A stretch of DNA of 62,533 nucleotides from positions 1 to 62,533 of the forward strand of contig PHDE01000003.1 in assembly GCA_002842505.1 (NCBI GenBank), written 5' to 3'. The notes beneath the pieces are model-generated. The model searched no databases, had not been told where the DNA came from, and saw only the letters and a list, made by a program, of their open reading frames with translations. Origin of the DNA: Bacteroidetes bacterium HGW-Bacteroidetes-3 (lineage in GTDB: Bacteria; Bacteroidota; Bacteroidia; Flavobacteriales; Flavobacteriaceae). The position numbers and the translations under genes were made by a program. Of this stretch, positions 1 through 62,533 are shown in pieces (position 1 is the stretch's first letter; each line of letters starts with the position of its first letter).

Positions 1-942
1 CTTATTGGTGAACGCCTGACAACTACGCCAACTCATTATGCCTATTTAAAAATTGCGGAAGGCTGCGACAGGCCTTGTTCTTTTTGCGCCATTCCTTTGA
101 TGCGCGGAAAACACGTATCAACACCCATTGAAAATTTGGTGATTGAAGCTACGAAACTGGCAAAAAAAGGAATCAAAGAACTGATTTTAATTGCGCAGGA
201 TTTAACGTATTACGGACTGGATATTTACAAGAAACGGGCCTTGGCTGATTTATTGACCGCATTGGCAAAAATAGACGGCATTGAGTGGATTCGTTTGCAT
301 TACGCTTTTCCAACGGGTTTTCCTTTAGATGTATTGGAGGTTATACACAATGAGCCGAAAGTTTGCAATTATTTGGACATTCCGCTGCAACATATCAACG
401 ACGATATTTTAAAGTCGATGCGAAGGGGAACTTCCCACGAAAAAACAACGAATTTGATTGCGGAATTCAGGAAATCGGTTCCAAATATGGCAATTAGAAC
501 CACGTTAATAGTTGGTTATCCAGGGGAAACAGAAGCGATATTTGAGGAATTGAAAAAATGGATGGCCGAAATGCGTTTTGAACGTTTGGGCGTTTTTGCC
601 TATTCCCATGAAGAAAATACCCATGCGGCCAGCTTAAAAGACAATGTTTCCGAAAAAGTGAAACAAAAAAGGGTGAGCGACATTATGGATTTGCAAAGCC
701 AGATTTCTTTTGAATTGAACCAGGAAAAAGTAGGCAAAGTGTTTAAATGCATTATCGACAGAAAAGACGGCAATTATTTTATAGGAAGAACAGAATTTGA
801 TTCACCTGACGTGGATAATGAAGTGCTGATTGACGCCACAGAAAATTACGTGCAAGTGGGGAAATTTGCCAACATAAAAATTACTTCCGCCACAGAATTT
901 GATTTGTACGGGGAACCGGTTCAATTAGTGGTTACTAATTAA
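1..942 (+). CDS. rimO: Ribosomal protein S12 methylthiotransferase RimO, 5'-truncated by window start
   Basis: Frame +1 is open from base 1 (LIGERLTTTPTHYAYLKIAEGCDRPCSFCAIPLMRGKH...), with the radical-SAM CxxxCxxC motif and a C-terminal TRAM-like region. The listed ORF at 97 is only an internal Met. Confidence 0.95.
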   Translation, partial: LIGERLTTTPTHYAYLKIAEGCDRPCSFCAIPLMRGKHVSTPIENLVIEATKLAKKGIKELILIAQDLTYYGLDIYKKRALADLLTALAKIDGIEWIRLHYAFPTGFPLDVLEVIHNEPKVCNYLDIPLQHINDDILKSMRRGTSHEKTTNLIAEFRKSVPNMAIRTTLIVGYPGETEAIFEELKKWMAEMRFERLGVFAYSHEENTHAASLKDNVSEKVKQKRVSDIMDLQSQISFELNQEKVGKVFKCIIDRKDGNYFIGRTEFDSPDVDNEVLIDATENYVQVGKFANIKITSATEFDLYGEPVQLVVTN

Positions 943-1146
943 TAATTATCAATTTAGTGTTTGTAATTGATTAACTTGGGTTATCCGACAAAGCATAATT
1001 GATATAGAAGCTAGGAACATGTTTTTATAAATTTTTTGGTCAATTATTAAATTTATTTTTTTGTTAAAATAATGTTAGAGGTTACATCGTATTTCTGCAG
1101 TCTTCCTGAATTGTCTATATTTATAAAAAATTAAACTCGGTTTAAA

Positions 1147-1812
1147 ATGGATAAAAACTTTGATGAAAATAAAAAAACTGCCTACGATTTTGAAAAACAT
1201 TGGAACAATGCTTATCAAAAATCACCCATTACCAATTTGGGGTGGTATGAAGAAAACCCGACTCCTTCCATAGAATTGATTAAGTCCTGCGACTTGCCAA
1301 AAAATGCCTTAATTTTTAACGCTGGCGCCGGTGCAACCACATTAATTGCGCAATTATTGGCTGAAGGCTATGTTAATATAGTAGTGAATGATATTGCCTC
1401 ATCTGCTTTAACCGAATTGGAAAGCAATTTACAACAGCCTAAAAATGCCCAGATTCAATATATAGTGGACGATTTAACAAATCCGTCAGAATTATTGAAA
1501 TTAAAAAATGTCGATTTGTGGCACGATAGGGCTGTGTTGCATTTTTTTACGGAGGAAAATCAGCAAAAAGTCTATTTTGACTTATTAAAAAAAGTACTAA
1601 AACCAAAAGGATTCGTAATTTTGGCTGAGTTTAATTTAGAAGGTGCCAAAAAATGCAGCGGACTTGATGTATTCAATTACAATGAAGAAATGTTGCAGGA
1701 ACGCTTGGGAAGTAATTTTGAAATGTTGAAATCATTTAATTATACCTACACACAACCTTCTGGAAATACAAGAGAATATGTTTATACTTTGTTTCAAAGA
1801 AAATCTGCGTAA
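1147..1812 (+). CDS. Class I SAM-dependent methyltransferase
   Basis: Motif I-like NAGAGATTLIAQLL, motif II region VDLWHDRAVLHFF, and post-I acidic VVNDIASSAL. Confidence 0.8.
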   Translation: MDKNFDENKKTAYDFEKHWNNAYQKSPITNLGWYEENPTPSIELIKSCDLPKNALIFNAGAGATTLIAQLLAEGYVNIVVNDIASSALTELESNLQQPKNAQIQYIVDDLTNPSELLKLKNVDLWHDRAVLHFFTEENQQKVYFDLLKKVLKPKGFVILAEFNLEGAKKCSGLDVFNYNEEMLQERLGSNFEMLKSFNYTYTQPSGNTREYVYTLFQRKSA

Positions 1813-1815
1813 GGA

Positions 1816-3411
1816 ATGAGCGTACATCATATCCCTTTTGAAGCTACCGGTTATTTTTCAAAACTAATTTGCGATTATTTGGATAAAAAACCAGAACTAT
1901 CTAAATTTTACGGAAATTATCCGGATGTTGCCGGATTTAAAAATCAGGTTTTATCCAAAAAAGCAACATTTTCGGCAACTTCAAGGCAGTTGTTGCACGA
2001 TGCGTTGAAACAGCAATATAAAAATTCTTCTGTTTCAGAGCAGACTGAACAAAATATCGAGTCGCTCTTAAACGAAAACACTTTTACGGTAACTACCGGA
2101 CATCAATTGAATATTTTTACCGGACCTTTATATTTTTTATACAAAATTGTGACCGCTATTAATTTGGCAAACAGGTTGAAAAAGGAATTTCCGCAGCAAA
2201 ATTTTGTGCCGGTGTATTGGATGGCTACGGAAGACCACGATTTTGAGGAAATTCAGTATTTCAATGTCAATAACACTAAAATCAGTTGGAACAGGGAAAG
2301 CAGCGGTGCTGTAGGACGATTAAATTTAGATGGATTTGATATAGTTTTTAAGGAATTTTCAGCACTTTTAGGAACTTCTGACAATGCCAATGACTTGAGG
2401 GAATTGTTCAAAAATGCCTATTTAAAAAATGAAAATTTGGCGGAAGCCACCCGTTATTTGGTAAATGAATTTTTTGGCGCATACGGATTGGTCATTGTTG
2501 ATGGAGATGATTTAATTCTGAAAAAATCTTTTGCGCCTTTAGTGAAAGAAGAGCTGCTTCAAAACACTTCTTTTAAAATTGTTTCCAAAACGGATCAGCT
2601 ATTGGCTGCCGAATATAAAATTCAGGTAAATCCAAGGGAAATTAACTTATTTTATTTAAAAGATGCCAAAAGGGAACGCGTCATTTTTGAGAAAAATCAT
2701 TTTATCATAAACAATACCGACCTTATTTTTACAAAAGATGAAATATTGCAAGAAGTTGCCGCGCATCCTGAACGGTTTAGTCCGAATGTAATTTTGCGTC
2801 CGCTTTACCAGGAAATTGTGTTGCCAAACCTTGCTTATATTGGTGGAGGAGGAGAGTTGGCTTATTGGTTTCAGCTAAAAAATTATTTCAATGAAGTAAA
2901 TGTTTCTTTTCCAATTTTGGTATTGCGTAATTCGGTTTTATTGGCCACTAAAAAACAGTTGTTAAAGTTGAAGAAATTAGACATTTCTTTGGTTGAAATT
3001 TTTAATGGGCAGGAAACTTTAATTGCCGATAAAGTAAAAGAATTATCTGAAATAAAAATTGATTTTTCTGAACAAAAAAAATACCTGAAACAACAATTTT
3101 CCGAATTAAAGGAACTTGCAAAAAAAACAGACAGTACTTTTTTGGGGGCGGTTAATGCTCAGGAGAAAAAACAGCTAAACGGATTGGGTAATTTAGAAAA
3201 GCGATTATTAAAAGCGCAAAAGCGCAAACTTTCTGATGTCGTTCAACGTATAGCGGAATTGCAAAATGAGTTATTTCCTAACCAAAGCCTGCAGGAACGT
3301 AATCAGAATTTTTCTGAATATTACGAGGTCTTGGGATCCGAATTAATTCCAATGTTGCTTAAAAGCACAGATCCGCTGAAATTTGAGTTTGCTATTATTG
3401 AATTTGAATAG
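1816..3411 (+). CDS. bshC: Bacillithiol biosynthesis cysteine-adding enzyme BshC
   Basis: HHIPFEATGYFSKL N-terminus, TGHQLNIFTGPLYFLYKI and YWMATEDHDFEEI typical of BshC. Confidence 0.93.
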   Translation: MSVHHIPFEATGYFSKLICDYLDKKPELSKFYGNYPDVAGFKNQVLSKKATFSATSRQLLHDALKQQYKNSSVSEQTEQNIESLLNENTFTVTTGHQLNIFTGPLYFLYKIVTAINLANRLKKEFPQQNFVPVYWMATEDHDFEEIQYFNVNNTKISWNRESSGAVGRLNLDGFDIVFKEFSALLGTSDNANDLRELFKNAYLKNENLAEATRYLVNEFFGAYGLVIVDGDDLILKKSFAPLVKEELLQNTSFKIVSKTDQLLAAEYKIQVNPREINLFYLKDAKRERVIFEKNHFIINNTDLIFTKDEILQEVAAHPERFSPNVILRPLYQEIVLPNLAYIGGGGELAYWFQLKNYFNEVNVSFPILVLRNSVLLATKKQLLKLKKLDISLVEIFNGQETLIADKVKELSEIKIDFSEQKKYLKQQFSELKELAKKTDSTFLGAVNAQEKKQLNGLGNLEKRLLKAQKRKLSDVVQRIAELQNELFPNQSLQERNQNFSEYYEVLGSELIPMLLKSTDPLKFEFAIIEFE

Positions 3412-3829
3412 AAATCGGATTAAAAGCAAGAATTTTGTCTTTAAAGGCATATTGAATCTCCAGCACTTTTTCATCTTTTATTTTATTGGCTTCTTCTTCG
3501 GTTAATTCAAAATCTACTTCAGTATAAAAAGCGGGGGTATTTTTAATTCGGTTGGATTCAATGTCTGTATGATCCGAGCTTAAAATCAAGGAATTTTTTT
3601 CAAAAATAAAGCTAAGCGTGCAGCCTGTACGTTTTATTTTAGTCGAAAAATCGCCGATGATAATTGTTTTTATGAAAGGAAACCCGCCCAATTCTTCAAT
3701 ATCTAAATACACGGTGTTGCTTCCATTTTCAGCGTATTTTGTGCCGCCTTTAAAATCAATTTCAGAAATAATCTCCGTTACACTTTGAACTTTTTGGGGT
3801 TTGAAGAGATTTGAAAAGGAAAATGCCAT
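3395..3829 (-). CDS. Conserved hypothetical protein
   Basis: 144-aa ORF convergent with bshC, overlapping it by 17 bp. No recognised domain. Confidence 0.6.
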   Translation of the reverse strand: MAFSFSNLFKPQKVQSVTEIISEIDFKGGTKYAENGSNTVYLDIEELGGFPFIKTIIIGDFSTKIKRTGCTLSFIFEKNSLILSSDHTDIESNRIKNTPAFYTEVDFELTEEEANKIKDEKVLEIQYAFKDKILAFNPISIQIQ

Positions 3830-3844
3830 AATTTTTTTTGTTTT

Positions 3845-4273
3845 CTAGTTGTTGTGATAAGCTTGGTTGTGTGCCAGAGGTTCTCCACAATTTGTGCAGT
3901 TAGTTGCGCTTCCTGAACCGCCAGAGCATCCTTTATTGCATGTATAATGATAAATGCCAAAAGAATTTTGAGCGGGAGACGGCGCTGCCGGTGCGTTGGC
4001 AGCCGGATTTCCGCCATTATATTTCGGAATATTTAAAGGTCCGTTTTTTAACAAATCCTGCGCATGAAAAGCGTCATTGTGCAAGTACTGATTTTTGCAA
4101 ACCGGACAAGCGCCTGCGACATCACTGCCGCTATTTTCGCACTTATTTCCGCAAATATAATGTTTAACCGAAGCGGTCTGGGTGTTTTGCTGTATTAGTG
4201 GTTTTGGTTTTTCCTCTTTACAAGAGAATGAAATTGCCAAAACAAAAAATAAGATGATTTTTATAGTTTTCAT
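3845..4273 (-). CDS. Lipoprotein with two Cys-rich, heavy-metal-binding-domain-like repeats
   Basis: Lipobox SFSC. Repeat 1 YICGNKCENSGSDVAGACPVCKNQYLHN and repeat 2 YHYTCNKGCSGGSGSATNCTNCGEPLAHN resemble HMBD-type Y-x-C-P...CPxC motifs. Confidence 0.65.
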   Translation of the reverse strand: MKTIKIILFFVLAISFSCKEEKPKPLIQQNTQTASVKHYICGNKCENSGSDVAGACPVCKNQYLHNDAFHAQDLLKNGPLNIPKYNGGNPAANAPAAPSPAQNSFGIYHYTCNKGCSGGSGSATNCTNCGEPLAHNQAYHNN

Positions 4274-4443
4274 AGTAATTGGTATTTCTGAATAACTGAC
4301 GATACCTGCAAATATAATAAAAATTATAGGAAGTCAAAAAGAGGTAAGCATAAGAGAGTGGTGTATTGACAATTATAACAGAACCCGATTTTTGTTGCTT
4401 AAAATTTGTAAATACCAAGAAAATGAGTAAAAAATCAAGCGTT

Positions 4444-4486
4444 AAAAAAGCACCCAATAAAGTGAAATTATCGAGTGCTTTATTTT
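4444..4486. terminator. Putative terminator hairpin
   Basis: AAAAAAGCACCC...GAGTGCTTTATTTTT inverted repeat. Confidence 0.5.
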
Positions 4487-4524
4487 TATTTAAATGTTGA
4501 GTAATCAGTATTATATTTTAACAA

Positions 4525-5028
4525 TTATTCACTACATCTAGCTTTGTCAATGTCAACAATTACCCATGGTTCTTCATTCAAATACAAATATTTTCCAGAA
4601 ACTATAAAATGACTACCCCTATCACCAATAGCGTTGAAATGAAAATTCTCGCTTGAATCATTCTTTGAAAGGTCAAAAGTCGTAATTTCTTTATACTTAA
4701 ACACTTCTCCTGATTCACCAGTCAGAAAACCATTATAAGTCATATTCATAAATAGTAATACATCATTTTCAAATTGCATAACGCAATGAAAATTTAGAGT
4801 TCCACTGATATGATCCACGATATTATCGCCACACCATAAATCAAAATTTGCATAATCAAGCCAACTATGTGCAGTCGTTTCTTTTTTAGGTGATTTTGCA
4901 TTTAACTGATTTTCAGATGCTGGTTTTAATTGGCTATCTTTAAGAACAGCATTTAAATCGTCATCATTTTTTGAGCATCCTACTGCTATTAGAAATGCTA
5001 CCAGAACTAAATAAATTGAGTTTTTCAT
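4525..5028 (-). CDS. Hypothetical lipoprotein
   Basis: MKNSIYLVLVAFLIAVGCSKND signal peptide and lipobox. Confidence 0.75.
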   Translation of the reverse strand: MKNSIYLVLVAFLIAVGCSKNDDDLNAVLKDSQLKPASENQLNAKSPKKETTAHSWLDYANFDLWCGDNIVDHISGTLNFHCVMQFENDVLLFMNMTYNGFLTGESGEVFKYKEITTFDLSKNDSSENFHFNAIGDRGSHFIVSGKYLYLNEEPWVIVDIDKARCSE

Positions 5029-5043
5029 AATATATAATTTTTT

Positions 5044-5083
5044 GTTGATAATTTTCCTACTCTATTAAAGGATTTTCGGATTC
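5044..5083 (-). promoter_or_regulatory. Conserved leader element, copy 1
   Basis: gttgataattttcctactctattaaaggattttcggattc, 15 nt upstream of the ATG at 5028. Near-identical to 5578-5617 and 6459-6498. Confidence 0.75.
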
Positions 5084-5178
5084 TTCCTATAAACTCTTTT
5101 TGAAATAAAAGTGAATAAATAAATAACACTATTTGTCAGAGGTTAAATGAATTTCAACAATAGAATTTGCAAAATCTT

Positions 5179-5562
5179 TTATTTTTTCCCACTATTGATT
5201 TCGATTTCTAAGAATGAAATAGTTGTTTTGCCAGTGTTCTTAGTAGTATGTGGAGGATCAGCCGATGCCGACATAGCGTCTCCTGCTTTCAGATCAGACA
5301 CTTCTTTCTTTCCACTTTTATAATTTACAGTAATCTGTCCGCCTTGTAAACAATATAACATCTGAACAGGGTGTGTATGCATTACCAACTCTTTACCTGG
5401 TGCAAGTGTGCATTTTATCATTCGTACCCCTGCCGTTTCAGTAAGCAACTTGGCTAGTTTAGGGTTCGTTTTAACAACATCTTGGGCAGATGCGTGTAAT
5501 CCTGCCAACACTGTAATTAGCACAACTAATATTGCGCTGTGAATTAAATGTCTTTTTTTCAT
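5179..5562 (-). CDS. Secreted cupin-domain protein
   Basis: Signal peptide; cupin motifs KCTLAPGKELVMHTHPVQMLYCLQGG and LKAGDAMSASADPPHTTKNTG. Confidence 0.85.
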   Translation of the reverse strand: MKKRHLIHSAILVVLITVLAGLHASAQDVVKTNPKLAKLLTETAGVRMIKCTLAPGKELVMHTHPVQMLYCLQGGQITVNYKSGKKEVSDLKAGDAMSASADPPHTTKNTGKTTISFLEIEINSGKK

Positions 5563-5577
5563 AATATAAATTTTTTA

Positions 5578-5617
5578 GTTGATAATTTTCCTACTCTGTT
5601 AAAGGATTTTCAGATTC
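5578..5617 (-). promoter_or_regulatory. Conserved leader element, copy 2
   Basis: gttgataattttcctactctgttaaaggattttcagattc, 15 nt upstream of the ATG at 5562. Confidence 0.8.
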
Positions 5618-5704
5618 CACCTTGCTTCTCTATTAAACAATCATTTGTGGGAAAGTTTCAGAAAAAGAGGTTCTCTAATAAACTACGAATAAATAGTAGC
5701 GTAT

Positions 5705-6442
5705 TTAATTACACCCATAAACCTTGTTTTTAATAGTTCCTTTTACAGAAACACCATTTACCTTCATGTCGGTCCAAAAAGTTGTGTATCCGCTATTCCC
5801 TTTATCACAATCAATTTTAAGAAGAAAACAAAACATGGGACTTCCTATTCGTTTTGAAGGAGTTGCTGTATTCCAATACGCTTTCTTCAAATTGGTGATG
5901 CAAGTGATCACTGTTTGATTATTATCATTATTAACAGTAAATATTCTTCTTGTATCTTCTCCAGATGCATCCGAAACTAACATATGAGGCAGAAAATATT
6001 TAATATGGGGAAACGTAAACTCAACAACTGCATTATCTACATCTTCTGGACTAAAATATCCAAAATGAGCCATTAAATCATAATTTTCCGGATTATATTC
6101 TGTATCTCCATTTACATAATAAGGGGAGAAGTCATAATCTAATTGATGAAAACTATAACCTGGATATGCTGATCCAATTCCTGGTGGAGCCCATAAAGCA
6201 GTCATTAACACATCATTATTATCCCAAATTGTAATAGACCCAGGGGTTGCCCATGGAGTTATTGGCGTAGCTGTTTGTTTAGCAAGTTGAGACGTAATGG
6301 CGTCTGGAGTTGTTATGATTTCTTCAGGAAGCTGATTGTTTGCATCCAGAGAATCAGAATCTTTACTACAAGATACTGCGCTAAAAACCATCACTATCCA
6401 AAGCGTGCTTTTTAGCATTTTTAAGGCAATTGAATTTTTCAT
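5705..6442 (-). CDS. Hypothetical lipoprotein
   Basis: MKNSIALKMLKSTLWIVMVFSAVSCSKDSD lipobox; no domain recognised. Confidence 0.75.
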   Translation of the reverse strand: MKNSIALKMLKSTLWIVMVFSAVSCSKDSDSLDANNQLPEEIITTPDAITSQLAKQTATPITPWATPGSITIWDNNDVLMTALWAPPGIGSAYPGYSFHQLDYDFSPYYVNGDTEYNPENYDLMAHFGYFSPEDVDNAVVEFTFPHIKYFLPHMLVSDASGEDTRRIFTVNNDNNQTVITCITNLKKAYWNTATPSKRIGSPMFCFLLKIDCDKGNSGYTTFWTDMKVNGVSVKGTIKNKVYGCN

Positions 6443-6458
6443 AATTTAAAATTTTTTA

Positions 6459-6498
6459 GTTGATAATTTTCCTACTCTGTTAAAGGATTTTCAGATTC
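6459..6498 (-). promoter_or_regulatory. Conserved leader element, copy 3
   Basis: Same 40-mer as 5578-5617, 16 nt upstream of the ATG at 6442. Confidence 0.8.
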
Positions 6499-6555
6499 CT
6501 CCATTAAATTTGATAGAATTTTAAGTAAAGTTCCGTTAAAACAGCTGTTAATACA

Positions 6556-6630
6556 TTTCAATTTTGAATCAAAAACTTTCAATTTTTGGTTATTTATTTC
6601 AATTTTTATTGAGCGCTTTCAATTTTTGGT
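6556..6630. promoter_or_regulatory. Phased direct-repeat array (TTTCAATTTTTGG), about 20 bp period, four copies
   Basis: TTTCAATTTTg, cTTTCAATTTTTGGTT, aTTTCAATTTTTATT, cTTTCAATTTTTGGTT, with the C at 6559, 6580, 6600, 6620. Confidence 0.6.
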
Positions 6631-6772
6631 TGAAAGTTCAAAATAACAGAAGTTTTGTGTGGAAAGTTGAGTAATAAAACAGGAAAAAGTTGGGTGCCAT
6701 TTAAATTTAAGGAAAGGAAAAATAGAAATTAATCAATAGAACAAATTTACTATTGACTTTCAAAAATAGAAA

Positions 6773-8941
6773 TCATTTATTTGTTGAAATCAGAAGACCT
6801 TCTGCTTGCAACAATCTTTCTACTTTGTTGTGTTCTTTCAAGTACCTGGATTCGGCATTTTTAAGAAATTCTTTATATTCGGGTTCATTACGTATGCAGT
6901 CTACCATTGGGCTAATTTTAAATCTTGAAATTTGTGAACAGAGATATAAATAGGAAGGCTGGCTGTTAACTACACGCAGGTGTTTCAATGCTTTTTCTTT
7001 TTCGCCAATGGCTGCATAAATAAAAGTTAATCCTAAATTCGCAGAACATATTATGGTAGGCTTGTTCTGTTCTATTATTTGCAACCTGTACTTAATTGAT
7101 CCGTCAAAATGAAAATTCGCCTCTTTCTTTCTGCCATTTTTATAGTAAATGTATCCTAAATAGAAATCAGGTTGAATTTTACGATTCTGCTGTTTCATAG
7201 ATTTGGTGTATTTTTCCAAAATTCGATACCCTTCTTTGTAATCTCTTAAATTCAAATATGTATTTCCTAGGAAGTAAGAATGATGTAAACCCAATAATTT
7301 GCCTAAGTTCAATGAATCTGCATTGTATATTTTATGCGCATATTTAACTACAGAATCATATTTACCAAGGTTAAAGTTTACATGTAGCAAACTCCAATAA
7401 TAATAGGTTGAATCGCCGGTTAGTTCAATTAGTTTTTCTGCATATTTTTCCCCTTCGTCATAAAGACCTATGCTATTGAAGCTATCCCATAAACTAATTA
7501 AATTATAACGTTTCTCAATTGAATTATTTTCAAGTTTAAGTGCCTTTAGCATATTCTTAATTGCATTATAAGAGTCACCCTTATTAAAATATCTTTCAGC
7601 TAAATAATCGTAAGCAGAAGATCCATTGGGATTGTACTGAATCGCCAGATTAAAGGCTTCCTCTGCTTTTTTGCTGATACCTTTCTCAGTAAACAACACG
7701 CCAAGCAAACCATAAGCATTGGCATTTTTATGATCGAAATGTAAAGCCTTGTTGGCAAAGAAAAATGCAGAGTCCAAATCGCTGTATGTTTCGTAGATCC
7801 AACCAAGTTGTACATACGGTTCTGCATACGTGGAATCTAATTGAATTGCCCTGTTGAAATAGTCTTTAGCTTGTTTGTCAAATTCAATATTATTTTCAAA
7901 ATCTGCAATATTGTGTAATTCAAATCCCCGGGAATACATTTCCCAAGCAGCGACACTGGTTGTGGGTGGTTTTTTAATTAATTCCTTTTCCCCAACGGTT
8001 ATAACCGCCTGAATTTCGGAAGCAACTTTTATAGCAATCTCACTTTGAAGATTAAAGATGTCATCCAGCTTCATATTATAACTATTGGAAAAAAGATGCT
8101 TGTCTGATCGCACATCTATTAATTGAATATAAAGGTTTACCTGATTGCCAATTTTTTGTCCGCTTCCTTCAATAATATAATTAACTCCAAGTTCCTTGGC
8201 AATTTGAGGAATTGTTTTGGTACTGTTATTTCGATATTGCTCAACTGACGTTCTGGGGCGAACTTCTAAATCTTTGACTTTAGAAAGATTGTCCAGAATG
8301 GCTTCCATTACCCCATTTATAAAATACACATTCTCAGTATCTTTGCTATCATTAATGAAGGGTAAAACTGCAATAGATTTCTTCTGGCTTTTTAAATGAT
8401 TGGAATTTTTAAGAAATCCGCTATTGAAAAAATAGATTAAAACAATGACAATCAAAATAGTAACGGGAACAAAAGCAATAACGCTCCTAATCTTCCTTTT
8501 TTTCTTCTTCTTGGAAGATTTTGTTCCGATATGCAAAAATTCCTGTTTTTTAAGATTTGTATTAACCAATAGTTCCTCTCTTTTTTCATCTGAACTATTT
8601 AATGCTCTTTTTTTTAACTCTCCAGGAGGATAACCAAAATACTCTGAAAAACAGGTGTTAAAATAGGCTGGGCTGCTAAATCCTACTTTAAAAGCAACTT
8701 CAGAAGCGGTTACAGAATCTTGCTGCAACATTTTCACGGCTTGTTGTAACCTAAATTCGCGAATATACTGGTTAATTGTTTTCTTGTAAATGTGGTGCAG
8801 CTTTCGATTTAAGTTAAATCTACTCATTCCAATTTTGGAAGCCAACTCTTGGACTCCAAAATTTTCATTTTCTAGGTTTGAAAGAATAATCTCATTCAGT
8901 TTCCCGATAAATGCTGAATCAATGGCAGATAAATCGTTCAT
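6773..8941 (-). CDS. Membrane-spanning AraC-type HTH regulator with TolB-N-like and TPR sensor region
   Basis: N-terminal AraC HTH (LASKIGMSRFNLNRKLHHIYKKTINQYIREFRLQQAVKMLQ...VAFKVGFSSPAYFNTCFSEYFGYPPGEL), one TM (IRSVIAFVPVTILIVIVLIYFF), KSIAVLPFINDSKDTENVYFINGVMEAILDNL, then TPRs. Confidence 0.88.
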   Translation of the reverse strand: MNDLSAIDSAFIGKLNEIILSNLENENFGVQELASKIGMSRFNLNRKLHHIYKKTINQYIREFRLQQAVKMLQQDSVTASEVAFKVGFSSPAYFNTCFSEYFGYPPGELKKRALNSSDEKREELLVNTNLKKQEFLHIGTKSSKKKKKRKIRSVIAFVPVTILIVIVLIYFFNSGFLKNSNHLKSQKKSIAVLPFINDSKDTENVYFINGVMEAILDNLSKVKDLEVRPRTSVEQYRNNSTKTIPQIAKELGVNYIIEGSGQKIGNQVNLYIQLIDVRSDKHLFSNSYNMKLDDIFNLQSEIAIKVASEIQAVITVGEKELIKKPPTTSVAAWEMYSRGFELHNIADFENNIEFDKQAKDYFNRAIQLDSTYAEPYVQLGWIYETYSDLDSAFFFANKALHFDHKNANAYGLLGVLFTEKGISKKAEEAFNLAIQYNPNGSSAYDYLAERYFNKGDSYNAIKNMLKALKLENNSIEKRYNLISLWDSFNSIGLYDEGEKYAEKLIELTGDSTYYYWSLLHVNFNLGKYDSVVKYAHKIYNADSLNLGKLLGLHHSYFLGNTYLNLRDYKEGYRILEKYTKSMKQQNRKIQPDFYLGYIYYKNGRKKEANFHFDGSIKYRLQIIEQNKPTIICSANLGLTFIYAAIGEKEKALKHLRVVNSQPSYLYLCSQISRFKISPMVDCIRNEPEYKEFLKNAESRYLKEHNKVERLLQAEGLLISTNK

Positions 8942-8986
8942 GATCGAATATTATAGTATCAAGGTACAATCAAATATACTTAAAAT

Positions 8987-9192
8987 AGATGAAACGAGCA
9001 TTACAAATTTTGACACACAAAGTAATGATTAATGGCGAACCTGCCTCGCCGGCAGGCAGGCAGCATCTGTTACCGCTAAAAAATAAAATTTAAACAGATG
9101 AAACGAGCATAACAAATTTTGATACACATAGGAATGATTAATAGCGAACAGTCCCGAATTTTCGGGATTACCGCTAAAAAATAATTATAAAC
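8987..9192. repeat. Two tandem copies of a ~98-110 bp interspersed hairpin repeat (locus A)
   Basis: gatgaaacgagcat[ta]acaaattttga...gattaatRgcgaac-[hairpin]-accgctaaaaaataa. Same family as 15179-15372. Confidence 0.85.
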
Positions 9193-9427
9193 AGATGAAA
9201 TTTAATATGAAAAGTGTTGATTTTCAAAGATTAAGCTTCTTGGATACATTACAGTATTTGTTTCTGTCATCCTAAATCCTTGAACTTCCTCTTCCTTTAA
9301 GGTTTTAATAAGAGAAAATGATGTAGTGAAAAAAAGCTATATAATAGTTCAAAAGTGACAGATTGGCCAAACGAACCAATGAACAAACAATTTTTTGTTC
9401 AAAGGTTAAGAATTAAATATTAAAAAC

Positions 9428-9509
9428 AAAAAAAGGCACTCCACTAAATAAAATTTTTGTCAAACTGAACTTTTTTAATTCTAAAGTCGAAAATTCAGAG
9501 TGCCTTTTT
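9428..9509. terminator. Inverted repeat downstream of lpdA (large-loop terminator or TIR element)
   Basis: AAAAAGGCACTC ... GAGTGCCTTTTT, perfect 12-bp arms. Confidence 0.5.
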
Positions 9510-9553
9510 AATTATATTTTAGAGTGTCTCTTTCCCTATTTTTAAAACCAATC

Positions 9554-10942
9554 TTACAAATGAATCACTTCACCGTAAGCATCGGCAACAGCCTCCATAA
9601 CCGCCTCGCTCATGGTTGGATGCGGATGGATAGCTTTCAGCACTTCGTGGCCTGTTGTTTCTAATTTTCTTCCCAAAACAGCTTCAGCAATCATATCGGT
9701 AACACCGGCACCAATCATATGGCAGCCCAGCCATTCACCGTATTTCGCGTCGAAAATTACTTTTACAAATCCATCAGGCGTACCGGCGGCTTTTGCTTTT
9801 CCTGAAGCAGAAAAAGGGAATTTTCCTATTTTTAATTCATATCCTTTTTCCAAAGCTTGTGCTTCTGTCAATCCCACACTCGCAATTTCAGGCGTTGCAT
9901 AAGTACAACCCGGAATGTTTCCGTAGTCGATGGCTTCGGTGTGCAATCCTGCAATTTTTTCCACACAAGTTATGCCTTCTGCGGAAGCAACGTGGGCTAG
10001 GGCCGGACCCGGAACAACATCACCAATGGCATAATAACCCGGAATGTTGGTTTGGTAAAAATCGTTCACAATAATTTTGTCGCGGTCAGTTACGATGCCC
10101 ACATCTTCCAATCCGATATTTTCTATATTCGATTTGATGCCTACCGCTGAAAGCACAATGTCGGCTTCCAATATTTCTTCACCTTTTTTGGTTTTTACCA
10201 CCGCTTTAACGCCGTCACCAGAAATATCTACAGATTCCACTGAGGAGCTGGTCATCACTTTTATGCCTGCTTTTTTAAAGGAGCGTTCAAATTGTTTGGA
10301 TACGTCCAAATCTTCCAAAGGCACCATATTTGGCAAAAATTCCACAACAGTCACGTCTGTTCCCATCGCATTGTAAAAATGTGCAAATTCAACGCCAATA
10401 GCTCCTGAACCCACCACAATCATTTTTTTTGGTTGCACAGGCAAGGTCATCGCTTCCCGGTATCCAATCACTTTTTTGCCGTCTTGCGGCAAGTTTGGCA
10501 ATTCGCGCGAACGTGCGCCAGTAGCTATAATAATATGGTCCGCACTGTATTCGGTCACTTTTCCTTCTGCATTGGTCACCTCCATTTTTTTACCGGTTTT
10601 CAGTTTCCCAAAACCGTCAATAACCTCAATTTTATTTTTTTTCATCAAAAACTGAACGCCTTTGCTCATTCCCTCAGCAACATTTCTGCTGCGTTTGATC
10701 ACAGCGCCAAAATCTTTGTCGATGGCTTCGGCTTTTAATCCGTATTCGTCCACATGCTTTAAATAGTCGTAAATCTGGGCGCTTTTTAACAAGGCTTTGG
10801 TAGGAATACATCCCCAGTTTAAACAAATGCCGCCTAAATTTTCCTTTTCTACAATAGCAACTTTAAAACCAAGTTGTGATGCTCTAATGGCAGTAACGTA
10901 GCCTCCCGGACCACTTCCTAAAATGATGATGTCGTATTTCAT
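9554..10942 (-). CDS. lpdA: Dihydrolipoyl dehydrogenase
   Basis: GSGPGGYVTAIRASQLG FAD motif, GGICLNWGCIPTKALL redox disulfide, C-terminal HPHPTMSEAVMEA. Confidence 0.95.
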   Translation of the reverse strand: MKYDIIILGSGPGGYVTAIRASQLGFKVAIVEKENLGGICLNWGCIPTKALLKSAQIYDYLKHVDEYGLKAEAIDKDFGAVIKRSRNVAEGMSKGVQFLMKKNKIEVIDGFGKLKTGKKMEVTNAEGKVTEYSADHIIIATGARSRELPNLPQDGKKVIGYREAMTLPVQPKKMIVVGSGAIGVEFAHFYNAMGTDVTVVEFLPNMVPLEDLDVSKQFERSFKKAGIKVMTSSSVESVDISGDGVKAVVKTKKGEEILEADIVLSAVGIKSNIENIGLEDVGIVTDRDKIIVNDFYQTNIPGYYAIGDVVPGPALAHVASAEGITCVEKIAGLHTEAIDYGNIPGCTYATPEIASVGLTEAQALEKGYELKIGKFPFSASGKAKAAGTPDGFVKVIFDAKYGEWLGCHMIGAGVTDMIAEAVLGRKLETTGHEVLKAIHPHPTMSEAVMEAVADAYGEVIHL

Positions 10943-11117
10943 GTTTATATTGTTTATTTGTTTAATCGTGTAACTGTTTAATTGTCGTCATTGCGAAGTT
11001 TTGAAAAACCTGAAGCAATCTGCTATGTGCTTATTTGTCTTAATCGCTTGAAATTTAATTTTTATACTTTATACTTTAACTTTTCCAACATCAATTCCCC
11101 CTTCGGGGGCTAGGGGG

Positions 11118-12887
11118 CTACATCCTTTCAGGAACTTCAATCCCCAATAATTTAAAAGCAGCTTTGATAATTTCACCCACTTTTGCTGAAAGTTGTGTTC
11201 TCAATATTTTTTCGTTTTTGTCATCCGAGCCTAAAATTTGCAAACTTTGGTACAACGAGTTGTATTCTTTTACCAAATCGTAGGTGTAATTGGCGATCAA
11301 GGCCGGACTGTGATTTTTGGCCGCATTTTGTATGGTTTCCGGAAATTGCTGCATTTGTTTGATCAATTCACGTTCTTTTTCGTGTAAGGCAATCTCCTTT
11401 ATTGCTTCGGAAAAATCAAAATCTGCTTTTCTGATGATGGATTGGATCCTGGCATAAGTGTATTGTATAAAAGGACCCGTATTTCCGTTAAAATCGACCG
11501 ATTCTTCGGGATCAAACAAAATTCGTTTTTTTGGATCTACCTTCAAAATATAGTATTTCAAAGCGCCCATTCCAATTATTTTGTACAAAGCTTCTTTTTC
11601 AGGTTGTGAATAGCCTTCCAGTTTTCCCAATTCCTGTGAAATATTTCTGGCGGTATCTACCATTTCTACCATTAAATCATCGGCATCCACAACAGTTCCT
11701 TCCCGCGATTTCATTTTTCCGCTAGGCAAATCGACCATTCCATACGACAAATGATACAAGTTATTCGCCCATTCAAAACCCAGCTTTTTCAGAATCAAAA
11801 ATAGTACTTTAAAATGGTAATCTTGCTCATTACCAACGGTATAAACCAATTCACTTAAATCAAAATCTTTAAAACGTTCTATGGCGGTTCCAATATCCTG
11901 CGTCATATACACCGCAGTGCCGTCTGCTCGCAACACAATTTTTTCATCCAAACCATCAGCGGTTAAATCAATCCAAACCGATCCATCTTCTTTTTTATAA
12001 AAAACCCCTTTTTTGAGTCCGTCTGCAACCACATCTTTTCCCAATAAATAGGTGGTGCTTTCATAATAATTTTTATCGAAATCAACGCCCAATTCCTTAT
12101 AAGTCTGTTCAAATCCGGCGTAAACCCAAGCGTTCATCATCTTCCAAAGAGAAACCACTTTTTCATCTCCGGCTTCCCATTTAAGCAGCATTTCTTGCGC
12201 TTCCAACAAAATAGGCGCCTGTTTTTTAGCTTCTTCTTCAGTTTTCCCTGCTGCAATTAATTGGGCAATTTCTTCTTTATAGGCTTTGTCGAAGGCTACA
12301 TAATAGTTCCCTACGAGTTTGTCGCCTTTCAAACCGCTGATTTCGGGCGTTTCGCCATTTCCAAAACGTTGCCACGCCAGCATACTTTTACAAATATGAA
12401 TGCCGCGGTCGTTGATGATTTGTGTTTTATAGACTTTTTTCCCCGATGCCTTCACAATTTCAGCTACGGAATATCCCAATAAATTATTGCGGATATGTCC
12501 CAAATGTAACGGCTTATTGGTGTTTGGCGAAGAATATTCCACCATCACCGCTTTTTCGGCCGGGTTTGGTGTTACAAATCCGAAGTTTGGTGTTTTATAA
12601 ATTTCATTGAAGGAATTCAGAAAAAATTCATCGGAAATCACCAGGTTTAAAAATCCTTTAACCACATTAAAATCTTTGACTTCCGGTACATTTTCTTTTA
12701 AATAATTTCCCAGATTAGTGCCAATTTCAACAGGATTTCCTTTTATTAATCGTAAAAATGCGAAAATAACCACGGTAATATCGCCTTCAAAATCTTTGTT
12801 GGTTGCCTGAAATTCCACAGAATCCACAACGACATCATAAATTTTTTTGAACCCTTTTTTAATGGCCTTTTCTAAACTGTTTTGCAT
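11118..12887 (-). CDS. argS: Arginyl-tRNA synthetase
   Basis: VEYSSPNTNKPLHLGHIRNNLLG (HIGH), SYGMVDLPSGKMKSREG (KMSKS-like region), C-terminal anticodon domain. Confidence 0.95.
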   Translation of the reverse strand: MQNSLEKAIKKGFKKIYDVVVDSVEFQATNKDFEGDITVVIFAFLRLIKGNPVEIGTNLGNYLKENVPEVKDFNVVKGFLNLVISDEFFLNSFNEIYKTPNFGFVTPNPAEKAVMVEYSSPNTNKPLHLGHIRNNLLGYSVAEIVKASGKKVYKTQIINDRGIHICKSMLAWQRFGNGETPEISGLKGDKLVGNYYVAFDKAYKEEIAQLIAAGKTEEEAKKQAPILLEAQEMLLKWEAGDEKVVSLWKMMNAWVYAGFEQTYKELGVDFDKNYYESTTYLLGKDVVADGLKKGVFYKKEDGSVWIDLTADGLDEKIVLRADGTAVYMTQDIGTAIERFKDFDLSELVYTVGNEQDYHFKVLFLILKKLGFEWANNLYHLSYGMVDLPSGKMKSREGTVVDADDLMVEMVDTARNISQELGKLEGYSQPEKEALYKIIGMGALKYYILKVDPKKRILFDPEESVDFNGNTGPFIQYTYARIQSIIRKADFDFSEAIKEIALHEKERELIKQMQQFPETIQNAAKNHSPALIANYTYDLVKEYNSLYQSLQILGSDDKNEKILRTQLSAKVGEIIKAAFKLLGIEVPERM

Positions 12888-12970
12888 CTTTTTTACTAAA
12901 ATCTGTTAAGGGGCAAAAGTACGATAATTTTTAAAAGTTTAAATTGTATTTTTGCCAATAAATTAATAAA

Positions 12971-13468
12971 ATGGAAGCGTTTTTAAAAGAATTACCAGAT
13001 TTAGCCAAAGAAAAGAATCCGGAAACCAAAAAGTATTTTGAAAAATTGAAAAAGCGCACGCCTAAAAATTTAGATTTTGTGGTGCAGGAATTGCATATCA
13101 GTGAGTTTAAACGAACGGATTGTTTAACTTGTGGGAATTGCTGCAAAACCACCAGCCCTATTTTTACAGAGAAAGACATTCAACGCATTGCCAAGTATGT
13201 GAAAATGAAAGAGCATCAATTTATTGCGACGTATTTAGAACGTGACCAGGATGATTTTTATGTGTTAAAAACTGCGCCTTGTTCCTTTTTGGATTTAAAC
13301 GATAATATGTGTTCCATATACGATGTTCGCCCAAAAGCCTGTAATGAATATCCGCACACCAACCGACGAAAATTTATTCAGCTCACCAACTTAACATTAA
13401 AAAATACGGAGATTTGTCCGGCTGTCTATAACATTGTGGAAGCTCTGAAAAAGAAATTGCCACTTTAA
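12971..13468 (+). CDS. YkgJ-family CxxCxxCC cysteine-cluster protein
   Basis: DCLTCGNCCKTTSPIFTEKDIQRIA...APCSFLDLNDNMCSIYDVRPKACNEYP. Confidence 0.85.
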   Translation: MEAFLKELPDLAKEKNPETKKYFEKLKKRTPKNLDFVVQELHISEFKRTDCLTCGNCCKTTSPIFTEKDIQRIAKYVKMKEHQFIATYLERDQDDFYVLKTAPCSFLDLNDNMCSIYDVRPKACNEYPHTNRRKFIQLTNLTLKNTEICPAVYNIVEALKKKLPL

Positions 13469-13581
13469 ATTGTTGTTTAGGCGTTTAATTGTTTAACTGT
13501 GTAACTGTTTATTTGTGTATTTGGTTTTTTGTTTAACGGTTAACTTTTAGCTTTCAACTTAAAACTATTAAAATGAAGAAA

Positions 13582-13645
13582 GGGAAGCCAATACTACCGC
13601 TTGTAACCCCTTACAATCGATATTTTAGTAGCTTCCCAATTTTTT
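13582..13645 (+). terminator. Nested hairpin followed by a T-tract
   Basis: GGGAAGC (13582) pairs GCTTCCC (13631-13637), inner TTGTAA-CCCC-TTACAA (13601-13616), then AATTTTTT. Confidence 0.5.
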
Positions 13646-13782
13646 ATAAGGCAATACTTTTTTAAACAGCACTGCTGATGGGTGTTAGGATCTTTTCAAT
13701 CCTTATGTTTAAAATCATTGTAAGACAATAATTTTTTATATGCTAATTGGAATTTGATAATGTAACCTCTTGATTTTTAAAA

Positions 13783-14012
13783 CCGTTGTGGGGACATTGG
13801 TTTGTTAATTTTTAAAATACTGCCGTTGTGAGAACAACCATTTTTATACTTTTGATTAAATGGATTTTTTATTTTTTTTGCCATTTTTGATGATAAACCG
13901 TTGTGGGGACAACTTTTGAAAAAACCGTTGTGGGGACAACGCGAATTAAGGGCTTATTTATCGCTCTTTATAGTTTCAAATTATAGCAAAACACAATTTT
14001 GTGGGCTCACAA
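13783..14012. repeat. Array of short palindromes, CCGTTGTGGGGACAAC family
   Basis: Copies at 13783 (degenerate), 13823, 13898, 13925, and related TTGTGGGCTCACAA at 13999-14012. Confidence 0.65.
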
Positions 14013-14169
14013 CCTCTCCTGTTTGGTTGATGTAATTAAAACAAGGCATTAAAGTGTTAATGTAAATCCTGTTTACTTGTTCGTTTAAAGTGTTTTTTTT
14101 GCCCATACTGTTGTTCACAACTTTTAAATGGGGGGCTCTGTCAGTTTGTTTTAATGGGGTTGCTTTCAT
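13981..14169 (-). CDS. Small hypothetical protein (62 aa)
   Basis: Met-62 of the 13981-14352 ORF is preceded by an A-rich leader (AAAATTAATCTTAAATCAAACAAAATG). MKATPLKQTDRAPHLKVVNNSMGKKNTLNEQ...GEVVSPQNCVLL. Confidence 0.4.
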   Translation of the reverse strand: MKATPLKQTDRAPHLKVVNNSMGKKNTLNEQVNRIYINTLMPCFNYINQTGEVVSPQNCVLL

Positions 14170-14233
14170 TTTGTTTGATTTAAGATTAAAATTAACTTCC
14201 GTTTTGTGTGGGGGTTTGTTTATGTTTTTTAAA

Positions 14234-14737
14234 TTACTTTTTGATGAAAATATTGGTAAAGTAATTTCTGTTTTCTGCATTTGATTCTGTTGAGATACCA
14301 AAGTGGGTATATTCTGGATTTTCCATAATTTTTCGGTGACCGTCACTTGCAATCCAAGCTTTTACGACACCTTCAGCTGTACTGTAGCCAAAGCCAACAT
14401 TTTCGCCAACTGTTTTGGCACCTGCCTGTTCCATTAAAATTTGGGCTCTTTCCGGAAAATTGTCGTGGCTAATAGCGCCGGCTTCAATCATATAGTTAGT
14501 ATGGCCGTCAGCCACTCCTGAAACTAAGTTTAAAGTGCTTAATGCATTTAATCCTAAGCTAGTTCTGTGGGCGTTTACCAGACTTATGATTTCTGATTCT
14601 ATTGTTGAATAAACAACTTTAGCGTTAACAACTTCGCTGTTTTCATTGAAGTAAACGCCGTTGTCTTCTTTAGCGCAGGAAAATAAAATGGTAGTTAAAA
14701 GTAATAATACGAATAATTTTGGGGCATGCGTTTTCAT
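14234..14737 (-). CDS. CAP (SCP/PR1)-domain lipoprotein
   Basis: Lipobox LFSC; ISLVNAHRTSLGLNALSTLN...ISHDNFPERAQILMEQAGAKTVGENVGFG...VVKAWIASDGHRKIMENPEYTHFGI. Confidence 0.88.
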   Translation of the reverse strand: MKTHAPKLFVLLLLTTILFSCAKEDNGVYFNENSEVVNAKVVYSTIESEIISLVNAHRTSLGLNALSTLNLVSGVADGHTNYMIEAGAISHDNFPERAQILMEQAGAKTVGENVGFGYSTAEGVVKAWIASDGHRKIMENPEYTHFGISTESNAENRNYFTNIFIKK

Positions 14738-14859
14738 TTTTTTTAGGGGTTAGGGGTTAGGGTAATTTTAAGCGTATTGGGGTTGATTTATTTTTTTTTG
14801 GTTTTGGGGTTAATGTATTTTTTTCTTTTGGGGTTTTGGTTTTTGTTTTTCTGTTGATG

Positions 14860-14890
14860 TAAATGTAGAAATAAAAATTTAATATGCAAA
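14860..14890 (-). promoter_or_regulatory. Bacteroidetes-type promoter of the CAP-domain gene
   Basis: On the minus strand TTTG (14890-14887), N19, TACATTTA (14867-14860). Confidence 0.65.
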
Positions 14891-14906
14891 CAAAAAATAT
14901 AAAAAA

Positions 14907-15042
14907 TTTACCATTTGTTTGAAAAAATTTACCATTTGTTTGAAAAAATAGACAAATTAGCCATTCTCACTGGTCTTATTGATGAAAATATTTTTACCAT
15001 TTGTTATAAAAAAATTACCATTTGTTTGAAAAAATAGACAAA
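14907..15042. promoter_or_regulatory. Two pairs of 21-bp-spaced TTTACCATTTGTTTGAAAAAA sites
   Basis: ACC at 14910 and 14931 (21 bp), and at 14996 and 15017 (21 bp). Confidence 0.7.
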
Positions 15043-15178
15043 AAAAGTAATAAATTAATGAAATAATCGCTTTTTAGAGATCATTTTCGAGTCCAAAAAT
15101 GCGCAAAAAGTCGTGGTTTTGCTAAATGCTGTTTTTAGATGTTCAAAAAAAAAGGTATTATTTTGATTTTTTTATGAA

Positions 15179-15372
15179 ATGAAACGAGCATAACAGATTT
15201 TGATCCACAAGGGAATGATTAATGGCGAACAGTCCCGAATTTTCGGGATTACCGCTAAAAAATAAAATTTAAACAGATGAAACGAGCATAACAAATTTTG
15301 ATACACAAGGGAATGATTAATAGCGAACAGTCCCGAATTTTCGGGATTACCACTAAAAAATAAAATTTAAAC
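15179..15372. repeat. Two tandem copies of the ~98 bp interspersed hairpin repeat (locus B)
   Basis: atgaaacgagcataacaRattttgatMcacaagggaatgattaatRgcgaacagtcccgaattttcgggattaccRctaaaaaataaaatttaaacag, twice. Confidence 0.9.
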
Positions 15373-15399
15373 AGATGAAATTGAAAATGGGGATAGATT

Positions 15400-16632
15400 T
15401 TACTTGTATAACAAATATTTTGACCTTATTTTTTTAAACGCTTCAATTTCGAGTTGCCAGGAATCATGGATTTCTTTAGCGGTTAATCCTTTTACTATTT
15501 GGCTTTCTAATTTGGTTGTTCCGGCATGTGCGGTGAATGTTGCGCCAAAAAAATCTTCTGTTTTTGGTGTTTTGTGATACGCATCAAGCAACCATTCAAT
15601 ATTGACTACATTTAATTTCCCCGTATTTTTTAAATTGACTCCATAACAAAGTTTTCCTAAATGTTTTGGGGATTTGGCTCCAGCATTTGGCTTTGGCGTG
15701 TAAGAAAAGTCGCTTTTCGGAAAAAATGGGGCGCCATATTGCTGAAATTGGTTTTCGGTTCCCCTTCCTGCATTAATAACGGTGCCTTCAAAAAAACCAA
15801 GGCTAGGATACAAATTAATGGCTTTATCGTTTGGTAGGTTAGGGGAAGGCTTAATAGGAAGGTGGTAGTCACTTTGGTGCGTATAGTTTTTAAGGGGGAT
15901 TACGGTCAACGCACAAGTAACCTTATTTTTAAGCCAATGTTCGCCGTTAATCATTTGGGCATATTCGCCAATGGTCATCCCATAAACAAGCGGAACCGGA
16001 TGCATTCCCAAGAAACTGGCATGTTCCATTTTTAGGGTGGGGCCGTCAATAAAATGTCCGTTCGGATTTGGACGATCTAATATTATTAGTGGAATGTCGT
16101 TTTCGGCACAGGCTTCCATCACATAATGTAAGGTAGATATATAGGTATAGAATCGCACCCCAACATCCTGAATATCAAAAACAACAAGATTTATTCCTTT
16201 TAGTTGTTCACTGGTCGGTTTTTTATTTTTGCCGTACAAAGAAACAATGGGCAACCCAGTTTTTGCGTCAAAGCCATCCGTAACAATTTCGCCAGCATCC
16301 ACATCGCCCCTAATACCGTGTTCAGGCGAAAATACTTTGGAAATGTTAATGTGCATGGAAATCAGAGAATCCACTAAATGTGCGTAACCGTTTTTTTTGA
16401 AAATTACACTGGTTTGATTGGCTACGATTCCAATATTTTTCCCGGCCAGCAAGGGCAAATAGGCATCCATATTGTTGGCTCCAACAATTATTTGCTTTGT
16501 TTGGGTTGGAAGAATTACTTCTGGATTATGATTGGGAATGGAAGTCTGATTTTTTGCGGAACAGGAAATCAAACAAAAAAATAGCAGGAAAACCAACAAG
16601 AAATATGTATTTTTGAACCGTTTAGAAATCAT
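15400..16632 (-). CDS. namZ: DUF1343 exo-beta-N-acetylmuramidase (NamZ family), lipoprotein
   Basis: IGIVANQTSV...FSPEHGIRGDVDAGE...GLPIVSLYGKNKKPTSEQL...VVFDIQDVGVRFYTYISTLHYVMEAC...LDRPNPNG. Confidence 0.85.
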   Translation of the reverse strand: MISKRFKNTYFLLVFLLFFCLISCSAKNQTSIPNHNPEVILPTQTKQIIVGANNMDAYLPLLAGKNIGIVANQTSVIFKKNGYAHLVDSLISMHINISKVFSPEHGIRGDVDAGEIVTDGFDAKTGLPIVSLYGKNKKPTSEQLKGINLVVFDIQDVGVRFYTYISTLHYVMEACAENDIPLIILDRPNPNGHFIDGPTLKMEHASFLGMHPVPLVYGMTIGEYAQMINGEHWLKNKVTCALTVIPLKNYTHQSDYHLPIKPSPNLPNDKAINLYPSLGFFEGTVINAGRGTENQFQQYGAPFFPKSDFSYTPKPNAGAKSPKHLGKLCYGVNLKNTGKLNVVNIEWLLDAYHKTPKTEDFFGATFTAHAGTTKLESQIVKGLTAKEIHDSWQLEIEAFKKIRSKYLLYK

Positions 16633-16640
16633 ACACCAAT

Positions 16641-17876
16641 TTGAATTACGAGTTATTTATTGCAAAACGCATTATTGCCGCAAAGCAATACAAAAGTAGC
16701 ATTTCATCGCCGATAATAAAAATAGCAATTATCGCTATTGCAATGGGTATGGTGATTATGATGGTTTCCGTAGCTACTGGCATCGGACTTCAGAAAAAAA
16801 TTCGAGAAAAATTATCGGGGTTTAACGGACATATACAAATCACGAATTTCGACGACAATAATTCGGAAATAACTTTAAATCCGGTGTCTAAACAACAAGA
16901 TTTTTATCCGAAATTCCCCAATATTGACGGTATTAAAAATGTACAAGTTTTTGCTACTAAAGCTGGAATTATAAGAACCAAAACCGATTTTGAAGGCATT
17001 ATTTTTAAGGGTGTGGGGAAAGAATATGACTGGACTTTTTTTAAGGAATACCTCACTAAAGGAAAATTGCCCGATTTTTCAAAGGAAGTTTCTAACGATG
17101 TGCTTATTTCAGAAGAAATATCGAATCGGCTCAATATTCATTTGGGAGACGAATTTAATATTCTTTTTGTAAAAGAAGATCCTTCAAAAGCGCCTTGGAT
17201 TCGCGTAGTGAAAGTTGTTGGCGTTTACAACTCTGGTTTTCAGGAGTTTGACGAAAATTTTGTGATTGCCGATCTTCGGCACATCCAAAAAATGAACCGA
17301 TGGAATGATGACGAAGTGGGCGGATTTGAAGTGTTGCTGAATAATTTTGACGAAATTCAGGAAAAAAGTGATCAAGTTTATTTGCAAACTGCATCAACCC
17401 TGAACAGTAAAAGCGTGATTGAAAAATATCCTTCAATCTTTGAGTGGATCAGTCTTTTTGATAACAATATGTATTTGATTATTGCGATTATGATTTTGGT
17501 GGCAGGCATCAATATGATTACCGCTTTGTTGGTGCTTATTTTGGAAAGAACACAAATGGTGGGCATTTTAAAAGCGCTGGGCGGCTCCAATTTCAGCATC
17601 AGAAAAATCTTTTTGTACAATGCGGCCTATCTTATTTTAAAAGGGCTGTTTTGGGGAAATCTTATTGGACTTACCTTATTATTTGTACAAAAATATATGG
17701 GTATTTTAACTTTAGATCCTTCAACATATTACGTAAATACTGTCCCGGTTTATATTGATTTTGGTTATATTGCCTTATTAAACATAGGAACATTGTTGCT
17801 TTGCCTTTCAATGCTAATTATTCCTTCCATCATCATTGCAAAAATAAGTCCGGCAAAATCCATAAAGTTTGAGTAA
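16641..17876 (+). CDS. LolC/LolE-type FtsX-like ABC permease (TTG start)
   Basis: YELFIAKRIIAAKQYKSSISSPIIKIAIIAIAMGMVIMMVSVATGIGLQKKIREKLSGFNGHI; C-terminal FtsX domain with four hydrophobic segments. Confidence 0.88.
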   Translation: MNYELFIAKRIIAAKQYKSSISSPIIKIAIIAIAMGMVIMMVSVATGIGLQKKIREKLSGFNGHIQITNFDDNNSEITLNPVSKQQDFYPKFPNIDGIKNVQVFATKAGIIRTKTDFEGIIFKGVGKEYDWTFFKEYLTKGKLPDFSKEVSNDVLISEEISNRLNIHLGDEFNILFVKEDPSKAPWIRVVKVVGVYNSGFQEFDENFVIADLRHIQKMNRWNDDEVGGFEVLLNNFDEIQEKSDQVYLQTASTLNSKSVIEKYPSIFEWISLFDNNMYLIIAIMILVAGINMITALLVLILERTQMVGILKALGGSNFSIRKIFLYNAAYLILKGLFWGNLIGLTLLFVQKYMGILTLDPSTYYVNTVPVYIDFGYIALLNIGTLLLCLSMLIIPSIIIAKISPAKSIKFE

Positions 17877-17935
17877 CTAAATTAAGATAATAGGCAACTT
17901 TTATTTTAGATTTACGAATTGGAATTTTCTAACGT

Positions 17936-19186
17936 TCACCCCATTTTATTATTTGAAATAATCCCATACACTTTTCCATTTAAATTTTTGTCCATAAAAA
18001 TGGCATTTTTAGAGGAAGACAAGATGTTGTTTTCACTAAATGTATAGTCAAAATCCGGATTAAAAAGGGTGATATTGGCTTGGTTTCCTTCTGCAATTGG
18101 AAAGGTTGGCACATTAAATCTTTCTCTTGGTTTGGTGGTTAAACAATCGATTAAAGTTTCCAAACCGATTGTTTTATTTAAGGCACCAAACAAACTTTCA
18201 AGTCCGATAGTCCCGAATTTCGCATTGTTGTATTCCACTTTTTTATGTTCAACATCAATGGGATTGTGGTCGCTGGTCACCATATCGATGGTACCTTCCT
18301 TTAATCCTTTAATCAACGCTTTTACATCTTTTGAAGTTCTTAAAGGAGGCAAAACCTTAGTGTTTGCGTTAAAACCTTTCAATTCATCATCAGTCAACAC
18401 CAAATGATGCGCTGCAACGCTGCAGGTAACGTTTAATTTTTTCTTTTTGGCTTCCTTTATAAGTTCAACCGATTTTGCTGTTGAAATTGTTGGAATGTGC
18501 AATTTTCCGCCGGTATATTCCAACAAAAATAAATCGCGGACAATCTGTAATTCTTCCGATAAAGCCGGAATTCCTTTTAAACCCAGCTTTGTGCTGTTGA
18601 TTTCTTCATTGACCAAACCAATGCCCGCAATGGAATCGTTCTGCGGAAAACTTAAAAGGAGTGCGTCAAAATTTTGTGCGTACTGCAAGCCTATTTTCAA
18701 CAGATTGGCATTTGATATGGCTTTATTATAGTCTCCAAAAGCAACAGCGCCGGCATTTTGCATATCATACAATTCAGCAATATCCTCGCTTTTTCCGCCT
18801 TTGGTCAGGTTTCCTATCGGATAAAGGGTGGTGGCAGAATTAGCGCCTTTATTTTTTAAAAACTGAATGGCCGATTTATTGTCTGTCGCCGGATAGGTGT
18901 TCGGATTTACTGCTACCGCCGTAAAACCGCTTTTTGAAGCCGTTTTCAATCCATTTTCAATCGTTTCCCTGTCCTCAAATCCGGGTTCGCCAAAGCAAAC
19001 GCTCGAATCGAACCAGCCTTGCGAAATATGCAGGTTGTCAAATTCAAGTTCTTTATATTTTTTGGGATTTTTAAGTTTTTCGCCAATTTTTGTGATGATG
19101 CCGTTTTCAATAAGAATGTCTTTAATTTGAAGATGAAACGGACTGGAATTGTCGATAATGGTAGCGGACTTTAGGAGTAAATTCAT
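17936..19186 (-). CDS. Dihydroorotase-like amidohydrolase
   Basis: Dihydroorotase-like throughout (FGEPGFEDRETIENGLKTASKSGFTAVAVNPNT; SDHNPIDVEHKKVEY), but the HxH metal site is replaced by SSVCF. Confidence 0.82.
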   Translation of the reverse strand: MNLLLKSATIIDNSSPFHLQIKDILIENGIITKIGEKLKNPKKYKELEFDNLHISQGWFDSSVCFGEPGFEDRETIENGLKTASKSGFTAVAVNPNTYPATDNKSAIQFLKNKGANSATTLYPIGNLTKGGKSEDIAELYDMQNAGAVAFGDYNKAISNANLLKIGLQYAQNFDALLLSFPQNDSIAGIGLVNEEINSTKLGLKGIPALSEELQIVRDLFLLEYTGGKLHIPTISTAKSVELIKEAKKKKLNVTCSVAAHHLVLTDDELKGFNANTKVLPPLRTSKDVKALIKGLKEGTIDMVTSDHNPIDVEHKKVEYNNAKFGTIGLESLFGALNKTIGLETLIDCLTTKPRERFNVPTFPIAEGNQANITLFNPDFDYTFSENNILSSSKNAIFMDKNLNGKVYGIISNNKMG

Positions 19187-21141
19187 ATTTTGAAATATTT
19201 TAATAACAGCATTTCAATGGACAAAAATAGCACAGAAAATGCTAAAAACCATTTAAAAAGCCAATTGATTTTTTGTTGATTGCCAATTTCATTAAAAAGG
19301 CTCTCAACTGATGTGGAAACGGTCACGTTTTCAGCGTTGCCGACCAAAGATATTAAATTGGCATAATTGGTGTCGCTCTCGTCCCTGTTGTAATTTAATG
19401 CGATGATTTTTAGTACATTGTTGCTATTGGAGACCTTGTAAAAACCGCTTTCTAAAGCAATATCTGATAAAATTAGTTCTACTTTGTTTTGGGATACTTT
19501 TTGGAGCGGGATAAATGAATTGGTTTCGTTTGAAATTTTCAGCACATCATCTTTTCCTATGGATGCCGTTATTTCAATGTTGTTTTCAGTCGCAATAGTA
19601 TAATAAATCTGTGTAGTTTTTAGGGTTGTTTTTGCGAAATTATAAAAAATTGGAACCACCAACGGTGATTGCGTAAAATTTGAAATGTTTTTATTTAAAG
19701 GTGATGAGATCCAATAAAAATTGCCCTTTTTGATTTTTGAGGAAGAAATAAACGCACTGTTATTATCGAATTTAAGAATTGCGGAACTATTTTTAAAATT
19801 GTTTTGGTAATGCAACGCTGTTTTTGGGTATTGAAAATTGGTCACTTTTTTTTCAAAAACATCTTTAATTAAAGGATGCCCATAATTAATGGAAGTAATT
19901 TGATGTTCATTTTCAACTTTGGCGCTTATTTTTCCTGATTGAAAAGCGTTCAAAAGCAGGTTATAGGAATCGATATTCGCATTTTGTGACGGAATTACCG
20001 CCGAACTTCTTCGGTTTTCCAGAAACTCACTTAAACTGCGAAGCAATTCAGCAGGAATGTCAGGCAATTCATTCAAAATTATTAAATGTTGATTTTGAAT
20101 AGTGTTGTAATTTAATTGTGGAAGTGGGGAAACAGTAAAATTAAATTCATTTTCAGTATATATTTTCTGTAAAAATTCGGCCGGATTTCCAATGCTTAAC
20201 ACGTTAATTTTTTCGGGTGCTGAAACAGAAAAGAAAAAGTCGTTGTCAAATTCCATCCCTTCATCAACCAAGGAAATTTTTCCGTTAAATTTATTGGAAT
20301 TCGGGAGCGTAAATTGAACGGCAGTCCTATTGGAATTTGCAAATTTAGCGGTTGTTTTTCCTATTAAGTTTTCCTCTTGAAATAAAGAAACAGGAAAGTT
20401 AGCGCTAATAATCTGAGCACTTTTTACCAGTACGTTCAACGTTGTTTCCTCAGTAGATTTCTGTTCAAGTGACACGCTGTCCAAAAAAATGTTCTGAGTT
20501 TCTTTAGGGGAAAGCTGAAGCAATGAAATTGGTGAATTCAAAATTGTGAAATCTATTTTATTTTCAATATTAATATTCTGAAAATCAGATATTAATATAA
20601 TCTTATTTGAGGTGTTTGTTTTATCTGAATAATTGCTTTTGGCTTTCAGCAAAACAGTATTTAGATTAAGCTTATTTGGTGAATAATGGAGATCTATCAA
20701 TTCGTTTTTTAAACTATTGGCATCTAAATTCTTAAAACTTTCATCATTGGTGAACAGCGTAAAAATACTGTTTTGAATGTTGTTGTTATCTATAATTTTT
20801 CGTGCGGCACTTTTTAACAATTCCCCATTTTCGCCCTTTGCCTGCATGCTGTAGGAATTGTCTAAATAAACAGTGACATTTACATTTTGTTGCGTTGAAG
20901 ATTCAGAAAAAAATGGTTGTGAAAAGGCTAAAATGATGCAGCTTAACGCCAACAATCGGCTGGTTAAAACGAGCAATTTCTTAAGTTTGGCGCTTTTTCG
21001 CGTTTGCCTTTCAATATTTTTTAAAAAAGCGACATTGGTAAAAGGGACTTTAACGAAGCGTTGCAGCTGAAATAAATGAACAATTATCGGTATGATAAGT
21101 AAAAAAAGTGCGTAAAGAATTTCCGGATGCCTAAACTGCAT
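19183..21141 (-). CDS. BatA-domain / vWA-like membrane protein
   Basis: N-terminal MQFRHPEILYALFLLIIPIIVHLFQLQRFVKVPFTNVAFLK; vWA-like VTVYLDNSYSMQAKGENG; C-terminal TM. Overlaps the downstream gene by 4 bp. Confidence 0.85.
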   Translation of the reverse strand: MQFRHPEILYALFLLIIPIIVHLFQLQRFVKVPFTNVAFLKNIERQTRKSAKLKKLLVLTSRLLALSCIILAFSQPFFSESSTQQNVNVTVYLDNSYSMQAKGENGELLKSAARKIIDNNNIQNSIFTLFTNDESFKNLDANSLKNELIDLHYSPNKLNLNTVLLKAKSNYSDKTNTSNKIILISDFQNINIENKIDFTILNSPISLLQLSPKETQNIFLDSVSLEQKSTEETTLNVLVKSAQIISANFPVSLFQEENLIGKTTAKFANSNRTAVQFTLPNSNKFNGKISLVDEGMEFDNDFFFSVSAPEKINVLSIGNPAEFLQKIYTENEFNFTVSPLPQLNYNTIQNQHLIILNELPDIPAELLRSLSEFLENRRSSAVIPSQNANIDSYNLLLNAFQSGKISAKVENEHQITSINYGHPLIKDVFEKKVTNFQYPKTALHYQNNFKNSSAILKFDNNSAFISSSKIKKGNFYWISSPLNKNISNFTQSPLVVPIFYNFAKTTLKTTQIYYTIATENNIEITASIGKDDVLKISNETNSFIPLQKVSQNKVELILSDIALESGFYKVSNSNNVLKIIALNYNRDESDTNYANLISLVGNAENVTVSTSVESLFNEIGNQQKINWLFKWFLAFSVLFLSIEMLLLKYFKI

Positions 21142-21182
21142 TGTTCAAAATGGTTTATCAAAGATATAAAAATGGGGGGAAT

Positions 21183-21917
21183 TTATGCAAAATAGTTTTT
21201 CAAAATTCCTAGGGCATATTTGCTTGCGATGGAATTGGCAAATTTCGGAAAATCTATGGTTGCGTTGTCATTTGCCTTGTCTGAAATAACGCGAATGATG
21301 GAAAAAGGAATCTCATACTCAAAACAAACTTGGGCAACCGCGGCGCCTTCCATTTCTACGCAAACCGCTGTCGGCAATTTTTTGTTCAGTTTTTTAATTT
21401 TTTTGAGGCTGGAAATAAACTGGTCGCCGCTGGCAATATCGCCGTGCACCACCTTTGGTGTCAAAATATCAAATAGTTGTGCGTCTTCCATCGCAATAAA
21501 TTGAGGGTAAGTCAATAAAAACAAATTGGAGGCTTCCAGCAATTTTGCAGAATCATTTGTTTCCAAAAACTTCTTTCTTAAAATGGGAATTTCAAATTTT
21601 TCGTAAAACGGAAAAGCATTTAAGTCGTGTTGGTACAAATTTTTTCCTATCACAATATCCCCAATATTTAATTTGGGATGAATGGCACCGGCAACACCGG
21701 TAAAAATAATTTCTTTCACCTTAAAATCATTAATCAATTGGGTAGTGGTGGCTGCGGAAGCGACTTTTCCCCAACGGGAAAAAACAAGCACTATTTTTTT
21801 GTCGAATAAAGTGCCTGAATAATAGGTTCTCATTCCTTTTACAGTCTTCGAAACATTTTGAAGTTCGTGGAGCAACGCTTGAATTTCTTCTTGCATTGCG
21901 CTGATAATGCCTACCAT
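21183..21917 (-). CDS. mtnN: 5'-methylthioadenosine/S-adenosylhomocysteine nucleosidase
   Basis: VGIISAMQEEIQALL, FTGVAGAIHPKLNIGDIVIG, VEMEGAAVAQVCFEYEIPFSIIRVISDKAN. Confidence 0.9.
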   Translation of the reverse strand: MVGIISAMQEEIQALLHELQNVSKTVKGMRTYYSGTLFDKKIVLVFSRWGKVASAATTTQLINDFKVKEIIFTGVAGAIHPKLNIGDIVIGKNLYQHDLNAFPFYEKFEIPILRKKFLETNDSAKLLEASNLFLLTYPQFIAMEDAQLFDILTPKVVHGDIASGDQFISSLKKIKKLNKKLPTAVCVEMEGAAVAQVCFEYEIPFSIIRVISDKANDNATIDFPKFANSIASKYALGILKNYFA

Positions 21918-21918
21918 T

Positions 21919-22590
21919 TTATAAAGGTTTATTGCTTATTTTGCCGTCAATCATCTCCAATTTCCGGTCGGCCATCTCCGCCAATTCTTTGTTGTGGGTC
22001 ACAATCACAAAAGTTTGGTTGAATTTATCACGCAAAGTGAAAAATAATTCGTGTAAATTTTTGGCAGAGGCAGAATCTAAATTTCCGCTTGGCTCATCGG
22101 CAAAAATAACATCGGGATTGTTTATTAAAGCCCTGGCGACTGCGACACGTTGTTGTTCACCGCCTGATAATTCATTGGGTTTGTGGTGCATTCTGCTCGA
22201 AAGTCCCAAAAAATTAAGCAAATCCTTGGCTTTGTTTTCCGCATCCTTTTTTGAAGAATTTCCTATAAAAGCGGGAATGCAAACATTTTCAAGTGCCGTA
22301 AATTCGGGAAGCAGTTGATGAAATTGAAAAATAAAACCAATATGCTGATTTCTGAATTTAGAAAGATCGTTGTCTTTTAATTCTAAAATGTTTTTTGTGC
22401 TGATGGCAAGTTTGGAATCTTTGCCTTTTGTTGGGTAATCTAAGGTTCCCAGAATTTGGAGCAGCGTAGTCTTGCCAGCTCCGGAAGGCCCCACAATAGC
22501 CACAATTTCTCCTTTTTTTATGGATAAATCCACGCCTTTTAAGACCTCTAAATCCCCGTAAAATTTATGAATATTTTTCGCTTCTATCAT
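21919..22590 (-). CDS. lolD: LolD-type ABC transporter ATP-binding protein
   Basis: [18 protein letters not shown] Walker [33 protein letters not shown] signature and Walker B. Confidence 0.85.
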
Positions 22591-22616
22591 CTGGTAAAAG
22601 TAAGCTTTTCCTTTTA

Positions 22617-22760
22617 AAATTGTTTAATCGTTTAATCGTTTAATTGTTTAATTGTTTAATTGTTTATTTGTTTATTTGTTTAATCGTTTAATAGTGTAAT
22701 TGTATAGAAATTATTTATCACCTTAAAACTTAAAACTTAAAACTTAAAACTTACAACTTA
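22617..22760. repeat. Short-period tandem repeats (GTTTAATYG 9-mers; ACTTAAA-type units)
   Basis: gtttaatcgtttaatcgtttaattgtttaattgtttaattg... followed by ttaaaacttaaaacttaaaacttaaaactt. Confidence 0.9.
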
Positions 22761-22769
22761 TAACTTTTT

Positions 22770-25178
22770 TTAAAGCCAACTTTTAACATTGTTATAATCC
22801 AAATAATAGATAAACTTAAGGGAAAAGTTATTGTTTATAGGTTCTGCAAACAGGTTGTCCAAGTTTTTTTTGAAATTTAAATTTGCCAATTTATCTTCAT
22901 TAAAAATGGCGTTTCTGTATAAAACCACCAATTGGCTGCCTGGGGCAAATTCCCAAGAATAACTTAAATCCAAATTCCAGATATTGTAATTAATATCGTG
23001 GTTTCCCTGATAGGAACTGGCATTTAAGGTGCCTTCATTGTTCAATTCAAAAAAATTGGTGTCGTACGCAACAGGTGACCAATAATGCCTAAACGACAAT
23101 GCCAAAGCTGATTTTGTATTGAAACTTAAATTGCCCGTTAACGTATTGGTTACTGTTTTTATGTCTCTGTTGCCAAAAATAATGCTTCCGTTGTTTAAAT
23201 TGGTTACCCAACCTTCATCATTAAAAAGTTTAGATAAATTAATTGCATAAATAACAGAAAATTTATCAGAAAAGCGATAGCGCGGTGAAACAGATATTTC
23301 GCCGTAAGTATTTTCTGTTTCGTATTTTTTGGCATAAGTGGTACTAACATCAATCGCAAACTTTTTACGATAATCAGAAGAGAACCAGCCATTTACGGCA
23401 TATACAGGATTTTGTTTAAAAAATCTTCCCTTAACGCGCGGTTCATAAAAATTATATTGCTGTCCAATTCCGGTATTTATATTTCCCCCAAAGGCAAATC
23501 GGGTTTTGGTAAAAAAGAAAAAATTGAGGTCAAAATTATTTTCGGCAAAATGGTTAGGCTCATTTTGATAAACAGCGTTGCTCAACAGCGTAATTCTGTA
23601 TTCGTTGAAAGTTTTTGTGGGCTCAAAAATTCTGTAGGAGATTTCAGACCAATATACAGCTAAATTATTTTTATTTTGATAGCCTAAATCGTTAATATCG
23701 AAGGTGTCATTACTTCTTGAATGTCCAATTTCATATTGATAATTGCCAAATATTTTAGCCAATTCAAGAAAACCGGAGTAACCTGATTTGTTTTCGCTGT
23801 TTTCATGAATGTTGCTTATTTTAAAATCTCCTTGTGTTTTGAACCTATTTTTTTTATCTGAAATGTCAAAAAGCAGCGCAGCAACATTGGCGTCCCTAAA
23901 ACTGCCGTTACGCGTAACATTGGTATTTACAAAACTGACGGAGGAGTTTTTGTTGAATTGCTGGTCTAAAACCAGCACATTATAGTTGGCAAGCGGCTCG
24001 GTAACAATTTTCCTTGTTTCTTGGGTTACTGTATTTGTAATTTCTGCGGAAGTTTTTTCGGTAATGGCATTAAAAAACCCAATGCCCAACCCTTTTTTTG
24101 TCCGCCCCGAAACTTTTAGGGCATTCAGCATTGTAACTTTTGACGGATTGTTCCTTATTTCTTCATTTTCTTTTAAATTGGTTTGAACGCTTCCGTGTCC
24201 AACAGGCGAATTTCCAATTCTTCTGGAATAAAATAAACCGCCTTTATTGAAAAGTTCAGTTCCTTCCGTAAAAAAGGAACGTTTTTCCGAGTATTGCTGT
24301 TCAAACGGACCTAAATTCAAAACTTGGTCGTCAAATGCCGTTTGCCCAAAATCGGGAATTAGCGTGGCATCCAAGGTAAAACTTTCGTTAATGCCATATT
24401 TTAAATCCATTCCAACGGCATAGTCCGTTTCTGAATCGCCGTCGAAAGAATTGTAAGAAGCAAAAGCATAAGGAGAAAAACTGAGGCGGACAGGAGGTTT
24501 AATGTTTTCAATTCCTGTTAAAATGCCAGCATATTGGGTAAAAATTCCAATTTTTTTATCTATGTAATTCCAAGAGTATTGCTCGTTAAGCCTATTAATT
24601 TTTCTATGAAAATTAACGCCCCAAGTTTGAATGTTTGAATTGCTGAAACGCAAGGCCGAATAAGGAATTTTAATTTCGGCAACCCAGCTGTTTTCGTTAA
24701 TTTTAACGTTACTTTCCCAAACGGCATTCCAGCTAAAATCTTCCCCTTCCGAAGAAACTTTGGCGTCAGCCTGCGCGCCGGTGCTCATCACCACAAATTC
24801 CGTATCATTTTGTCCGTCGTTATTTGGGTTAATGCTGATTAAAAAAAAGTCGTTTTGTCCAAATTGGTCTCTGCCGCCAAACTGCAAAGGAATTGCTTTT
24901 GGGTTAACGTCATACATTGTGGCGCCAAAATAAATGGCTTCGTCATCATACGCAATTTTCACGGTCGTTTTCATATTTTCTCTTTCATCGCCGCCATCTT
25001 CCGGTTTAAACATTTGAAAGTTTTGTGCCGGTTCGGCATCTTTCCAAAAATCCTCATTCAAAACACCATCAATTATAGGGGAATTGACAATTCGCATTGC
25101 GCTAACCGATTTAATTTTTTCTTGGGAATAAGCAAGGGAAAAAACAAATAAACTAAATATAAACAGCGATTTTCTCAT
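22770..25178 (-). CDS. CBM9-like / DUF5916-type outer-membrane-associated protein
   Basis: Signal peptide, PIIDGVLNEDFWKDAEPAQNFQMFKPEDG...YDDEAIYFGATMYD CBM9-like domain, C-terminal beta-rich region with PFEQQYSEKRSFFTEGTELF. Confidence 0.82.
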   Translation of the reverse strand: MRKSLFIFSLFVFSLAYSQEKIKSVSAMRIVNSPIIDGVLNEDFWKDAEPAQNFQMFKPEDGGDERENMKTTVKIAYDDEAIYFGATMYDVNPKAIPLQFGGRDQFGQNDFFLISINPNNDGQNDTEFVVMSTGAQADAKVSSEGEDFSWNAVWESNVKINENSWVAEIKIPYSALRFSNSNIQTWGVNFHRKINRLNEQYSWNYIDKKIGIFTQYAGILTGIENIKPPVRLSFSPYAFASYNSFDGDSETDYAVGMDLKYGINESFTLDATLIPDFGQTAFDDQVLNLGPFEQQYSEKRSFFTEGTELFNKGGLFYSRRIGNSPVGHGSVQTNLKENEEIRNNPSKVTMLNALKVSGRTKKGLGIGFFNAITEKTSAEITNTVTQETRKIVTEPLANYNVLVLDQQFNKNSSVSFVNTNVTRNGSFRDANVAALLFDISDKKNRFKTQGDFKISNIHENSENKSGYSGFLELAKIFGNYQYEIGHSRSNDTFDINDLGYQNKNNLAVYWSEISYRIFEPTKTFNEYRITLLSNAVYQNEPNHFAENNFDLNFFFFTKTRFAFGGNINTGIGQQYNFYEPRVKGRFFKQNPVYAVNGWFSSDYRKKFAIDVSTTYAKKYETENTYGEISVSPRYRFSDKFSVIYAINLSKLFNDEGWVTNLNNGSIIFGNRDIKTVTNTLTGNLSFNTKSALALSFRHYWSPVAYDTNFFELNNEGTLNASSYQGNHDINYNIWNLDLSYSWEFAPGSQLVVLYRNAIFNEDKLANLNFKKNLDNLFAEPINNNFSLKFIYYLDYNNVKSWL

Positions 25179-25373
25179 GGTAATTTAATAAACGGGATCT
25201 ATTTTTTGGTTAAAATATTTAAGATAAAAATCGAACTATCTTGAATAAATGTTACTATAAATAGACGTCAAAAATAACACATTGTTACACAATGGAAAAC
25301 TTTTTTGAAATGAACTTAAATTTTAAGTTAGGATTAGTACATTTGTGAATATTTACAAAAAACATTATCTCTA

Positions 25374-26567
25374 ATGAATTTACACGAATATCAAGGAAAA
25401 GAATTACTAAGTAGTTTTGGCGTAAGAATACAACGCGGCATTGTTGCCGATAACCATTTAAAAGCGGTGGAAGCGGCAAAACAATTGGCGGTGGAAACTG
25501 GCACAGGCTGGTGGGTTGTTAAAGCACAAATTCACGCTGGCGGACGCGGAAAAGGAGGCGGAGTGAAATTGGCAAAAAGTTTGAAGGATGTTGAATCAAT
25601 TTCTGAAAGTATTATTGGTATGATGTTGGTAACCCCTCAAACGCCACCCCAAGGGAAAAAAGTTCATCAGGTTCTAATTGCTGAAGATGTCTACTATCCT
25701 GGAGCGAATGAGCCAGAAGAATATTATATGTCTGTTTTGTTGAACAGGGCCACTGGCAAAAATATGATTATGTATTCTACCGAAGGGGGAATGGATATTG
25801 AAACTGTTGCCGAAAAAACACCTCACTTAATTTTTACGGAAGAAATGGATCCTTTATTGGGATTACAGCCTTTTCAGGCGCGTAAAATTGCCTTTAATTT
25901 AGGATTGTCAGGAAATGCCTTGAAAGAAATGATCAAATTTGTGACTTCATTATATTCAGCCTTTGTAAATTCTGATGCCACTTTATTTGAAATCAACCCG
26001 GTGTTAAAAACTTCGGATGACAAAATTTTGGCGGTGGATTCCAAAGTTGTTTTGGATGACAATGCTTTATTTCGCCATAAAGATTTAGCGGTGTTGAGAG
26101 ATTTACGTGAAGAAAATGAAATTGAAGTGGAAGCAAATGCTGCTGGGTTAAATTATGTTGATTTAGACGGAAATGTTGGTTGTATGGTGAACGGCGCCGG
26201 TTTGGCTATGAGCACCATGGATTTAATTAAACAATCTGGCGGAGAACCTGCAAACTTTTTGGATGTTGGCGGAACGGCAGATGCCAAACGTGTTGAAACA
26301 GCATTTAGAATCATATTAAAAGATAAAAACGTAAAAGCAATTTTGGTCAATATTTTTGGTGGAATTGTGCGTTGCGACCGTGTGGCACAAGGCGTAATTG
26401 ATGCTTATAAAAATATGGGCGACGCCATAAACGTTCCTATTATTGTTCGTTTACAAGGCACTAACGCCAAAGAAGCGCAACAACTTTTAGACAATAGCGG
26501 ATTGGATTTAATTTCAGCAACTGAATTTCAGGAAGCTGCGGATAAAGTTCAAAAAGTATTGGCATAA
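25374..26567 (+). CDS. sucC: Succinyl-CoA ligase (ADP-forming) subunit beta
   Basis: MNLHEYQGKELLSSFGV...VKAQIHAGGRGKGGGVKLAKS...DLDGNVGCMVNGAGLAMSTMDLIKQSGGEPANFLDVGGTA. Confidence 0.97.
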   Translation: MNLHEYQGKELLSSFGVRIQRGIVADNHLKAVEAAKQLAVETGTGWWVVKAQIHAGGRGKGGGVKLAKSLKDVESISESIIGMMLVTPQTPPQGKKVHQVLIAEDVYYPGANEPEEYYMSVLLNRATGKNMIMYSTEGGMDIETVAEKTPHLIFTEEMDPLLGLQPFQARKIAFNLGLSGNALKEMIKFVTSLYSAFVNSDATLFEINPVLKTSDDKILAVDSKVVLDDNALFRHKDLAVLRDLREENEIEVEANAAGLNYVDLDGNVGCMVNGAGLAMSTMDLIKQSGGEPANFLDVGGTADAKRVETAFRIILKDKNVKAILVNIFGGIVRCDRVAQGVIDAYKNMGDAINVPIIVRLQGTNAKEAQQLLDNSGLDLISATEFQEAADKVQKVLA

Positions 26568-26574
26568 TAAAAAT

Positions 26575-26770
26575 AGTAACTAATCAGTACTCAAAGTGCC
26601 TAAAGTTTGAAGTACTTAAAGTTAAAAAAAGGGACTTTTACGAAGTAAAACAGTTTCAATGATATTAGAAATAAGCCACTTTTGAAAAAATTAAGAAAAT
26701 GTCTCGTTTTGATACGGTTTTTGGGCTTGAAATTTTTAACTCTAGGCACTCTAGGCACTGATTAGTTACT
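26575..26770. mobile_element. 196-bp element bounded by inverted repeats (MITE-like candidate)
   Basis: AGTAACTAATCAGT (26575-26588) / ACTGATTAGTTACT (26757-26770), with extended similarity (AGTGCCTARAGTT) inside both ends. Confidence 0.5.
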
Positions 26771-26784
26771 AAAAATACAATTTT

Positions 26785-26819
26785 AAAAAAGCTGATGAAT
26801 TTTATTCATCAGCTTTTTT
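26785..26819. terminator. Bidirectional terminator
   Basis: AAAAAAGCTGATGAAT-TTT-ATTCATCAGCTTTTTT. Confidence 0.85.
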
Positions 26820-26824
26820 GGCAT

Positions 26825-26852
26825 AAAAAAACACTTCAATAGAAGTGTTTTT
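26825..26852. terminator. Second bidirectional terminator
   Basis: AAAAAAACACTTC-AATA-GAAGTGTTTTTTT. Confidence 0.8.
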
Positions 26853-26874
26853 TTATTTGGCTGAAACTAAACTG

Positions 26875-27255
26875 TTATATATCTTCAAAATTTACATCAG
26901 TAAAACTTTCAGATCCTGAGATGGTTTCTTCTGTTTCCTCTGCTCCGTCCAATGGTCTTTTAAAATCTTTTTGGTGACGTTCAGAAATCACTTCTTCACC
27001 TTTTTCATTTAAAATATAATTTGTAGCTTCTTTAAGCATGTCATTAAACTCTACAAAATCTTCTTTGTATAAATAAATTTTATGCTTTTTGTAATGGAAA
27101 GATCCATCGTCGTGTGTGAATTTTTTACTTTCAGTAATCGTTAAGTAATAATCTTCGGCTTTTGTTGCTCTTACGTCAAAAAAGTAAGTTCTTCTTCCTG
27201 CTCTAAGAACTTGGGAGAAAATCTCTTCTTGTTCTAAATGTTCATTGTCATTCAT
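26875..27255 (-). CDS. PUR-family (DUF3276) nucleic-acid-binding protein
   Basis: SQVLRAGRRTYFFDVRATKAEDYYLTITESKKFTHDDGSFHYKKHKIYLYKEDFVEF. Confidence 0.88.
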   Translation of the reverse strand: MNDNEHLEQEEIFSQVLRAGRRTYFFDVRATKAEDYYLTITESKKFTHDDGSFHYKKHKIYLYKEDFVEFNDMLKEATNYILNEKGEEVISERHQKDFKRPLDGAEETEETISGSESFTDVNFEDI

Positions 27256-27335
27256 ATTTAACCTTCTTATTTAATTAATCTTTCTATTGGATATTGACAC
27301 AAATCTATAAAATAATTTGACTTATTTAACTATTT

Positions 27336-29090
27336 TCAAATTTCTTTTTCCAAAAGTTGCTGTTCATATAGCACTTTATAATAACCATTTATTTTAATTA
27401 ACTCATTATGTGTGCCTTGTTGAATTATTTTGCCTTTTTCCAATACAATAATAGTATCAGCATTTTTTACAGATGAAATTCTGTGGCTAACAATGATGGT
27501 CGTTTTATCTTGGCTTATTTTAAATAGGTTATTCAGTATAATTTCTTCTGTTTCTGTGTCAACTGCTGATAAACAATCGTCAAAAATTAAAATTTCAGGT
27601 TCTTTAATAAGTGCGCGGGCTATGGAAACTCGCTGTTTTTGCCCGCCCGACAAGGTAACGCCTCTTTCACCGACATAAGTGTTGTAACCTTCGTTAAACT
27701 CAATAATATTGTGGTGGATGTAAGCATTTTTGGCGGATTCTTCAATTTTTTCGTCGGAAGCAGATTCATCGCCAAATTTAATGTTGTTTTTTATGGTGTC
27801 AGAGAACAAGAAAGCCTCTTGCGGAACAAAACCGATACTTTGGCGCAGGTTGTCTAAATTAAGCTGTTCAATAGGCTGTCCGTCAATTAAAATTTCACCC
27901 GATTTTACATCATACAAACGGGCAATTAAACTGATAAGCGTTGTTTTTCCTGATCCGGTATTTCCTAAAATACCCAAAGTTTTTCCATTTTCAAGTTTAA
28001 AACTAACATGTTGAAGCGCGGCAATGTTAGTGTCATCGTAAGTAAATGAAACGTCTTTAAATTCAATGGATCCTTCAATTTTTGAGGGAACTTCGGTATT
28101 GTTTTTAATTTCGGGTTCTTGTTCTAAAAACTCATTAATACGCTTTTGGGACGCTTCAGCTTCCTGAATAATGGAAGTAACCCAACCAACAACAGCAACC
28201 GGCCAGGTAAGCATATTTACGTACATAATAAATTCGGCAATTACTCCCAAAGAAATGGAGCCTTCAATATAGCGCAATCCGCCAACATAAATTACCAGGA
28301 TATTGCTCAATCCAATCAACAAAATCATGGAAGGAAAAAATAAAGCCTGAACTTTAAACAAACTGATGTTTTTTTCTTTAGCGGTATTGGACAAATCCTT
28401 AAAATCCGTCATCGCCCTGTCTTCAACGCCATACGATTTCAAAATGCTGATTCCTGAGAATGTCTCTTGCGCACTTGCAGTTAATTTCGATAAATATTGC
28501 TGTACAACAGTGCTTCGTTCGTTAATAATATTGCTTAAATAATAAATTAATACTGACAAAATAGGCAACGGCAACAAAGTGTAATTTGTTAAAGTAACAT
28601 CAATATTATACATTTTAATGATGGCCACGGAAAATAAAACAAGCATATTTATGGTGTACATAATTGCCGGACCCGAGTACATGCGAACTTTACTTACATC
28701 TTCGGTAATGCGATTCATTAAATCACCTGTTCTGTTTTTTTTGTAAAAATTTAAAGACAATAGTTGATATTGCTGATAAATTTCATTTTTTAAATCGAAT
28801 TCAATTAAACGCGACATCACAATAATTGTTTGCCGCATTAAAAATGTGAAGAAACCCGAAAGCAAAGCTGCGGCAACAATTAAAAGAATGTTGTTTAACA
28901 ACTCAGCTTTTACGACTGTTAAATCGGTAACAACGCCATTTCTGTAATCTTCCGCCACATTTACCGATTCCCTAATAAGTTGGGGAACCTGCAACGCCAA
29001 AATTTTAGAAGCAATGGTGATAATAATGCCAATGAATAGCCGGTATTTATATTTTAAAAAGTATTTGTTTAAGTATTGTAAAGCTTTCAT
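27336..29090 (-). CDS. ABC transporter, fused TM and ATPase (exporter type)
   Basis: TM domain, GNTGSGKTTLISLIARLYD, TLSGGQKQRVSIARALIKEPEILIFDDCLSAVD. Start set to MKALQYLNKYFLKYKYRL (29090) because upstream codons derive from a tandem repeat. Confidence 0.9.
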   Translation of the reverse strand: MKALQYLNKYFLKYKYRLFIGIIITIASKILALQVPQLIRESVNVAEDYRNGVVTDLTVVKAELLNNILLIVAAALLSGFFTFLMRQTIIVMSRLIEFDLKNEIYQQYQLLSLNFYKKNRTGDLMNRITEDVSKVRMYSGPAIMYTINMLVLFSVAIIKMYNIDVTLTNYTLLPLPILSVLIYYLSNIINERSTVVQQYLSKLTASAQETFSGISILKSYGVEDRAMTDFKDLSNTAKEKNISLFKVQALFFPSMILLIGLSNILVIYVGGLRYIEGSISLGVIAEFIMYVNMLTWPVAVVGWVTSIIQEAEASQKRINEFLEQEPEIKNNTEVPSKIEGSIEFKDVSFTYDDTNIAALQHVSFKLENGKTLGILGNTGSGKTTLISLIARLYDVKSGEILIDGQPIEQLNLDNLRQSIGFVPQEAFLFSDTIKNNIKFGDESASDEKIEESAKNAYIHHNIIEFNEGYNTYVGERGVTLSGGQKQRVSIARALIKEPEILIFDDCLSAVDTETEEIILNNLFKISQDKTTIIVSHRISSVKNADTIIVLEKGKIIQQGTHNELIKINGYYKVLYEQQLLEKEI

Positions 29091-29171
29091 AAAGAATTTA
29101 AATGCAATGAATTTTGTAAATTGCGAAGATACAGCAAAAATAAAAGTTAAAAGTAAGAAGTTCAAAGTTAA

Positions 29172-29308
29172 AAAGACCGAAGACCGAAGACGGAAGACGG
29201 AAGACCGAAGACGGAAGACCGAAGACCGAAGACCGAAGACGGAAGACCGAAGACGGAAGACCGAAGACGGAAGACCGAAGACGGAAGACCGAAGACGAAA
29301 GACGAAAG
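29172..29308. repeat. Heptanucleotide tandem repeat (GAAGACC/GAAGACG)n
   Basis: About 19 units with 7-bp period between the ABC exporter and ppdK. Confidence 0.95.
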
Positions 29309-29459
29309 TAAGCAGTTCAAGCCAAAATGTATTTGGCAAAAATCCAATATACCCCCAAACCGTCACCATAAGTGCCGATTGGCAACCAATTCAAAACTTA
29401 GAACTCAAAAGATTAAAATGAAAACTATTTATTTTTGCTTATAAATTAATACTCAAAAC

Positions 29460-32180
29460 TTATTTTATCGCAGCTTGTGCAGCGGCAACCCTTGCGATTG
29501 GGACTCTAAATGGCGAGCAACTCACATAATCTAATCCAGTTTGGTGGCAAAATTCAATAGAACTTGGTTCACCGCCGTGTTCTCCACAAATACCCACTTT
29601 TAGATTTGGTTTTGTGCTTCTGCCTTTATCTGTTCCCATTTTAACCAATTGTCCAACTCCTTCTTGGTCTAAAACCTCAAAAGGATCAACGGTTAAAATT
29701 CTTTTTTCTAAATAAATTGGTAAAAATTTATTGGCATCATCACGAGAATATCCGAAAGTCATTTGTGTTAAGTCGTTTGTGCCAAAAGAGAAAAATTCGG
29801 CACGTTTGGCTATTAAGTCGGCTGTTAAAGCAGCCCGTGGAATTTCAATCATGGTACCAACCAAATACTTAACGGAGTCATTTCTTTCCTCAAATACTTT
29901 GTTTGCGGTTGTTCTGATAATCTCTTCTTGCGCTATAAATTCACTTAGGGTTCCAATTAAAGGAACCATAATTTCAGGAATCGCCACAATTCCTTTGGAT
30001 TTTAAATTTAAGGCGGCTTCAATAATGGCCCTTGTTTGCATTTCGGTAATTTCCGGATAGGTATTTCCCAAACGGCATCCTCTATGGCCCAACATCGGGT
30101 TGAATTCTGCCAATTCTGCCACTTTATTTATAATGAACTCTAAAGAAACCTTCATATCTTCAGCCAATTCTTTTTGTTGTGCCAATTCATGGGGAACAAA
30201 TTCATGTAAAGGCGGATCTAGCAAACGGATGGTTACCGGTAATCCCTGCATTGCTTCAAATATTCCTTCAAAATCGGTGCGTTGCATTGGAAGCAATTTT
30301 ACCAAAGCCGCTTTTCGGCCCTCCACATTTTCAGCCAAAATCATTTCTCGCATCGCTTTTATGCGGTCTTCGTGAAAAAACATATGCTCGGTTCGAGTAA
30401 GCCCAATTCCCTGAGCACCAAAATTACGGGCAATTTTTGCGTCTTTTGGCGTATCGGCATTCGTCCTTACTTTCATTGTTGAAAATTTGTCGGAAAGTTC
30501 CATTATTTCGGCAAATTCGCCACACAATTCAGGTTCAACAGTTGCTAAATTTCCTTCGTAAATATTTCCTAATGAGCCATTTAATGAAATCCAGTCTCCT
30601 TCATGATATAATTTTCCATTCACGCCCATAGTTCGGCTCTTATAATCAATTTTAAGTGCGCCAACTCCTGAAATACAGCATTTTCCCATACCGCGCGCAA
30701 CAACTGCTGCGTGAGAAGTCATACCGCCGCGCGCCGTTAAAATTCCATTTGCAATATTCATTCCTTCCAAATCTTCTGGAGAAGTTTCAATGCGTGCCAA
30801 TATTGCATTTTTATATTTGTTCGCTTCATCTGCAAAGAAAACCAACTGGCCACTGGCAGCACCGGGTGAAGCGGGCAATCCTTGCGCAATTACAGTTGCT
30901 TTTTTTAATGCTTTTGGATCAAAAACCGGGTGCAATAACTCATCTAATTTATTTGGCTGAATACGCAATAGCGCTTCTTTCTCATCTATTAAACCCTCTT
31001 TTAATAAGTCCATCGCAATTTTTACCATGGCAGCACCTGTTCGTTTGCCGTTTCTGGTTTGCAACATCCAAAGTTTGCCTTCTTGAATGGTGAACTCCAT
31101 ATCTTGCATATCACGGTAATGATTTTCAAGTTTTTGTTGATATTCATTAAGTTCAGCATATATTTCAGGCATTAATTCTTCTAGGGACGGATAATTTTTT
31201 GCCCTGTCGGTTTCTTCAATTTTCGCCAATTTTGCCCAACGCAACGATCCCAGTTTGGTGATTTGTTGTGGCGTTCTTGCGCCAGATACAACATCTTCAC
31301 CTTGCGCATTGATTAAATATTCGCCATTAAACTGATTTTCGCCTGTTGCAGCATCTCTCGTAAAACAAACGCCTGTACCGGAATTATTGCCCATATTTCC
31401 ATAAACCATGGCTTGTACGCTTACTGCTGTTCCCCATTCTTCCGGATAGCCGTGCATTTTTCGGTAATAAACAGCCCTGTTTCCGTTCCAGCTATTAAAA
31501 ACCGCAATTATAGCTCCCCAAAGTTGGTCCCAAGGATTTGTTGGAAATTCTTGGCCTGTGCGTTTTTTTACGGCAACTTTAAAATCTCGGACTAAATTTT
31601 TTAAATCCTCTACACTAAACTCAGTATCTAAATGTATTTTCTTATTTTCTTTTAAAGTCTCCATAATTTCTTCAAAAGGATCAATATCATCTTTTGATTC
31701 CGGTTTCATTCCCATCACAACACCACCGTACATTTGAATAAAACGGCGGTAGGAATCCCAAGCAAAACGCTCATTGTTTGTTTTGTTTGCCAAGCCAATT
31801 ACGGCTTCATCATTCAATCCTAAATTTAAAACGGTATCCATCATTCCTGGCATGGAAACCCGAGATCCGGAACGAACGGAAAGCAATAACGGATTTTGGG
31901 TATCGCCAAAACTGGCGCCCATGGTATTTTCAATATTTTTTACGGCTTTCTCAACTTCTTCCAAAATCAAATTAATTACTTTTTCTTTGCCAAAATTGTT
32001 ATATTCCGTACAAACTTCTGTTGTAATGGTAAAACCGGGAGGAACAGGAATTCCAATTAAGCTCATTTCTGCTAAGTTGGCGCCTTTGCCTCCCAGCAGA
32101 TTTTTCATTTTGCTATTGCCGTCAGCAGTTTTATTTCCAAATTTAAAAACGCTTGTTTTAACTTTTTGAAGTGTGTCCAT
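29460..32180 (-). CDS. ppdK: Pyruvate, phosphate dikinase
   Basis: LLGGKGANLAEMSLIGIPVPPGFTITTEVC, GGMTSHAAVVARGMGKCCISG, GICGEHGGEPSSIEFCHQTGLDYVSCSPFRVPIARVAAAQA. Start set to MDTLQKVKTSVFKFG. Confidence 0.95.
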   Translation of the reverse strand: MDTLQKVKTSVFKFGNKTADGNSKMKNLLGGKGANLAEMSLIGIPVPPGFTITTEVCTEYNNFGKEKVINLILEEVEKAVKNIENTMGASFGDTQNPLLLSVRSGSRVSMPGMMDTVLNLGLNDEAVIGLANKTNNERFAWDSYRRFIQMYGGVVMGMKPESKDDIDPFEEIMETLKENKKIHLDTEFSVEDLKNLVRDFKVAVKKRTGQEFPTNPWDQLWGAIIAVFNSWNGNRAVYYRKMHGYPEEWGTAVSVQAMVYGNMGNNSGTGVCFTRDAATGENQFNGEYLINAQGEDVVSGARTPQQITKLGSLRWAKLAKIEETDRAKNYPSLEELMPEIYAELNEYQQKLENHYRDMQDMEFTIQEGKLWMLQTRNGKRTGAAMVKIAMDLLKEGLIDEKEALLRIQPNKLDELLHPVFDPKALKKATVIAQGLPASPGAASGQLVFFADEANKYKNAILARIETSPEDLEGMNIANGILTARGGMTSHAAVVARGMGKCCISGVGALKIDYKSRTMGVNGKLYHEGDWISLNGSLGNIYEGNLATVEPELCGEFAEIMELSDKFSTMKVRTNADTPKDAKIARNFGAQGIGLTRTEHMFFHEDRIKAMREMILAENVEGRKAALVKLLPMQRTDFEGIFEAMQGLPVTIRLLDPPLHEFVPHELAQQKELAEDMKVSLEFIINKVAELAEFNPMLGHRGCRLGNTYPEITEMQTRAIIEAALNLKSKGIVAIPEIMVPLIGTLSEFIAQEEIIRTTANKVFEERNDSVKYLVGTMIEIPRAALTADLIAKRAEFFSFGTNDLTQMTFGYSRDDANKFLPIYLEKRILTVDPFEVLDQEGVGQLVKMGTDKGRSTKPNLKVGICGEHGGEPSSIEFCHQTGLDYVSCSPFRVPIARVAAAQAAIK

Positions 32181-32665
32181 GTTAATAGAATTTTGGATTA
32201 ATGACTTGTTTATTTGGTGAGATTTACACAAAGTTAAATGCTATTGTTTTTATTTTTTATGATTAATATCATTTTTATTTATTTTAGCATTTGATTATTA
32301 GTCCTTTAAAATTTTAAACAAATACTAAACAAACTCATATTTATAAATAACAAAGTTCAATGAGTTATAAAAGTATTTGACCCAAGTTTGATTTGTAATT
32401 TTTAGTTGTCGTAATAAGCATATTTGTAGTGATTTACGCTAAATTTGATGATATTTCAATAAATTAAACAATATTGCTGTAATAATTTAGTATTTTTATT
32501 AAAAAATGTAAAAAAATCATCAATTTGTGTTTTTTGTTATTAAAAATGAAAATTTCATAAATAATTTATTTTTTTTGATTTTCAGTAATAAACACTAATT
32601 TTATCTTAAGAAAAACGGAAAAAATATTTTATGGAATAAATAAAATTTCCTGCTATATTAGCGCC

Positions 32666-33037
32666 GTGAAAAATCTTTTTAGCATCTTAGGAATTGTACT
32701 GTTATCAGCGCTATATTGTTCAACAATAAGCCTAGACAGAAGCATTTCCCAAAATACGGACTTCTTAAATAAATCGGATTCAGTAAAAGGAAAGAATTAT
32801 TCAATGGTTTCTGTTGAATTGTTTGCAGATTCATTATTGGTTGAAAATTACGCGAATCCTTCAAATAATTTTCCGCCGTCCACTTTAAAAAATTCCTTTA
32901 GCGAGTTTTTGGCAATTGTAAAAATTACGGAACAATTTTTTGCCAATGAGTTTGTGCAATACATTTCCATTTCAAAAAACTTTCGGATTAAGTATCGGAA
33001 AGCGAACATTATTTTCCCCTTTCATTATTTTTGGTAA
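32666..33037 (+). CDS. Small secreted hypothetical protein (GTG start)
   Basis: gtgaaaaatctttttagc start; N-terminal hydrophobic signal MKNLFSILGIVLLSALYCS. Confidence 0.5.
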   Translation: MKNLFSILGIVLLSALYCSTISLDRSISQNTDFLNKSDSVKGKNYSMVSVELFADSLLVENYANPSNNFPPSTLKNSFSEFLAIVKITEQFFANEFVQYISISKNFRIKYRKANIIFPFHYFW

Positions 33038-33153
33038 GCAACACATTTTAAATGCGTAATTGCCCAATAATTGGCAATTCAATTGATTTTTTGCTGATTT
33101 TGTATCTCATCAAAATCAGTTACAATATTTTATAAAATCAAAAAAAATTTAAA

Positions 33154-33639
33154 ATGAATTTAGGAACCGCTATCACAGGAGCTATTTTTATAGCCATTTT
33201 TATGCTGCCATTTATATTTATGCTTCAAGGCAGAAAAAAGAAAGAAAAACAATTATTGCAATCTATTTCAACCGTTGCAAACAATCACCATTGTAAAATT
33301 TCACAACACGAATTGTGTGAAGAATTCGCCATTGGGCTTGATGAAACAGCAAATCATCTTTTTTTCTTAAAAAAAACAGCCGACCAAGAAATCGCGCAAC
33401 ACGTAAATTTAGCCGAAATTAAATCTTGCAAGGTGGTTAAAACGGAGCGTTCCGTTAACAGCAAGGACGTAAATTATAAATCAATTAAAAATCTCGATTT
33501 GCAATTTTCATTTTTAGACAAGAAAAATTCGGATTTGTTATTTTCATTTTATGATGCGGAAGAAAATATGGAATTGAATGGGGAAATCCAAACCATTGAA
33601 AAGTGGGCTAAAATTGTGAATAACCACTTAAAACCATAA
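33154..33639 (+). CDS. Hypothetical membrane-anchored protein
   Basis: N-terminal TM (ITGAIFIAIFMLPFIFML), then a soluble region. Confidence 0.6.
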   Translation: MNLGTAITGAIFIAIFMLPFIFMLQGRKKKEKQLLQSISTVANNHHCKISQHELCEEFAIGLDETANHLFFLKKTADQEIAQHVNLAEIKSCKVVKTERSVNSKDVNYKSIKNLDLQFSFLDKKNSDLLFSFYDAEENMELNGEIQTIEKWAKIVNNHLKP

Positions 33640-33656
33640 CAAAAAAAGGTAAAAAT

Positions 33657-33690
33657 AGAAACCCTGTCGCAAATGCCACAGGGTTTTTAA
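33657..33690. terminator. Bidirectional terminator
   Basis: AAACCCTGT-cgcaaatgcc-ACAGGGTTTTT. Confidence 0.75.
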
Positions 33691-33746
33691 TAGCTTGTGC
33701 TTCCATTACAATTACATCAGCGAAGTTTTTTAATACCAATTGTATT

Positions 33747-35072
33747 TTAAAATGCTGTATTGAGCAGTTCCCCGGTAAGTTGCAGTAACGCCAACTCCGC
33801 ATTTTTGGCATCAAAAGTGGCCTGGTTTAAGTTGGATTGCGCATTCAATAAATTTACTTGTGCTTGCCTAAATTCAATGGAAGTTATTTGGCCCAATTTA
33901 AATTGTTCTTCTGTTCTGGAAAAGTTACGTTTGTTGGTTTCAACATTTTTTTCCTGTGTTTGAAGGATAAATAATTTGGTTTTATAATCTTCCCAAGTAT
34001 TGTTGAAATCTCTGGTAATTTGAAGTTCACTTTGCTGTTTAAAAAATTGTCGCGTCTCATAATTTATTTTAGCATTTTGAACTTGCGTGCTTGTTTTGCC
34101 ACCGTTAAATAAATCCCATTTTAAGTTAAAACCTGTTGATAAACCGGTATTTGTAGATTCTGTTAAAAAAGAAGCTGAATTGTTATTGCTTTTGGTCCAG
34201 CCATAAGTACTTGTTAAACCAATAGTGGGCAAATAACCTGATTTGCTTGCTTTTAGCTGAAAATCACTTATTTTTATATCCTTTTCAATTTGAAGCAACG
34301 TAATATTATTTGCTTTTACCTGCTCAAACAATTCTTGTTTATTTTTTGTTACGACAAAAGTTACTTGTGTGTCCACATAAAAATCAGGATCTTCATTTTT
34401 GCCGAGCACCACATATAAATCTCGTTTGGCATTTGCTAATAATTGTATGGAATTTAGCAATGCAATGCTGTCATTATTCACATCAACTTCGGCATTAAGA
34501 ACCGCAAGTTTTGTGCTTTGTCCATAATCTGACTGATATTTGGCTCTTATCAATCGATCCTTCGAAATTTTTAAACTTTGATTAAGCAGCGCAACATCTT
34601 CAGTCAATTGCGCCACTTTAAAATAGACCGAAAACAATTGCAAAATCGTTTTTTCTATGGTTTCCCTGGCTTGCAATTCAGATAAATTGTATTGCTCTTT
34701 TAATTGCTTGTAATTATAAAGTCGGCCAAGTCCGTCAAACAAAGTGTAATTTAAACTTACTGAGGCGTTGTATCTGCTGCTTTTGGCATTTTTTAGGGTT
34801 GTTATATCGCCATTAGAAAATATGGCGTCGGTATTATCTCTGTTAAATGTTGATCCGGCGACTCCGGAAAGCGTGGGCAAATAACCCGAATTTAATATAC
34901 CTTTGTTATTTTCGGAAATTTTAAGGTTGTTATCCGCTATTTTAATTCCGTAATTATTTTCCAAAGCAATGCCAATTGCATTTTCTTTTGTGAGCAATTC
35001 TTGCGCAAAACTCGCCGTAAAACTTATTAAAAATAATAAGATAATATTATTCTTGTAATTCATCATTTTCAC
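33747..35072 (-). CDS. TolC-family outer membrane efflux protein
   Basis: Signal peptide; two TolC-like repeats (LTKENAIGIALENNYGI...; QLKASKSGYLPTIGLTSTYGW). Confidence 0.9.
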   Translation of the reverse strand: MKMMNYKNNIILLFLISFTASFAQELLTKENAIGIALENNYGIKIADNNLKISENNKGILNSGYLPTLSGVAGSTFNRDNTDAIFSNGDITTLKNAKSSRYNASVSLNYTLFDGLGRLYNYKQLKEQYNLSELQARETIEKTILQLFSVYFKVAQLTEDVALLNQSLKISKDRLIRAKYQSDYGQSTKLAVLNAEVDVNNDSIALLNSIQLLANAKRDLYVVLGKNEDPDFYVDTQVTFVVTKNKQELFEQVKANNITLLQIEKDIKISDFQLKASKSGYLPTIGLTSTYGWTKSNNNSASFLTESTNTGLSTGFNLKWDLFNGGKTSTQVQNAKINYETRQFFKQQSELQITRDFNNTWEDYKTKLFILQTQEKNVETNKRNFSRTEEQFKLGQITSIEFRQAQVNLLNAQSNLNQATFDAKNAELALLQLTGELLNTAF

Positions 35073-38000
35073 TTTTTAATTCAATAATTGCGCGTTCAAC
35101 TTCTTCTTTTGTCACTTTTTCGCCAGTTCGCATCCATTTAATAAATACTTTAATGGAGTTTGAAACCGATAATAATAGGGGTAACATCACCAAGGTTAAA
35201 ACTGTTGAAATTACAATTCCGTAAGAAATGGAAATTGCCATTGGTTTTAAAAATTGCGCTTGTCTGCTTTTTTCCATCAGCAATGGCGCCAATCCGGCCA
35301 CAGTGGTTAACGAAGTTAATAAAATTGCCCTAAATCTTGAAACGCCGGCTTGCACAAGCGCTTCATCATATTTCATGCCTTCTTTTAAATAGCTGTTGAA
35401 CTTTTCAATAAGCACCAAACCATCATTCACCATAATTCCTATGAGTGCTATAATTCCCAACCACGATAAAATATTGATTGGAAAATCGTGAAGATAATGC
35501 CCCCAAACAACACCAATTAAGCTAAAAGGAATTAAAAGTATTAACAACAATGGTTGTTCATAAGATCTAAAAGTAAAGGCAATAACCATATAAATTAATG
35601 CCAAAATTACAAGTCCAACTTTTTTTACTGATTTATTAACTTTTTGTGCTTCTCTGTTCTGGCCTTCATAAATGGCACTAACTGTTGGATATTTCGACGA
35701 AATTTCAGGCATTACATTTGTTTTGACGTCGTCCAAAATATCTGTGGCACTTTCACCTGGCGATTTCATGTCTGCCGTAATTTGAATTTCTCGCTTGCTG
35801 TTTAAATGATTGATAAGCACATCTCCACGTTCAATTTCATAAGTGGCAATTTCAGAAAATGGCACACTTTGGTTGGTTGGCGTGGTAATCCACATATCAT
35901 CTAAATTTTTAAGCGATGATCTGTCCTCTTTTTTATAGCGCACCCACACTTTAATTTCATCTTGCCCACGCTGAAAACGTTGTGTTTGCAATCCGAAAAA
36001 TCCGGAACGAACCTGGTTCATCACCATTTGTAAATTTAATCCAAGCAAATGCGCATTTTCTTTTAAGGTAATGCGCACTTCTTTTATTCCGGCAGGATCA
36101 TTGTCGGAAATATCTTTGAGCAATGTGTTTTTAGCCAATATTTCTTTCAATTCTGTTTTCGCTGCTTTTAATTCTTCAATATTGCTTCCCAGTAATGAAA
36201 CTGCGACCGGACTTCCGCCAAAATTTCCTCCTGAGCCAAAAGTCAAACTTTCAACGCCATAAACTTTTCCCACTTTTTCTCGAATGGCATTCGTTATTTC
36301 AGGTGAAGAAAAATCGCGCGTTTCGCCAGGCAAAAGGTTGATAGTTAAACTTCCGTTTGCTGAACCCGGGCCAATCCTTTTAATAATATTTTGGATGACA
36401 GATTCTCCGCTGGTTTGCTTTCCTGTATATTCTTCATTGACTTCCCAAGCCGCTTTTTCAATTTCTGAAATAAGGGAATCGGTTATTTTCTCGTTTGTTC
36501 CCTGAAGCATTTTTAAATCAACAGAAACCTGGTCGCTTGCAACAGAAGGAAAAAACGATGTTCTTACAATGCCGCCTTTAAGTCCGCCATAACTAAAAAT
36601 AAGCAATGCAACAGGTATGGCAAATCCCAATGCCTTATGCTTCAAAAAGAATTTTAAATATGGCGCATACCAATGGTCGCGAACATAAAATAGCCCAACT
36701 TCCGCTTTTTGGTTTACGTTGTAAAAAAAGGTATTTATTCGGTTTCTCTTTTTCTCTTTTCGCTCTAAAGCTTTTGAATGTGCAATGTGTGCCGGCAAAA
36801 TAATCAGTGCCTCAACCAATGAAACCGTTAATGTAAGCATCACAATAATGGCAACTTCACTAAAAAATTCGCCAATTCTTCCATCTAAAAAGAAAAAAGT
36901 TGAAAAAGCGATAAGCGTTGTTAAAATAGCGGAAACAACAGGGGGAATTACCTCTAAAGTACCGTCTATTGCCGCCCTTATGGGTGTTTTTCCCTTTTCG
37001 TAATGGTGATAAATATTTTCGCCAATCACAATGCCGTCATCCACCAAAATACCAATAACGATAATCATGCCAAATAAAGACAGCACATTAATGGTAACCC
37101 CTAAATGGGCCGCAAAAATAAACATTCCAAAAAACGCAATGGGAATACCGGTTGCAACCCAAAATGCCAAGCGAATATTTAAAAATAGTGCCAAGAAAAA
37201 TAGCACTAAAAGAATCCCCATAGTCGCATTTTTAATCAATAATTCCGATCGTTGTTTTAGCGTAACGGAATTGTCGTTTGAAATGGTTATTTTGATATTT
37301 TTCTGTTGTTGGTTAAATGTCTCGATATAATTTTTTACAAGATCGGCAGTTGTGAGCAAATCTTCGCTATTGGTGTTGCTTACCGTGATATCAATTGATT
37401 TTTTTCCGTTGAAAAAGAGCCTGTCCGGATTTTCGGACCAAGTGTCGGAAACATCGGCAATGTCATTTAAGCGAATAATATTTCCGGAAGCATCGGCCCT
37501 AACCACCAAGTTAACCAATTCATTTCCATAATAATTTTTATTTCTGGCCCTAATTAAATAATCTTCGGCATCGGTTTTAATGTTTCCTCCGGTTATTAGT
37601 AAATTAGATTTACTGACAGCATTTGCAACTTCCTCAAAAGACAAATTATAGGCTAACAAATCGTTTTGGCGAACTGCAATTTCAATTTCCTGCTCTGGAA
37701 ATCCGGAAAGGCTTACTTGTGAAATTCCGTCAATATTGCGCAAATCATTCTCCACATTTCTCGCATATTGTTTTAAAGTTGCCAAAGAAATATTTTCACC
37801 GCTTATGTTAAAGCTAATGGTGGGCCTAATATTTTCAATTTTAGCAATAATGGGCGGTTCCATTCCGGTAGGAAAGGAGGGAACCCTGTCAACGGCATTT
37901 TTCACGTCGGATAAAACAACATCAATATTTTTGCCTTTTACGATTTCAACATTTATAAATGCCGAATTTTCTCGGGAAACAGATGTTACCCGGTCAATGC

Positions 38001-38229
38001 CAACAATTCCTTTTAAATTATCTTCTATTTTTAATACAATGCCTTCTTCAATTTCTTGTGGCGAAGCGCCAGGATAAGTTAGGTTGATAGAAATATTTCT
38101 TGAATCCACCAATGGAAAATAAGAAGATTTCATAGACAATGCGCCTGCCAAACCGAATGCGACAAAAGCAAGAATAAAGATATTGACGGCAACAGGAAAT
38201 TTTATAAAATAGGTAATTACGTTTCTCAT
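35047..38229 (-). CDS. RND efflux transporter permease
   Basis: 1060 aa; RND architecture with GILVDDGIVIGENIYHHYEKGKTPIRAAIDGT and GIMVNDGLVLIEKFNSYLKEGM. Confidence 0.93.
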   Translation of the reverse strand: MRNVITYFIKFPVAVNIFILAFVAFGLAGALSMKSSYFPLVDSRNISINLTYPGASPQEIEEGIVLKIEDNLKGIVGIDRVTSVSRENSAFINVEIVKGKNIDVVLSDVKNAVDRVPSFPTGMEPPIIAKIENIRPTISFNISGENISLATLKQYARNVENDLRNIDGISQVSLSGFPEQEIEIAVRQNDLLAYNLSFEEVANAVSKSNLLITGGNIKTDAEDYLIRARNKNYYGNELVNLVVRADASGNIIRLNDIADVSDTWSENPDRLFFNGKKSIDITVSNTNSEDLLTTADLVKNYIETFNQQQKNIKITISNDNSVTLKQRSELLIKNATMGILLVLFFLALFLNIRLAFWVATGIPIAFFGMFIFAAHLGVTINVLSLFGMIIVIGILVDDGIVIGENIYHHYEKGKTPIRAAIDGTLEVIPPVVSAILTTLIAFSTFFFLDGRIGEFFSEVAIIVMLTLTVSLVEALIILPAHIAHSKALERKEKKRNRINTFFYNVNQKAEVGLFYVRDHWYAPYLKFFLKHKALGFAIPVALLIFSYGGLKGGIVRTSFFPSVASDQVSVDLKMLQGTNEKITDSLISEIEKAAWEVNEEYTGKQTSGESVIQNIIKRIGPGSANGSLTINLLPGETRDFSSPEITNAIREKVGKVYGVESLTFGSGGNFGGSPVAVSLLGSNIEELKAAKTELKEILAKNTLLKDISDNDPAGIKEVRITLKENAHLLGLNLQMVMNQVRSGFFGLQTQRFQRGQDEIKVWVRYKKEDRSSLKNLDDMWITTPTNQSVPFSEIATYEIERGDVLINHLNSKREIQITADMKSPGESATDILDDVKTNVMPEISSKYPTVSAIYEGQNREAQKVNKSVKKVGLVILALIYMVIAFTFRSYEQPLLLILLIPFSLIGVVWGHYLHDFPINILSWLGIIALIGIMVNDGLVLIEKFNSYLKEGMKYDEALVQAGVSRFRAILLTSLTTVAGLAPLLMEKSRQAQFLKPMAISISYGIVISTVLTLVMLPLLLSVSNSIKVFIKWMRTGEKVTKEEVERAIIELKSENDELQE

Positions 38230-39350
38230 TATTGCGCCTTATTTTCTTTAAATATTTTGACTAACATACCTATATGGGCACCAGGAACCGGTTTTGCCAA
38301 AATTTGGGTGCCATTCTCCAATCCTTTTACAACAACAGTTTGCTGGTTTTCAAAAATAGGGTTTACGGTCACCAAATCTAAAACAGAATCTTTTACAACA
38401 TACAGTTGGGTTTTATCCACCAATAAATTTCTGGAAACTTCAAAGGCATTTTCTTCGGATTTGGCACTCAAAGCCACTTCTAAATACTGGCCTTCTTTTA
38501 AATCGGCGCCGCTAACTTCAATAACAGCTTTTATGGTTTGGGTTGAAGTATCAACCCTTCCGTTAATTCTAATTACTTTTCCCTTCCATGTTTTGGTTTT
38601 TTCTAAATTAAAAAGTTCAACATTCTTGCCAACCAGAAGCAAATCACGAAATTCGGATTTAACGGAAACGCTCATTTCATAAACAGATGGATTTATAAAT
38701 TCCCCCAATTTTTGTCCGGGCCTAATCAATGTTCCCAGATTTACCAATGATTCCGTCAATATTCCCGAAAAAGGCGCCCTTAACGTATATTTACTCAATT
38801 TTATTTCTGAATTTTTCACCGTATAGTAGGTGGTTAAAATACCGCGGCCAGAAATAAAGAATTTTTCTTTTTCTGAAGTTGTTTCCGGAAGTTTTTGAAT
38901 CGGTTTGTTGAGGTCGAAATTTTGCAAATAGGTTTTCCATTTAGGATATTCAGACGGATAATCCAATTGAATATCGGGCATTATCGCTGTTAATGCATTA
39001 AACAAAGTGCTTTTTTGAGCCTGTAAATTTGCATAAAACTCATCGTTGTTTATTTGAACCAATGTTTCTCCTTTATTAAATGAAGTTCCGGCTTTAAATT
39101 CCTTTGAAGTACGTTCCAAAACACCCTGAACTTCTGAAAACAATTCAATTTTGTTTTTGGCAACCAAATTTCCATTTGCGGTAATCACAATCGGAATTAA
39201 TTTATTGGCAACAGTTTCCGTAAAAACTGTTTTTACTATTTTTTCAGCGCTTTTTTTTGGTGCTTTCTTTGAATCAATTAAATATTTTGCAAATAAAACA
39301 GCGCCTATTAAAAGGAGTACTGCCAAAGCTATTGATATTGTTTTTCTCAT
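38229..39350 (-). CDS. RND efflux periplasmic adaptor (MFP)
   Basis: N-terminal TM, KNKIELFSEVQGVLERTSKEFKAGTSFNKGETLVQINNDE, TLRAPFSGILTESLVNLGTLIRPGQKLGEF. Confidence 0.92.
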   Translation of the reverse strand: MRKTISIALAVLLLIGAVLFAKYLIDSKKAPKKSAEKIVKTVFTETVANKLIPIVITANGNLVAKNKIELFSEVQGVLERTSKEFKAGTSFNKGETLVQINNDEFYANLQAQKSTLFNALTAIMPDIQLDYPSEYPKWKTYLQNFDLNKPIQKLPETTSEKEKFFISGRGILTTYYTVKNSEIKLSKYTLRAPFSGILTESLVNLGTLIRPGQKLGEFINPSVYEMSVSVKSEFRDLLLVGKNVELFNLEKTKTWKGKVIRINGRVDTSTQTIKAVIEVSGADLKEGQYLEVALSAKSEENAFEVSRNLLVDKTQLYVVKDSVLDLVTVNPIFENQQTVVVKGLENGTQILAKPVPGAHIGMLVKIFKENKAQ

Positions 39351-39382
39351 TGTTTGAAATTTGGAGTATTAATCGGTTAAAA

Positions 39383-39838
39383 TTATTTGACTTTTAAATT
39401 ATTTTGAATTTTGGTGATGACTGCCATAAAATTAGAAATTTCATCTTTAGTAATCCCCTTTTGTAATATTTTCATGCTTTCAAGCATTAATGGTTTCATT
39501 TTTAAAAATAGTTGCTTTCCGATTTCGGTAATATGTATTAAATTTTTTCTTGAATCTTCTTCACAAGCGATTCTAATGACCAATTTATTCTTTTCCATCA
39601 CATTAATCAATCTTGTTAGGGAAGCTTTATTTCGGTCGGTTATAAAAGCCAATTCGTTTTGGCAAACCCGATCTTTGTCTTCATGCAAAATTTTCAGCAC
39701 TATCCACTGTTCTTTACTGACTTGGATGTTGTTTTCCAGAAGAATATCCGACAAATATATATTCATCATTTTTGAAGTTTTTCCAATCCATGGCGCCAAG
39801 GTTTTGTTAAAATCGGATTTGTTAATGTCAATCTCCAT
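39383..39838 (-). CDS. MarR-family transcriptional regulator
   Basis: WIVLKILHEDKDRVCQNELAFITDRNKASLTRLINVMEKNKLVIRIACEEDSRKNLIHITEIGKQL. Confidence 0.9.
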   Translation of the reverse strand: MEIDINKSDFNKTLAPWIGKTSKMMNIYLSDILLENNIQVSKEQWIVLKILHEDKDRVCQNELAFITDRNKASLTRLINVMEKNKLVIRIACEEDSRKNLIHITEIGKQLFLKMKPLMLESMKILQKGITKDEISNFMAVITKIQNNLKVK

Positions 39839-39879
39839 TCAAATTATTTTTTTACAAATATATCATTCCAAGCGGAATA

Positions 39880-39893
39880 GTTGCGTATGCAAC
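39880..39893. promoter_or_regulatory. Candidate MarR operator
   Basis: GTTGC-GTAT-GCAAC palindrome, 42 bp upstream of the marR-like start codon. Confidence 0.55.
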
Positions 39894-40091
39894 CATAATT
39901 TTAATCTATGAAAGTATAAATAAAATTAGTTAGTTAGTTAGAATGTGAAAAAGAGGATTTGCACTCGTAAGTACCTAATTATTAGGTTTTTATTAAAGGT
40001 ATGGTAAACTGTAAAGTTTCTTTAATCCCTTTTTAAATATTTTTGTGTTATGCAAATTAGCTTTTATGTAATATTTTAGAGGTGAATCCAC

Positions 40092-40128
40092 AAAAAAAGA
40101 GAGACTGGTTGGACAATCTCTCTTTTTT
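40092..40128. terminator. Bidirectional terminator
   Basis: AAAAAAGAGAGA-ctggttggacaa-TCTCTCTTTTTT. Confidence 0.85.
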
Positions 40129-40170
40129 CTTGCAAATAATTAACCAAACAATATTTATTGGGGAATAAAA

Positions 40171-41022
40171 CTAAAAACTAACTTGGGTTATGGGATTCAT
40201 TTCTTTTACGGAAACTTTATTCTCATTTGAATTGTTGTATTCAAAGTTTAGGAGATTCGGTAATTTTTTTATGGTTGGACTTATGGTACCAATAAATTTA
40301 TTGTTAGATAACAACAATGTTTCTAACTTTGAAAGTTGGTCAAATTCAGTTGGTATATTGCCTTCAAAAGCATTGTTAGCCAAAGAAAGTTCCTTTAAAT
40401 TAGCTAAAGATCCAATTTGCGCAGGCAATGTTCCGCCCATCGCATTGTCAAATAAACTTAGGGTTTTTAAATGGGTTAAATTTTTAATATTTGGTGAAAT
40501 TGTGCCTGTCAAATTATTGCTGCTTATGTGCAATATTTCAAGGTTTTTAATGTCGTAAATGGATATAGGTAAATTTCCCCCGATAAAATTATTGAACAAA
40601 ACAAATTCTTTAAGGTTGGTTAAGTTACCGATGGCTACAGGAATTTCGCCCTCCAGCTGATTCATAAATAACTGAATTGTTTCCAGTGATTTAATTGTTA
40701 CAAGTTCTGCAGGAATGATGCCGCTTATTTTATTAAAACCTAAATTTAAATGGCGCAACGATGTTAAATTGCCTATTGTGGCAGGAATTGGGCCAGTTAA
40801 ATTGTTCATGCTTAAATTAATCTCAGTCACCGTATTGTTTTCAACAGTGATTCCGTGCCAAGCAGCAACATCTTTGGTTAAATCCCAATTGATATTCCAA
40901 GTTGTTCCTTTCGTTGATTTATATAAATCTAGCAAAGCGTTTTTTTCAATGGCTGAAATTTGTGAATAGGCGATAGGCGCTAGAGCCAGTAGAAATGCTA
41001 AAGTAAGGGCTAATTTTTTCAT
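40171..41022 (-). CDS. Secreted leucine-rich-repeat protein (LxxNxLxGxIP type)
   Basis: Signal peptide; about eight repeats such as LTSLRHLNLGFNKISGIIPAELVTIKSLETIQLFMNQLEGEIP. Confidence 0.9.
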   Translation of the reverse strand: MKKLALTLAFLLALAPIAYSQISAIEKNALLDLYKSTKGTTWNINWDLTKDVAAWHGITVENNTVTEINLSMNNLTGPIPATIGNLTSLRHLNLGFNKISGIIPAELVTIKSLETIQLFMNQLEGEIPVAIGNLTNLKEFVLFNNFIGGNLPISIYDIKNLEILHISSNNLTGTISPNIKNLTHLKTLSLFDNAMGGTLPAQIGSLANLKELSLANNAFEGNIPTEFDQLSKLETLLLSNNKFIGTISPTIKKLPNLLNFEYNNSNENKVSVKEMNPITQVSF

Positions 41023-41060
41023 CGTCTTTGGGATTTAGGGGTTAGTTTTTTTAAATTCCT

Positions 41061-41096
41061 TATGCTAAGGTAATTAAACAATTTCAATCCACCAAA
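41061..41096 (-). promoter_or_regulatory. Bacteroidetes-type promoter of the LRR gene
   Basis: On the minus strand TTTG (41096-41093), N20, TACCTTAG. Confidence 0.5.
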
Positions 41097-41104
41097 TTTA
41101 TTTC

Positions 41105-41135
41105 ACCATTTGTGCAAATATTTTTACCATTTATA
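41105..41135. promoter_or_regulatory. Pair of ACCATTT sites, 21-bp spacing
   Basis: caccatttgtg with ACC at 41105, and ttaccatttat with ACC at 41126. Confidence 0.6.
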
Positions 41136-41259
41136 TATAAAAACGTACATATTATTTATTTTATTGATTTTTGCGCACAAAAGAAAGAGGGTTTTTGCAA
41201 AATGAAAAGCACCAAAAAAATGTACTATCTTTGCATAAATATTAAAGCAAATATAGGTT

Positions 41260-41976
41260 ATGAAGTTAGCCATTTTAGCTATAGGCGCACATCCGGATGA
41301 TGTGGAATTGGGATGCGGCGCAACGCTGGCAAAAGAAATCTCATTGGGAAAAAAAGTCGGAATTTTAGATTTAACCAAAGGAGAATTGGGTACAAGGGGA
41401 TCTGCTGAAATTAGGGCTGAAGAAGCAAAAAATGGCGCAAAAATTTTAGGGGTTGAAGTAAGGGAAAATTTAGGTTTTGCTGACGGGTTTTTTGTAAATG
41501 ATGAAAAACACCAACTGGAAATTATTAAAATAATACGAAAATACCAGCCTGAAATTGTGTTGTGCAATGCTTTTGACGACCGGCATATTGATCACCCAAA
41601 AGGAAGTAAATTGGTTTCCGATGCTTGTTTTTTATCGGGTTTGGTAAAAGTTGAAACCAAATTGGATGGCGTAAAACAAGAAGCCTGGCGGCCAAAATTT
41701 GTGTATCATTATATTCAATGGAAAAATTTGGAGCCCGATTTTGTGGTGGACGTCACGGGATTTATAGACAAAAAAATGGAAGCCGTAAAAGCCTACAGTT
41801 CCCAATTTTATGATCCTAACAGTAAAGAGCCAACTTCGCCAATTTCGAGCAAAAACTTTTTGGACAGTGTAAAATATAGGGCGCAGGACTTAGGCCGATT
41901 GGTAGGCGTGGAGTATGCAGAAGGCTTCAATACAGAGCGTTATGTGGCCGTAAAATCTTTTGATAATTTAGTGTAA
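41260..41976 (+). CDS. bshB1: Bacillithiol biosynthesis deacetylase BshB1 (LmbE/PIG-L family)
   Basis: MKLAILAIGAHPDDVELGCGATLAKEISLGKKVGILDLTKGELGTRGSAEIRAEEA...DDRHIDHPKGSKLV. Confidence 0.93.
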   Translation: MKLAILAIGAHPDDVELGCGATLAKEISLGKKVGILDLTKGELGTRGSAEIRAEEAKNGAKILGVEVRENLGFADGFFVNDEKHQLEIIKIIRKYQPEIVLCNAFDDRHIDHPKGSKLVSDACFLSGLVKVETKLDGVKQEAWRPKFVYHYIQWKNLEPDFVVDVTGFIDKKMEAVKAYSSQFYDPNSKEPTSPISSKNFLDSVKYRAQDLGRLVGVEYAEGFNTERYVAVKSFDNLV

Positions 41977-42028
41977 AATTGTTTGCAGAAAATTAGAAAT
42001 GTTTTACATTTGCATCCGCAAGTTATAT

Positions 42029-42103
42029 GGTGGTTGTAGCTCAGCTGGTTAGAGCATCGGTTTGTGGTACCGAGGGTCGCCGGTTCGAACCCGGTCTTCC
42101 ACC
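42029..42103 (+). tRNA. tRNA-His (anticodon GTG)
   Basis: GGTGGTTGTAGCTCAGCTGGTTAGAGCATCGGTTTGTGGTACCGAGGGTCGCCGGTTCGAACCCGGTCTTCCACC; includes G-1, anticodon loop TTGTGGT, T loop TTCGAAC. Confidence 0.95.
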
Positions 42104-42109
42104 CAAAAT

Positions 42110-42136
42110 TAAAGGTCTGTTTTTCAGGCCTTTTTT
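42110..42136 (+). terminator. Terminator after tRNA-His
   Basis: AGGTCTG-TTTTT-CAGGCCT followed by T-tract. Confidence 0.7.
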
Positions 42137-42151
42137 TGTGGAATTGTAGGA

Positions 42152-42167
42152 ACAGGTCGCGACCTGT
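42152..42167. repeat. Perfect 16-bp palindrome
   Basis: ACAGGTCGCGACCTGT. Confidence 0.85.
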
Positions 42168-42295
42168 CCGTTCTGAAAGTTAATTGTTAGAAGTTTAACC
42201 CAAAATTGTTTATTTGTTTATTTGTCGACAAATCCAAAATCAAAAATCCTACATCAAAAATGCTACATCTTAAATAATTTAACTATTTATTTATT

Positions 42296-42460
42296 GGTAA
42301 ATACCAACATTAACTATGTTTTTAGGTATTATTGTATGTAAATACCGTCATTTTTCTTACTCTTTTTTTGTTTGTATGTAATTATTTCATACTTTTGTTG
42401 GAAAATACTAACATTAAGACCTTAAAAAGCATTTAATGATGGAAAATACTAACAATAATT
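42296..42460. promoter_or_regulatory. Four candidate HipB operator half-sites
   Basis: GTAAATACCAACATTAA, GTAAATACCGTCATT, GAAAATACTAACATTAA, GAAAATACTAACAATAA. TAC at 42302, 42343, 42406, 42447. Confidence 0.5.
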
Positions 42461-42783
42461 GGGCAGCCATGAGTGATGCTGCAATAATAGCATCCATTGG
42501 AAATTATATAAAAGAGCAACGTTTACTTCAAAATAAATCGCAGGCAAAATTGGCAGAGGAGGCAGGAATCAATCGTTGGACAATAAGCCAGATTGAAAAT
42601 GGTGAGGCTATTACCTTACTTTCCCTAATACAAATATTGAGAGCGCTAAACTTATTGCATATTTTAGATATTTTTAAAATGGAGCAACAAGTAAGTCCTA
42701 TTGCATTGGCTAAACTGGCAAAACAAAAAAGGCAACGTGCCAGCGGTAAACATATTGAAGAACAACCTGAAACAGATTGGTAA
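42436..42783 (+). CDS. hipB: HipB-like XRE-family antitoxin
   Basis: GNYIKEQRLLQNKSQAKLAEEAGINRWTISQIENGEAITLLSLIQILRAL HTH; overlaps hipA by 7 bp. Confidence 0.88.
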   Translation: MMENTNNNWAAMSDAAIIASIGNYIKEQRLLQNKSQAKLAEEAGINRWTISQIENGEAITLLSLIQILRALNLLHILDIFKMEQQVSPIALAKLAKQKRQRASGKHIEEQPETDW

Positions 42784-44090
42784 TGGTAACAACAGCATTT
42801 GTAAAAATATGGGGAGAAACCATAGGAGCGGTTGCTTGGAATGAAGCTACCGGCATTGCCAGTTTCGAGTTTGATTCAAAGATATCGCAATTGGGCTGGG
42901 ATTTGGCTCCCATCAAAATGCCTATTTCCCAAACCAATAGAATCTTTTCTTTTCCCGAACTGCGCGCGCCAAGAAACAGCGAGTTTGACACCTTTAAAGG
43001 ATTGCCGGGTTTGTTGGCCGATGTATTGCCCGATAAATATGGAAATCAGTTGATAAATGTGTGGTTGGCGCAGAGCGGACGTCCTATAAACAGTATGAAT
43101 CCCGTAGAACAATTATGCTTTATAGGAACAAGAGGAATGGGCGCATTGGAGTTTGAACCAAGTACATTAGCACCCAATAAGCAAGCATTTTCAATTGAGA
43201 TCAATAGCTTGGTGAACATTGCACAAAAAATGCTTTCAAAAAGAGACGCTTTTGGAGTCAACCTTCAGGAAGATGAACAAAAAGCAATGATGGAAATTCT
43301 CAAAATTGGAACTTCAGCAGGTGGCGCCAGACCAAAAGCTGTGATTGCTTATGATGAAAAAACAGGAGAAGTAAAATCCGGGCAGGCAAATGCGCCAAAA
43401 GGATTTGAACATTGGTTGATAAAGCTTGATGGTGTAAGCGATGCGCAATTTGGAGAAAGTAATGGTTACGGCAGCGTTGAAATGGCCTATTATTTAATGG
43501 CGAAAGATTGTGGCATAGATATGATGGAATCTAAATTGTTGGAAGAAAATAATCGAGCGCATTTTATGACCAAACGTTTTGACAGGGAAGGAAACAATAC
43601 AAAGCATCATATACAGACATTATGCGCGATGCAGCATTTCGATTTTAACGAGGTAACAAGTTTTAGCTATGAACAGCTTTTTCAAACAATGCGCATTTTA
43701 AGGCTTCCATACCCACAAGCTGAACAAATATTTCACAGAATGGTGTTCAATGTATTGGCAAAAAATTGTGATGATCATACCAAAAATTTTGCATTCCAAC
43801 TCAAAAAGGATCAAAAATGGGAAATTACCCCAGCTTATGATGTTTGCCACGCCTATAGGCCAAACAGTACTTGGGTAAGTCAGCACGCATTAAGTATCAA
43901 TGGCAAAAGAACCAACATTTCAAAAGAGGATTTGTTAATCGTTGCAAAATCAATGAACATTAAAAAAGCAGCACATATCATTACAGAAATCAGTAAGAAG
44001 GTGGAAAATTGGGAAACTTATGCTGAAATCACAAAAGTAAAGCCAGCATTGCGCGAAGCCATAAAAACAACCTTAATACAACTGCATTAA
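42777..44090 (+). CDS. hipA: HipA-family serine/threonine kinase toxin
   Basis: FKGLPGLLADVLPDKYGNQLI, GTSAGGARPKAVIAYDEKTGEVKSG, LAKNCDDHTKNFAFQL, WEITPAYDVCHAYRP. Confidence 0.92.
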   Translation: MVMVTTAFVKIWGETIGAVAWNEATGIASFEFDSKISQLGWDLAPIKMPISQTNRIFSFPELRAPRNSEFDTFKGLPGLLADVLPDKYGNQLINVWLAQSGRPINSMNPVEQLCFIGTRGMGALEFEPSTLAPNKQAFSIEINSLVNIAQKMLSKRDAFGVNLQEDEQKAMMEILKIGTSAGGARPKAVIAYDEKTGEVKSGQANAPKGFEHWLIKLDGVSDAQFGESNGYGSVEMAYYLMAKDCGIDMMESKLLEENNRAHFMTKRFDREGNNTKHHIQTLCAMQHFDFNEVTSFSYEQLFQTMRILRLPYPQAEQIFHRMVFNVLAKNCDDHTKNFAFQLKKDQKWEITPAYDVCHAYRPNSTWVSQHALSINGKRTNISKEDLLIVAKSMNIKKAAHIITEISKKVENWETYAEITKVKPALREAIKTTLIQLH

Positions 44091-44109
44091 AAAGGCGTAA
44101 TTGTTTGTT

Positions 44110-44405
44110 TTCAGGATTCAAAATCCAAAATCCAAAATTCAACATTCAAAATCCAATATTCAAAATCCAAAATCCAAAATCCAAAATCCAACATCCAACA
44201 TTCAAAATTCAACATTCAAAATTCAAAATTCAAAATCCAAAATTCAAAATTCAAAATCCAAAATCATAAATCCAAAATCATAAATCCAAAATTCAACATT
44301 CAAAATCCAAAATTCAACATTCAACATCCAACATTCAACATTCAAAATCCAAATTCAACATCAAAAATCGTACATCGTAAATCATACATTGTAAATCCAA
44401 AATTC
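44110..44405. repeat. Degenerate ~10-bp tandem array (CAAAATCCAA / CAACATTCAA)
   Basis: caaaatccaaaatccaaaattcaacattcaaaatcc... continuous to the recG start. Confidence 0.95.
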
Positions 44406-44431
44406 TTACCTTCGTTTTTTGAAAAATCCAA

Positions 44432-46537
44432 ATGTCAAACAATAATTTACAAACTTCAATTTCCTATTTAAAAGGCGTGGGGCCCGGAAGAGCCGATTTG
44501 TTGAAATCGGAATTAGGCATCCGCACGTTTGGCGATTTGGTGAATTTTTTTCCGAACCGTTATATTGACAGATCGCAGTTCCTAAAAATAAACCAGTTGC
44601 AACAAAATACTTCTGAAATTCAGGTTTTGGGAAAAATAACGGAATTGAGAACTGTGCAGCAGCCAAAAGGAAGCAGGTTGGTCGCCACTTTTGTTGATGA
44701 AACCGGTATTATGGAATTGGTATGGTTCAGGGGCGTAAAATGGATTAAAGAGTCGATTAAGTTAAATACGCCTTACGTGATTTTTGGTAAGACAAATTAT
44801 TTTAAAGGCATGTTTTCTATGCCGCATCCTGAAATGGAATTGCTCACGGAATACCATAAAAGTCTGCGCACTGCCATGCAGCCTGTATATCCTTCTACCG
44901 AAAAATTGGTGAACAAGAGTGTGACCAATAGGGTGATTTCCAAAATGATCCAGAGTTTGTTTGAAGAACTGAACGGAAATTTTAAGGAAACGCTTTCAGT
45001 TTCAATCATCGAAAAATTAAATCTCATTTCAAAAAATGAAGCATTGCTGAATATCCATTTTCCCAGAAATCAGGAATTGCTGACCAAAGCGCAAAACCGA
45101 CTTAAATTTGAGGAGTTCTTTTTTATCCAGTTACAATTGCTTCGGAAAAAATTACTCCGAAAATCGAGGTTTAAAGGGTATCCTTTTTTAAAAGTGGGAG
45201 ATTATTTTAACTATTTTTATAAAAACAACCTTCCTTTTGAACTCACAAATGCCCAAAAACGCGTACTGAAGGAAATCAGAAAAGATATGGGATCCAATGC
45301 CCAAATGAACCGTTTATTGCAAGGCGATGTAGGTTCCGGAAAAACCATTGTGGCGCTGCTTAGCATATTAATTGCATTGGACAACGGATTTCAGGCGGCG
45401 TTTATGGCACCTACAGAAATACTGGCGACACAACATTTTAATGCGCTGACAAATTTGCTGAAAGGAATGAATGTTCAAGTAAAATTGTTAACGGGATCAA
45501 CAAAAAACAAAGAAAGGAAAATCATTCACCAACAATTGGAATCGGGCGAATTGCATATTTTAATAGGAACTCACGCGCTGATTGAAGATAAGGTGAAATT
45601 TCATAATTTGGGAATTGCCATTATCGACGAACAACACCGTTTTGGGGTGGAACAACGTTCAAAATTATGGAAAAAAAATTTATTGCCTCCGCATATTTTG
45701 GTAATGACCGCAACGCCAATTCCCCGTACTTTGGCTATGAGTTTGTATGGCGATTTGGACATTTCCGTAATTGATGAACTGCCGCCCAACAGAAAAGAAG
45801 TGGTTACGGCGCATCGCTATGATGCAAACCGACTTTCGGTATTTAAATTTTTGAAAGAAGAAATTGCCAAAGGCCGGCAGGTTTATGTAGTTTATCCGCT
45901 AATTAATGAGTCCGAAGCCATGGATTATAAAGATTTAATGGATGGCTATGAAAGCATTACGCGCGAATTTCCCAAACCTAAATATCAGATTAGCATTGTG
46001 CACGGACAAATGAAAGCAGAGGACAAAGCCTATGAAATGCAACGTTTTCAAAAAGGGGAAACACAAATTATGGTGGCAACCACAGTGATTGAAGTGGGCG
46101 TGGATATTCCAAATTCAAGCGTAATGGTGATAGAAAGCGCCGAGCGTTTTGGCATTTCGCAATTGCATCAGTTGCGCGGAAGGGTTGGGCGAGGGGCAGA
46201 ACAGAGTTATTGCATTTTGATGTCCAGTTTTAAATTGTCCGACGATGCAAAAGTGAGGTTAAAAACGATGGTGGAAACCAGTGACGGATTCAAGATTGCG
46301 GAAGTCGATTTAAAGCTGCGGGGACCCGGAAATTTAATGGGAACGCAACAAAGCGGTGTTTTGAACCTAAAAATTGCAGATATTGTTAAAGATGCCAACA
46401 TTTTAAAAACGGCCAGAACTTTGGCCATGGAAATTTTGGAAAAAGATCCAGATTTAAATGCGCCAGAAAATAGATTTATTAAAGTTGCTTATCAGGAACT
46501 CAGCAAAGACAGTACACTTTGGGTGAATATTAGCTAA
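44432..46537 (+). CDS. recG: ATP-dependent DNA helicase RecG
   Basis: MNRLLQGDVGSGKTIVALLSILIALDNGFQAAFMAPTEILA, IDEQHRFGVEQR, ATPIPRTLAMSLYGDLDISVIDELPPNRKEV, QLRGRVGRG. Confidence 0.97.
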   Translation: MSNNNLQTSISYLKGVGPGRADLLKSELGIRTFGDLVNFFPNRYIDRSQFLKINQLQQNTSEIQVLGKITELRTVQQPKGSRLVATFVDETGIMELVWFRGVKWIKESIKLNTPYVIFGKTNYFKGMFSMPHPEMELLTEYHKSLRTAMQPVYPSTEKLVNKSVTNRVISKMIQSLFEELNGNFKETLSVSIIEKLNLISKNEALLNIHFPRNQELLTKAQNRLKFEEFFFIQLQLLRKKLLRKSRFKGYPFLKVGDYFNYFYKNNLPFELTNAQKRVLKEIRKDMGSNAQMNRLLQGDVGSGKTIVALLSILIALDNGFQAAFMAPTEILATQHFNALTNLLKGMNVQVKLLTGSTKNKERKIIHQQLESGELHILIGTHALIEDKVKFHNLGIAIIDEQHRFGVEQRSKLWKKNLLPPHILVMTATPIPRTLAMSLYGDLDISVIDELPPNRKEVVTAHRYDANRLSVFKFLKEEIAKGRQVYVVYPLINESEAMDYKDLMDGYESITREFPKPKYQISIVHGQMKAEDKAYEMQRFQKGETQIMVATTVIEVGVDIPNSSVMVIESAERFGISQLHQLRGRVGRGAEQSYCILMSSFKLSDDAKVRLKTMVETSDGFKIAEVDLKLRGPGNLMGTQQSGVLNLKIADIVKDANILKTARTLAMEILEKDPDLNAPENRFIKVAYQELSKDSTLWVNIS

Positions 46538-46541
46538 CAAA

Positions 46542-46637
46542 AAAGGGTTTCTAAGAAGTTAATTTTTCAAAAGTGAATTTTTTTTGCCAACTACAGCCTC
46601 AATTCAATTCTTATGTTTAACTTTTTGGAAACCCTTT
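46542..46637. mobile_element. ~96-bp element with ~21-bp imperfect terminal inverted repeats (MITE-like or terminator)
   Basis: AAAGGGTTTCTAAGAAGTTAA ... TTTAACTTTTTGGAAACCCTTT, 4 bp after the recG stop. Confidence 0.5.
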
Positions 46638-46912
46638 AAGAACAATAAAACAAATCAATCAATCAATATTATATTTTTAACCAATTTCAATTTATTTGGC
46701 ATTGGTTTTTCTAATTGCCTACGCAACAATAATACGATTTCATTTTCGATGTAACTGTTAAAGAAATTATAAAATAATTTTTATGGAAAAGGAAATTTTA
46801 CTTCGCAAATAGCTAAAAAATACTTAAATAATTGATAATTAAGGCTAACTTCATAAATTACGGCAATCTAATTTAAAAAATATTTTAGGCCTACCTAACT
46901 TTTTGGTGGGCG

Positions 46913-46997
46913 TTACCACAAGGGTCGCGCCTTTCGCTACAATCTTTTTTTCGGTAAAAAACCTCAAAAAAGTATTTCCACTACAGTCCCTAACGCA
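46913..46997. repeat. Interspersed repeat GGGCGTT...CCCTAACGC, copy 1
   Basis: gggcgttaccacaagggtcgcgcctttcgctacaatc...ctacagtccctaacgc; related to 52178-52266. Confidence 0.6.
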
Positions 46998-47124
46998 GCT
47001 TATCGTTAAAACAAAACAAATCGTAAATCAAAAATCGTATAGTGTAAATCAAAAAAAACAATATGAATAGAAACAACTGAATTGTATTTTTTATCTTTGC
47101 AACTTGTCAAAAATCTAAACAAAT

Positions 47125-49551
47125 ATGAAAATATCGTACAATTGGTTAAAACAATTTTTGAAGGTGGACTGGGAAGCTGAAAAAACAGGAGAATTGTTAA
47201 CCGATTTAGGCCTTGAAGTTGAAGGAATAGAAACCGTTGAATCCATAAAAGGAAGCTTGGCTGGTGTTGTGGTGGGTAGAGTTTTAACTTGTATCCAACA
47301 TCCAAATGCCGACCGATTAAAGATTACCACAGTTGATATAGGAACTGGTGAACCCTTGCAAATTGTTTGCGGAGCGCCCAATGTGGCGGTCGGACAAACA
47401 GTGCCGGTGGCAACAATAGGTACTATGTTGTATGATGATAAAGGCGAAGGTTTTGTAATTAAAAAGGGCAAAATAAGAGGAGAGGAAAGTCACGGAATGA
47501 TTTGCGCCGAAGATGAGTTGGGTATTGGAAGCGACCACGATGGAATCATGGTTTTGGAAGATACAATTGCTGCTGGAACTGCTGTGGCCAACGTTTTTCA
47601 GGTGGAATCAGATCAGGTTTTTGAAATCGGATTGACGCCAAACCGGGCAGATGCCATGAGTCATTACGGAACGGCAAGGGATTTGCGCGCCGGATTGTTG
47701 CAACGCCAAATTTCGCTGGAATTAATTTCTCCTTCCGTGAGTAATTTTCATGTGGACGACCGGACCTTAAAAATTGATGTGGATGTTGAGGACATTGAAA
47801 AAGCGCCAAGATATGTTGGAATCACAATTTCTGGCATCACTATAAAAGAATCGCCTTCTTGGCTTCAAAATAAATTGAAAGCCATTGGCATAAAACCCAT
47901 AAATAATGTGGTGGACGTAACCAATTACGTGCTTCATGAATTGGGTCAGCCTTTGCACGCTTTTGATGCCGCAGCGGTAAAAGGCAATAAAATTATTGTG
48001 AAAACACTGCCAACCGGAACCAAATTTACAACACTTGACGGCGTAGAACGCGAATTGCACGAAGAGGATTTAATGATTTGCAACGGCATTGAAGAACCAA
48101 TGTGCATAGCCGGGGTTTTTGGCGGTTTGCATTCTGGCGTTTCGGAAAACACTTCTTCCATATTTTTGGAAAGTGCCTATTTCAATTCGGTTGCCATTCG
48201 AAAAACGGCAAAAAGACACGCGCTTAATACCGATGCCTCTTTTAGATTTGAAAGAGGAATAGATCCAAATATCACCAAATATGCCTTAAAACATGCGGCA
48301 AATTTAATTTTGGAAGTTGCCGGAGGAAAAATTTCTTCTGAAATAGTGGATATGTATCCGGTAAAAATCGAAGATTTTCAAGTCTTTTTGTCCTATGAAA
48401 AAATGGATCGTTTAATTGGCGCAAGAATTCCAAGGGAAACGGTTAAAAATATATTGGCTTCTTTAGAGATAAAATTTAACAGCGTAACGGAGGCCGGACT
48501 CGGATTGACAATTCCTTCCTATCGTGTTGATGTGACCAGAGAAGCGGATGTGATTGAAGAAATATTGCGTGTTTATGGCTATAACAATGTGGAATTTTCC
48601 CACAAACTGAATACCTCAATTTCTTTTTCTGAATTTAATGGCATTAAAATTGAAAATGTGGTTGCCAATCAGTTAATTTCACAGGGATTTAATGAAACCA
48701 TGGCGAATTCATTGACAAAAGCGGACTATGTTTTGTTGTCTGAAACGCTTAAGGAAGAACACAATGTGGTTATTGTGAATCCGTTAAGCAACGATTTAGG
48801 TGTAATGCGCCAATCGCTGTTATTCAGCGGATTAGAATCTGTAATATACAACCTGAACAGAAAAAACAATGCGTTAAAATTCTTTGAATTCGGAAAATCG
48901 TACCACCATTTTGAAAGTGGTTATCAAGAACAAAAACACTTAACTTTATTTGTCACCGGAAACAGAACTGCCAACCATTGGAATATTTCCCAGAAAACTT
49001 CAGATTTCTTTTATTTGAAAGGAGTTGCCAATGCTTTATTGCAACGTTTGGGCATTCAAAACATTAAAATTGCACCGGTAAAAAACGAGGTTTTTTCTGA
49101 AGGAATTTCCTTAAATTCAGGAAAAATAAAATTAGCGGATTTAGGTTTGGTAAAACAAGCTGTTTTGAAAGAATTTGGTATCAAACAAGAAGTGCTGTTT
49201 GCAGATTTTAATTGGGATAATGTGTTAAAAGTTACAGGAAAATCACAAATTAAAGTAACGGAATTACCTAAATTTCCTTCAGTAAAAAGAGATTTTGCCT
49301 TATTGTTGGACAAAGAAATTACCTTTGGTGAATTGTACAATCTGGCTTTTCAGGCAGAAAAAAGCCTTTTGAAAGAAATGGATTTGTTTGATGTGTATGA
49401 AGGAGAAAATTTGGAAGAAGGAAAAAAATCTTATGCCGTAAGTTTCTTGCTCCAAGATGAAACCAAAACCTTAACCGATGTTCAAATTGATAAAGTGATG
49501 CAAAAACTGCAACAAACTTTCGAAAAAAATGTTGGGGCAACACTTAGATAA
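47125..49551 (+). CDS. pheT: Phenylalanyl-tRNA synthetase beta subunit
   Basis: MKISYNWLKQFLKVDWEAEKTGELLTDLGLEVEGIE; GLTPNRADAMSHYGTARDL; C-terminal FDX-ACB domain (FPSVKRDFALLLDKEITFGEL). Confidence 0.97.
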   Translation: MKISYNWLKQFLKVDWEAEKTGELLTDLGLEVEGIETVESIKGSLAGVVVGRVLTCIQHPNADRLKITTVDIGTGEPLQIVCGAPNVAVGQTVPVATIGTMLYDDKGEGFVIKKGKIRGEESHGMICAEDELGIGSDHDGIMVLEDTIAAGTAVANVFQVESDQVFEIGLTPNRADAMSHYGTARDLRAGLLQRQISLELISPSVSNFHVDDRTLKIDVDVEDIEKAPRYVGITISGITIKESPSWLQNKLKAIGIKPINNVVDVTNYVLHELGQPLHAFDAAAVKGNKIIVKTLPTGTKFTTLDGVERELHEEDLMICNGIEEPMCIAGVFGGLHSGVSENTSSIFLESAYFNSVAIRKTAKRHALNTDASFRFERGIDPNITKYALKHAANLILEVAGGKISSEIVDMYPVKIEDFQVFLSYEKMDRLIGARIPRETVKNILASLEIKFNSVTEAGLGLTIPSYRVDVTREADVIEEILRVYGYNNVEFSHKLNTSISFSEFNGIKIENVVANQLISQGFNETMANSLTKADYVLLSETLKEEHNVVIVNPLSNDLGVMRQSLLFSGLESVIYNLNRKNNALKFFEFGKSYHHFESGYQEQKHLTLFVTGNRTANHWNISQKTSDFFYLKGVANALLQRLGIQNIKIAPVKNEVFSEGISLNSGKIKLADLGLVKQAVLKEFGIKQEVLFADFNWDNVLKVTGKSQIKVTELPKFPSVKRDFALLLDKEITFGELYNLAFQAEKSLLKEMDLFDVYEGENLEEGKKSYAVSFLLQDETKTLTDVQIDKVMQKLQQTFEKNVGATLR

Positions 49552-49648
49552 AGTTGAAAGCCTGTCTGCCGATAGGCAGGCTCAAAGTTGAAAGCTCAAA
49601 GTTAAAAGCTCAAAGTTGAAAGCTCAAAGTTGAAAGCTCAAAGTAAAA
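49552..49648. repeat. 14-bp tandem repeat (AAAGTTGAAAGCTC) interrupted by a 20-bp palindrome
   Basis: aaagttgaaag[CCTGTCTGCCGATAGGCAGG]ctcaaagttgaaagctcaaagttaaaagctcaaagttgaaagctc... Confidence 0.9.
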
Positions 49649-49793
49649 AAGTCTAAAAAGCAATAGGAAATTCCATACCTACCAAAGACCGTATTTACGA
49701 GTATGATATTGCAGATTTGCAATCCGTGTATGTTATGTGAATAATAATTTTTTGGCATCTTTCTTTTTTTTATTTTTGCATAAATAACACTTC

Positions 49794-50849
49794 ATGTACA
49801 AACTTTTTATTAGGCCGTTATTTTTTCTTTTCGATCCCGAAAAAATACACCATGTTACTTTTGCGCTTATAAAGATTGCTTGTAAAATTCCGGGAATTCC
49901 TGTAGTTTTTAGAAGTTTGTATGAGCTAAACGACAAAAGACTGGAGCGGAAAGTATTCGGACTTACTTTTAAAAATCCGGTTGGACTTGCGGCAGGTTTC
50001 GACAAAAATGCGGTTTTGTACAATGAATTGGCAAATTTCGGATTTGGTTTTATAGAAATTGGAACCGTTACGCCAAAGGCACAAACAGGAAATCCTAAAA
50101 AAAGACTGTTTCGCCTGTTAGACGATCAAGGTATTATTAACCGAATGGGATTCAACAATTTGGGTGTTGATGCAGCAATTGAACAGCTTAAAAAAAATAA
50201 AGGCAAAGTGCTCATCGGCGGAAATATTGGAAAAAATACAGACACGCTGCCTGAGAAAGTGATATCTGATTATAAAATTGCCTTCAAAAAACTGCATCCT
50301 TTTGTGGATTATTTTGTGGTAAACGTAAGTTGTCCAAATGTGGGAACTTTTGCAAAATTGCAGGACAAGGAATATTTGCTGGAGCTTTTGAATGAACTTC
50401 AAAAAATAAACAAAGAATTTTCAACACAAAAACCCATTTTATTGAAAATTGCACCCGATTTAAACACCATTCAATTGGATGAAGTGATTGAATTGGTTGA
50501 AGAAACAAAAATAGCGGGCGTAGTTGCTTCAAATACTTCAATAAATAGGGAAGGGATTAAGGCTTCAGCCGCGCAATTGGCAGCAATCGGAAACGGTGGT
50601 TTAAGCGGAAAACCCATCAAAGACAGAAGTACGCAAGTGATTAAATATTTGTCATCGAAATCGAATAAGGCATTTCCAATCATTGGCGTTGGCGGTATTC
50701 ATTCCCCACAAGATGCTCTCGAAAAAATAAAAGCCGGTGCCGATTTGGTACAAATTTATACCGGATTTATCTACGAAGGTCCAGCATTGGTCAAAAAAAT
50801 CAATCAGGAAATTATAGGGGAAGCTGAAAGTGTAAAGGCTAAAATTTAA
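49794..50849 (+). CDS. pyrD: Dihydroorotate dehydrogenase (quinone)
   Basis: [103 protein letters not shown]. Confidence 0.95.
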
Positions 50850-51009
50850 GTTGGAAGACCGAAGTCCGAAGCCCGAAGACCGAATCTATCGGTACAGAAG
50901 ATGGAATACGGAAGTGTAAAATCTAAAGTTCAACCTTCTAAACTATATAATCGTTTTTTTGTTGTGATATGAAATAATGCAAAAACCAACATTCAACCTT
51001 TATCAATTT

Positions 51010-51453
51010 TCAATAGAAAATGCACTGTTTTATAAAATCTTCATAATCCTCGTAAAACAACTCAAACTGATGCATCGCTTCATTAAAGAACATGTAGGCT
51101 CCTTGCCAGGTATTTTTATTGTGAATATTAAATTCTCCATGGTATTTTACATAAATTCTATGAATAATTTTACCATTATCCAAGAAATAAAGTTCATCGA
51201 AAATAACATCTGGCAAATAATCATCAGTAAGATTGTCTTTTAACGCTAAGATTTGATCAAAAAGCAGTTGATTTTTGTTTTTGTCGAACGATTCAATGTC
51301 CAAACAAACCAACGCCTTATTTTTGTCGGCCACAAACTTAAAGCTGAAATCTTTAATTTGCGTATTGTACAATAGCCATTTTCTTGGAAAAGATTTCCCA
51401 AAACTCGTCCAAAATTCTTTCCTGAGTTGTGCAGATTCTTCTTTGCTAAACAT
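51010..51453 (-). CDS. DUF4268-like protein
   Basis: MFSKEESAQLRKEFWTSFGKSFPRKWLLYNTQIKDFSFKFVADKNKALVCLDIE. Confidence 0.75.
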   Translation of the reverse strand: MFSKEESAQLRKEFWTSFGKSFPRKWLLYNTQIKDFSFKFVADKNKALVCLDIESFDKNKNQLLFDQILALKDNLTDDYLPDVIFDELYFLDNGKIIHRIYVKYHGEFNIHNKNTWQGAYMFFNEAMHQFELFYEDYEDFIKQCIFY

Positions 51454-51557
51454 TTTTTAAATCGTTTATGCTTGTAATTGTTTAATCGTTTAACTGTTTA
51501 GTTGTGTAATTGTGTATGCGTTAATTTTTCATTATTAATTTTTAATTATTCATTCAA

Positions 51558-52139
51558 TTATCCATGAATCGTTTCCTGCGTTCCTAAATTTTTCATCAAT
51601 TCGGCTTCAAATTCCAATAAATCGTTCCATTTTTTGTCCACTTCTTTCCGGTTGCCATATTTTCTTGCAAAACCTAAAAATAAAGTATAATGATTTGCTT
51701 CTGAAGCCATTAAATCACGGTAAAATTTTGCCAATTCTTGGTCTTTTATATTTTCCGACAGCAACCTAAAGCGTTCACAGCTTCTAGCTTCAATAAGAGC
51801 GGCGTACAACAATCTGTGCACCAATTGCGTGGTTCTGCTGCCGCCTTTCGGGAAAAATTTCAGCAAATTATTCACATAAACGTCTTTTCGGTCGTGTCCT
51901 AAAGTAACAGATCTCTTTAATAATCGTTCGTGCACCATTTTAAAATGGCTCATTTCTTCTTTCACCAACGCCACCATTTCCGTCACTAAGTCTGAATATT
52001 CCGGAAAACTCATTATCAAAGAGTTTGCTGTCGAAGCCGCTTTCAGCTCGCAATGCGCGTGATCAATCAATATTTCGTCAATATTTTTCTCGGCAATGTT
52101 CACCCATCTCGGGTCGGTAGGAAGTTTTAAACCTAACAT
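51558..52139 (-). CDS. miaE: tRNA-(ms2io6A)-hydroxylase MiaE-like
   Basis: DEILIDHAHCELKAASTANSLIMSFPEYSDLVTEMVALVKEEMSHFKMVHERLLKR; diiron EExxH-like motifs. Confidence 0.88.
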   Translation of the reverse strand: MLGLKLPTDPRWVNIAEKNIDEILIDHAHCELKAASTANSLIMSFPEYSDLVTEMVALVKEEMSHFKMVHERLLKRSVTLGHDRKDVYVNNLLKFFPKGGSRTTQLVHRLLYAALIEARSCERFRLLSENIKDQELAKFYRDLMASEANHYTLFLGFARKYGNRKEVDKKWNDLLEFEAELMKNLGTQETIHG

Positions 52140-52177
52140 AAGGCATCAAATTTATGGTTAATTTAATAGATTTTATT

Positions 52178-52266
52178 TGGGCGTTTCCCTCCGGGTCGGG
52201 CTTTTCGCTGCAAGTCCTCGCACGCCCAAAAGCGCGACTGCGGGCTTTCCACGGCAATCCCTAACG
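52178..52266. repeat. Interspersed repeat GGGCGTT...CCCTAACGC, copy 2
   Basis: tgggcgtttccctccgggtcgggcttttcgctgcaagtcctcgcacgcccaaaagcgcgactgcgggctttccacggcaatccctaacgc. Confidence 0.65.
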
Positions 52267-52497
52267 CACAATGAATAAACAATTAAAATTTTTTTTCGCT
52301 CTCTTTGCGGTTAAAAATAAATAAGCCAATGATTTATTGTGTCTCCAACTTTGTGAACCTCAGTGTTTTTCCTTTGTGAATCTTTGTGCAACAGCTTTTA
52401 ATCACACGGTGATTCTCCGAGCGCCACTAAGTTACGCAAAGAAATATAGCGAACTTTGCGATTTATCTTTGCGCGCTTTGCGGTTAAAAAAACTTAT

Positions 52498-54210
52498 TTA
52501 AATATCCAAATCAAAAGTCTTCTTCAACAATTCAATTGCCTTGTTTTTTTCCTTCAATTTTTGATATTTTTCATCGGGTGTATAGGCGTATCTTTTGGTT
52601 TCCTCCTCATTTACATCAACAACAATATCAATTTTATAATTATTTAATTTTTCACGCAAATACTTTACTAAAGGAAATTTTGCACGATCAAGTTGGTCTT
52701 TCATCATGGCATTTGGCAACTGAAAATGGATGATTCCGTTATCCAGTCTGGGAACATTTGAATTCATAATAGAAGCCAAACTTTTTTTGCCATCGTCCAG
52801 TAAGGTATTTATATACGTTTCCCATAGCAACAATAATTTACTTTCTGAAAAAGCATCAGCAGGCAAACCGTCAACTTCTTCAAAATCGACTTCAATTTTT
52901 GAAATTTCTGTTTTGCGTTCTAAACTTTTTAAGGAAAGGGCAGAGCGCCTTGGCGCGGTATTTTTTAAGTCCACTTTTGCCAAATCAACGATTGGCGTTT
53001 TTAATTCTTTAACTATTTGTTTTTCAACGATTTCTTGTTTGGCGACGATTTTAATTTCTTCTTTTACAGCAAATATGGGATTGCTTTTTTTTGCAGTTTT
53101 GGACCTAAAAACAACCGCTGAAATTATATAGGGTTTACTATTTTTTTTTTCTCCGTCAAAAGTGACAGAGGCCAGTTGCATCAAAGCAAGTTCCACCAGC
53201 AAGCGCTGATTTTTGCTGCTTTTGTATTTTAAATCGCAGTCGTTTGCCAATTCAATTCCCTGCAATAAAAAACGCAAATCACATTTTTCTGCCTGACTTA
53301 AATATTTCTTTTTGGCGTTGTCGCCAACTTCCAGCAATTCAATGGTAATTTTATCTTTGCTTACCAATAAATCTCTAAAATGTGAAGCCAATCCGGTGAT
53401 AAAGTGATTTCCGTCAAAGCCTTTGGACAAAATGGCATTAAAATGAACCAAAACTTCCGGAATGTTATTTTCAAGCAACAAATCGGTTGTTTTAAAATAT
53501 TCATCGTAATCCAGTACATTTAAGTTTTCGGTAACCGCTTTACGGGTTAATTCTTTGCCCGAAAAACTAACCACACGGTCAAAAATGGAAAGTGCGTCGC
53601 GTAAAGCGCCATCTGCTTTTTGGGCAATAATATGCAAAGCGTCATCTTCAGCTTCAATATGCTCCTGAACAGCAATTTTTTCTAAATATTTTTTGGTATC
53701 CAAAACGCCAATTCGCTTAAAATCAAATATTTGGCAGCGAGAAAGTATGGTCGGAATTATTTTGTGTTTTTCGGTGGTCGCCAAAATAAAAATGGCGTGC
53801 GCCGGCGGTTCTTCCAAAGTTTTTAAAAATGCATTGAAAGCGGCCGATGAAAGCATATGAACCTCATCAATAATATACACCTTGTATTTTCCGGTTTGGG
53901 GCGGAATGCGCACTTGGTCGTTTAAATTACGAATGTCATCAACCGAGTTGTTTGAAGCGGCATCCAACTCAAAAATGTTAAAAGCAAAATCCTCCTCTAA
54001 GTCGCCACCGCTTGCCTGGTTTATTTTTTTTGCCAAAATCCGCGCACAAGTGGTTTTTCCAACGCCTCTCGGTCCCGTAAACAACAATGCTTGTGCCAAA
54101 TGGTTGTTTTTTATAGCATTTTCAAGCGTGTTTGTAATGGCCTGTTGCCCAATTACTTCCTCAAAAGTTTGAGGTCGGTATTTACGGGCTGATACTACAA
54201 AATGTTCCAT
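52498..54210 (-). CDS. dnaX: DNA polymerase III subunit gamma/tau
   Basis: ARKYRPQTFEEVIGQQAITNTLENAIKNNHLAQALLFTGPRGVGKTTCARILAK; YIIDEVHMLSSAAFNAFLKTLEEPPAHAIFILATTEKHKIIPTILSRCQIFDF. Confidence 0.96.
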   Translation of the reverse strand: MEHFVVSARKYRPQTFEEVIGQQAITNTLENAIKNNHLAQALLFTGPRGVGKTTCARILAKKINQASGGDLEEDFAFNIFELDAASNNSVDDIRNLNDQVRIPPQTGKYKVYIIDEVHMLSSAAFNAFLKTLEEPPAHAIFILATTEKHKIIPTILSRCQIFDFKRIGVLDTKKYLEKIAVQEHIEAEDDALHIIAQKADGALRDALSIFDRVVSFSGKELTRKAVTENLNVLDYDEYFKTTDLLLENNIPEVLVHFNAILSKGFDGNHFITGLASHFRDLLVSKDKITIELLEVGDNAKKKYLSQAEKCDLRFLLQGIELANDCDLKYKSSKNQRLLVELALMQLASVTFDGEKKNSKPYIISAVVFRSKTAKKSNPIFAVKEEIKIVAKQEIVEKQIVKELKTPIVDLAKVDLKNTAPRRSALSLKSLERKTEISKIEVDFEEVDGLPADAFSESKLLLLWETYINTLLDDGKKSLASIMNSNVPRLDNGIIHFQLPNAMMKDQLDRAKFPLVKYLREKLNNYKIDIVVDVNEEETKRYAYTPDEKYQKLKEKNKAIELLKKTFDLDI

Positions 54211-54365
54211 ATTTTATTTTTTTATTCGGTCGGTAAAAGTAAAATAAATATTGTTAAAAGTTAAAAGTTAGAAGTTAAATGTTGAAAAGTTATAGGTTAA
54301 AAGTTAATTGTTAAAAAGTTAAATAGTAGAAGTTTCACGCTTCAAGTTTTTTAAACAAACAACAA

Positions 54366-54436
54366 CATATAACTTATAACACATAACACATAACACATAA
54401 CACATAACACATAACACATAACACATAACACATAAC
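54366..54436. repeat. 9-bp tandem repeat (ACATAACAC)n
   Basis: cataacacataacacataacacataacacataac..., about 7 units. Confidence 0.95.
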
Positions 54437-56221
54437 TCAATCCTTTATCTCATAAATTTTATTGTACAAATGTTTGTATCTTGAAATAATTTCATCGCGT
54501 TTTGGTTTCATTGTTGGCGTAAGCAAGCCGTTGTCAATTCCCCAAATTTCTGGTGTTAGTTCAAATCTTTTGATCATTTCCCACTTACCGAAATTCTTGT
54601 TTCCTTCATCAATTTCTTGTTGAATTCGTTCAATAACAATCGGATTTAGAATAAAATCCTCGTTGTTGCCAAGAATTGGTTCGTGGTGGATTCTCGCCCA
54701 TTTTCTTAAAAAATCAAAATTGGGCTGCACAATGGCTGCCGGCATTTTTTGGCCTTCACCAATCACTATAATTTGTTCAATAAATCGAGATTGTTTCATT
54801 TGATTTTCAAGCAAGGCCGGAACAATGTATTTTCCGCCTGATGTTTTAAAAATCTCTTTTTTGCGTCCGGTAATTTTCAGGAATCCTTCCGAATCAATTT
54901 CACCTTTATCGCCTGTGTGGAAATATTCTCCGGTCATGACACTCGCTGTTTTTTCAGGATCTTTGTAATAACCAAGCATTACATTAGGGCCTTTAATCAA
55001 TATTTCGCCGTCTTCGGCTATTTTAACTTCCACATTGTCAATGGGTTTCCCCACAGTTCCAATTTTAAAAAGATTTCCCTTGTACATATTTACGGAAACT
55101 ACCGGTGATGTTTCCGTAAGTCCGTAACCTTCCATAACCTGCATTTTTGCCGCTGAAAACACCCTGGCCAATCGTGGTTGCAACGCGGCGCTTCCTGAAA
55201 CCATCGTGGTTAAATTTCCGCCTAAAGCTTCACGCCATTTTACGAATATTAATTTATTTGCTATGGCCAACTGCATTTCATACCACGGGCCATTTTTGCC
55301 ATAAGGTTCATATTTTAAGCCCAATTCAACCGCCCAATAAAAAAGTATTCGTTTTGCGCCCTTTAATTCCGACCCTTTTGCAATAATGCCATCATATATT
55401 TTTTCAAGTAAACGCGGCACCACCGACATTAAATTAGGATTGGTTTCTTTAATGTTTTCTCCAAGTTTTTCAATGGATTCGGCAAAATAAATGGAAGTTC
55501 CGGAGTATTGATACAAGTAATGCAACATGCGTTCAAAAACGTGGCAAACTGGCAAAAAGCTCAAGGTTCTTGTAGTTCCTAAAACCAATGGCAATCTGGG
55601 AAAACTGTCCAATACGTTGGTAACAATATTGTTGTGTGAAAGCATCACGCCTTTTGGTTTCCCGGTTGTGCCAGAAGTATAAATAATCGTCGCTAAATCC
55701 GATGGTTTTACGGTTTCTTTTGTTGCTTCAACTTCTGCCTGGTTGCTTTCATCCTTTCCAATCGCTAAAACTTCTTCCCAATTTTTACAGCCTTCAATTT
55801 CTTCAAATGAATATATTTCTCTTAGTGTAGGTGTATTTTTTTTAGCTGAAATAGCTTTGCCATAAAGTGCTGAATCAGATAAAAAGCAATAAATTACTTC
55901 TGAATGGTTAAAAATATATTCATATTCTTCTTTGGAAATGGTTGGATAAATTGGAATACTGATGGCTCCCAATTGCATAATTCCAATATCCAAAATATTC
56001 CATTCCGTTCTATTTGCCGAAGTGATAATTGCAATTTTATCGCCTGGTTTTACGCCCAATCGCAATAAGCCCCGGCTTATTGCATTGGCTTTATCAATAT
56101 ATTCTTGGGTTGAAGTTGACACCCATTTTCCATGGTATTTTGTGGTAAAAGCTTTCTCTAAATTGTATTTTTCGAGCTGGTAATAGGCAAAATCAAACAA
56201 TCGCGTAATTTCTCTTGGCAT
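54437..56221 (-). CDS. Long-chain acyl-CoA synthetase (AMP-binding)
   Basis: LATIIYTSGTTGKPKGVMLSHNNIVTNV; EGYGLTETSPVVSVN; HTGDKGEIDSEGFLKITGRKKEIFKTSGGKYI. Confidence 0.93.
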   Translation of the reverse strand: MPREITRLFDFAYYQLEKYNLEKAFTTKYHGKWVSTSTQEYIDKANAISRGLLRLGVKPGDKIAIITSANRTEWNILDIGIMQLGAISIPIYPTISKEEYEYIFNHSEVIYCFLSDSALYGKAISAKKNTPTLREIYSFEEIEGCKNWEEVLAIGKDESNQAEVEATKETVKPSDLATIIYTSGTTGKPKGVMLSHNNIVTNVLDSFPRLPLVLGTTRTLSFLPVCHVFERMLHYLYQYSGTSIYFAESIEKLGENIKETNPNLMSVVPRLLEKIYDGIIAKGSELKGAKRILFYWAVELGLKYEPYGKNGPWYEMQLAIANKLIFVKWREALGGNLTTMVSGSAALQPRLARVFSAAKMQVMEGYGLTETSPVVSVNMYKGNLFKIGTVGKPIDNVEVKIAEDGEILIKGPNVMLGYYKDPEKTASVMTGEYFHTGDKGEIDSEGFLKITGRKKEIFKTSGGKYIVPALLENQMKQSRFIEQIIVIGEGQKMPAAIVQPNFDFLRKWARIHHEPILGNNEDFILNPIVIERIQQEIDEGNKNFGKWEMIKRFELTPEIWGIDNGLLTPTMKPKRDEIISRYKHLYNKIYEIKD

Positions 56222-56301
56222 TTTTATTAGGTTGAAAAGTGTTCTTGCAAAGTATAAAAATTAATATGATTTCACAATAGCGCGAGTTGCATTCGTGAAA
56301 A

Positions 56302-58077
56302 TTAATTTTTATAGATTTTGTTGTAAAGATGGCTGTAACTTTGTAAAATAATTTTTCGTTTCATTTTTAGGGTAGGCGTAAGCAAATTATTTTCAACACT
56401 CCAAATATCAGGCGTTAATTCAAAAGCTTTTACCTGTTCCCATTTGCCTAATTGATTATTCACTTTATCAATTTCTTTTTGAAGGCGTTTGAGTACTTTT
56501 TTATGTTGAATAACGGCTTCGTATGAGCCATCAAACTCTAAATTTTTACGTTTTGCCCACTCCAGCATAAATTCAAAATGTGGCTGAATAATTACTGCCG
56601 GCATTTTTTCGCCTTCTCCAATCACCATCGCCTGCTCAATAAAACGAGATTCTTTTAAAAGTCCTTCAATGGCCGAAGGGGCAATGTATTTGCCACCCGA
56701 TGTTTTAAATATTTCTTTTTTTCGATCGGTAATTTTTAAAAATCCGTCGGCATCTAATTCGCCGATATCTCCTGTGTGCAAAAAGCCATTTATAATGGTT
56801 TCGTTGGTCAATTCCTCATTTTTATAGTAACCCATCATCACATTGGATCCCTTTACCAATATTTCCCCGTCTTCTGCAATTTTGACTTCCATATTATCAA
56901 GGATTCTGCCTACAGTTCCAATTTTAAATCCTTTATTTCTGAAATCGTTGATGGAAATTCCGGGTGAAGTTTCTGTCATTCCGTAACCTTCTAAAACAGG
57001 AATGCCCGCAGCGGTAAAAACCCTGATTAAATTTGGCTGAAGCTTCGCGCTTCCCGAAACCAAGAATTTAATGTTTCCGCCCAACGCTTCACGCCATTTG
57101 CTAAAAACCAATTTATTGGCAATATTCAGCTGAAAATGATACCACCAGCCATTTTTTTCATAAGGTTCGTACTTTTTTCCCAAATTTAGCGACCAAAAGA
57201 AAAGCATTCTTTTGATGCCTTTTAAATTGCTTCCTTTGTCCACAATTTTATCATATATTTTTTCCAGCAATCTTGGTACAACTGGAATAAAATGTGGTTT
57301 TACTTCTTTTAAATTATCGCCTAATTTATCGATGGATTCCGCAAAATAAACTTCAAATCCCATATACTGATAATAATACAGGGCAAAGCGCTCAAAAATA
57401 TGGCAAATGGGCAAATAGCTTAAAACCTTATAGTTTCCGGGTTCAAAATTTAATGTTTTGGCACTCATAAAGGTGTTTTCCACAATATTTTTGTGGGAAA
57501 GCATCACGCCTTTCGGAGTACCTGTGGTTCCGGATGTATAAATAATGGTGGCTAAATTGGTCTCTGGCACTTGTTTTTTTAACAAGTCAACTTCAGGCTG
57601 GTTGCTTTCGTTTTCACCCAATTTTAACAACGATTTCCAGCTTGAAATTCCTTTAACTTCATCAAAAGAATAAACGGCTTTTAATTGTGTATTGTCTTTT
57701 ATTTTTGAAACTTTTTGAGCGAGTTCTTCATCTGAAACAAAACACAAAACGGCATCAGAATGGTTGATAATGTATTGATAATCAGCTGAGGAAATAGATG
57801 GGTATAAAGGCACGTTCACCGCGCCAATTTGCAAAACAGCAACATCCAAAATGCTCCATTCTACGCGATTTGTGGCCGTTACCACCGCAATTTTATCACC
57901 GGGATTTACGCCCAAACGCAACAAAGCTCTGCTGATGCAATTTGCTTGATCGATATAACTTTGGGTTGACGTTGAAATCCATTGATTTCCAACCTTTGTA
58001 TTAAAACACTTTTGTTGCGGATTTGTTGCCAATTGGCGGTAAGCAAAATCGAATAATCGCGTACAATTTTCTGCCAT
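56302..58077 (-). CDS. Long-chain acyl-CoA synthetase (AMP-binding), tandem paralogue
   Basis: LATIIYTSGTTGTPKGVMLSHKNIVENT; EGYGMTETSPGISIN; HTGDIGELDADGFLKITDRKKEIFKTSGGKYI. Confidence 0.93.
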   Translation of the reverse strand: MAENCTRLFDFAYRQLATNPQQKCFNTKVGNQWISTSTQSYIDQANCISRALLRLGVNPGDKIAVVTATNRVEWSILDVAVLQIGAVNVPLYPSISSADYQYIINHSDAVLCFVSDEELAQKVSKIKDNTQLKAVYSFDEVKGISSWKSLLKLGENESNQPEVDLLKKQVPETNLATIIYTSGTTGTPKGVMLSHKNIVENTFMSAKTLNFEPGNYKVLSYLPICHIFERFALYYYQYMGFEVYFAESIDKLGDNLKEVKPHFIPVVPRLLEKIYDKIVDKGSNLKGIKRMLFFWSLNLGKKYEPYEKNGWWYHFQLNIANKLVFSKWREALGGNIKFLVSGSAKLQPNLIRVFTAAGIPVLEGYGMTETSPGISINDFRNKGFKIGTVGRILDNMEVKIAEDGEILVKGSNVMMGYYKNEELTNETIINGFLHTGDIGELDADGFLKITDRKKEIFKTSGGKYIAPSAIEGLLKESRFIEQAMVIGEGEKMPAVIIQPHFEFMLEWAKRKNLEFDGSYEAVIQHKKVLKRLQKEIDKVNNQLGKWEQVKAFELTPDIWSVENNLLTPTLKMKRKIILQSYSHLYNKIYKN

Positions 58078-58168
58078 AAATTAGTATTGATGACGCAAAG
58101 TAGAAAAAATAATGGATTTCACAAAAAATGAAATCCATTATTGGATATTTGTTATTTAAAATGATAGC

Positions 58169-61100
58169 TTATTTTTTCTCCAACCATTTTCTGGCATTCA
58201 CAAAAGCTTCTGCCCAAGGGGAAACTTGATCTTTTCTTCCTTCCGGATAATAAGCCCAATTCCATTGAAAAATGGAACGTTCAATATGTGGCATCATCAC
58301 CAAATGCCTTCCGTCTTTGGAGCTCATCATCGCCACATTGTAATCGGAACCATTCGGATTTGCCGGATACGTATCATAGCCATATTTCGCCACAATATTG
58401 TAGGCCGATTCTTCCATTGGCAAGTTAAATTTTCCTTCTCCATTTGAAATCCAAACTCCTAAAGTGCTGCCTGCTAAAGTGGATAACATTACAGAATTAT
58501 TGTCTTGCACAGTAACTGACGTAAAGCCGCTTTCGTGTTTGTGGGAATCGTTGTGCAACAATTTTCCATGAATTTTATGCTCGGGATTGATGACTTCCAG
58601 TTCCATAAACAACTGACAGCCATTGCAAATTCCAACCGACAACGTATCTTCTCTTTTGAAGAAATTGTCCAAGGCGTTTTTTGCTTTTTCGTTGTATAAA
58701 AATGCGCCTGCCCAACCTTTTGCCGAACCTAACACATCAGAGTTTGAGAATCCGCCCACGGCGCCAATAAACTGAATGCCTTCCAAGGTTTCACGTCCGC
58801 TTATTAAATCGGTCATATGCACATCTTTCACGTCAAAACCTGCCAAATACATGGCATTTGCCATTTCACGTTCACTATTGCTTCCTTTTTCGCGAATAAT
58901 GGCGGCTTTCGGTTTTTCTCCCTTCCCTTTTGGAAGGGTCGGGGATGGGATGCCTGTAAAATGCTTTGGCCTCTCGACTGCGCTCGAGGTGACGGAATTA
59001 AGTTTTCCCGTAAAATGCTTTGGAAAAACATATTTTAAAGGCTGATTTTTATAATTATCAAATCGCTCTTGTGCTTTATTATTAGCACATTGCTTTTGAT
59101 CGAGCAGAAAAGAAGTTTTATACCAAATATCTCTGTATTCTTTAATGTCAAAAGTCAAAAGTCCAATGTCTAAAGTCCCCTTATCGGTTACTTTGCCAAG
59201 TTTAAAGAATTCGATTTGATTTTCTTTTAGTTTGGCTTCAAAAACAGCATCTTCTTTTGCTTGAAGCACAAGTCCGATATTTTCTGAAAATAAAATTTTT
59301 ACTAAATCTTTTTCTTTGAATGAACCAAAAGAAATTTGCATACCAGATTCCGTAAATGCAGGAGTTCCCCCTTCGGATGTTAGGGGGTTAAAACACATTT
59401 CCAATAAAGTGGTAATCAAACCACCACTTCCAATATCGTGACCAGCAAGGATATTATTTTCTTTAATTAATTGCTGAATGGCATTAAAAGCATTTTTAAA
59501 AAACAGGGCATCTTTAATTGTTGGTGCACTGTTTCCAATTTTATTGAGTGTTTGCGCAAACGATGAACCACCTAGTTTAAAATCATCTTGGGAAAGGTTG
59601 ATATAATAGATAGAACCCCCTTTTTTTTGTAAAACAGGTTCTACTACTTTTCTAATATTAGCGCAATTTCCAGCAGCTGAAATAATGACTGTTCCGGGTG
59701 CAATGACTTCTTCATTTGGATATTTTTGTTTCATGGAAAGTGAATCTTTTCCTGTTGGAATATTGATTCCCAGTTCAATCGCAAAATCGGAACACGCTTT
59801 TACCGCTTTGTACAAACGCGCATCTTCCCCTTCATTTTTGCAAGCCCACATCCAGTTGGCGGACAATGAAATTCCATTTAAACCACCTTTAATTGGCGCC
59901 CAAACAATATTTGATAAAGATTCCCCAATGGCATTTCTGCTTCCTGCCACAGGATCAATTAAGGCCGCAATTGGCGCGTGGCCAATGGAGGTTGCTATTC
60001 CTTCTTTCCCCAGATAATCCAACGCCATTACGCCACAATTATTTAAAGGCAATTGCAATGGTCCGGCACATTGTTGTTTGGCTACTTTTCCGCCAACACA
60101 ACGATCCACTTTATTGGTTAACCAGTCTTTACAAGCCACTGCCTCTAATTGAAGTACATTTTCTAAATAGGTTGAAATATTTCTTATTGAGTATTCCAAA
60201 TCGGAATAATTATAGTCGATTGTTATGTCGGTCATAATGGTTTTTGGAGAACTGCCAAACATATCGGTCAAGGCCAAATCCATTGGTTTTTTTCCGGTGG
60301 ATTTAGATTCAAAAGTGAATCGGTCATTGTTGGTGACTTCCCCAACTTCATAATAAGGAGCGCGTTCTCTTTCGGCAACGCGTTTTAAAATACCCGCATT
60401 TTCCTTGCTGATAACCAATCCCATTCTTTCTTGGGATTCGTTCCCGATGATTTCTTTTGCGGAAAGCGTTGGATCGCCGATAGGCAATTTGTCCAAGTCA
60501 ATCAGTCCGCCGGTTTCTTCCACCAATTCAGACAAGCAATTTAAATGTCCGCCCGCACCGTGATCGTGAATGGAAACAATGGGGTTAATATCGCTTTCTA
60601 CCATTCCGCGAATGGCGTTTGCGGCTCTTTTTTGCATTTCGGGATTGGAACGCTGTACGGCATTTAATTCAATTCCGCTGGTAAATTCGCCCGTGTCTGA
60701 GGATGAAACTGCGGCGCCGCCCATTCCAATCCGGTAATTGTCGCCACCTAAAATAATGATTTTATCGCCTGCTGCCGGTTTGTCTTTTAAAGCCTGGTCT
60801 GCTTTTCCATAACCAATGCCGCCGGCTTGCATAATCACTTTGTCGTAACCTAATTTGCGCGATGTCATACTGATCTTGCCTGTACTGAGCGAAGTCGAAG
60901 TATCGAAGTGCTGATGTTCAAAGGTTAATACAGAACCCGTAATTAAAGGCTGCCCAAATTTATTTCCGAAATCGGATGCGCCATTTGAAGCCTTTATTAA
61001 AATATCCAAAGGCGTTTGGTACAGCCATTTTCTTTCTGCCATACCTTTTTCCCAGGGTCTGTCCTGAGCGCGGTTGCTTATTTGAGCTGAAGTGCCCTGA

Positions 61101-61996
61101 GCGGAGTCGAAGGGTAAACGCGAATAGGAAGTCATATAAACAGCGGTTCCCGCCAAAGGCAATGAACCTTTTCCGCCGGCCAAACGGTCTCTTATTTCAC
61201 CTCCGGAACCCGTTGCAGCGCCGTTAAAAGGCTCAACAGTGGTTGGGAAATTATGCGTTTCGGCTTTTAGGGAGATCACCGATTTAAAGTTTGTTTTTTG
61301 GTAAAAATCGGGCTTGTCTGGCGTTTTTGGCGCAAATTGCTCCACCACCGGACCTTCCACAAAAGCTACGTTGTCTTTATAGGCCGAAACGATGCCGTTC
61401 GGATTTATTTCAGAAGTTTTTCTGATGAGTTTAAAGAGCGATGAAGGCATTTCTTCGCCGTCGATAATAAAAGTTCCGTTGAAAATTTTATGTCGGCAAT
61501 GTTCTGAATTCACCTGTGAAAATCCGAACACCTCAGAATCGGTTAATTTTCGTCCGATTCGTTGGCTCATTTCATTTAAATAATCAATTTCTTCTTCGTT
61601 TAACGACAAACCTTCTTGTTGGTTATAAGCGGCAATATCTTCAATTTCTAAAATTGCTGCGGGTTCAATATGTATGGTAAATATATGCTGATTCAAGGAA
61701 GCATATTTCTGAAAAATCATTGGGTCAAACGACGCATCTTTTGTTGAAGCGTTAAATTCTTCAATTCTGATGATTCCTTCAATGCCCATATTTTGGGTAA
61801 TTTCAACAGCATTTGTGCTCCAAGGCGTCACCATCGCGGCGCGCGGACCAATAAAAAAAGCATCGATTGATGCCTCAACTAATTTTTCTTGGTTGCCAAA
61901 AAGCCAGTTTAATTTTTTTGTGTCGGTTACGGAAAGTTCTTTTGACGTTTGTACAGCATATATTTTACTGCTTTTGTTTCCAAAGAATAGAATCAT
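58169..61996 (-). CDS. purL: Phosphoribosylformylglycinamidine synthase, with putative in-frame repeat insertions
   Basis: 1275 aa; SQVNSEHCRHKIFNGTF; SLKAETHNFPTTVEPFNGAATGSGGEIRD; MQAGGIGYGK; GAT domain SVGICNGCQLFMELEV and MMPHIERSIFQWNW. Confidence 0.97.
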   Translation of the reverse strand: MILFFGNKSSKIYAVQTSKELSVTDTKKLNWLFGNQEKLVEASIDAFFIGPRAAMVTPWSTNAVEITQNMGIEGIIRIEEFNASTKDASFDPMIFQKYASLNQHIFTIHIEPAAILEIEDIAAYNQQEGLSLNEEEIDYLNEMSQRIGRKLTDSEVFGFSQVNSEHCRHKIFNGTFIIDGEEMPSSLFKLIRKTSEINPNGIVSAYKDNVAFVEGPVVEQFAPKTPDKPDFYQKTNFKSVISLKAETHNFPTTVEPFNGAATGSGGEIRDRLAGGKGSLPLAGTAVYMTSYSRLPFDSAQGTSAQISNRAQDRPWEKGMAERKWLYQTPLDILIKASNGASDFGNKFGQPLITGSVLTFEHQHFDTSTSLSTGKISMTSRKLGYDKVIMQAGGIGYGKADQALKDKPAAGDKIIILGGDNYRIGMGGAAVSSSDTGEFTSGIELNAVQRSNPEMQKRAANAIRGMVESDINPIVSIHDHGAGGHLNCLSELVEETGGLIDLDKLPIGDPTLSAKEIIGNESQERMGLVISKENAGILKRVAERERAPYYEVGEVTNNDRFTFESKSTGKKPMDLALTDMFGSSPKTIMTDITIDYNYSDLEYSIRNISTYLENVLQLEAVACKDWLTNKVDRCVGGKVAKQQCAGPLQLPLNNCGVMALDYLGKEGIATSIGHAPIAALIDPVAGSRNAIGESLSNIVWAPIKGGLNGISLSANWMWACKNEGEDARLYKAVKACSDFAIELGINIPTGKDSLSMKQKYPNEEVIAPGTVIISAAGNCANIRKVVEPVLQKKGGSIYYINLSQDDFKLGGSSFAQTLNKIGNSAPTIKDALFFKNAFNAIQQLIKENNILAGHDIGSGGLITTLLEMCFNPLTSEGGTPAFTESGMQISFGSFKEKDLVKILFSENIGLVLQAKEDAVFEAKLKENQIEFFKLGKVTDKGTLDIGLLTFDIKEYRDIWYKTSFLLDQKQCANNKAQERFDNYKNQPLKYVFPKHFTGKLNSVTSSAVERPKHFTGIPSPTLPKGKGEKPKAAIIREKGSNSEREMANAMYLAGFDVKDVHMTDLISGRETLEGIQFIGAVGGFSNSDVLGSAKGWAGAFLYNEKAKNALDNFFKREDTLSVGICNGCQLFMELEVINPEHKIHGKLLHNDSHKHESGFTSVTVQDNNSVMLSTLAGSTLGVWISNGEGKFNLPMEESAYNIVAKYGYDTYPANPNGSDYNVAMMSSKDGRHLVMMPHIERSIFQWNWAYYPEGRKDQVSPWAEAFVNARKWLEKK
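58917..59023. repeat. Repeat insertion inside purL: CTCGACTGCGCTCGAGG palindrome flanked by a 17-bp duplication, plus an adjacent CCCTTCC/GGAAGGG hairpin
   Basis: CCTGTAAAATGCTTTGG (58953-58969) and CCCGTAAAATGCTTTGG (59007-59023) flank cctctcgactgcgctcgaggtgacgg. Confidence 0.7.
59367..59391. repeat. TTCCCCCTTCGG..GTTAGGGGG hairpin repeat inside purL
   Basis: Same family as the intergenic copies at 11095-11118 and 62051-62077. Confidence 0.6.
60861..60915. repeat. TTCGACTTCGCTCAGTACAGG repeat inside purL
   Basis: Minus strand CAGCACTTCGATACTTCGACTTCGCTCAGTACAGGCAAGATCAGTATGACA encodes QHFDTSTSLSTGKISMT. Confidence 0.65.
61061..61113. repeat. TTCGACTCCGCTCAGGGCACTTC repeat inside purL
   Basis: Minus strand CCCTTCGACTCCGCTCAGGGCACTTCAGCTCAAATAAGCAACCGCGCTCAGGAC encodes PFDSAQGTSAQISNRAQD. 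Confidence 0.7.
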
Positions 61997-62300
61997 AAAT
62001 TGATTTTTTTGTGAATTGTTATAAAATGCAAATTTAATTAAAATAATAAAGCCCTCTAACCCCTGAAGGGGGAATTAATGACCGAAAACAAAAATTAATT
62101 GCGATTTGTCCCTTTACTATAAATCAATACATTGTTGTCCGATTAAATTTCACAAAACTTACAGCTCGCCCCGAAGTGGCTTTAAATACTGAATTCCCCC
62201 ATTTTTCTACAAACATTTCGCTCCTATGAAGCTCTTTTAGTCCCATTTAGATTGGGATTATTTAATTGCAATGAATTTTTACCGGACAACAATGAAATCA

Positions 62301-62533
62301 AAATTCTAAAATCATAAATCGTAATTCATTTTGCGTATTCTATGATAAAAACCAAGTGAAAAAATATAAAAGATCAATTCAATCTAAATTTGCAATTAAC
62401 CGCAAAGAACGCAAGGAAAATACGCAAAGAGCGCAATTTTGTTTGATATTTGATTACGCTATTTTCAAAATTCTAAAATCAAAAATCATAAATCGTAATT
62501 ATATTTTGCATATTTTATGATAAAAACCAAGTG
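62301..62533. repeat. Direct repeat, ~60-67 bp unit, two copies 175 bp apart, running into the window end
   Basis: aaattctaaaatcataaatcgtaattcattttgcgtattctatgataaaaaccaagtg (62301-62358) and a related copy at 62467-62533. Confidence 0.85.

Follow-up and report, generated by a model that had tools for sequence, protein, structure and literature searches.

DUF805b RNA elements upstream of three consecutive genes in a Flavobacteriaceae genome and their probable action on translation initiation

DUF805b RNA (RF02914, clan CL00115) is a cis-regulatory RNA family that goes back to Weinberg et al. (2017); a literature search for DUF805 and DUF805b found no paper on the RNA motif. Its clan relative, DUF805 RNA (RF03081), has the same GAAAA...GAGUAGG core just 5′ of start codons and differs by an extra conserved upstream hairpin of its own (GUGGAGaCCAGAaACCAC). 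Small H-type pseudoknots with conserved loops near the start codon are also found in the preQ1-I, SAM-II and SAM-V riboswitches.

Bacteroidia ribosomes make no use of Shine-Dalgarno pairing (PMC9976891). In F. johnsoniae, A residues at -3 and at -12/-13 promote initiation, and the zone from -20 to +20 is weakly structured (PMC6847099). DUF805b, an orphan regulatory RNA class, may bear on how ribosomes of Bacteroidota pick their start sites when such pairing is not used. Here we describe three DUF805b elements in a stretch of one contig (the window, 62,533 nucleotides), and the value of the finding lies in what comparison across the family shows about the class.

Identity and distribution of the leaders

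An earlier note on this DNA reported a 40-nt leader repeated 15, 15 and 16 nt upstream of the ATGs at 5028, 5562 and 6442, with about two substitutions in copy 1. The gaps were the same when re-measured, and two substitutions were borne out. The 31-nt core of the leader lies on the minus strand at 5044-5074 (1 mismatch), 5578-5608 and 6459-6489. No such core is expected by chance (100 dinucleotide-preserving shuffles), and a search of the whole genome (3.55 Mb, up to 3 mismatches to the core) returned only the three window copies.

We found using cmscan with Rfam 15 that all three copies score above the RF02914 gathering cut-off of 35.6 bits on the sense strand. The repeated leader is three new instances of a known orphan class, DUF805b RNA. 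The copies share the consensus loops, the strand and the position upstream of an open reading frame; they carry stem S1 and the loops GAAAA and AGAGUAGG, with one S1 mismatch in copy 2, sit upstream of Bacteroidota protein-coding genes as the family does, and differ from it in nothing essential. For RF03081, cmscan gave no match in the window, where the upstream hairpin with its AGaCCAGAa loop is missing from all copies. The DUF805b elements begin a few bases 5′ of the block described earlier, at 5089, 5623 and 6504, and end 26, 26 and 27 nt before the ATG in copies 1, 2 and 3. The features, with S1 and S2 denoting the two stems, are as follows.

4525-5028, minus strand: lipoprotein 1, 167 aa, without a Pfam family
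5029-5054, minus strand: linker from copy 1 element to ATG, 26 nt
5054-5089, minus strand: DUF805b element copy 1 (lipoprotein 1), RF02914, 48.7 bits
5087-5085 with 5072-5070, minus strand: copy 1 S1, GGA/UCC, read from the sequence
5080-5078 with 5057-5055, minus strand: copy 1 S2, UCC/GGA, read from the sequence
5077-5073 and 5063-5058, minus strand: copy 1 loops GAAAA and AGAGUA
5179-5562, minus strand: secreted cupin, 127 aa, Cupin_2 (E = 2e-8)
5563-5588, minus strand: linker from copy 2 element to ATG, 26 nt, near-identical to linkers 1 and 3
5588-5623, minus strand: DUF805b element copy 2 (cupin), RF02914, 42.0 bits
5621-5619 with 5606-5604, minus strand: copy 2 S1, one U-U mismatch
5614-5612 with 5591-5589, minus strand: copy 2 S2, UCU/GGA, one U-G
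5705-6442, minus strand: lipoprotein 2, 245 aa, without a Pfam family
6443-6469, minus strand: linker from copy 3 element to ATG, 27 nt
6469-6504, minus strand: DUF805b element copy 3 (lipoprotein 2), RF02914, 47.1 bits
6502-6500 with 6487-6485, minus strand: copy 3 S1
6495-6493 with 6472-6470, minus strand: copy 3 S2, UCU/GGA, one U-G
6773-8941, minus strand: AraC-type HTH and TPR regulator, neighbouring gene

The gene calls of a lipoprotein, a cupin and a second lipoprotein, each downstream of a leader, were upheld together with their coordinates. No terminator-like sites were found between the three leader-bearing genes, and the three probably form one operon.

Next we examined how widely the element occurs. 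A covariance search of this genome finds six DUF805b copies, four of them over the cut-off; the three outside the window precede an aldehyde dehydrogenase (over the cut-off), a double-glycine-type (KGG) peptide and a small lipoprotein (both weaker). The same search finds the element in 43 of 60 relatives. Across the phylum it is present in 93 of 297 genomes with up to 16 copies per genome, while one Chryseobacterium genome carries 17 copies and none of the 14 control genomes has any. Almost all loci of the pattern scan carry Bacteroidota titles. A record titled Glaciecola amylolytica, a gammaproteobacterium (CP034120.1), has eight DUF805b matches and is probably a mislabelled Bacteroidota record; a metagenome-assembled genome titled Ruminococcus, with two matches, is probably mislabelled in a similar way. 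DUF805 RNA (RF03081) precedes a DUF805-like gene on a contig titled Ignavibacteriaceae, outside Bacteroidota proper.

Covariation and the DUF805b fold

We parsed 149 elements out of 152 candidates, with a score that includes the pairs and thus carries a small bias. They share the layout S1a(3) - GNAA - S2a(3) - GAAAA - S1b(3) - 8-17 nt ending AGAGUA - S2b(3). The loops are near-invariant (GAAAA in 147 of 149, AGAGUA nearly always), and the outer stem pairs vary freely, but in concert: CG 54, GC 38, AU 35 and UA 15 for S1, and GC 65, UA 46, AU 13 and CG 12 for S2. In permutation tests the outer pair is Watson-Crick in 137 of 144 elements for S1 (42 expected) and in 131 of 144 for S2 (49 expected), values reached in 0 of 20000 shuffles for either stem. 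S2 is the cleaner test, because it lies outside the structure line that cmscan prints for the Rfam model.

A second, independent set from the pattern scan, in which the register is fixed and no pair-based filter is applied, gave Watson-Crick pairs in 97 of 124 loci for S2 and in 103 of 124 for S1 (35 and 43 expected, respectively). Furthermore, in 44 ungapped sequences the pseudoknot pairs occupy 97.3% of cells, compared with 70.8% after shuffling and at most 49% in slid controls. The sense strand has 22 G-U cells for 7 A-C cells (counted from the parsed-element tables), as expected for RNA. Collectively, these two crossing helices with compensatory changes indicate that DUF805b, as judged by comparison, folds into an H-type pseudoknot about 33 nt long, with 3 bp in each of its two stems.

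In copy 1, all six pairs of S1 and S2 form on direct reading of the sequence; the S1 mismatch of copy 2 counts against the model. The arms GGA..TCC and CCT..AGG had previously been suggested to allow alternative small hairpins. Such hairpins can form in the window copies, because their S1 and S2 arms carry the same letters, which is atypical of the family; across the family, however, the hairpin arms pair below chance, and the arms pair crosswise instead, as a pseudoknot. We rejected the nested alternative hairpins, which are depleted below shuffles in both the 144 and the 44 sequences. The below-chance cross-pairing of S1 and S2 arms in the 144-element set suggests selection against misfolding, the window copies excepted. 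As isolated molecules the window copies are predicted to fold no more stably than shuffled sequences. Simple thermodynamic stability is therefore uninformative here, and the fold must rely on a partner or on tertiary contacts.

Position before start codons and mode of action

Measured from the S2 end, the ATG lies a median of 21 nt downstream, and in 140 of 145 elements this distance falls within 10-35 nt. In the pattern-scan sets of named genomes and viral contigs, the gap between element and ATG peaks at 20-25 nt. The motif is held at a fixed spacing from starts. The linkers are rich in A at -3 (77%) and over -11 to -13 (75% at -13, 83% at -12), and in this they resemble the Shine-Dalgarno-less initiation regions of F. 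johnsoniae at or near the same positions (PMC6847099). What sets them apart from those regions is the added pseudoknot, a structured element immediately 5′ of the stretch from -20 to +20, which is normally weakly structured.

The genes behind the element fit no single pathway, and many, not all, encode secreted proteins. Counted over the 144 proteins encoded downstream, the most frequent families are bacteriocin-like leader peptides (11), DUF6520, SnoaL/DUF4440, outer-membrane beta-barrels, subtilases, T9SS-sorted proteins, PixA, DUF805, caspase-like and tail-collar proteins. In the named-genome set an HU-like DNA-binding protein joins these, with rhodopsin again present.

The element is also found in phages. 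Its core occurs in 82 viral stretches (L287-L368, IMG/VR contigs), 80 of the 89 matches have all four tested pairs, and 41 of 45 viral records score over the Rfam cut-off. Up to four elements are found per record (for example in L294, L303 and L320), and the sampled contigs encode portal, terminase and tape-measure proteins. Phage elements sit 20-25 nt before the ATGs of genes for ParB-like proteins, HTH regulators, HNH endonucleases, a crAss001_48-related protein and small uncharacterised proteins. When the element was used as a short BLAST query on annotated phages, the one plausible match was in an unannotated human faecal phage.

The pseudoknot, the tie to the ATG and the operon, unrelated-gene and phage data narrow the role of this orphan class to probable control of translation start, gene by gene. 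The earlier suggestion of a shared post-transcriptional element gains support: all three copies are DUF805b RNA, with compensatory pairing across the family. We think it likely, on comparative grounds, that the three leaders are pseudoknots controlling translation initiation of each gene, with a fold probably stabilised by a partner and copies derived from leader duplication. The pseudoknot (S1 of 3 bp, loop GNAA, S2 of 3 bp, GAAAA, S1′, a loop ending in ANAGAGUA, S2′) would lie in the mRNA just 5′ of the ribosome landing zone, its 3′ end on the 5′ border of the ribosome footprint, and its folding would alter how efficiently ribosomes start at the ATG about 21-27 nt downstream. Two 3-bp stems are weak, so a trans-acting partner is probable; the 30S platform itself, a small molecule and an RNA-binding protein are all candidates. 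Each of the three genes in the probable operon would have its own copy through leader duplication. Position and context point to an action that is probably on translation, up or down; an effect on mRNA stability would, however, leave the same pattern. A broadly present partner is favoured, because phages have adopted the element and its targets share no pathway. More tentatively, DUF805b could be, rather than a pathway riboswitch, a general translation-initiation element of Shine-Dalgarno-less Bacteroidota, also taken up by their phages: a pseudoknot on the 5′ side of the 30S footprint by which ribosomes are recruited or gated.

A possible, if unlikely, rival reading makes the element the operator of a scattered regulon, which a dedicated RNA-binding protein would repress or activate. 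This would agree with the several copies per genome (up to 16-17) before unrelated genes, and with loops that are conserved in sequence around stems conserved as pairs only; the phylum-wide and phage distribution, however, would demand a widely conserved protein.

We regard as doubtful a small-molecule riboswitch, in which the loops would form a pocket and a ligand would lock the pseudoknot and gate initiation, by analogy with preQ1-I, SAM-II and SAM-V. Near-invariant loops around freely varying stems are a hallmark of aptamers, and both size and location are like those of translational pseudoknot riboswitches, yet the targets (bacteriocin-like peptides, lipoproteins, DUF805, PixA, tail-collar, rhodopsin, aldehyde dehydrogenase, phage ParB/HTH/HNH) have no common pathway, and only a broad signal would suit them. 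DUF805b moreover differs from these riboswitches in its consensus, has no known ligand and no common downstream pathway, and belongs to a phylum in which there is no Shine-Dalgarno pairing that it could mask, so that the likeness is one of resemblance only.

Finally, we considered whether the conservation acts at the level of DNA, as a core promoter, a TSS signal or a transcription-factor site, for example for the adjacent AraC-type regulator. The gene order of AraC-TPR regulator, element and lipoprotein 2 is kept in three relatives (G009, G021 and G034), an adjacency only; most copies precede unrelated genes elsewhere. In the DNA preceding 136 non-redundant elements, TAnnTTTG and related words are neither fixed in position nor positionally enriched, which led us to reject the promoter module, and there is no exact sense-strand match to TAnnTTTG, the sigma-ABfr promoter word, between the three window genes. 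Many copies lie inside operons: a co-directional gene ends within 60 nt upstream of 29 of 46 phage elements (median gap 14 nt) and of 37 of 145 genomic elements. Because the element is anchored to the ATG, lacks a fixed promoter word (including a -7 element) upstream and occurs within operons, its conservation follows the start codon of a single cistron and not a promoter. With compensatory pairing and G-U tolerated on one strand as well, a DNA-level role is very improbable, and the core promoter or TSS module that had been offered as the other option was not sustained, many copies standing 0-60 nt after a co-directional gene.

Local history of the three genes

The encoded proteins had been described as having no obvious homology, with conservation confined to the untranslated leader. 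The first statement holds in that lipoproteins 1 and 2 have no mutual BLASTP similarity, and we rejected them as homologues on this result; both are, however, halves of one fused protein in a relative. In G009 (L149:9933-10913), a single element precedes a 326-aa protein whose residues 1-211 resemble lipoprotein 2 and about 212-326 lipoprotein 1 (73% identity over 119 residues). The second statement needs qualifying. The three leaders are near-identical through the linker and first codons as well (ATGAAAAA.TCAATT), which were copied together with the leader, and the conservation is partly that of a recent leader duplication. This likeness beyond the element makes it most likely that the three leaders arose by duplicating one element-bearing leader, start codon and first codons included.

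Relatives of lipoprotein 2 stand behind a DUF805b element in G009, G021 and G034. In G021 (L147) and G034 (L148), a second, decayed element follows lipoprotein 2 with no open reading frame behind it; AGAGAAGG replaces AGAGTAGG, and ATA replaces ATG. It is apparently what is left of a second gene that has been lost; past the decayed elements of both genomes no remnant of lipoprotein 1 was found. That the three leaders are functionless leftovers of recent tandem duplication is scarcely credible: the copied linkers and first codons, the fusion and the decayed copies speak for an active local history, but this accounts for the local similarity and not for the element, which precedes hundreds of unrelated Bacteroidota genes with compensatory changes, and the phylum-wide covariation contradicts it.

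The cupin has only remote matches within the genus (32-37% identical). The AraC-TPR regulator at 6773-8941 may exert transcriptional control over the three-gene array. Elsewhere in the window, Flavo-1 RNA (RF01705), an unexplained Flavobacteriaceae motif, matches over the cut-off at 46919-47004 and weakly, below the cut-off, at 52190-52280.
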